A DNA stretch of 29,116 nt from a virus: IMG/VR virus record IMGVR_UViG_3300034200_000541, positions 1-29,116 of that record; one strand, written 5' to 3'. Within the stretch, counting starts at the first letter, position 1, and each line of letters begins with the position of its first letter. Shown here piece by piece: positions 1 through 29,116 of this stretch. The position numbers and the translations under genes were made by a program. The notes beneath the pieces are model-generated. The model ran no database searches. It had not been told where the DNA came from and was given only the letters and a program-made list of their open reading frames with translations.

Positions 1-84
1 AATAGGATTTTGAGTAAGTTGCCCCATAATCTTCTTTGCTCTTTTTTTCTGGTCAGAACTCATTTCTTCGTTAATGCTGGACAT
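1..84 (-). CDS. Hypothetical protein, N-terminal 28 codons only
   Basis: The frame opens with ATG at 84 and stays open to the window edge, so only the first 28 residues are visible (MSSINEEMSSDQKKRAKKIM and eight more). The fragment is short, charged and Lys-rich, and I recognise no family. An AGAG stretch about 8 bases upstream could serve as ribosome site. A perfect TATAAATA late promoter lies 23 bases upstream of the ATG, just after the nrdB terminator. This suggests the gene starts a late transcription unit separate from the nrdAB unit, possibly a virion gene. That role is inferred from position only. Confidence 0.6.
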   Translation of the reverse strand, partial: MSSINEEMSSDQKKRAKKIMGQLTQNPI

Positions 85-106
85 TTTTATACTCTAGTTT
101 TTTAGT

Positions 107-114
107 TATTTATA
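107..114 (-). promoter_or_regulatory. T4-type late promoter (TATAAATA)
   Basis: The minus strand reads TATAAATA, an exact match to the T4 late promoter element recognised by gp55-containing RNA polymerase. It lies directly after the T-run of the nrdB terminator, so one transcript ends where the next begins. The expected start is a few bases beyond, giving a leader of about 15 bases before the ATG at 84. Confidence 0.75.
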
Positions 115-136
115 AAAAAAGGGGGCAGTTGCCCCC
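114..136 (-). terminator. Rho-independent terminator after nrdB
   Basis: The minus strand shows a perfect 6-bp stem (GGGGGC/GCCCCC) with loop AACT, followed directly by seven T's. It starts 6 bases after the nrdB stop codon. The last T-run position merges into the late promoter at 107-114. Confidence 0.93.
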
Positions 137-142
137 GATAAA

Positions 143-1273
143 TCAAAGTTGGAACCCAGCAAAGGTATCTTTTTTCAAATCTTGCTTAATACCACCAACA
201 ACATAACTTTCAACTTCGGTTTCTTGTGGAGCAACCTGGAGACCTTTAGAAGAAATCCAATGCTCGGTCCAAGGAAGTGGATTATTCTTTGCAGGAATAT
301 CATACATCGGTTTTAGTCCAATTGCTTTCATCCTTCGATTTGCAATCCACTCAACGTATTGATGAAGAAGTTTGTCATTAAGACCAATCATTGAGCCATC
401 TTTAAAAAGATATTCTGCCCAACGTTTTTCCTCATTCACACAATTCTCAAATGCTTTTTTCACCCATTCTTCTTCTTCTTTAGCAATTTGCTGCATTTCT
501 GGATCATCCCCATCATTCCATTTGTTGAGGATGTTTTGAGTAATGACAAGATGTTGGTTTTCGTCTCTTGCGATGAGAGAGATAATTTTAGCGGATCCTT
601 CCATAAGTTTGAGTTCACCAAATGCAAACGAGCAAGCGAACGAAACATAGAATCTGATACCTTCGAGAATATTGACATTGGCAACTGCACGATAAAGTTT
701 TCTTTTTAATTCAATACGATCATCTCTGGAAGATCCAGCACCTTCTTGTGCAAACCTCCAAGCATTTGAAGATCCATAAACCTGAGCAGTATTAATAAAA
801 TCATCATATGCACCTGTAACTGATGCTGCTCTTTCTAAAATTCTTTCATCAGTAATAATTGAATCAAATACTTCAGTTGGATCAGAATATACATTTTTGA
901 TAATGTAAGTGTATGATCGACTATGAATCATCTCCATAAATTCCCAAACGTTCATACAAGCTTCCAATTCAGGAAGAGAACAATATGGCATAAATGCCAT
1001 ACCAGGACCACGACCTTGTACACTATCAAGAAGAATTTGATATTTAAGATTAGAAGTGAAGATATGTTTTTGTTCTGGTCTAAGAGTTTGATAATCTGCT
1101 CTATCTTTTTGGAGGGAGACCTCCTCAGGTCTCCAGAAATATCCCAATTGTTGAGTAGTCAGTTTATCGAAAATAGGATACTTATAAGTATCATACCTTT
1201 GCACTCCTAAAGGAGATCCAAAAAACATTGGTTGCTTTTTTATATCCGTCTTGTTTGTGTTAAAAACAGTCAT
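143..1273 (-). CDS. nrdB: Ribonucleotide reductase class Ia, small (R2) subunit
   Basis: NrdB carries the diiron-tyrosyl radical that activates NrdA for reduction of ribonucleotides to dNTPs in the host cytoplasm. From the chosen start it is 376 residues, about the E. coli R2 length, and the N-terminus (MTVFN...QPMFFG) lines up with E. coli R2. Visible iron ligands and radical site are D83 (LLDSVQGR), E114 and H117 (EMIHSRSY), radical Tyr Y121, and DENQH further on. The frame runs upstream to a GTG at 1327 behind a purine-rich GGAGAAGAGG stretch, but that stretch encodes the Glu-rich NrdA tail, so I prefer ATG 1273. It lies 34 bases after nrdA and is followed by a strong terminator. Confidence 0.95.
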   Translation of the reverse strand: MTVFNTNKTDIKKQPMFFGSPLGVQRYDTYKYPIFDKLTTQQLGYFWRPEEVSLQKDRADYQTLRPEQKHIFTSNLKYQILLDSVQGRGPGMAFMPYCSLPELEACMNVWEFMEMIHSRSYTYIIKNVYSDPTEVFDSIITDERILERAASVTGAYDDFINTAQVYGSSNAWRFAQEGAGSSRDDRIELKRKLYRAVANVNILEGIRFYVSFACSFAFGELKLMEGSAKIISLIARDENQHLVITQNILNKWNDGDDPEMQQIAKEEEEWVKKAFENCVNEEKRWAEYLFKDGSMIGLNDKLLHQYVEWIANRRMKAIGLKPMYDIPAKNNPLPWTEHWISSKGLQVAPQETEVESYVVGGIKQDLKKDTFAGFQL

Positions 1274-1307
1274 ACCAGAAATTTCTGTAGTTTTATCGGA
1301 ATTAACT

Positions 1308-3608
1308 CTAAATTTTACAGGATTCACAATCCTCTTCTCCTTCTGAATTTAAAATTTCTTTAATTAAATCATCAACATTCTTATGTTCTTCCTTTACCTC
1401 ATCCGTTTTAATATCGTAGGTATTTTGATAATAAGAAGTTTTCCATCCATACTTATAAGTTTTTAAGAAATCATTTGCCATGACCGTCACGGGAACTTCA
1501 TTGTCTGGATAGTTTTCTGGATTATAACTCCAGTTACCAGAAATTGCCTGGTCAAAAAACTTTTGCATTACAGAAACAATATTAATATAACCATTGTTAT
1601 CAGGCATATCCCAAAGAAGCGTATAGTTGTTCTTAAGTGATTGATACTGTGGAACAATTTGCTTAAGAGGTCCTTTCTTTGATTTCTTAATGGACAAGTA
1701 TCCTCTAGGTGGTTCGATTCCATTGGTTGCATTTGACACAACGGAACTGCTCTCCGATGGCATTTGTGCGGACAGTGTTGAATGTCGTAGACCAAATGCT
1801 TTAATCTCGGAACGTAAAGTTTCCCAATCATGTTGATATGTAATAGAAGTAATTTCGTCTACATCTTTTTTATAGGTATCAATTGGAAGTAACCCCTGTG
1901 AGTATTTTGTACGATTAAAATATTCGCAAGAACCTTTTTCTTTTGCAATTTGATTAGAAGACTTTAGCAAATAATATTGAAAAGACTCCGAAAGTCCATG
2001 AACTGCATCCCATGCTTCCTGAGAATTATAACTAAATCCAAGTTTTGCCAAATAGTGTGCCAAACCAATATATCCAATGCCAAGTGAACGACGTGCTTTA
2101 GTTGATTTCTCTGCTGCAGAAACTGGATATTCCTGATAATCGATCAGTTCTTCAAGTCCACGAACAGAAAGATCACAGAGTTCTTCAAACTCTTCGTCTG
2201 ACTTTACTTTACCGACATTAATTGCAGAAAGAATACAAAGAGCAATCTCACCATCTGGATCATCAATATGTTGTAATGGTTTAGTTGGTAGCGTAATTTC
2301 CTGACAAAGATTGCTCATCCAAATCTTATCATTAAATGAAGAATGAGAGTTGCAATGATCGATATTCATTATGTAGATACGACCCGTTTCAGCACGTTCT
2401 TTGAGGAGATCAAGAATGAGTTCCTGTGCCTTAATAGTTTTTTTCTTAACGGACGGATCTTTTTCATATGAAGCATAGAGATCGTCAAACTCAGGGAGTC
2501 CGAAAGAATCATAAAGTCCAGGTACGTCGTGGGGACTGAAGAGAGTAATCTCTTCATCTTTGATAAACCTTTCATAGAATAACTTGGAAATTTGAATGGA
2601 GTAGTCAAGTTTACGAACTCGATTATCTTCAGTTCCTTTGTTGTTCTTGAGAACTAGAATGTCTTCGATTTCTTGGTGCCAGATTGGAAAGTGGACAGTT
2701 GCTGATCCACCTCGGATGCCATTTTGAGTGCAGCATCTGACAGTGCTCTCAAATTTTTTGAGGAATGGTACAACACCTGTGTGCTGAACTTCTCCACCTC
2801 TGATTTTAGCGTTAATGCCACGGATTCTGCCTGCGTTGATACCGATTCCCGCCCTTTGTGCAACATATCTGCCGATAGCCATATCAGAACTAAAGATGCT
2901 ATCGAGGGTGTCATCAGAATCAACAAGAACACAGCTAGCAAATTGTCGAAGTGGAGTTCGCACTCCTGCCATGATAGGTGTGGGAATGTTGATTTTGTGT
3001 TTGGAGATTGCGTCATAGTACCTCTTTACGTATGAAAGACGAATTTCTTTTGAGTATTGAGAAAAAATTGTCGCAGCAATCATCATGTACATAAACTGTG
3101 GGGTTTCATATACACTTCCACTGCTTCTATCTTGCACGAGGTACTTATCAACGACTTGACGTAGACCCGCATAAGTGAATAAGTAGTCACGATTATGATT
3201 AATATACGAACCAAGTTTATTAAGTTCTTCTTCAGAATAGTTTGTGAGAATTTCTTTGTCATAAACACCAGCAGTTACACATTTTTTAATGTGATCTAGG
3301 AAAGTAGGATGGTGTTGAATTTTCCCATACAAAGACTTTCTTACAGAAAACAATAGAAGTCTTGCTGCAACAAACTGATAATTTGGATTATCCAAATCAA
3401 TTAGATCCGATGCAGACCGAATCAAGATTTCTTGAATTTCCCGAGTTGCAATACCATCATAAAATTGGATTCCAGATTGCATCTCAACCTGACTTGCCGA
3501 TACTCCCGACAAATCCTTACAAGCCTCATCAACCATCAAATGAATTTTATTCAAATCCAAAGATTCCACTCGACCATTTCTTTTAATTACTTTTGTCCCG
3601 TTGCTCAT
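1308..3608 (-). CDS. nrdA: Ribonucleotide reductase class Ia, large (R1) subunit
   Basis: This is the catalytic subunit that reduces ribonucleoside diphosphates, 766 residues from ATG 3608. An ATP-cone-like segment occupies the N-terminus (VIKRNGRVESLDLNKIH). Active-site residues are in place: C226 (FASCVLVD), C435 and E437 of NLCQE, C458 (ALCILSAINVG), and the C-terminal redox pair C761/C764 (DCESCKI). GIGINAGRIRG is another family signature. ATG 3608 overlaps the gp61 stop by 4 bases (ATGA), which decides the start over a TTG at 3620. No intron or intein interrupts it, although phage nrd genes often carry them. No glutaredoxin or thioredoxin gene is in the window to regenerate the redox pair. 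Confidence 0.97.
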   Translation of the reverse strand: MSNGTKVIKRNGRVESLDLNKIHLMVDEACKDLSGVSASQVEMQSGIQFYDGIATREIQEILIRSASDLIDLDNPNYQFVAARLLLFSVRKSLYGKIQHHPTFLDHIKKCVTAGVYDKEILTNYSEEELNKLGSYINHNRDYLFTYAGLRQVVDKYLVQDRSSGSVYETPQFMYMMIAATIFSQYSKEIRLSYVKRYYDAISKHKINIPTPIMAGVRTPLRQFASCVLVDSDDTLDSIFSSDMAIGRYVAQRAGIGINAGRIRGINAKIRGGEVQHTGVVPFLKKFESTVRCCTQNGIRGGSATVHFPIWHQEIEDILVLKNNKGTEDNRVRKLDYSIQISKLFYERFIKDEEITLFSPHDVPGLYDSFGLPEFDDLYASYEKDPSVKKKTIKAQELILDLLKERAETGRIYIMNIDHCNSHSSFNDKIWMSNLCQEITLPTKPLQHIDDPDGEIALCILSAINVGKVKSDEEFEELCDLSVRGLEELIDYQEYPVSAAEKSTKARRSLGIGYIGLAHYLAKLGFSYNSQEAWDAVHGLSESFQYYLLKSSNQIAKEKGSCEYFNRTKYSQGLLPIDTYKKDVDEITSITYQHDWETLRSEIKAFGLRHSTLSAQMPSESSSVVSNATNGIEPPRGYLSIKKSKKGPLKQIVPQYQSLKNNYTLLWDMPDNNGYINIVSVMQKFFDQAISGNWSYNPENYPDNEVPVTVMANDFLKTYKYGWKTSYYQNTYDIKTDEVKEEHKNVDDLIKEILNSEGEEDCESCKI

Positions 3609-4606
3609 ACTCGTTTCCAACCAATAAGTTTTGCTTTTGCTTCTAACCCCATAAAGGTATTTTCTTTTACAGTTTTGTTGACATCAATACCTTCAAGTAT
3701 CATATCATTGATGTCCTTTTCTTTCAAGTCATTCGGCCAAATTACAATAGGAAATTTGGAATCAATTGCCTTCTCCATTCTCTGAATAATTTGTTTATTT
3801 CGTTTTTCATTATCATAAACCATCACAAAGTCCGATTCAAAATTAGTAATGAAAAACATGTAGTCCAAATCTGCTCCAACCATAGCAATTGCATTATCTA
3901 AAAACATACTATCGATTGGTCCTTCAACGACATATACAGTCTTATTAAAATCTGCTTTATCTAAACCATATATTTTTGGATGGCTGTCGTCTAGGATGAT
4001 TGTAATATATTTGACCTTTGAATTCTTATTCAGACTGCGACCTTGAAACCCGAAGATTTTTCCTTGATTGATGAGTGGGATGATGATTCTTGGTTCGTCA
4101 TTGTCTAAATTATCGAATGTGTGCTTCTGAGTGTTTGTCCACTCTTTGAAGTTTTGACAAAAATACAATTCACGAAAATATTCTTTTGGAATTTTTCTGT
4201 TCTCTAGATATTGTCTTGCCAAGTGTTCTTTATTTAGTTCTGCGATAGATGGCAGGTCAAAAGACTTTTTTGAAAAGTCAGGTTTTTCAAACTTAAACTC
4301 TGGTGTCTTTGTTTGACTTCCCTTTCCTGTTAGACCATTCTTATATCTCTCCATCACATACTGGTCATACAACACAGTATCCATGTCCTTCAGGAAGTTA
4401 GTAAACGTCCTAGAAACCCCACAATTATGGCATTTGAAGTTATGGTCGTTCTTCAACTTATAAAGGTATCCTCGTGCCTTATTTTTAGTCCTCTGACTAT
4501 CTCCACAATAAGGGCAACGAAAATTGTATAGACCTTCTTTTTTTCTAGCGAACTTATGCAGTCGGGAAGAAACCAACCCGATATATTTGGAATCAATAAA
4601 ACTCAT
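3605..4606 (-). CDS. gp61: DNA primase, T4 gp61-like
   Basis: gp61 makes RNA primers for lagging-strand synthesis and works with the gp41 helicase in the primosome. The 333-residue protein has an N-terminal zinc-binding motif with C31/C34 (CPYCG) and C59/C62 (CHNCG). A TOPRIM core follows with E228 (VVEGPID) and a DxE-type element near residues 265-267 (VYDNE). The start ATG 4606 shares a base with the stop codon of the upstream coiled-coil gene (TAATG), and the stop overlaps the nrdA start by 4 bases. It is therefore coupled both to a putative virion cassette upstream and to nrdAB downstream, while its helicase partner lies 7 kb away. Confidence 0.93.
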   Translation of the reverse strand: MSFIDSKYIGLVSSRLHKFARKKEGLYNFRCPYCGDSQRTKNKARGYLYKLKNDHNFKCHNCGVSRTFTNFLKDMDTVLYDQYVMERYKNGLTGKGSQTKTPEFKFEKPDFSKKSFDLPSIAELNKEHLARQYLENRKIPKEYFRELYFCQNFKEWTNTQKHTFDNLDNDEPRIIIPLINQGKIFGFQGRSLNKNSKVKYITIILDDSHPKIYGLDKADFNKTVYVVEGPIDSMFLDNAIAMVGADLDYMFFITNFESDFVMVYDNEKRNKQIIQRMEKAIDSKFPIVIWPNDLKEKDINDMILEGIDVNKTVKENTFMGLEAKAKLIGWKRV

Positions 4607-5025
4607 TATCTAGTTTGGGTGGTCTGGGAACCTCCATTATAAGGTCCTGGAAGCATGTTGTCAAGAAAGGGGACCACCAAACCAATAATCAAAACAGCAG
4701 CACCTGAAATAGCTGCTACTTGCCACTTAAACTTAGATAAGTCTGCGATATTATTTTCTACTGTCTCTAATCTTTTGATGACAATGGCATGTTCTTTTGA
4801 ATTTGAATCCTTAACCTCATCAATCATCTTTATAATGAGATCGTCAGTCTTTATTGCCTGTTCTATCCTTTCGTCATGCTTCGTAAGAATCATTGCGATG
4901 CGGTTATTTCCTTCTGATATTTTTTCCACAGCTGCTTCCAATTTCGAAAGCATTTCTCTGGACAGTTCTTCATAGATATTGAGTTTAGATTCAAGAACCG
5001 CTAATTTAGATTCTTGTGAGAACAT
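4606..5025 (-). CDS. Coiled-coil protein with C-terminal membrane anchor
   Basis: The 139-residue protein has a long charged helical region with heptad-like spacing over about residues 1-100. One hydrophobic segment follows (WQVAAISGAAVLIIGLVVPF), then a short polar Gly/Gln/Thr tail. A coiled coil followed by one C-terminal membrane segment resembles XhlA-type holin accessory proteins, but the resemblance is architectural and I saw no specific motif. ATG 5025 lies 5 bases after the preceding stop. A TTG at 5043 in the same frame is possible but would overlap the upstream gene. It closes the putative virion cassette and its stop overlaps the primase start. Lysis or virion membrane roles are both open. 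Confidence 0.75.
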   Translation of the reverse strand: MFSQESKLAVLESKLNIYEELSREMLSKLEAAVEKISEGNNRIAMILTKHDERIEQAIKTDDLIIKMIDEVKDSNSKEHAIVIKRLETVENNIADLSKFKWQVAAISGAAVLIIGLVVPFLDNMLPGPYNGGSQTTQTR

Positions 5026-5030
5026 GGCAT

Positions 5031-5234
5031 TTATATTTTCCAAAGTTTACGGGAGTTTTTTTGGTAGATATATTTCTTTTTTGCTTTTTTTACTGGTGGA
5101 TTTCCTGGATCTGCCTCTGGAGTCCCAGCAATATTACCAGAACCAACATTATTAGTTGGCAATGCCATTGCACCTTCTTCACTTAAATTATTTCTTACTA
5201 TTGAAATAATTTTCTCTAAAATTCTATCTTCCAT
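5031..5234 (-). CDS. Small hypothetical protein with Gly/Pro linker and basic tail
   Basis: The 67-residue protein divides into a helical N-terminus (MEDRILEKIISIVRNNLSEE), a Gly/Pro/Asn-rich middle (residues about 25-48) and a basic C-terminus ending in SRKLWKI. This layout recalls small proteins common in marine T4-like phages, but I cannot name a function. ATG 5234 shares a base with the stop of the upstream gene (TAATG), which fixes the start over an in-frame TTG at 5261. Its place among likely late genes suggests a virion or assembly role, by inference only. Confidence 0.75.
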   Translation of the reverse strand: MEDRILEKIISIVRNNLSEEGAMALPTNNVGSGNIAGTPEADPGNPPVKKAKKKYIYQKNSRKLWKI

Positions 5235-5605
5235 TAGATTGAATTGAGTAGTTTTAAACAAGTATCATCAATAGGAACACTATGTATTATGGTAACTGGA
5301 TATTCTGGGAATCTTTGAAGATATAATATAAAAGTTTTCAACACACTCCAATATTCCATTTCCAGCTTATAAAACAGCATTGGTGTTGCTGCATCACCAA
5401 ATACATTATAAAGAATAATAAAGTGGTTTATCAATAAATGAGTTTTCAGTTCACCTTCATTTTTATATTTTTTCAATAACTTTTTAATCCACCTAATTCT
5501 TTTTAGGTCATCATAAAAGTCATCCTTAGTTACAGACTGAGGATTTTCATAATGTTTAATTGCAAAAAGAAGATAATTGTCTTCATTCAACTCATCAAAT
5601 CTCAT
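5234..5605 (-). CDS. Hypothetical protein, 123 aa
   Basis: I do not recognise this protein. It is 123 residues, begins MRFDELNEDNYLLFAIKHYE, and is rich in Tyr, Leu, Ile and Lys. A basic helix (RIRWIKKLLKKYK) sits near residues 36-48, and the C-terminal half is hydrophobic without a clear membrane segment. The composition suggests a compact soluble helical protein. It starts 8 bases after the Ig-like protein gene stops and its stop overlaps the next start. It probably shares that gene's late transcript, since no promoter or terminator lies between them. Confidence 0.75.
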   Translation of the reverse strand: MRFDELNEDNYLLFAIKHYENPQSVTKDDFYDDLKRIRWIKKLLKKYKNEGELKTHLLINHFIILYNVFGDAATPMLFYKLEMEYWSVLKTFILYLQRFPEYPVTIIHSVPIDDTCLKLLNSI

Positions 5606-5613
5606 ATATCAAA

Positions 5614-6420
5614 TCACGATACAGTAAGGGTTGCAGAGTTAGATGCAACTTGAGTAGCACCTGCGGAATTAACAACAACACGATATAGATATCCATTAAA
5701 TGTAGTATTAGTAACTGCAACACTAACTGCAGATGTAGTTGCTCCACCAACATTGGTGTATGAAGTACCACCATTTGTGCTTCTCTGCCACTGATAAGTA
5801 ACAGCCTGAGATACTGGAGAAGTTGCTGCTACTACACTAAAGTTAACTGTCTGTGGTAGTGCAGTTGAAGCAATACCAACATTAGATGGTTGAGTTGCAA
5901 TTGAAATTACAGTATCGGGAAGAAGTGTGTCATCAGCAGCATCACCACCAACTCCAGTTGTACTTGCTACACCAGTTGTGATTCCAGACATAGCAACGAG
6001 AACCTCAGTTTTTCTTCTGAGATTTCCGTGAGTATCAACATAAGTATGAACACCAACCCATCCAGTATGCGAAGGTTCTAGTGTTGATGAAACAATCTCA
6101 TTCTCATCAACACCAAGAATTTCAGTTGCAGAATAATTAGAATCGTGCATAGTGTACTTTGGTTTCTGCGATGCAGTCCACTGTACTCCAGAAATGGCAG
6201 CACCACTCAGATACTGAGTAGATGCAATAGAAATAACTGTATCTGAGGTAATACCAGATACAACTGCCTCACCAAAAGTAGTACCAGTTCCGATAGAAAT
6301 CACATCACCAACACGCAATGCGGTGAAAGTGGTTCCGGACCCAGTTACAGTTTTATTTGCATAATTGACTGCAATAGTTCCAGCAGAATAAATGTCGTCT
6401 TTTTTACCCCAGAGTGCCAT
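5614..6420 (-). CDS. Virion protein with C-terminal Ig-like domain
   Basis: The 268-residue protein is beta-rich, dominated by Thr, Ser, Val, Gly and Ala. The N-terminal part (MALWGKKDDIYSAG...) looks like a phage structural protein, with the segment VISI recurring near residues 40, 65 and 170. From about residue 170 to the end the pattern fits an immunoglobulin-like fold. It has a TYQWQRSTNGGTSYTNV strand pair and a YLYRVVVNSAGATQVAS ending typical of such domains. Ig-like domains on T4-type phages, as in Hoc, usually decorate the outer surface. A perfect late promoter 35 bases upstream supports a late virion gene. The exact virion location is unknown. Confidence 0.8.
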   Translation of the reverse strand: MALWGKKDDIYSAGTIAVNYANKTVTGSGTTFTALRVGDVISIGTGTTFGEAVVSGITSDTVISIASTQYLSGAAISGVQWTASQKPKYTMHDSNYSATEILGVDENEIVSSTLEPSHTGWVGVHTYVDTHGNLRRKTEVLVAMSGITTGVASTTGVGGDAADDTLLPDTVISIATQPSNVGIASTALPQTVNFSVVAATSPVSQAVTYQWQRSTNGGTSYTNVGGATTSAVSVAVTNTTFNGYLYRVVVNSAGATQVASNSATLTVS

Positions 6421-6454
6421 TTTTTTCTTTTCCGTAAAAAATTTTTCCTAAACT

Positions 6455-6462
6455 TATTTATA
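6455..6462 (-). promoter_or_regulatory. T4-type late promoter (TATAAATA)
   Basis: The minus strand is an exact TATAAATA, placed 35 bases before the ATG of the Ig-like protein gene (6420). It sits immediately after the terminator hairpin of the 57-aa gene, and its first T belongs to that terminator's T-run. Confidence 0.85.
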
Positions 6463-6489
6463 AAAGGGGTAAGGCAACACTTCACCCCT
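6461..6489 (-). terminator. Rho-independent terminator overlapping a late promoter
   Basis: On the minus strand AGGGGT pairs with ACCCCT, extended by AAG/CTT with one bulged base, with loop TGTTGC. The T-run is TTTTA and merges into the late promoter TATAAATA. It ends transcripts from the 57-aa gene. A second small inverted repeat (CAAGTT/AACTTG, 6513-6527) lies between that gene's stop and this terminator. Confidence 0.8.
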
Positions 6490-6532
6490 CACAATCATTA
6501 AAAAATTAAACTCAAGTTATGAACTTGGGAAA

Positions 6533-6706
6533 TCACACTTCTGGTTTAAATAGAAGTTCCTTAACAGTAGCAAGAATAACATTATCAATGCTATTGTCTG
6601 TAGTTGTTACATACTTTTCAAGAAGTTCAATAACAAGATTTTTAACTGATGGGTGAGTTGCAATTCTAATAAGAATTGGTTTTACGATTGATACAATTGC
6701 ATCCAT
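6533..6706 (-). CDS. Small helical peptide, 57 aa
   Basis: The start is decided by a strong ribosome site, GGAGGTCATC directly before ATG 6706; the frame itself extends further up to a TTG. The 57 residues begin MDAIVSIVKPILIRIATHPS and form an amphipathic to hydrophobic helical pattern without a clear membrane span. I recognise no family. It has its own late-type promoter (GATAAATA, 6734-6741) and its own terminator, so it appears to be an independent monocistronic late unit. That is unusual for so small a gene in this compact genome and suggests high or specially timed expression. Confidence 0.8.
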   Translation of the reverse strand: MDAIVSIVKPILIRIATHPSVKNLVIELLEKYVTTTDNSIDNVILATVKELLFKPEV

Positions 6707-6733
6707 GATGACCTCCGTAAGTTGGACCAAAAT

Positions 6734-6741
6734 TATTTATC
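6734..6741 (-). promoter_or_regulatory. Late promoter candidate (GATAAATA)
   Basis: It matches 7 of 8 bases of TATAAATA and lies 28 bases upstream of the ATG at 6706, in the short gap after the stop of the 606-aa gene. No terminator hairpin precedes it, so readthrough from upstream is also possible. Confidence 0.6.
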
Positions 6742-6757
6742 CCAAGATGCTATTCAA

Positions 6758-8578
6758 TCACCACTTAACTTTGTCTGCCCAATAGGCAGCACTCATTTTT
6801 CCCTTTGCGATATTTTTTGCATGTCTAGTCTTAAACCTCTTGCGACGACTTGCATATTCTTCGGACTCTCCTTCTTTTTTTGGAGAACCCTTAACACCAA
6901 GTTGACCAAAACGAATTAACTCTTCTTTACCATCTTCACAAGCTTTTACTACGTGAGATTTTCCAGTCTCACCAGAACCGTGTGCTTCTGCTTTTGGTTT
7001 GTTGCACTTCATTTCGGACTTTTTTGATTCACCAATAATTCCATTAATTAATTGTGAATTCTTCCTTCTCTTTTTATCTTCAAGTGCCTTAAGCACCATT
7101 AACATTAAAGTTTTTTTTTTATCTACCTCTTCTCCAACAATATTTGATAATGCTTTTCTATAAGCAGTTACTCCACTATCTTCGGGACTAACTGCATCAG
7201 GACTAGATTGAACTTTTTGTCCTGCACGATTAAGTGAATTTTGAATTCCCGATTTTAGTTTTTCTTTTGCAATGTCTTTCACTGCAGAAGTAACTGCTGC
7301 TCTGGCTCCAGTTGTTGCTGCTGTTCTTGCTCCTGCACCCAACGCAACTCTGCCAAGAGCAGCAACTAATGGTGCCATTTCACTGATTGTATACTTTTCC
7401 CACATAGAAGGTCCATAAGAGCACTCACCTTTGGACTCTTCTTTTCTACAAAGTTTACAATATCTTTTTTCTTCCTTTTCTTCAGAAATCCCCTCTTCAC
7501 TTTGAAGATACTCAGAAGCAGTATCAATATAATCTGCTGCTCTTGTAATTTTGGATTGAACCCAAGCAGGCATTTGCATATCAGATTTTTTTATTTTTTT
7601 ACGAAGTGCTTTAATTGCCCTCTCCATTTGGTCCAATTCTACATTTGCCATATATCCTTCATCATCTTTTCTTTTGCCACTTGCAATCTCTTTATGGTCT
7701 TCAGTGACAGTAGGATTCATTTCAATTTTATTTTTACCTTTCATAACATCAATAATTTTTTCTTTTTCTACCTTATTTGCCTTTCCTTCTACTTCAAAAA
7801 GGAATTCTTCTCTCCAATCTGAATAATTTTCCATTCTATTTTTAATAAGTGCAGATTTTAATGCGGGATTTCGTCTTGCCCTTTGACCTAAAGACATTCC
7901 AGTTTGTCTTTGAGGAGCGGGTGCTGCTTGATATGGAGTCCCACCAGAAGGTGCAATCCTTTTAGATGATGGAGGAAGTCTTTTTGTGAAAGGAACTAAC
8001 TTCTTTCTTTCTGGTGTTCCTGTAAGTCCACCGGAAGATTTTCTATCTGATTTTTCTGTAGCAGTAACATCTCTCACAGAAACTTGCTGAACATCCCCAC
8101 CAGATGATTTTGGTCTTCCTGGTTTTCCTGGTTCCTTTTTCTCTGGTTGTCTTGAACCTTCTTTCTCGGCTTGCTTCTTTTTCCTTCTTGCCTGTAAAGC
8201 ATAATAAGCAGCCTTCCCAATTCCAGCAGCAGCACTCCCAATATTCTCTACTGCTTTAAGATAAGCAGTAGGATCTTGGTCCTTATAACTTATTGTTTGC
8301 TGTTTAATTGAAGATATTGCTTGTTTTGATTTATCTTTATTTTGTTCTTTTCTTTTTTCTATTTCTCTTTTTTTCTGATCTTCATACTTTTTTTTCTTAA
8401 ACTCAAGTTGCTGATCTAGGTACTCTTGATATCTTGACGTACCTTTTTTATTTTTTTTACCCTTTTTGCCCTTTTTATCTTTCTTCTTTCCAGTCAAATC
8501 GTCCATAATTCCTTCTGCTGCCTTCTTTTTTTGAGCAGCAGTCATTTCTTCAGAGATATACTTTTCCCAATAGGTCAT
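6758..8578 (-). CDS. Modular Lys-rich virion-associated protein, 606 aa
   Basis: This 606-residue protein is built of distinct modules. Residues 1-12 are MTYWEKYISEEM. Residues 30-90 are extremely Lys-rich and probably coiled coil, and 140-240 are a basic Pro/Ser/Gly linker. Residues 250-270 contain YSDWREEFLFEVEGK. Residues 305-360 form a helical module with DEGYMANVEL and MPAWVQSKITRAADYI. C374xxC377 and C386 are followed by a second MWEKYTISEM at 392-401. After an Ala-rich segment, a conserved-looking tail (CNKPKAEAHGSGETGKSHVV to AAYWADKVKW) ends the chain. Similar modules occur in marine T4-like phage virion proteins, from family knowledge. The start overlaps the upstream stop by 4 bases (ATGA). 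Exact role unknown; DNA-contacting or capsid-interior functions would suit the charge. Confidence 0.8.
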   Translation of the reverse strand: MTYWEKYISEEMTAAQKKKAAEGIMDDLTGKKKDKKGKKGKKNKKGTSRYQEYLDQQLEFKKKKYEDQKKREIEKRKEQNKDKSKQAISSIKQQTISYKDQDPTAYLKAVENIGSAAAGIGKAAYYALQARRKKKQAEKEGSRQPEKKEPGKPGRPKSSGGDVQQVSVRDVTATEKSDRKSSGGLTGTPERKKLVPFTKRLPPSSKRIAPSGGTPYQAAPAPQRQTGMSLGQRARRNPALKSALIKNRMENYSDWREEFLFEVEGKANKVEKEKIIDVMKGKNKIEMNPTVTEDHKEIASGKRKDDEGYMANVELDQMERAIKALRKKIKKSDMQMPAWVQSKITRAADYIDTASEYLQSEEGISEEKEEKRYCKLCRKEESKGECSYGPSMWEKYTISEMAPLVAALGRVALGAGARTAATTGARAAVTSAVKDIAKEKLKSGIQNSLNRAGQKVQSSPDAVSPEDSGVTAYRKALSNIVGEEVDKKKTLMLMVLKALEDKKRRKNSQLINGIIGESKKSEMKCNKPKAEAHGSGETGKSHVVKACEDGKEELIRFGQLGVKGSPKKEGESEEYASRRKRFKTRHAKNIAKGKMSAAYWADKVKW

Positions 8579-9771
8579 TTTACCTTAGACAACTTTTTAC
8601 TATTAGTATTTAGTATTTTTGGTTTAAATTGGGGAATAGTTCTCTTAACTATAATGTCAGTAAAGGACATTACTGGTTGCCCTGGTGTCATTTGCTGTAC
8701 GTGCTGTAAATATTCAGTTGTTCCAATTTCAAATACTTCTCTAACATCCTTTAACCAACTCTTAAACATAACACCAGATTCGGTAACACAAATTAAATAA
8801 TTTGCTCCTCTACGAATAATTTTTCCAACAAGTCCAGTATTCAAATTCTCAACTAAAGTGTCAACTTCATATAATCCTTCATTTTTATAATTCCATCTCA
8901 AAGCACCATAATCTAAGAGTGGTTCAATCTTCCAAACTTCAGTATCTTCAGTAACTTTCAATGACTTCTTAACATCATCAAATAATGCAGCAGCATCATC
9001 TTGATTTGCGGTAGAGGGGAGACCCATTACAAACTTATCAAAATCATCTACGGCTGCTGCTGCCCTCATTAGAGCAGAAGAACCAGGAGTTTCTACCTCA
9101 CTATCTGGATCTTTTACTCCAGATGGAACAACCTCAATACTATTGAACTCATAATTTTGACCTTCACCCTTATGCACCAAACTTTGAAATTCACCAAGAC
9201 GATCTTGCCCCACTACTAAAACAACATCAGTATAACCATTACCATAAACAGAAGCAAGAATGTCAAAAACAGTTTTTGATCCCTCATCATCAACAATATA
9301 TTCTGCATAATCAGGAAACAATGCCTGCATATATGCAATCTTTGTAGATGGATTTAAAGGATTTGTTGCATAATCCTGAATTCTACTTGGATAAATTCTA
9401 TATTCAAATCCACGTCTTTTTGCTTGAGACATCCCAACTTTTAGTAATGCATCGTGATTCTTAGATGGTGGATTGAATCTACCAACAACGACTGCAACTC
9501 CGTTAGCCTGTGGTTGTTCTTCTTGTTCTGGAGCAGCAGTTGTTTGTTGAGTTGCTGCTGCCTTTTTTACTTCCTCTCCAGGAATATTATCCTGAGATAC
9601 TGTATCACCTTGACCAAAAAACTTTAACCTACCCTTAACCGTTTTAGCAACAAAATTTCCCTGTTTATCATACCAATCTCCGTGACCGTTTCCTACAAGT
9701 CCGCGGTTCTTTGCCTCGGTAGATGCTTGGGTCTCTACTGCTTCGTTAAAAAATCTGGCAAAAGTCTTCAT
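8575..9771 (-). CDS. Nucleotidyltransferase-fold (cytidylyltransferase-like) multidomain protein
   Basis: Residues 1-11 (MKTFARFFNEA) resemble a start seen in many marine phage virion proteins. Residues 23-53 form a small module (GLVGNGHGDWYDKQGNF). Residues 91-250 match the cytidylyltransferase/adenylyltransferase fold: VVVGRFNPPSKNHD at 94-107 is a variant of the (H/T)xGH nucleotide-binding motif with only the second His (H106). VVLVVGQDRL at 183-192 and SSALMRAAAA at 231-240 correspond to the ISxxxxR-type motif. Residues 305-345 and 350-370 are further short modules (GLVGKIIRRGANYLICVTES; MTPGQPV). The first-His change to Ser103/Lys104 leaves activity uncertain. The gene overlaps the 606-aa gene by 4 bases and is likely co-expressed with it. 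Confidence 0.8.
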   Translation of the reverse strand: MKTFARFFNEAVETQASTEAKNRGLVGNGHGDWYDKQGNFVAKTVKGRLKFFGQGDTVSQDNIPGEEVKKAAATQQTTAAPEQEEQPQANGVAVVVGRFNPPSKNHDALLKVGMSQAKRRGFEYRIYPSRIQDYATNPLNPSTKIAYMQALFPDYAEYIVDDEGSKTVFDILASVYGNGYTDVVLVVGQDRLGEFQSLVHKGEGQNYEFNSIEVVPSGVKDPDSEVETPGSSALMRAAAAVDDFDKFVMGLPSTANQDDAAALFDDVKKSLKVTEDTEVWKIEPLLDYGALRWNYKNEGLYEVDTLVENLNTGLVGKIIRRGANYLICVTESGVMFKSWLKDVREVFEIGTTEYLQHVQQMTPGQPVMSFTDIIVKRTIPQFKPKILNTNSKKLSKVK

Positions 9772-9789
9772 TATTACTTGGTTTTTAAA

Positions 9790-9797
9790 TATTTAGT
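9790..9797 (-). promoter_or_regulatory. Possible late promoter (ACTAAATA)
   Basis: It matches 6 of 8 bases of TATAAATA and keeps the TAAATA core, 19 bases before the ATG at 9771. It lies in the 29-base gap after the 338-aa gene. In AT-rich DNA this could be chance. Confidence 0.35.
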
Positions 9798-9800
9798 AGA

Positions 9801-10817
9801 TTATCTAACTCCATCCACATATCTATTTCTGGGGTCAAATGCGTGTGCTTTATTCGCAAAATTAACGGTAAGTCCTTTATATGGCAACATCGCACTTGCA
9901 CTTCTGGTGTTATTAGATTTTATCACCAGATACACATCGTTATTCAATCGCATTAAATCTCCAGGACTATTATTTTTAAATATGCTCATTCCATTCATAC
10001 TTATGATATTGCGACTTACTCCTGTCATTTTAGCATTTATAACAATGTAATCAACTCCGGTAGGTCCACCAAAACAATATTTTTTAATTTCATCTATCGT
10101 TGCGGGAACTCTTATTCCACCAATATTATTGTCAAAGACGGTATTTCCATTTGCAGTAGTTTTTAATGAAACTATTCCTTTTGCTACAGTATCTTGTAAT
10201 ACTTTTTTAGGTACATTTTGATATGTATCTGCACTACTCCAAAATGAAAAGTTTCCCTGTTTAAGTGATATTGTAGTGGTTTTTCCATCTTTTGTTTTAA
10301 TGGAAATATCTGGTTTTCCACCAGTCTGTCCGACTTTATCTGCAGATTTTATTGGTCCTATAGAAATTTTTTTATTACCACCATATACATTCAAAGTTAA
10401 ATTATTATACATATCAAATACTTGGGGAGGAAGGTCTAGTTCTTCCTTCAACTCTTTCAATCTTTGCAGTTCATCTAAAATTACAGAATGAAAATATAGT
10501 TCATATGCTTCACCTGGTTTCAATACAGGACTAGTTTTTCTAGTAGATCTTTCTAATTGAATTTTAATATATCCATATCCGTTTTCAGTAACTCTTATTT
10601 TTCCAACATCTCCATCAATTTCTTTTTTTAATTTAATATTAGGATATAATCTAAGAAGTTCAGAATGTATCCTTTCATATAATGGTTTTCCATTAGACAA
10701 TTCTCTTGGTCTAACTGTGACTGTATAATTTTTTTTATACACTACACTATTTGAACTAGCAATTGAATTTACTGTATAATATAGTTTTGTCACATCTACG
10801 TTAAAATTTGCTGTCAT
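9801..10817 (-). CDS. Hypothetical protein with possible PD-(D/E)xK nuclease core
   Basis: The 338-residue protein begins MTANFNVDVTKLYYTV from ATG 10817; a TTG directly before it is also in frame. I do not recognise the whole protein. Its middle has KPDISI (D170) followed after a turn by ISLKQ (S184, K186) and a polar segment (GNFSFWSSAD). The D...(S/E)xK spacing on neighbouring beta strands is what restriction-endonuclease-like folds show, so a nuclease is possible but unproven. E105 or E117 could be further acidic residues. The start codon lies immediately behind a hairpin whose 3' arm holds the ribosome site, and a late-type promoter lies in the hairpin loop. Early translation is probably blocked and late translation allowed. 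Confidence 0.8.
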   Translation of the reverse strand: MTANFNVDVTKLYYTVNSIASSNSVVYKKNYTVTVRPRELSNGKPLYERIHSELLRLYPNIKLKKEIDGDVGKIRVTENGYGYIKIQLERSTRKTSPVLKPGEAYELYFHSVILDELQRLKELKEELDLPPQVFDMYNNLTLNVYGGNKKISIGPIKSADKVGQTGGKPDISIKTKDGKTTTISLKQGNFSFWSSADTYQNVPKKVLQDTVAKGIVSLKTTANGNTVFDNNIGGIRVPATIDEIKKYCFGGPTGVDYIVINAKMTGVSRNIISMNGMSIFKNNSPGDLMRLNNDVYLVIKSNNTRSASAMLPYKGLTVNFANKAHAFDPRNRYVDGVR

Positions 10818-10820
10818 CAA

Positions 10821-10855
10821 AAATCCCCTTTTCTTTTATTTAGAAAAGGGGATTT
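10821..10855 (-). promoter_or_regulatory. Ribosome-site-sequestering hairpin, also terminator-like
   Basis: The minus strand forms a perfect 14-bp stem, AAATCCCCTTTTCT pairing with AGAAAAGGGGATTT, around a 7-base loop (AAATAAA). The 3' arm contains the only good ribosome site (AAGGGG) for the ATG at 10817, so an upstream transcript would fold it away. The run TTTTT after the arm also makes it resemble a terminator for the 59-aa gene that stops at 10862. Confidence 0.85.
10837..10844 (-). promoter_or_regulatory. Late promoter inside the hairpin (TCTAAATA)
   Basis: It matches 7 of 8 bases of TATAAATA and spans the end of the 5' arm and most of the loop of the hairpin at 10821-10855. A start a few bases beyond would give RNA with the ribosome site but without the 5' arm. 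Confidence 0.6.
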
Positions 10856-10861
10856 AAAATA

Positions 10862-11041
10862 TTATTCAGTTTCTATAACTTGACTAATTGCATCATCAAG
10901 GTCAGCAATTACTTCACGCAATTCAAAAATACGAATAGGTGTTGTTTCAATATTACTAGTATATCCATTTTGTGCTTCAAATAATACCTGTCTAACTGCA
11001 GCAGCAGACCGAACATCCATTTCTAATTTAACTTTACTCAC
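10862..11041 (-). CDS. Small hypothetical protein, 59 aa, GTG start
   Basis: The frame opens with GTG 11041, which overlaps the mazG stop by 4 bases (GTGA), and a GAGGA ribosome site lies 9-10 bases upstream. The 59 residues begin VSKVKLEMDVRSAAAVRQVL (initiator read as Met) and end with DDAISQVIETE. The protein is acidic, with two probable helices joined by a short linker, and no known motif. The overlap and ribosome site make it a credible last gene of the gp43-uvsX-gp41-mazG operon. It could bind a neighbour's product, but nothing in the sequence shows this. Confidence 0.75.
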   Translation of the reverse strand: MSKVKLEMDVRSAAAVRQVLFEAQNGYTSNIETTPIRIFELREVIADLDDAISQVIETE

Positions 11042-11448
11042 AGGTCACCGTCCTCACGATTTTCGGAGTAGTAAACATCAAATGCACCACCAGGATAACG
11101 TTTCTCCAGTTTCTTCACATTACGGGCAATAACCTCATCAAAAGAAACTTCAAGTGCCATACAAGCTTGAGCAACATACCACATCAAATCACCTAGTTCA
11201 AGCAAAAGATGTTCTTTATTATCTACATTCCAAGGTTTACCTTGGAAAATCATCTTCTTGATAATTTCAAGAAACTCACCACCTTCAGCATTAATTCCAA
11301 CACCAGCAGTAAGGAGTCGTTCAATATTTGCTCCCTTTTCATCCAATTCAACCAAACGGTCAGAAAGAGCAACAAAATCAGTAGAGGCATCAGAGGTTAC
11401 TGCATCTACAAATTCTTGGTACTTCCCAAAATCAATTTGCTTCGTCAT
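11038..11448 (-). CDS. mazG: MazG-like nucleotide pyrophosphohydrolase
   Basis: MazG-type all-alpha pyrophosphohydrolases cleave nucleoside triphosphates to monophosphate and pyrophosphate. This 136-residue single-domain form has the metal-binding pattern E55/E58 (EGGEF), E61, and later E84/D87 (ELGDLMWYV), the expected ExxE...ExxD layout. Cyanophage MazG was once proposed to act on the alarmone ppGpp. My recollection is that biochemical work instead favours nucleotides such as dGTP and dCTP. It starts 2 bases after gp41 stops and overlaps the 59-aa gene, so it belongs to the replication operon, consistent with nucleotide-pool control during replication. Confidence 0.9.
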   Translation of the reverse strand: MTKQIDFGKYQEFVDAVTSDASTDFVALSDRLVELDEKGANIERLLTAGVGINAEGGEFLEIIKKMIFQGKPWNVDNKEHLLLELGDLMWYVAQACMALEVSFDEVIARNVKKLEKRYPGGAFDVYYSENREDGDL

Positions 11449-11450
11449 AT

Positions 11451-12821
11451 TTAAAATTTAAATCCAGAAAATTTACTTGTTTTATCTTCAGAACTATACT
11501 CTTCTTCTTGTCCAGAGTCAAGTATATCCTTTTGAGCACTTTGCTCCACATCATAAAGACGCATTTTTGCCCTATCAATTCCAAGAACAAATCTCTTGTT
11601 CATAGTAGGGTCATTATATCGGTTCTTCAATTGTTTAACCATAATCTGACCAAGTTGCTCCAACTCTTCAGTTGAGATGAGAGCAAACATAAGGTCAGCG
11701 GTAGCAGGAAGACCAAATGATTCTGAGGTATCAGTCAATTCAACATCAGAATTTCCGTATCCACTACGAGTGGTCTGAGTAGCAGAGACAATAGGAACAT
11801 TAGTTTCAACTGCCAGTCCACGAAGTTCCTCGGCAATTGCTTTAATGTAAGTATATGAATTGATGGAACTATTTGCTTTATGTCTAGAAGAAGCACAAAT
11901 ATTCAAATAGTCAATAAAGATGATGTCTGGTTTAAAAGACTTCTTAAGAGATAGTTCATTCAAAAGTGCTCTGAAGTGCCCTGCATGTGCCGATGCAGTT
12001 GGATACTCTTTAATAATAAGAGTTCCTTGTGTCTTTTTACTGATGCTATTAATTTTACTATCAAACATCATTTTAGGAAGATTCTCAATATCTTTGATGT
12101 TCACATTCAGAAGATTTGAGTCAATACGTTCCGCAATCCTCTCTTCAGCCATTTCCAAAGTAATGTACAATACATTTTTACCTTGAAGTAGAACAGAAGC
12201 AGCAACGTGGCACATAAAGAGAGACTTACCCACACCAGTGCCCGCAAGAGCAATATTGAGAGTTTTATTAGGAAGTCCACCCTTTGTAACTTTGTTGAAG
12301 AATTCCAAATCGAAAGGAATTTTATCCTCACGTTGATGGTAGAATTCGTATCGTTTTTCTGTGTCTTTGAAATAATCATGTCCGATGTTATTGTCAAAAG
12401 ACACTGCTAAAGCATCAGAAAGAATACTAGGAATAGCATCCCTATTTTTCTTCTCATCTTGACCATCTGCAATCTTGATAGATTCCATAAGTGCAAGGTA
12501 TATAGCACGGTCTCTACACCATTTCTCAGTAGTATCTACTAACCACTTATAATCAACGTCATTATTATCTAACCTAGACACATACTCACAAATAGTTTTG
12601 TATGTGTCCTCAGTAATATCAGTACGTTTTTCAGTTTCAATGAGAAGAACTTCCTTAGTTGCAAGTTGCTCATATGCAACAATAAACTTACAAATCTCCT
12701 CAAAAACTACTTTCTCATGCAAGTTTTCAAAATATTCATTTTTAATAAAAGGAAGAACCTTTCTACAATAATCATTATTAAAGAGAAGATTCCTGAGAAT
12801 AGTAGTTTCAACTTTTTCCAT
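11451..12821 (-). CDS. gp41: Replicative DNA helicase, T4 gp41-like (DnaB family)
   Basis: gp41 forms a hexameric ring that unwinds DNA 5' to 3' ahead of the fork and stimulates the gp61 primase. The 456-residue protein has an N-terminal helical domain (about 1-150) and a RecA-like ATPase domain. The latter has Walker A GTGVGKS at 194-200 (K199), Walker B IIFIDYLN with D304, and SATQTTRSGYG as the sensor region. The Ser/Glu-rich C-terminus (SGQEEEYSSED) may contact partners. ATG 12821 overlaps the stop of the 2OG oxygenase gene (TGATG); an in-frame GTG directly before it is less likely. Confidence 0.95.
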   Translation of the reverse strand: MEKVETTILRNLLFNNDYCRKVLPFIKNEYFENLHEKVVFEEICKFIVAYEQLATKEVLLIETEKRTDITEDTYKTICEYVSRLDNNDVDYKWLVDTTEKWCRDRAIYLALMESIKIADGQDEKKNRDAIPSILSDALAVSFDNNIGHDYFKDTEKRYEFYHQREDKIPFDLEFFNKVTKGGLPNKTLNIALAGTGVGKSLFMCHVAASVLLQGKNVLYITLEMAEERIAERIDSNLLNVNIKDIENLPKMMFDSKINSISKKTQGTLIIKEYPTASAHAGHFRALLNELSLKKSFKPDIIFIDYLNICASSRHKANSSINSYTYIKAIAEELRGLAVETNVPIVSATQTTRSGYGNSDVELTDTSESFGLPATADLMFALISTEELEQLGQIMVKQLKNRYNDPTMNKRFVLGIDRAKMRLYDVEQSAQKDILDSGQEEEYSSEDKTSKFSGFKF

Positions 12822-13378
12822 CACTTATAATGCAAATACGTACTGAGGATATATTTAGAATTACTAGTTGGTTCCACTCCTTTATGTGGAAATGTCCACA
12901 ATGGAGGAAACACAATTAGTCTTGCTTTCTTTGGTCTAATTATCAAATCTCTAAATTGAGTTTCACCTCCAATTTCAACATCATTTAAATACCACAAAAA
13001 AGATAAAAATCTTCTCGCACTCTCATAATCAGAAACATCTACGTGAGTATCAAATGCCTCATTTTCATTTGGTATGTATCTTTTTATTCTGAATTGCTCA
13101 AAATTATGTTCTTCTGGAAAGCATCTTTTGTCAATATACTCATAATAAATGTCTCTATACTCAAATGTTTTTTGAATAAAGTAACTATGAATATTAGTAA
13201 TTTCTTGAGTTTGCTTTGAATTTTCAGTCAGATTTATTTCAGTAAAATTTGGTCTTCTTTCATTTTCAACTTTAACTTGAAGTTCTGCAGACTTTTCAAA
13301 ATAGTCTATCAAATAATCGCAAACATACTCATCTACCGAATTATCATAAATCTGAATAAAGTCATTAAGTTCAACCAT
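12821..13378 (-). CDS. 2OG-Fe(II) dioxygenase, prolyl-hydroxylase-like
   Basis: Enzymes of this family use Fe(II) and 2-oxoglutarate to hydroxylate proteins, nucleic acids or small molecules. The 185 residues end in the typical double-stranded beta-helix, with iron ligands H112 and D114 (THVDVSD) and H165 (FPHKGVEP), and K175 ten residues later to bind 2-oxoglutarate. [16 protein letters not shown] is a family signature of P4H-type proteins. Cyanophages often carry several such genes and their substrates are mostly unknown. ATG 13378 overlaps the uvsX end by 8 bases; the frame extends to an ATG at 13405 and a TTG, both deeper in uvsX. Its place between uvsX and gp41 hints at a link to DNA metabolism, but this is inference. 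Confidence 0.9.
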
Positions 13379-14375
13379 AAGAAAACTCTTTCTTTGCTGC
13401 CTCATCAAGTGCTTGCATTACTTCACCAGTAAAATATTTTTCTGGATTATCCATAATGGTCTTTCCATATTGAGAAGTCCCATCGGGGACTTGATACCTA
13501 GTACCAGACTTTTCAAATATACCATACTTCTCAGCAAGGTCAAGAAGACCATAATACTTATCAAGTCCACGTTCATCATAATATAGACGAACTTCTACAG
13601 TTTTATTCTCTTTACTAAGACGAGATTTATGAGTTGTTGCTTTAATAATATTTCCAACAACTTCTGTTCCATCTTTTTCTTTTTTCTTTGAAAGATAGAT
13701 GATCGTAGATGCAGAGTATTTGAGACCAGAACCCCCACTCATTTCTTTCATTGGAACATATGAACCAACTACATCGTAAGTATGGTTTGTGACAATCATT
13801 GGAATCTTTGCTTGCCCCAACTTTAAGGTTAGCATCCTAAAAGCACCTTTGACAAGTTGGGATTTGGTCATATCACGAACTTGCTTATCATCCAAAGCAT
13901 CTTGAATTTCTTTCTCTGTAGAAAGCATTCCCAGAGAATCAAGAACAAACATACAAGGTTTGCGTTCTGCTTCTTTCTTTTTTAGATACAAATCAACTGC
14001 TTTAAGTGCTTTAGAACGAAATTCCTCAATAGTAACAACATTAATCACAACAATTCTATTAATGTCAAGACCTCTACTTTCCAACAAAGATTTTGTTACA
14101 GCAGCTTCAGTATCAAAGTAGAGACAATAACCATCGGGATTATTATCAAGGAAGTTCTTAACCACAGCGAGAGAGAAGAAAGTCTTTCCAGTACTAGACT
14201 CTCCAGCAATAGCAGTAATCTTATTCCCAGATACACCGCCAAGTACACTACCTGAAACCAGTGCATTAAAAATAAATGAACCTGTGTCAACATAAGTCTC
14301 TGTTTCGTCAATATCAGCAGCAAGTTGTGTATACTCACCACCAATTTCCTTTACAATATCTTTAAGAAAATCCAT
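13371..14375 (-). CDS. uvsX: RecA-like recombinase UvsX
   Basis: UvsX forms filaments on single-stranded DNA and performs strand exchange for recombination-dependent replication and repair. The 334-residue protein shows Walker A GESSTGKT at 58-65 and a Walker B-like strand ([11 protein letters not shown]). [15 protein letters not shown] and [15 protein letters not shown] correspond to the L2/C-terminal core of RecA-type proteins. The P-loop is more canonical than that of T4 UvsX. ATG 14375 shares a base with the stop of the 54-aa gene (TGATG); a TTG just before it is less likely. UvsY, its mediator, is encoded at the other end of the cluster. Confidence 0.95.
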
Positions 14376-14539
14376 CAAGCTACCATCCCATATTCTTCAC
14401 GTAAGATTTTTTTATAAGGAAGTCCCTGTTCTTTTAGTTCCTTCACAAGTTTAAGTTTTTGATATAGTGCAGTGTCTCCACCGAGAGCCATTGCTCTTAC
14501 AATTGTATTCAGTTCTTCGTCGTTAATAGGCAAATCCAT
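14375..14539 (-). CDS. Small conserved-looking protein between gp43 and uvsX, 54 aa
   Basis: The start ATG 14539 shares its A with the gp43 stop codon (TGATG), and the stop shares a base with the uvsX start, so the gene exactly fills the gap. The 54 residues begin [20 protein letters not shown] and end LREEYGMVA. They suggest two helices, the second Lys/Glu-rich. There is no recognisable motif. The perfect fit between two core genes and codon use like its neighbours argue that it is real. Its product is made in step with polymerase and recombinase, so a fork-associated role is conceivable but not shown. Confidence 0.85.
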
Positions 14540-17037
14540 CAGGAAAAAAATGATTCTAGAGTAATTGTTTTTTCAACTTTCCAACCAATTGCATCAAGGA
14601 TAACCCTCATAGGTTCCAAGAATGCTTTATTGAATTGTAGTTCATAGTCGATGTATTTGTCCAATCCCAATTCCTTAGGAAATTCTTGAATATAAGAAAT
14701 TACATTTTCACGCATTGGGTTGGGAAGTTTTAAATAACAAAATTTAATTTTTTCACCATTCTGAATTGCTGCATACTTTTTATCAAGTTTTTTTTCTTTA
14801 ATGAAATGATTATAGAGAAGAGCACCCCGAACATGGATTGGTGTTCCTTTTCCATAAATTGTTGCATGTGCTTTATGCTTAACAACATCAGATACAGTTC
14901 TTGGAAATGAAATTTCCTCTACTGAAAGATTACTAAATTCCCTTCTAGACTTCTCAATATACTCAATCATATCATCTTCAGTCTTAGTCATAATGAGTTT
15001 GAGAGCATCCTTAATCATCTGACGACAAGGTGCAGGAGTAGAAGATTTAACTGCTTCCAGTCCCATAATCTTTAGTTTTGGTTGTTCATAACGAACTCCT
15101 TCACTATCCCAAACATTAAGAATGTATCGTTTCTTAGCAGTCCAGATTCCACGGTCAGCAATATTCTCCCGTTTCATCTGCATTTTCTGCTCATATGCAT
15201 TTACATAGTCAGCCAATTCTTGGTAAGAACTTTCAATATACTTTTCAAGTTCCATACCACACAACTTATCAAGGAACGAAACAACTTTCTCACGAGTCTC
15301 CTCTCTTCCTTTGTATACACATTTAACCAAAGGACCCATATTAAGGTAAATAGAATCAGTATCTGAAGCAATAACATAATCAACATTTTCTGTTTTCAAC
15401 ACCTTATTTAGATACTTATTCATTTTCCCCTCAATCCAACGGATTGATACTTGCCCAGACAAAGTAATTGCCTCAGCATTTGCTAGTTTATAGTATCTAA
15501 AGTATTGGTTTCCGATGGCACCATAAGCAGAGTTCAGAGAAATCTTCTTTGCCATCTGAATATTATTGCAACGAGCAATCTCCTTTTCCAATTCTTTGGT
15601 TGGAGTCTTCTGGTATTCTTTCTTTGCCTCAATCATCTTCTTTTTGAAGATAACTCGGTCCCCATACATTTTCTCCATCAACTCAGGAAGAAATCCTTTC
15701 ACATCCTTACGGTACATAGCACCATTGGCACAGACCGCATAATCTTTATACAGTTCAAAATTAATTTGCTCATTTAAGATTCTATCAACCGTTGCCTGAG
15801 GGTGCTTTTCTTCTAAAAGAGTTTCGGGAGAGATATTATATTGCATAATAAGATGAGGATACAAAGAGTTGAGGTCAAAACTGACAACCCAATCATAAAT
15901 GCCAGGAATTGGTTCCTTAACATATGCTCCAGCATATTTTTCATCTTTAGATGATTTATCTTTAGGTGGAATTACAATATTTCTTTTTTTAAGATAATTA
16001 TAAATGATGGCATCCCAAGTTCTTACTTGAAAGAACACATCATTGTAATTAACTTTAGCATCATATGCCATTGTTAAGCACAATTCAATAAGTTTCATCT
16101 TGTCTTCCAATTGGTCAACAAGTTCAACGTCTTTGATGTTGTAGTCTACAAACTTTTGCCAGTCTTTCGTATAAAAATCCTTAAAGGTTTCAAACTCAGA
16201 GTGGTCTAGTTTTTTCTGTCCCAGTTCCACAAATGCGATGTGGTCAAGACGATAAGATTCCTGGTTTGTGTAAGTGAATTTCTTATACAAATCAAGGTAG
16301 TCAATCACAGATACTCCTGCTACTTCATAAGAGATTTGCTCTCTACCCTGAATTACAAGTTCTTTCCTTCGAATATTTCCCCAAGGAGAAAGACGACGTG
16401 CTTCCTTCTCCCCAAGAATCCGTTCAATACGTCCAGCAATATATGGAATATCATACAACTCACAGTTCCATCCAGTGATGGCATCTGGAGTATTTTGTTG
16501 CCAGAATGCAAGGAATCGGTGAATCAAATCAATTTCATCAGAACACTTCACATATGCAAGGTCTTTGCGAGTATTGTCATACTCTCTGGAATTTGCAAAA
16601 CAGATAATCTGCTTTGTTGCATAGTTCTGAAGGGTAATTGTCAGAATTTCTTCCGCACAATCAAAGACATTTGGGAATCCACTTTCGGCAGAAACCTCAA
16701 TGTCAATTGTAAAGAGTCGAATCTTTGCAATATCAAATTTTATCTCATCCTCAGGATATTTGTCTGAAATATACTGTGCTTTATAGTTGTCATTACCATA
16801 GACAGTAAATCCCTCAACCTTAGAATACTTGTCTAGAAATTCCTTACAATCAGAAATCTTTCCAGGTTGAATAGGTTCGACTGGATATCCATCCAACGTT
16901 CTATATTTTGTTTTTTTCTTTGAAGGTACAAATAGAGTAGGTTGATAATCCTCTTCTATTTGAAAATACTCACCATTATCATAACCACGGACCAACATTT
17001 TATTAAATTTTTCATAGACGTTGGTGTAAAATCTCAT
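14539..17037 (-). CDS. gp43: DNA polymerase, T4 gp43-like (family B)
   Basis: This is the replicative polymerase with proofreading, 832 residues, somewhat shorter than T4 gp43 (898). The exonuclease motifs are Exo I D112/E114 (TIDIEVSAESG) and Exo III YNIKDVELV with D303. The polymerase motifs are A, D388 in SFDLNSLYPHLI; B, KKISLNSAYGAIGNQ near 497-510; and C, DTDSIYLN at 559-566. The C-terminus LESFFS fits a sliding-clamp-binding peptide for gp45. It is a single uninterrupted frame; split polymerase genes and introns known in some T4 relatives are absent. It overlaps the upstream Sm-like gene by 4 bases. The operon is driven by the strong promoter at 17608-17636. Confidence 0.97.
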   Translation of the reverse strand: MRFYTNVYEKFNKMLVRGYDNGEYFQIEEDYQPTLFVPSKKKTKYRTLDGYPVEPIQPGKISDCKEFLDKYSKVEGFTVYGNDNYKAQYISDKYPEDEIKFDIAKIRLFTIDIEVSAESGFPNVFDCAEEILTITLQNYATKQIICFANSREYDNTRKDLAYVKCSDEIDLIHRFLAFWQQNTPDAITGWNCELYDIPYIAGRIERILGEKEARRLSPWGNIRRKELVIQGREQISYEVAGVSVIDYLDLYKKFTYTNQESYRLDHIAFVELGQKKLDHSEFETFKDFYTKDWQKFVDYNIKDVELVDQLEDKMKLIELCLTMAYDAKVNYNDVFFQVRTWDAIIYNYLKKRNIVIPPKDKSSKDEKYAGAYVKEPIPGIYDWVVSFDLNSLYPHLIMQYNISPETLLEEKHPQATVDRILNEQINFELYKDYAVCANGAMYRKDVKGFLPELMEKMYGDRVIFKKKMIEAKKEYQKTPTKELEKEIARCNNIQMAKKISLNSAYGAIGNQYFRYYKLANAEAITLSGQVSIRWIEGKMNKYLNKVLKTENVDYVIASDTDSIYLNMGPLVKCVYKGREETREKVVSFLDKLCGMELEKYIESSYQELADYVNAYEQKMQMKRENIADRGIWTAKKRYILNVWDSEGVRYEQPKLKIMGLEAVKSSTPAPCRQMIKDALKLIMTKTEDDMIEYIEKSRREFSNLSVEEISFPRTVSDVVKHKAHATIYGKGTPIHVRGALLYNHFIKEKKLDKKYAAIQNGEKIKFCYLKLPNPMRENVISYIQEFPKELGLDKYIDYELQFNKAFLEPMRVILDAIGWKVEKTITLESFFS

Positions 17038-17261
17038 TGGGTAAGTTCTAAGTATTTGTCAAGTAATGATTTTTTAGGTTCAATTAATGTCAGAATTTTA
17101 TCCGAACTCATCATAAATTCATCTGAATTTGTGAATTCACTTAACCAGGGAGAAATATTTAAATCAGAATCAATAAGATAAGGTTTAACTAATCTACAAT
17201 CTGGTTCTCCTAATTCAGACGATACTTCCTCAACCCTCGTTATCAGGGACATATTGTTCAT
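17034..17261 (-). CDS. Sm-like (LSM-type) cyanophage protein, short paralogue
   Basis: The 75 residues (MNNMSLITRVEEVSSELGEP...) show the shared plan of four paralogues in this window. A short N-terminal beta region is followed by a Pro (VKPYLI), a central PW (ISPWLSEF), then a strand with Glu-Pro (KILTLIEPKKSLL) and YLEL at the end. Sm-like folds bind RNA or act as ring scaffolds, and a Sm-like protein of putative cyanophage origin has, as I recall, been crystallised. Start choice is uncertain: ATG 17261, 17252 and 17291 are in frame, all inside the upstream gene and none with a clear ribosome site. It overlaps gp43 by 4 bases and is probably translated by coupling. Confidence 0.7.
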   Translation of the reverse strand: MNNMSLITRVEEVSSELGEPDCRLVKPYLIDSDLNISPWLSEFTNSDEFMMSSDKILTLIEPKKSLLDKYLELTQ

Positions 17262-17586
17262 CAACACTAGTATTAGTACTTGACTTTCCATTCATTCTTT
17301 CCTCATAAGATTCTTTTAACATTTTTGTTGGTTCCACTATAGTAACCACCCAATCAAATCCAACTGCAATATCAGTATCGTGTGACAAAGGAATCCAGGG
17401 AATAAATGATACGCTATATTCCCTTTCATTTTCAGTCTGCTCCATTAAAGTTTGAGGAGACAGCAATTTAACAGAGTAAGGATTTTGGAATACAAATGAT
17501 ACTGCCTTTCCATCATCATCTACCAATTCCTTAATATCTGCAATAATATCTTCTCCAGATTTTAAAACCGCAAGTTTAATAGCCAT
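17230..17586 (-). CDS. Sm-like (LSM-type) cyanophage protein, first gene of gp43 operon
   Basis: The 118-residue protein begins MAIKLAVLKSGEDIIADIKE, the LSM-like pattern of a strand, Ser-Gly-Glu turn and second strand. It continues with NPYSVKLLSP, the central FIPWIPLS, and WVVTIVEPTKMLKESYEERM. A polar disordered tail follows (residues about 98-118). Its closest relatives by plan are the three other Sm-like genes here. A ribosome site GGAG lies close before ATG 17586, and the near-consensus host-type promoter sits about 22-50 bases upstream, so this is the leading gene of the polymerase operon. RNA binding or ring formation is inferred from fold resemblance only. Confidence 0.75.
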   Translation of the reverse strand: MAIKLAVLKSGEDIIADIKELVDDDGKAVSFVFQNPYSVKLLSPQTLMEQTENEREYSVSFIPWIPLSHDTDIAVGFDWVVTIVEPTKMLKESYEERMNGKSSTNTSVDEQYVPDNEG

Positions 17587-17607
17587 TTACTCCAAGCACC
17601 TCAAAAA

Positions 17608-17636
17608 ATTATAGCAAGAAAAAAGGGGGAAGTCAA
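17608..17636 (-). promoter_or_regulatory. Strong sigma70-type early promoter (TTGACT-17-TATAAT)
   Basis: The minus strand has -35 TTGACT (17631-17636), a 17-base spacer and -10 TATAAT (17608-17613), with the extended TGC just before the -10. Only one base departs from consensus. The -35 lies in the 3' arm of the hsp20 terminator and the spacer holds its T-run. It should let unmodified host RNA polymerase transcribe the Sm-like/gp43/uvsX/gp41 operon early. Confidence 0.85.
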
Positions 17637-17659
17637 CTGGATTTTGCCAGTCGTTCCCC
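17617..17659 (-). terminator. Rho-independent terminator after hsp20
   Basis: The minus strand pairs GGGGAA with TTCCCC and, across a small internal loop, ACTGG with CCAGT, closing a 6-base loop. CTTTTTTC follows. It lies 25 bases beyond the hsp20 stop codon. Its 3' arm and T-run double as the -35 and spacer of the next promoter. Confidence 0.88.
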
Positions 17660-17680
17660 TGCGCCGACGATATTCAAATA

Positions 17681-17688
17681 TATTTATA
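17681..17688 (-). promoter_or_regulatory. Late promoter match (TATAAATA) over the hsp20 stop codon
   Basis: It is an exact TATAAATA whose TAA includes the hsp20 stop codon. A transcript from here would run straight into the terminator at 17617-17659 within about 50-60 bases. It may be chance, or a source of short or antiterminated late RNA. Confidence 0.4.
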
Positions 17689-18118
17689 GATAATCTTTTC
17701 GTTTGTGGTGATCTGGAACAATTTTTTTCAAGTTGACAGAGAGGAGTCCATCTTCAAAGGATACATCTGTGACTTCTGTATCATCTGCCATTGTCCATGC
17801 TCTCTTGAAAGATCGTTGAGCCAATCCCTTATGGACGTAGTTGGTGTCAGATTCCTTATCCTCTTTTTGTCCCTCAACGAACAGTTTACCATCTTGTGTA
17901 TAGACATAAACCTCCTTCTTCTTAAATCCAGCAAGTGCAAGTTCAAGTCGTGATTCTACGTTACTTACTTGAACAAGGTTATATGGGGGATAGTTGGAAG
18001 TTGTTTCATGAACATTAAATAACTTGTTAAAGTATTCATCCATACCGATACCATTTCTAGCGATTCTATCCATTAACGTAGGAAGATCCGCAGCAGTATA
18101 CCTAGTGATACTTGTCAT
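17684..18118 (-). CDS. hsp20: Small heat-shock protein, Hsp20/alpha-crystallin family
   Basis: Hsp20 proteins are ATP-independent chaperones that hold unfolding proteins, and they are widespread in T4-like cyanophages. The 144-residue product has a variable N-terminus (MTSITRYTAADLPTLMDRIA), an alpha-crystallin domain over about residues 37-130 (YPPYNLVQVSN...LELALAGFKKKEV), and the conserved FEDGLLSVNL near its end. Start ATG 18118 has GGAG 9 bases upstream. An in-frame ATG at 18169 would add 17 residues but has no ribosome site. The gene stands alone between two terminators (18193-18218 and 17617-17659), so it has its own promoter, perhaps the late-type site at 18177-18184. Confidence 0.93.
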   Translation of the reverse strand: MTSITRYTAADLPTLMDRIARNGIGMDEYFNKLFNVHETTSNYPPYNLVQVSNVESRLELALAGFKKKEVYVYTQDGKLFVEGQKEDKESDTNYVHKGLAQRSFKRAWTMADDTEVTDVSFEDGLLSVNLKKIVPDHHKRKDYL

Positions 18119-18176
18119 TATTGTAGCTCCTTTAAAAGCGAGTTTGTGTTGTGTGGACCCATTTGGCATCCACTAT

Positions 18177-18184
18177 TATTTAAC
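18177..18184 (-). promoter_or_regulatory. Possible late promoter for hsp20 (GTTAAATA)
   Basis: It keeps the TAAATA core and matches 6 of 8 bases of TATAAATA, about 60 bases upstream of the hsp20 ATG at 18118. A promoter is needed in this gap because a strong terminator precedes it. No convincing sigma70 pair is seen. Confidence 0.4.
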
Positions 18185-18192
18185 AGAAAACA

Positions 18193-18218
18193 ATAAAAAA
18201 GGGAGGTTCTGACCTCCC
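18193..18218 (-). terminator. Rho-independent terminator after regA
   Basis: A perfect 7-bp stem (GGGAGGT/ACCTCCC) with loop CAGA is followed by six T's on the minus strand. It lies 8 bases beyond the regA stop and ends the gp47-46-45-44-62-regA unit. Confidence 0.93.
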
Positions 18219-18225
18219 TACAAAA

Positions 18226-18669
18226 TTATTCGGTTTCCCCTTCAACCCTTTTTTTCTTGGCACCAATGTTATACTTGGTTTCCAAAATCCAATCACCCTT
18301 GTCCTTATACGAAAGAACTTTAATTTGATTCAATGGAGCAATATCTTGAATTTTATTGACATCAACAATTGTAATTAGTCCCCAATCAGCAAGTAGTTGA
18401 GAAATTCTATTACGACGTTGAACGTCATTTACTGTAAGATTTGCTGGTTTACCATCAAGGGCAAAAAGTTCCTTAAAATGCACCAGATAATACTTTCCTT
18501 GCTTATGCAGAATATGGCAAGATTGATAGATTTTTTTTTCTTTGCGAGATGCGACACCAATTCTGGTAAGAGTCTCACGAACCTTCAAAAAATCATCTGG
18601 TTCATTAAGAATAACTTCGACCATTTGGTCTGGTGACCACTTCACTTCAGGTTCTTGAACGACACTCAT
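18226..18669 (-). CDS. regA: Translational repressor RegA
   Basis: T4 RegA binds the start regions of early phage mRNAs, including its own and those of gp44 and gp45, and blocks translation. The 147-residue protein has the RegA core (VEVILNEPDDFLKVRETLTR near residues 17-36, then VHFKELFALDGKPANLTVND and RRNRISQLLADWGLITIV). A Lys-rich tail follows. ATG 18669 is preceded by a strong ribosome site, GGAGGAAC, and overlaps the gp62 stop by 4 bases. It is the last gene before a strong terminator, the usual place next to gp62. Confidence 0.95.
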   Translation of the reverse strand: MSVVQEPEVKWSPDQMVEVILNEPDDFLKVRETLTRIGVASRKEKKIYQSCHILHKQGKYYLVHFKELFALDGKPANLTVNDVQRRNRISQLLADWGLITIVDVNKIQDIAPLNQIKVLSYKDKGDWILETKYNIGAKKKRVEGETE

Positions 18670-19049
18670 TTTGTTCCTCCGACATCAAGTTTTTGTTTAA
18701 TGAAATTAATTTGTTCATCAGAAAGAATTCTCAACGCTTGCTCTGCCTTTTCGGTACTATAACCATAGTAAGATTTGACGTATTCAAGGTCTTTAATTTT
18801 TTCCTTTTTCATCCAAGGAGAAAATCTCTTCTTGGTTCTCACAGTATTTATAAGAAAATCATATTGAAGTTTCTTATCCAATTTGTTATTAACATTTAAT
18901 TCATTAACAAACATAATACAATCTATACTTCCACTAAGACATTTGTTGACAATGTATGGAGTATATTCCTTTTCTAAAGTAGGATCCTCATCAAGAAGAT
19001 TTTTCTTTGTTTGATTAATAGAATTCAACCAATCTTTTAATTCGACCAT
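18666..19049 (-). CDS. gp62: Clamp loader small subunit, T4 gp62-like
   Basis: gp62 joins four gp44 subunits to load the gp45 clamp on DNA. The 127-residue product (MVELKDWLNSINQTKKNLLD...) is shorter than T4 gp62 (187), as in cyanophages. It has no nucleotide-binding motif, as expected. Identification rests on the position between gp44 and regA together with conserved-looking segments such as PYIVNKCLSGSIDCIMFVNE and RFSPWMKKEKI. ATG 19049 is chosen over a TTG at 19064. The gene starts 11 bases after the Sm-like gene and overlaps regA by 4 bases. Confidence 0.9.
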   Translation of the reverse strand: MVELKDWLNSINQTKKNLLDEDPTLEKEYTPYIVNKCLSGSIDCIMFVNELNVNNKLDKKLQYDFLINTVRTKKRFSPWMKKEKIKDLEYVKSYYGYSTEKAEQALRILSDEQINFIKQKLDVGGTK

Positions 19050-19060
19050 TTTACCAAATA

Positions 19061-19354
19061 TCAAAGAATTATCTTTTTCTCATTTGGTGTAATTAATTTA
19101 CTCCCAAACATCTCATTATATTTTTTAGAAAGATCTTCTTGAACCTCTACAACATATACAATATGATTTTTAGATATCATAATTTCGGGTTTTTCTTTAC
19201 TAATTACTGTTGCCCAAGGAGCAAACCCAACACCATTATTAGTTGGAAGAACTACAAGACCATTTTGTACTGTAATTGTTTCCTCTGTTTCGGAAAGAAG
19301 TTCAGCAATAACTTCTTCACCAGTTATAATACGCAGTAATTTTACATCAATCAT
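19061..19354 (-). CDS. Sm-like (LSM-type) cyanophage protein between gp44 and gp62
   Basis: At 97 residues this is the clearest LSM-like member. MIDVKLLRIITGEEVIAELL looks like the strand-Gly-strand start of an Sm domain. QNGLVVLP, the central GFAPWATVIS, and HIVYVVEVQEDLSKKYNEMF then repeat the plan of the other three paralogues. The start overlaps the stop of the 66-aa gene by 8 bases and the stop lies 11 bases before gp62. Placed between the two clamp-loader genes, it is made with them. It may bind RNA or serve as a ring scaffold, but that is inferred. Confidence 0.8.
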   Translation of the reverse strand: MIDVKLLRIITGEEVIAELLSETEETITVQNGLVVLPTNNGVGFAPWATVISKEKPEIMISKNHIVYVVEVQEDLSKKYNEMFGSKLITPNEKKIIL

Positions 19355-19547
19355 TTACTTCAATTTCTCCCAAAAATTCAATATCTTCAATACAATCAAC
19401 AGTAACTTCATATGTATCAATGCGATACCAGTGTTTATCAACACCCAAAGTATCTGGATAAAAACCAAGATACTCCAAATCATTAGATTTATTTTCACGC
19501 AACCATGCCTGAAGACGATGGTGCATAAGTTCATCTCTACCAATCAT
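19347..19547 (-). CDS. Small hypothetical protein, 66 aa
   Basis: I do not recognise this 66-residue protein (MIGRDELMHHRLQAWLRENK...). It has a helical N-terminus and a beta-rich acidic C-terminal half with WYRIDTYEVTVDCIEDIEFL. The start overlaps the gp44 stop by 4 bases (ATGA) and the stop overlaps the next start by 8 bases, so it is tightly embedded in the clamp-loader operon and likely real. Function unknown. Confidence 0.8.
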   Translation of the reverse strand: MIGRDELMHHRLQAWLRENKSNDLEYLGFYPDTLGVDKHWYRIDTYEVTVDCIEDIEFLGEIEVND

Positions 19548-20491
19548 TTAAACTTACACTCCACCATAATTTCAGTTAAAGCAGCAAGAAGGTTTATTTC
19601 TTGGTCAGCAACAAATACTGACTGATACTGATACTTTGCAACAATAAGCACAGCAGCAGCAATGGAAGGTCCATCCAGACACTCATAACAAGCATCGTAA
19701 ACACGACGCAAAAGAACTCCAGAATCATTGTCTAAGTTACCAACAACCCACTTACGAACTTCTGGGAAATTCCTTTCTTTGAGACTCTTAATCAAGTCAT
19801 CAGTTTTTACCTCCAAGAACGAAGAAAGAATACCTGTATCAATTTCTCCACCCACCGAGTACCTTTGGCATTCATTGAGGACTCTCCTCCAGTCTGGGAA
19901 GTGTTTGTTGATGAGTTCTACAAGGACTCTTGTATCGAACTTAATGTTTTCCAGTTCAAGGATTTGCTGGAGTCTTTTGAAGAATCCTGCTGCGATTGCT
20001 GGTTTTTGTTTTGATGTGATTGAAAACTCAACGACCGCACACCTTGAATGAAGAGGTTCAATGATTTTGTTCTTATAGTTGCAGGTGAAGATGAATCTGC
20101 AGTTGCCACTAAACTCCTCAGTAAACGCCCGTAGGAGGAGTTGAACATCATTGGTTGTGTTATCTGCCTCATCAATGATGATGACTTTGTGTTTAGCAGT
20201 TGCCGTAAGCGATACGGTCGAAGCAAAGTTTTTCGCATTGTTTCGGACAGTATCGAGGAATCTACCTTCGTCAGATCCATTGATGACATATACATCTACT
20301 CCAAGTTCATTACACAGTGCCTTAGCAACTGTTGTCTTACCACATCCAGCAGGACCAGCAAGAAGTAGGTTTGGCACTTCACCCTTATTTAGAAAGTCTC
20401 TAAATGTTTTCTTAATATTCTCGGGGAGAATACAATCTTCAATTGTTTTGGGTCTATACTTTTCAACCCAAAGAAATTCATCACGACTCAT
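19544..20491 (-). CDS. gp44: Clamp loader ATPase large subunit, T4 gp44-like
   Basis: gp44 is the AAA+ ATPase of the clamp loader. The 315-residue protein begins with the RFC-box-like LWVEKYRPKTIEDCILP. It carries Walker A GPAGCGKT at 46-53, Walker B VIIIDEAD with D107/E108, and the SRC arginine-finger motif at 149-151 (HSRCAVVEF). The C-terminal part is the helical collar. It starts 3 bases after the HExxH protein gene and overlaps the 66-aa gene by 4 bases. Confidence 0.96.
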   Translation of the reverse strand: MSRDEFLWVEKYRPKTIEDCILPENIKKTFRDFLNKGEVPNLLLAGPAGCGKTTVAKALCNELGVDVYVINGSDEGRFLDTVRNNAKNFASTVSLTATAKHKVIIIDEADNTTNDVQLLLRAFTEEFSGNCRFIFTCNYKNKIIEPLHSRCAVVEFSITSKQKPAIAAGFFKRLQQILELENIKFDTRVLVELINKHFPDWRRVLNECQRYSVGGEIDTGILSSFLEVKTDDLIKSLKERNFPEVRKWVVGNLDNDSGVLLRRVYDACYECLDGPSIAAAVLIVAKYQYQSVFVADQEINLLAALTEIMVECKFK

Positions 20492-20494
20492 AAT

Positions 20495-20902
20495 TTAAAA
20501 GCAAAATTTTTGTAGATAATCATTAACCAATTCTGGTTTATCTTCCAACCAATATGCCTCAAGTTCATAGACTTGATGCTGTTTTGTTATATTAGAAGAC
20601 CGCATAACATCATTCAGTTTCCAAGAGTCCAACTGGATATTCTTAATTCCAATTGGACCCCCTTTGCAAGAATGAATTACGTGGACTGCCTCGTGATAGA
20701 CAGTTTCATTGACATAGTGTTTTACTGGACTAATTGTATTTTTAATATTATTAGTGCAGATTACAAAATCTGGTCTAGTTAAAGTACCAAATAATTCTTT
20801 ATTTCTACAGATTGGAGCATTTTCCCTAACAATATAATTTTTAGAAATAATTTTATTAAGTATTTGATTCCCAATCGGTGTAAGATAAAGAAGAAAGTCC
20901 AT
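20495..20902 (-). CDS. Putative zinc metalloprotease-like protein (HExxH)
   Basis: The 135-residue protein contains HEAVH at residues 70-74 (TVYHEAVHVIHSCKGG), preceded by hydrophobic and helix-forming residues as in zincins. About 40 residues later YELEAYWLED offers E113 or E115 as a third zinc ligand, as in gluzincin or SprT-like folds. Upstream, FVICTNNI could be the edge strand before the active-site helix. I know no named homologue, and protease activity is inferred from motif and spacing only. It overlaps the gp45 stop by one base and precedes gp44 by 3 bases, so it is made with the clamp and its loader. The motif may also serve only a structural role. Confidence 0.8.
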   Translation of the reverse strand: MDFLLYLTPIGNQILNKIISKNYIVRENAPICRNKELFGTLTRPDFVICTNNIKNTISPVKHYVNETVYHEAVHVIHSCKGGPIGIKNIQLDSWKLNDVMRSSNITKQHQVYELEAYWLEDKPELVNDYLQKFCF

Positions 20903-21567
20903 TATGAAAAAGTAGAATCAGGTTCAAGGGCAATATAATAATTAAGATTATATTTGGGATTTGTAAACTTAGACAGGAGTTTTTTGGAAACTACAACGTC
21001 ATAAGAACCAGGAATAATCTTAATGTTTTCAACTTTAAAGTTGAAAGTAAATTCACTATCAGTTTCACCAACAACAATAGAGAACTCGTTAGAAGTGTCG
21101 TTCTTTTTATCACGAACAACTAGTTTTACTACACCTGCTTCACCAACAGCAGAAAGATCGGGAAGTTGATAAACAGCAGATGCTTTAATTAGTTTATCGA
21201 GTTGAGAGTGCTCCAGTTGGAAGCATACATCTTCTGTTGGGAGAGTCAACTCCTTATCTGGAGGAGTCACAATTACTTCTGGGTCAGCAAAGAAGTACTT
21301 TACCCTACGTTTACCCTCTCGAATAATCAAGTGAGTATCATTTGAAAAATCAAGGTCTGGATCTTGGTGCAAACTCAAACCATTTAGAAACTGGTTCAAA
21401 TCATAAATTGCAAAGTCCTTAGGAAAAGTTTCCTTAACATCTGCTTCAGCAAGAATATTCTTCATCACACTAATTGTGCGAAGTTTAGAACCTTCTTTTA
21501 CCAAAATAGACTGGTTAATTGAAGCAAAGTTTTTAAGGGTGGTAATAGTCTCAGGAGAAAGTTTCAT
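20902..21567 (-). CDS. gp45: Sliding clamp, T4 gp45-like
   Basis: gp45 is the trimeric ring that tethers gp43 to DNA and, with gp55, activates late promoters. The 221-residue protein starts MKLSPETITTLKNFASINQS, closely like T4 gp45 (MKLS...LLKNFATIN). KDFAIYDLNQFLNGLSL near 55-71 is another matching segment. This similarity decides ATG 21567 over a GTG at 21585 in the same frame. It follows the DUF3310-like gene by 14 bases, and its stop shares a base with the start of the HExxH gene. Confidence 0.96.
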   Translation of the reverse strand: MKLSPETITTLKNFASINQSILVKEGSKLRTISVMKNILAEADVKETFPKDFAIYDLNQFLNGLSLHQDPDLDFSNDTHLIIREGKRRVKYFFADPEVIVTPPDKELTLPTEDVCFQLEHSQLDKLIKASAVYQLPDLSAVGEAGVVKLVVRDKKNDTSNEFSIVVGETDSEFTFNFKVENIKIIPGSYDVVVSKKLLSKFTNPKYNLNYYIALEPDSTFS

Positions 21568-21581
21568 ATAAGGTCTCGGTT

Positions 21582-22064
21582 TCACTTGTTTTCAATAAGG
21601 TTTAGATGATTAATCAAGAGCATCGTATAGTGCAGAACTTTAAACAGGTCCTGACGTGGAGTACCCTTGGTATCATATCGGTCAATATATTTTGTTACAT
21701 TTCCAGCACAGAATCCTTCACGACGATTGTGCTTAATTTTATCTAATGTTTGCTCTTTTCCACCACCAGTCCTATCTACATAATGTTGACTGTAGGTGCC
21801 TTTAAGATATTCCTCAAGTTGCTTTAGAATTTTATCTTCGTTGTATTTCCAAAATCCATTTTTATTTTCATCAGTATTCATATTAAATGTAATTGTATCA
21901 GGAGAATAGTGTGGATTTCCAGTAAGGCTAATTCCGTCATTATGCCAAAACTCTTGGTCTGGGAGGGTGTCATCACCATAACTCAAATTCAAAAAGTTTT
22001 CTTCCACTTCAACATCATTACTAAAGGTCCGTTTTAAGTATACCAGGTTTTCCAGAACAGTCAA
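21582..22064 (-). CDS. DUF3310-like protein, TTG start
   Basis: The C-terminal half (GTYSQHYVDRTGG..., then GFCAGNVTKYIDRYDTKGTP and DLFKVLHYTMLLI) fits the DUF3310 family of phage proteins, whose function is not established. The N-terminal 60-80 residues are acidic and not recognised. No ATG lies near the beginning of the frame. TTG 22064 overlaps the gp46 stop by 4 bases (TTGA), which supports coupled translation from a non-standard start; an internal GTG or ATG is the alternative. It sits between gp46 and gp45, as small accessory genes often do in cyanophage replication clusters. Confidence 0.75.
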   Translation of the reverse strand: MTVLENLVYLKRTFSNDVEVEENFLNLSYGDDTLPDQEFWHNDGISLTGNPHYSPDTITFNMNTDENKNGFWKYNEDKILKQLEEYLKGTYSQHYVDRTGGGKEQTLDKIKHNRREGFCAGNVTKYIDRYDTKGTPRQDLFKVLHYTMLLINHLNLIENK

Positions 22065-23776
22065 GAAGAAATTTTGCTGAATCCCTTAACTTTCTCGAAC
22101 TTAATTACGTCATCAAACGCATCCATCATTTCGTCCGTCTTATGAGAGATTACAAATACATTTGTATCTTTTAACATATATCTAATTATTTTACTAAAGT
22201 AATCAATTCCATTTCCATCCAAAGAACTATCAAATACCTCATCAAGAATAAGCAGATTTGTATTTGCTGAATTCTTCATTCTTGCAATTTCCCTCCAAGT
22301 AAAAAGAATTGCAAGATTTATCCGCATCTTTTCACCTTCAGAAAAAGATTCATAAGTAAAATCTTCGTGAATTGGTGACTTTAAGTTTTCTTTAAATTCT
22401 TCATCAAAAGAAAAATTAATATAAAAGTCCATCAAATTCAAATATTTGTTGATTTGAGTATTCATCAATGGAAGATATTTTTTAATAACCTTTGATTTTA
22501 TTCCACCATCTTTTAGCATTGAACCTACAAATTCAAAATAAGAAACATCTTCTTTATGCTTACATTTTGAATTACCAATTTCTTTTAGTTCATCTTGAAG
22601 TTTTTTTAACTTATTCCTCTCAGTATTTGTGTTTTTAATTCCATCGGCAATCTCTTGAATTTCACATTCAAGTTCTTTTGATTGCTTATTAAATTGAGAG
22701 ATTTTAATGTTGTTACTAGAAATTTCATTGTTTATGCTATTAATTTGCTTTGCAATTTTTGCAAATTCAGACTCTCTAAGTTCTTCGTTTTCTATAAGAG
22801 TCTTAATTTCTTTATAACCAACTTCAATTTCTTTTACTTTATCTTGAAATTCACCAAGTTTATTTAACCTAAATTCCTCGTCAATTTTTTGAGTACAAGT
22901 AGGGCATACCGTATTATTATCAAAAAATTGATGTTGCTCTTTGATTGTAGATGCCTTCTGAGATAGTTTACCTTTCAAAGAAGAGAGTTGTTTTAATTTC
23001 TTTGTTGGGTCTCCAAGTTCTTTAGTTTGTTTCTGCAAATCAGCAGATATTAGATTCTTTTTATCACTTTCTTCAATTAATAAATTAATATTATTTTGAA
23101 GTTCTTCAATCTTTGCATTCTTTATTTTTATATTTTTCTCTCCATTTTTTTCTATATTTTCAATAAACTCTTTTTGCATCTCAATTTTTTCTTCCGTCAT
23201 AACCTCCTTAATGGACTCTTCTTTGAATTTCTCATTAAGTCTTTTAATCTTTTCTTTGACAACAGAATTCATTGAAGAAAATATTTTAATGTCCAGCAAA
23301 TCTTCAACAATCTCTCTACGATTTGCAGCAGAAAGTTGCATAAAAGGTATATATGAAGCACTACCCAAAATCACAATTTGAGTAAATGACTTGTAGTTCA
23401 GTTTTAATACAAAACTTTCCAACCATTCTTGTTGGTCATTTGCTGATGCTTCCTGGTCTAATAAAGAACCATTCTTATAAATTTCAAAGATGTTTGGTTT
23501 TATCCCCCTTACAATTTTCCACTTGTTTGTTCCAATGGAAAATTCAATTTCAACCAAACAATCTTTCTCATTAGTAGAGTTTACTAATTGACTTTTTGTA
23601 ATTTTTCTGAATGCTTTATTAAATAACCCAAAACATAAAGCATCTAGCAATGTGGATTTTCCACTACCATTTGAACCAACGACTAGTGTTGTGGGATTCT
23701 TATTAAAATTTATCTCCGTAAACTGATTTCCTGTTGATAAAAAATTACGAAATCTTATTTTCTCGAATAGAATCAT
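22061..23776 (-). CDS. gp46: Recombination nuclease ATPase subunit, T4 gp46-like (SbcC/Rad50)
   Basis: gp46 pairs with gp47 to resect DNA ends for recombination. The 571-residue protein has Walker A GSNGSGKS at 34-41. Long coiled-coil arms (about 170-400) flank a zinc hook with C291/C294 (CPTC). The ABC signature FSEGEKMRINLAI starts near 478, and Walker B NLLILDE ends with D512/E513. ATG 23776 lies 32 bases inside the end of the DUF3110-like gene, an unusually long overlap for this cluster. Downstream it overlaps the next gene by 4 bases. Confidence 0.96.
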   Translation of the reverse strand: MILFEKIRFRNFLSTGNQFTEINFNKNPTTLVVGSNGSGKSTLLDALCFGLFNKAFRKITKSQLVNSTNEKDCLVEIEFSIGTNKWKIVRGIKPNIFEIYKNGSLLDQEASANDQQEWLESFVLKLNYKSFTQIVILGSASYIPFMQLSAANRREIVEDLLDIKIFSSMNSVVKEKIKRLNEKFKEESIKEVMTEEKIEMQKEFIENIEKNGEKNIKIKNAKIEELQNNINLLIEESDKKNLISADLQKQTKELGDPTKKLKQLSSLKGKLSQKASTIKEQHQFFDNNTVCPTCTQKIDEEFRLNKLGEFQDKVKEIEVGYKEIKTLIENEELRESEFAKIAKQINSINNEISSNNIKISQFNKQSKELECEIQEIADGIKNTNTERNKLKKLQDELKEIGNSKCKHKEDVSYFEFVGSMLKDGGIKSKVIKKYLPLMNTQINKYLNLMDFYINFSFDEEFKENLKSPIHEDFTYESFSEGEKMRINLAILFTWREIARMKNSANTNLLILDEVFDSSLDGNGIDYFSKIIRYMLKDTNVFVISHKTDEMMDAFDDVIKFEKVKGFSKISS

Positions 23777-24032
23777 TATTTCTTGGGGGTATCACAAATT
23801 CATCTGGTGGTATTATAACATAACTATACCCATAAGCATCACAAGTTTTAACTGCTAACTCTGGGTCAACTTCAACTACTGACATTGGAGGATAATCTTC
23901 TGCCTCTAGAAGTCCTGCATATCTTTCCGCATCATCTTCATCCAGGAAAAAATACAATGATTTTTCTCCATCATCATCTGGGACCGCATATGCCCCCTCA
24001 TCTTCTTTCCCTTTTATAGAAAGTATATACAT
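23745..24032 (-). CDS. DUF3110-like protein
   Basis: The 95-residue protein (MYILSIKGKEDEGAYAVPDD...) has the plan of DUF3110, a family common in cyanobacteria and their phages. A strand-rich start is followed by LYFFLDEDDAERYAGLLEAE (a helix bearing acidic and aromatic residues), then PPMSVVEVDPE and a Cys-containing strand (KTCDAYGYSYVII). Function is unknown. The start overlaps the gp47 stop by one base and the end overlaps gp46 by 32 bases, so it is locked into the gp47-gp46 pair. Its cyanobacterial relatives suggest it came from a host lineage. Confidence 0.8.
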   Translation of the reverse strand: MYILSIKGKEDEGAYAVPDDDGEKSLYFFLDEDDAERYAGLLEAEDYPPMSVVEVDPELAVKTCDAYGYSYVIIPPDEFVIPPRNNDSIRENKIS

Positions 24033-25075
24033 TACTCTAGTTCTAGTGCTTGTTTATATACTTCTCCAACAATTGATTTGACTTTATTTTTATCAAACTC
24101 AAAGTCAGAGTCTTCAATATATTTATTAAGAATGGTCATTGTGTCCTCAATCTCTGTATCAGAGTATTCAACAAGTGTATCGTCAATATCCATCATATCA
24201 ACGACTTTGACCTCTAATGGATTAAAGTTAGTTATAAAATTTAAATATTTGTCAAATGCTTTTTGATTATTATTTTTTCTAATTATTATTTTTACTATTT
24301 TATCAGTAAAGTTAATGTCTTCAATTTCTGAGACTGAACCATCTTCATAATATACTTTTTCAAATATATTAAAAGGATTTTTGCAAAAATTTATTTTATA
24401 TGTTTCCGTATCAAATATATTGAATCCTCTATCATCTCCATAATCATTCCAGAACATTTGATACGGGTTTCCTAGGTAAAATACCTTTCCATCGTCACTG
24501 CGGGTGTGGTAATGCCCAGAATAGACTCTATCAAACTTATCAAAGATTGTTTTATCCATTCCTCCTTTTTGAACCTGTCCAGGAAAAACAGAAAACCCAT
24601 TTAGTTCTAAATGACCAAATATAACTTTTGCTTCTGTATCTTTAAGCAAATTAAAAACTTCTTCCTGGTTTTCATTGCATATCCAAGGAAGCAGCAAAGT
24701 ATTTAATCCGTCAAATGAAACTTCTAGAGGAGACGAAACTGGAATAACATTTTCATATTGATTCAAAAGCAAATCAATTGAATTAATCCTATTTGTATTT
24801 TTATAATAAACGTCGTGATTCCCAACGATGTTATAAACAGTTATTCCAAGTTCTTGAAACTTATCATAAACATTTTCTTTTGCCCATTCCAAAGCCCAAT
24901 AGTCAATGCCTTTTCTATTATCAAAGGCATCCCCCATATGAATAACGATATTTATTTTTTCTTTTTTTAACTTCGGAAAAAAAATCTCATTATAAAATTT
25001 CGCAAAATATTCATGAAAGTTTTTATTTGCTTTTTTAAAATTATAATGAGTATCAGTAATGATACCTAATTTCAT
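24032..25075 (-). CDS. gp47: Recombination nuclease subunit, T4 gp47-like (SbcD/Mre11)
   Basis: gp47 is the metal-dependent phosphoesterase of the gp46-gp47 complex. The 347-residue protein has the Mre11-type motifs D8 and H10 (TDTHYN), D49 (HMGDAFDNR), N86-H87-D88 (GNHDVY), H155 (FGHLELNG) and H188/H190 (SGHYHT). The C-terminal third, acidic and helical, probably binds gp46. ATG 25075 overlaps the gp55 stop by 4 bases, so gp55, gp47 and gp46 share one message, as in other T4-like cyanophages. Confidence 0.96.
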   Translation of the reverse strand: MKLGIITDTHYNFKKANKNFHEYFAKFYNEIFFPKLKKEKINIVIHMGDAFDNRKGIDYWALEWAKENVYDKFQELGITVYNIVGNHDVYYKNTNRINSIDLLLNQYENVIPVSSPLEVSFDGLNTLLLPWICNENQEEVFNLLKDTEAKVIFGHLELNGFSVFPGQVQKGGMDKTIFDKFDRVYSGHYHTRSDDGKVFYLGNPYQMFWNDYGDDRGFNIFDTETYKINFCKNPFNIFEKVYYEDGSVSEIEDINFTDKIVKIIIRKNNNQKAFDKYLNFITNFNPLEVKVVDMMDIDDTLVEYSDTEIEDTMTILNKYIEDSDFEFDKNKVKSIVGEVYKQALELE

Positions 25076-25545
25076 TGATATGATTTCATTTGAATATTAT
25101 CTTTGATTGTATTGTAGTCAGAAGAACTAAATCCGTCACCATCAACGGAAAATACTTCATCATATCCACTACGTTCAATAATTTTTTCTTTAATCTCCAT
25201 TTGTTTCTTCTCTTTATGGATTCTACGAAGAAATGCATAATAAACAATTTGAGTAAAGTATGCAAATGGATTGGTTCTTTCTGTATCAAAATTATTAATA
25301 TAATTCACACAGTTTTCCACACCATCACTAATCATATCTTCCCTAAACATATAATTTACAAAATTGGGACGATATGATAAATGAGTAGCAATTTTCAAAA
25401 AGCAATCTCCAAGATAATTTGAAATCATTGGTGGTGCTAATCCTTTGGATTTGGCATTATCAACTTTTATCTTATGTTGAACCAATGCTTCATGAAAATC
25501 TTTATTATTAACGTAATGGGGGTTCTTGGTTGCTTTACTATTCAT
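25072..25545 (-). CDS. gp55: Late-transcription sigma factor, T4 gp55-like
   Basis: gp55 redirects host RNA polymerase to TATAAATA late promoters. The 157-residue protein shows sigma-region-2-like segments (PPMISNYLGDCFLKIATHLS, DMISDGVENCVNYINNFDTE and NPFAYFTQIVYYAFLRRIHK), the hallmark of this divergent sigma family. T4 gp55 also has a short C-terminal clamp-binding peptide; the tail here (DNIQMKSYQ) shows no obvious equivalent. ATG 25545 has no good ribosome site. The gene begins downstream of the 121-base gap that holds a host-type promoter, consistent with early or middle expression of a regulator that then turns on late genes. Confidence 0.94.
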   Translation of the reverse strand: MNSKATKNPHYVNNKDFHEALVQHKIKVDNAKSKGLAPPMISNYLGDCFLKIATHLSYRPNFVNYMFREDMISDGVENCVNYINNFDTERTNPFAYFTQIVYYAFLRRIHKEKKQMEIKEKIIERSGYDEVFSVDGDGFSSSDYNTIKDNIQMKSYQ

Positions 25546-25583
25546 TTATTTTTATGTACTAGTGCCTTTGTTTTAATGTAGAC

Positions 25584-25613
25584 ATATTAGCATAAAAAAG
25601 AACAATTTGACAA
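25584..25613 (-). promoter_or_regulatory. Sigma70-type promoter candidate upstream of gp55
   Basis: The minus strand has -35 TTGTCA (25608-25613), an 18-base spacer and -10 TAATAT (25584-25589), with TGC directly before the -10. It lies about 40 bases upstream of the gp55 ATG, in the longest non-coding gap of the window, and would drive gp55-47-46 and onward. Confidence 0.6.
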
Positions 25614-25635
25614 GTCGGTATCATTTGAGTAAAAT
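25607..25635 (+). promoter_or_regulatory. Plus-strand sigma70-type promoter candidate, antisense to the Sm-like gene and uvsW
   Basis: The plus strand has TTGACA (25607-25612), 17 bases, then TAAAAT (25630-25635). It shares its -35 bases with the minus-strand promoter. No plus-strand gene follows. In AT-rich DNA a chance match of this quality in a window of this size is plausible. Confidence 0.35.
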
Positions 25636-25666
25636 AACTCTGTCAGGGTTGATAACCATATGAGGC

Positions 25667-26062
25667 TTAATTATCTTCTGATTTATAAAGTTTCTCTAGA
25701 GAGACTCTTGCTTCACTAATTGATGATATGTATCCCATATTGGGAGATACATTCTTTTTATTCTGTTTTTTATTTTTATTCTTTATAAATTTTTCATAGA
25801 TTGAAATTATATGTTTATCTTTAACTTCTGAAATAGTTATTACTTTTTCCATGTTAAGTAAAAATGTAGTTTCATCAGTAAATTTAATCCAAGGATTTAT
25901 TTTATATCCTTCAACAGAATATTTTTGAATCGTTATTGTTTCAATTATAACAGGATCATCAAGTATTAAAATAGTTCTATCTTCCTCATCGCAAGAACAT
26001 ACTTTAGAAAATATTTCTTCGGAGGAGATTAATTTAATTATTGCATAGAATTCATCAGACAT
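25667..26062 (-). CDS. Sm-like (LSM-type) cyanophage protein next to uvsW
   Basis: The 131-residue protein has the plan of the other three paralogues. It begins with EFYAIIKLISSEEIFSKVCS, then ILDDPVIIETI, the central KINPWIKFTDE, and KVITISEVKDKHIISIYEKF. A Lys/Asn-rich stretch (KNKNKKQNKKN) and a unique C-terminal tail of about 30 residues follow. The Gly of the SGE turn is Ser here. The start lies 8 bases inside the end of uvsW. It is the last gene before the 121-base gap, with no strong terminator behind it. RNA binding is possible from the fold and the basic tail, but unproven. Confidence 0.75.
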   Translation of the reverse strand: MSDEFYAIIKLISSEEIFSKVCSCDEEDRTILILDDPVIIETITIQKYSVEGYKINPWIKFTDETTFLLNMEKVITISEVKDKHIISIYEKFIKNKNKKQNKKNVSPNMGYISSISEARVSLEKLYKSEDN

Positions 26063-27524
26063 TGGTTTTAAAATTGATTTTAATTATTTCATAGTTAAAA
26101 TCTTCTTCATTATAAATTTTAACTCTTTCAATTAAATGATTGAGAGTATAATTTTTTTTAGAGTTATAAGTAATGTCATCTGCAATATCATAAAGAATTG
26201 CTTGTGTTTTGTTATTTCCTTTTCTTAAAACTCTTCCAATTGATTGAAGATTTCTGACTCTTGATTTACTGGGTGAAGCAAAGATAACATTATGCAAATT
26301 TCTAATGTTAATTCCGGTAGAAAATGTTCCGTAAGATGCAACAATAATTGCATTATTTTCTCTTTCAGTAATTTCTCTAACAAGTTCTCTTTCTTCAGTA
26401 TTAACTCCACCATGAACAAAAAATATTTTTCTTTCTTTTGTTGCTGAATTATTTATAAGTTCATATAAAGGCAGACCATGACTTTCAACTCTATTGAATA
26501 ATACTAAACTATTCCCCTTTAGATCTAAAACTAAATTTTTAATAAAATTATTTCGTTTATCGTGAGATATTAAATACTGAATTTCTTCTTCATACTCATT
26601 AAACTTATGAGGGTCGTGTGCCAATAACAAAATTTTTATTTGTAATTTAGATAAATGTCCTTTTTCTATTAACTCTTTTGTTTGAGTTACTTTATATGAT
26701 GGACCAAAAAGACCTTCCAAAACCCATTTATGTGTCTGTGATCCATCTAAAGTACCAGTAAATCCAAATCTATACTTAGCATTATCACACTTAGTCATTA
26801 TGCTAACTAATGATTTTGATTTAAATAAATGTGCTTCGTCTCCAATAATTACGTTAAAATCATTAAAAAAACCTCTAGGCAAATTATAAATTGATTGCCA
26901 GGTTGTTATTACTACACTCTTTTTAGTATTTTTTTCTTTTCCGGAATAAATCTTGTGACAATGATGTTCTGCATTCCAACCATAATCTTCAAAATCTTTA
27001 TACATCTGCTCAACTAGAGATGTTGTTGGAACAACCAAAAGAATTTTATTATCCTTTTCAGTAAAGTATCTAACAACGGAGTAAATCATTAGGGATTTAC
27101 CAGATGCTGTTGGGGAGATTAAAAGCTTTCTATTATATTTTAATGCATCATAAACTGCGTCTATTTGATACTCTCTTGGTTTATGTTTAGAAATGCGAGA
27201 CATATAATCTTTGACACCCTCATAAGAAATCATTTCATTTTCTTCTAATGGGGTTCCATAAAATTTATTATCTCTAAATTCTACTGAATATTCATATCTT
27301 TTTGCCCAAGCAACTATTTTGTCTAGCAGTCCAACATAAATTTCTCCAGTATGAGTACTATATAATCTAATTTTGCCATCCCAATACTTACTTCTGTATT
27401 GTGGCATAAATTTTGCACCAGGAACATCAAAAGTAAAATACTCAGAAAGTTCTTGATGTATATGTGGTTCTGTCTCTACTTTTAAGTAGACCTCATTTTT
27501 TTTCTGTATAATTATATTATCCAT
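26055..27524 (-). CDS. uvsW: Helicase UvsW (SF2, RecG-like role)
   Basis: UvsW unwinds branched DNA and R-loops and shifts T4 from origin-dependent to recombination-dependent replication. The 489-residue protein has an N-terminal domain (1-110) that includes FMPQYRSKYWDGKIRLYST, and Walker A SPTASGKS at 137-144. The DEAH box is GDEAHLF with D229-H232, then FGFTGTLDG (motif III) and QSIGRVLRKGNN (motif VI). The start overlaps uvsY by 8 bases. In T4 uvsW is late; here it sits downstream of a late promoter at 28519-28527 with gp3 and uvsY. Confidence 0.96.
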   Translation of the reverse strand: MDNIIIQKKNEVYLKVETEPHIHQELSEYFTFDVPGAKFMPQYRSKYWDGKIRLYSTHTGEIYVGLLDKIVAWAKRYEYSVEFRDNKFYGTPLEENEMISYEGVKDYMSRISKHKPREYQIDAVYDALKYNRKLLISPTASGKSLMIYSVVRYFTEKDNKILLVVPTTSLVEQMYKDFEDYGWNAEHHCHKIYSGKEKNTKKSVVITTWQSIYNLPRGFFNDFNVIIGDEAHLFKSKSLVSIMTKCDNAKYRFGFTGTLDGSQTHKWVLEGLFGPSYKVTQTKELIEKGHLSKLQIKILLLAHDPHKFNEYEEEIQYLISHDKRNNFIKNLVLDLKGNSLVLFNRVESHGLPLYELINNSATKERKIFFVHGGVNTEERELVREITERENNAIIVASYGTFSTGINIRNLHNVIFASPSKSRVRNLQSIGRVLRKGNNKTQAILYDIADDITYNSKKNYTLNHLIERVKIYNEEDFNYEIIKINFKTNV

Positions 27525-27945
27525 AACCAGCAGTAAATCTCATATATTCGATTGCATTTTTAATTTGGTAAGTTCTGTTTAAAATAGTTTTTAAGATACT
27601 TTCCAAATAACTAAGCATAACTTGATAATATTCTATTTTTGAACTTGATTTCAAAATATCTTCGTCTGCATCAAGATATTTTTCCAAATCTGGTTTTAAT
27701 ACTTTATGATCAAATGGGTTTTCTTTATATACATCTGGATCTGATTTGCCAGAAAAATATAACCATTTTTCTTTTTTTAAAACCTTAAATTTATTTTCCT
27801 CTATTTTTTTCAATAGAAGAATATTGTTGTATATTTTATAGTATTTTGAGTGTAATGCTGGAATTTTTATAGATTCTTCGTGTAAATTATCTGAATCTAT
27901 CTTTGAGTCTTCTTCCCATAATCTTTGAATTTCATCAATATCCAT
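27517..27945 (-). CDS. uvsY: Recombination mediator UvsY
   Basis: UvsY loads UvsX on single-stranded DNA covered by gp32. The 142-residue product aligns in my reading with T4 UvsY (137 aa). Here LYFSGKSDPDVYKENPFD matches the T4 YYSGRGDGDEF region. ADEDILKSSSKIEYYQVMLS and YQIKNAIEYMRFTAGYG match the T4 C-terminal half (ADKDVLKVDTSLQYW; FAIKHIQDMRAFEAGK). It is often left as hypothetical in cyanophage genomes. It starts 3 bases after the gp3-like gene and overlaps uvsW by 8 bases, keeping the T4 pairing of these genes. Confidence 0.88.
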   Translation of the reverse strand: MDIDEIQRLWEEDSKIDSDNLHEESIKIPALHSKYYKIYNNILLLKKIEENKFKVLKKEKWLYFSGKSDPDVYKENPFDHKVLKPDLEKYLDADEDILKSSSKIEYYQVMLSYLESILKTILNRTYQIKNAIEYMRFTAGYG

Positions 27946-27948
27946 AAA

Positions 27949-28494
27949 TCAATATTTTATAATTTCATAAATTGTATATTTAAAAACTACTTCTGCCTCT
28001 ATGTAGTTTAATGCAGTTTCTTTGGCACTAAACTCTATAGAAGTTAATGATGTTGGGAACATACCCTTAAATACTACAGAAGCGGTTGGTTGATAATTAC
28101 TGTTGTATATGATTAATGATCCATCAGACTGCCCGCTAATTGCTGTCTGTTTACCTGGAAAATATTCATCGTTATCCAATAGTTCTTGATATTCTTCAAC
28201 TGATTCTGGATAACCAAATCCCCTTAACCAATTGTGAATTGTCAAGTAATTTTCCATATCTTCGTCAATCATAAAACGAAGAGTGAAATCACTATATGAT
28301 AACTTATCTCCAGGTATTGGTATGTCTTTCAAATATGTTGGTTGAATTGCCACACCCAAATTTATGCCAGGAATTGAAGCAGAATTTGAGAAAAAATCTA
28401 CCTTCGGTTCTTTAGATAAATTAAATTTAAACCCAACTGGTGACAAAAAATTTCTATTTGAAATTTGTCTTTGTAATGGAGATGCTTGATCCAT
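27949..28494 (-). CDS. gp3: Tail completion / sheath stabiliser protein, gp3-like
   Basis: The 181-residue protein (T4 gp3 is 176) follows gp23, the place of gene 3 in T4-like cyanophages. It resembles tail-tube-fold proteins, with FKFNLSKEPKVDFFSNSASI, then SYSDFTLRFMIDEDMENYL (a strand and helix seen in tube and terminator proteins) and a C-terminal EAEVVFKYTIYEIIKY. T4 gp3 caps the end of the tail tube. Start ATG 28494 is preferred over a TTG at 28500. A late promoter lies about 25 bases upstream, as expected for a virion gene. A tail-tube paralogue other than gp3 cannot be excluded. Confidence 0.78.
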   Translation of the reverse strand: MDQASPLQRQISNRNFLSPVGFKFNLSKEPKVDFFSNSASIPGINLGVAIQPTYLKDIPIPGDKLSYSDFTLRFMIDEDMENYLTIHNWLRGFGYPESVEEYQELLDNDEYFPGKQTAISGQSDGSLIIYNSNYQPTASVVFKGMFPTSLTSIEFSAKETALNYIEAEVVFKYTIYEIIKY

Positions 28495-28518
28495 ACCCAA
28501 GATATCAATTTATATTAA

Positions 28519-28527
28519 TATTTATTT
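28519..28527 (-). promoter_or_regulatory. Late promoter candidate for gp3-uvsY-uvsW (AAATAAATA)
   Basis: It matches 7 of 8 bases of TATAAATA (AATAAATA) and lies between the gp23 terminator and the gp3 start, about 25 bases before the ATG at 28494. Confidence 0.6.
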
Positions 28528-28531
28528 GCAT

Positions 28532-28556
28532 AAAAAAAGAGGGTCCGAAGACCCCC
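28532..28556 (-). terminator. Rho-independent terminator after gp23
   Basis: The minus strand forms GGGTC-TTCG-GACCC, a 5-bp stem closed by the very stable TTCG tetraloop, followed by CTCTTTTTTT. It lies 22 bases beyond the gp23 stop codon. Confidence 0.93.
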
Positions 28557-28577
28557 CTTAATTTCCTTAGTGATGAA

Positions 28578-29116
28578 TCACATTAGGTTGTCAACACGTA
28601 CTCTTCTGTAGTAACGGTTGCTGTTTGCCTCAAGACGGCCAAGACCAGCATTAGTACCTTCAGCAAATGGGTTTGCAACGATACCATAACGAGTCTTAAA
28701 TCCGATTTTTGGCTGGAAGCTGTTCTCACCAACTGCACGTACCATCTGGAGAGGTACATATGGGCAGTAGAAGAGACCTGCATCATAAGGTGAAGAACCC
28801 TTATAACCAACAACGTAGTACTGGTTAGCACTGTTGTTTGCTGCATATGGGTCGATGTAAACCTTATAACGACCATTGAGAACACCTGCGAAGGTGTTGC
28901 CAGTGTCATCAACGTTAAGGTTTGCATTAAGTGCAGGGGTGTAGTCAAGAAGTCCTGCGTGGGTGAGTGCTGAAGCAACATCTGCTGAGCAGAGAATCAT
29001 GTTGCCCTTTCCTCTACGAGTTCTTTGTGCAATCTGGTTTGCATCACGCTCGATTTGGAAGATAAGACCCTTGAACTTCTCAACTGACCAACGACCGTTG
29101 GAGTCAACGTCTAGGT
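28578..29116 (-). CDS. gp23: Major capsid protein, T4 gp23-like, C-terminal part
   Basis: The open frame enters at the window edge and covers the last 178 residues. The visible part begins LDVDSNGRWSVEKFKGLIFQ, with IERDANQIAQRTRRGKGNMI (gp23 signature) soon after. It continues through GRYKVYIDPYAANNSANQYY and ends in RRVRVDNLM. gp23 builds the icosahedral head after cleavage by gp21. The match to T4-like cyanophage gp23 is strong in my reading. Codon use is more GC-rich at third positions than in neighbours, as usual for a highly expressed gene, and a strong terminator follows. The N-terminal two thirds lie outside the window. Confidence 0.96.
   Translation of the reverse strand, partial: LDVDSNGRWSVEKFKGLIFQIERDANQIAQRTRRGKGNMILCSADVASALTHAGLLDYTPALNANLNVDDTGNTFAGVLNGRYKVYIDPYAANNSANQYYVVGYKGSSPYDAGLFYCPYVPLQMVRAVGENSFQPKIGFKTRYGIVANPFAEGTNAGLGRLEANSNRYYRRVRVDNLM

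Follow-up and report, generated by a model that had tools for sequence, protein, structure and literature searches.

A composite hairpin between the mazG operon and a late gene

The hairpin in front of a predicted late gene of 338 aa is, quite probably, a composite early/late boundary element in which a terminator, a ribosome-site mask, and an internal late start precede exchangeable cargo. It was found in the window, the whole 29,116-nucleotide stretch of DNA analyzed here, which comes from an uncultured virus of cyanobacteria (IMG/VR record IMGVR_UViG_3300034200_000541). The hairpin (10821..10855, minus strand) measures 35 nt overall, with a 14-bp stem without mismatch and a 7-nt loop. Its 14-nt arms (10821-10834 and 10842-10855) are 100% complementary and separated by 7 nt, and the minus strand reads AAATCCCCTTTTCT-AAATAAA-AGAAAAGGGGATTT-TTG-ATG. 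The RNA folds at -20.7 kcal/mol (z = -4.9), and 1 of 200 shuffles was equally stable. An Rfam search with the hairpin returned no match.

The operon upstream is gp43-uvsX-gp41-mazG-59-aa ORF, in line with the gp43-mazG operon named in the earlier note. Within it, mazG (11038..11448, minus strand) is the constant upstream neighbor of the hairpin element, and the 59-aa ORF (10862..11041, minus strand; phrog_24723) is the final gene of this early/middle operon. The minus-strand spacer from the end of this ORF (10862) to ATG 10817 is TATTTTAAATCCCCTTTTCTAAATAAAAGAAAAGGGGATTTTTG. Judged by gene order, the 338-aa gene (9801..10817, minus strand) stands at the end of the early/middle transcription unit, as a T4-type bypass requires. 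Between the previous gene’s stop and ATG 10817, AAGGGG (10825..10830, minus strand) is the only ribosome site, and it lies within the 3′ arm. This arm is followed by TTTTT (10819..10823, minus strand), then G, then the ATG, so placed that the T-run would be both terminator tail and spacer. The 5′ arm AAATCCCCTTTTCT (10842..10855, minus strand) pairs with the ribosome site. The earlier note had described a perfect 14-bp hairpin with the sole ribosome site in its 3′ arm, and its coordinates and motifs proved correct.

A late promoter motif inside the hairpin

A late promoter-like TCTAAATA (10837..10844, minus strand) stretches from the upper end of the 5′ arm into the loop; it is a candidate promoter that fits a TATAAATA-like box at -13 to -6. 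It differs from that consensus at a single base, as had been noted earlier, the deviation being a C at -12, which Aeh1 shares. The late consensus of Aeh1 is CTAAATA, and Aeh1 late promoters carry the same seven bases starting at -12 (PMC1524935), whereas in these cyanophages ATAAATA is the main motif and CTAAATA a variant. Because T4 late boxes occupy -13 to -6 (PMC1524935, PMC2988020), we place the predicted late start (+1) at 10831 on the minus strand, inside the 3′ arm. A start within the hairpin means that late RNA, predicted to read AAAGGGGAUUUUUG-AUG, would lack the 5′ arm; motif and T4 spacing thus agree with the late-started RNA proposed earlier. No sigma-70-like match was listed within the element.

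In relatives, CTAAATA sites lie at most 60 nt from a start in 7 of 27 cases compared with 47 of 90 for ATAAATA, which counts against the composite reading. All 16 CTAAATA/ATAAATA sites of the window are on the minus strand, as are all genes, and 6 of them have a listed ORF start no more than 60 nt downstream. A CTAAATA at 9790..9796 (minus strand) has no hairpin and is likely a separate late promoter of the 398-aa cytidyltransferase gene (ATG 9771).

Predicted masking of the ribosome site

By sequence and folding, the Shine-Dalgarno (SD) sequence of the window lies inside a stable stem in read-through RNA. Relative L001 has an identical leader; from it we computed an anti-SD duplex of -6.9 kcal/mol and an SD unpaired probability that rises from 0.0 in read-through RNA to 0.77 in the predicted late RNA. 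The folding computation therefore favors the earlier claim that early read-through RNA hides the ribosome site.

We then compared 61 elements with 44 other late-motif genes from two relatives. The median anti-SD duplex was -8.2 kcal/mol for the elements versus -0.8 kcal/mol for the other genes, and values at or below -4 kcal/mol occurred in 56/61 versus 12/44. Predicted late leaders span 13–19 nt across the elements, that of the window being 14 nt. Median SD unpaired probabilities in the 61 elements were 0.0 for read-through RNA and 0.6 for predicted late RNA. In many of them, however, the SD of the predicted late RNA is only moderately accessible, as 21/61 combine a late value above 0.7 with a read-through value below 0.3. 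A weak SD in a few elements (L018, L118, L120, L125, and L126) also counts against the composite reading.

Terminator-like features and arm orientation

The tail of the window hairpin, GGGGATTTTTG, is terminator-like, with a stable stem and five T directly after it. Runs of at least five T follow 45 of the 54 elements at the mazG junction, but the five-T tail of the window is shorter than those in many relatives, which speaks against the composite reading. T-runs of at least four are present in 57/61 element leaders versus 6/44 other late-motif leaders. A simple terminator scanner did not call the hairpin in the window; the likely cause is pairing between some of the T-run and the A/T foot of the stem.

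Intrinsic terminators likewise have a perfect, G+C-containing stem followed by a T-run; the hairpin described here differs in its C-rich 5′ arm, its immediate start codon, and the promoter motif in its loop. We counted arm orientation in 29 non-redundant late-motif hairpins and 77 other terminator-like hairpins. All 29 late-motif hairpins have a C-rich 5′ arm (G-rich 3′ arm), and all 29 are followed by ATG. Among the other 77, the 5′ arm is G-rich in 51, C-rich in 21, and equal in 5, and it is G-rich in all seven of those beside an ATG. Arm orientation separates putative ribosome-site function from termination alone. The element is probably a T4-like switch fused to a terminator, and the suggestion that the hairpin may act twice fared well in that terminator plus mask appears at least as well supported as masking alone.

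The genome of relative L310 has a second, different overlap of terminator and late promoter. This second design (G011:121.8 kb in L310; also L301 and L015) has a G-rich-first terminator that carries AATAAATA at its 5′ edge and whose T-run extends up to the ATG, and late RNA would drop much of the terminator’s 5′ arm.

Conservation among IMG/VR relatives

The 338-aa gene has 12 relatives in IMG/VR. Three (L001–L003) are near copies, and L004, L005, and L006 keep the loop motif with the stem altered on both sides, leaving one mismatch in L006. We scanned IMG/VR with the 17-mer TTTCTAAATANAAGAAA, leaving the outer stem out of the query. Almost all matches with a stem extended by at least 5 bp lie just after mazG and before a gene, with the 398-aa cytidyltransferase gene further downstream of that gene. 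The remaining matches, mostly scattered, unstructured, and unrelated, served as controls. Each of 18 records holds at most one copy of the 17-mer per genome, which rules out a dispersed repeat.

Stem positions 1–8, which were not in the query, are paired in 40–52 of the 54 distinct elements found at the mazG junction. At seven of these positions, 0/1000 shuffles reached the observed pairing, and 20/1000 did so at the nearly invariant position 4; in 52 control matches elsewhere, pairing was near chance. Searching with the 3′ half only gave 47 stretches (32 distinct sequences), each of which has a 5′ arm that is complementary for the most part. With a scrambled loop (CTAAATA to CTAATAA), an outer stem of at least 5 bp was found in 2/93 matches versus 51/112. 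The alignment proposed in the earlier note thus bore out both compensatory changes in the stem, including the 5′ arm, and conservation of the loop motif. These data support selection on the stem, the loop motif, the G-rich 3′ arm, and the T-run. The hairpin is a conserved class of predicted elements that recurs at one place in dozens of related viruses.

The junction in cultured isolates

A BLAST search with the whole element against named phages gave chance matches only, and we located the element in these phages by synteny at the mazG junction. A composite hairpin with a different inner stem is present in Syn1 (TCTAA-ATAG-TTAGA), S-H9-1, ACG-2014i, S-CAM4, ACG-2014h, S-RSM4, S-WAM2, and S-BM3. 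The 3′ arm in this group usually has GGGAGG, with GGAGG in S-WAM2 and AAAGGG in S-BM3. Other arrangements occur as well: in S-8S55 a terminator abutting the ATG has AATAAATA at its 5′ edge, S-PM2 has a hairpin and then a promoter, and L018 and L064 have a complete terminator with a late motif immediately after. The late motif stands without the composite hairpin in S-SSM7, P-HM2, DSL-LC03, S-SRM01, Sf-CH11, and syn9, and S-H34 has no late motif before the examined gene. A predicted late start is a near-constant feature of the junction, and it commonly takes the form of the fused hairpin. The composite hairpin is not essential, since several isolates, among them syn9, S-PM2, S-SSM7, and P-HM2, keep the late motif without it, which counts against the composite reading.

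By eye, tRNA-like sequences lie in the mazG/late junction of S-PM2 and S-SRM01 (L283 and L014), and in S-RIM32 and S-H9-2 the junction is preceded by tRNA-like ends. In ACG-2014d (L293, before position 824), another hairpin, ATAGTGCCA/TGGCGCTAT, carries CTAAATA in its loop; the ribosome site lies outside this hairpin, and it has no T-run.

Exchange of the gene behind the hairpin

BLAST groups the 54 downstream proteins into seven unrelated clusters. We took the 53 pairs that share at least 85% identity along 150 nt or more through the hairpin, and 26 of these have unrelated downstream proteins; examples are L017/L033 (100% over 317 nt) and L058/L106/L160. In three pairs inspected, similarity ends at or just before the ATG. 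Swapped cargo was also noticed at L065, L120, and L126. In L007–L011, the 338-aa gene is located at another site, behind a gp46-like end, and has CTAAATA but no hairpin. Together with the unrelated genes found behind the hairpin, this case indicates that the hairpin belongs to the site, not the gene. The earlier note had tied the hairpin to the 338-aa gene, which does not hold; the element belongs to the mazG/late junction. That note had also taken loss of the stem with retention of the gene as grounds for abandoning its proposal, and L007–L011 literally show this, but in a different genomic setting. The hairpin is also a boundary of gene exchange.

Proposed mechanism and alternatives

A T4-like switch is well supported by the sequence, from which we also infer termination, initiation, and timing. 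RNA polymerase arriving from the gp43-mazG operon would transcribe both arms, and the hairpin with its T-run would end most of this RNA. Read-through RNA would retain the hairpin, burying the sole SD of the 338-aa gene, as folding predicts; with the 3′ arm reused as a ribosome site, masking in such RNA would follow physically. Late in infection, a gp55-type RNA polymerase would start within the hairpin at about 10831, directed by TCTAAATA, assuming T4 spacing. Lacking the 5′ arm, late RNA would neither terminate nor mask, so that, on the simplest reading, the late promoter would be exempt from its own terminator, and it would be translated from the 14-nt leader. Comparison among phages shows that the element stays at the mazG junction and that the gene behind it is exchanged, which would give any arriving gene ready-made late-only expression.

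The strong SD always found in the 3′ arm, the uniform orientation (29/29), and the T4 precedents would also suit a purely translational switch of the T4 e/soc/I-TevI kind, with the T-run as an unstructured spacer and no termination. We consider this unlikely, given the T-run contrast with other late leaders (57/61 versus 6/44) and the plain terminators that replace or precede the element at the junction or at another late gene in S-8S55, L018/L064, and L310, which point to termination as a shared role. Conversely, an ordinary intrinsic terminator of the mazG operon, overlapping a late promoter by chance and with no translational regulation, would explain the stem and T-run, and seven terminators do lie beside an ATG without masking. 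Yet most other terminators have a G-rich 5′ arm, as do all those beside an ATG; promoter-bearing hairpins are always the reverse, and their SDs are unusually strong, making this account very unlikely.

Near-identical DNA through the hairpin ahead of unrelated genes could also reflect an element that serves above all as a recombination joint, the late equivalent of a PeSL cassette, in which shared sequence allows gene exchange and regulation is secondary. This is highly improbable, as the stem varies with compensation, which a homology handle does not need, and conservation follows base pairing, SD, and promoter. A functionless chance hairpin has only the AT-rich composition in its favor and, contradicted by covariation, synteny, and controls, deserves almost no credence. 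The composite boundary element remains our preferred reading. That it is, further, a standard 35-nt late-expression joint across marine T4-like phages, one that fuses a masked ribosome site with a terminator and a late promoter and repeatedly receives interchangeable late genes (possibly nucleases that have to stay silent during replication), we put at slightly below even.

Relation to known systems

Late-promoter bypass of a ribosome-site hairpin is a textbook principle of T4. In the sections consulted of PMC3014915 and PMC2988022, early RNA hides the ribosome site in such hairpins, and a late promoter inside or beside them yields RNA that lacks the 5′ strand; cases so described are T4 e, soc, 49, and I-TevI (PMC3014915) and segB and Aeh1 mobE (PMC3014915, PMC2988022). 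The earlier note’s appeal to e, soc, and I-TevI agrees with these sections, which do not describe the T4 hairpins as terminators. The hairpin here differs in its terminator-like tail, its fixation at one junction, and its position before many unrelated genes. The consulted part of PMC3014915 lists syn9, S-PM2, P-SSM2, and P-SSM4 as lacking gene e and gives no cyanophage case of such a hairpin. In Sullivan 2010, promoters and terminators were predicted separately, and the words hairpin and stem-loop are absent from its main text. As the earlier note had supposed, we found no cyanophage description in the literature searched, with subscription papers outside its scope; within that literature, the T4-style mask is provisionally new to cyanophages.

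Promoter-early stem-loops (PeSLs) are likewise composite promoter-terminator stem-loops at gene-exchange boundaries, reportedly at gene-exchange sites of T4-like phages. Arbiol 2010 and Comeau 2014 are cited for them in PMC4503421. PeSLs have early promoters, whereas the hairpin element, which also lies at a gene-exchange boundary, has a late-type motif in its loop, with no early promoter beside the stem-loop, and a ribosome site in its stem. The mechanism would be that of T4; the terminator fusion, fixed position, and swapping cargo appear undescribed.

A T4 trick known from a handful of genes is perhaps conserved as a regular feature of very abundant marine phages; the data suggest that termination of early RNA, initiation of late RNA, and masking of the ribosome site it carries can all reside in one short element. 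This offers a testable view of early/late separation in cyanophages, which to our knowledge lack the T4 middle-mode factors. New late genes could be acquired with the correct timing already in place, and the cultured carriers Syn1, S-RSM4, S-WAM2, and S-BM3 make the element directly testable.

The 338-aa protein and other cargo

Searches of Pfam, PHROGs, and NCBIfam were uninformative for the 338-aa protein, and a PDB fold search with its structure model (pLDDT 78.7) gave no match below 1e-3. Against a viral library, the model, predicted to have a restriction-endonuclease-like fold, matched the type II restriction enzyme CviJI (E 6.3e-6), the nearest annotated match, as well as a chlorella-virus protein (2.3e-7) and Stenotrophomonas phage proteins (down to 2.6e-11). 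D170 and E48 are invariant, and S184-L-K186 was also noted; we suggest only that these residues suit a PD-(D/E)XK site. The protein is possibly a late nuclease and, if so, would parallel the T4 endonuclease I-TevI, which is under the same control (PMC2988022). The PDB fold search gave no match for a second cargo family, and we do not claim that all cargo are nucleases. Some cargo clusters carry nuclease-like D..ExK motifs.
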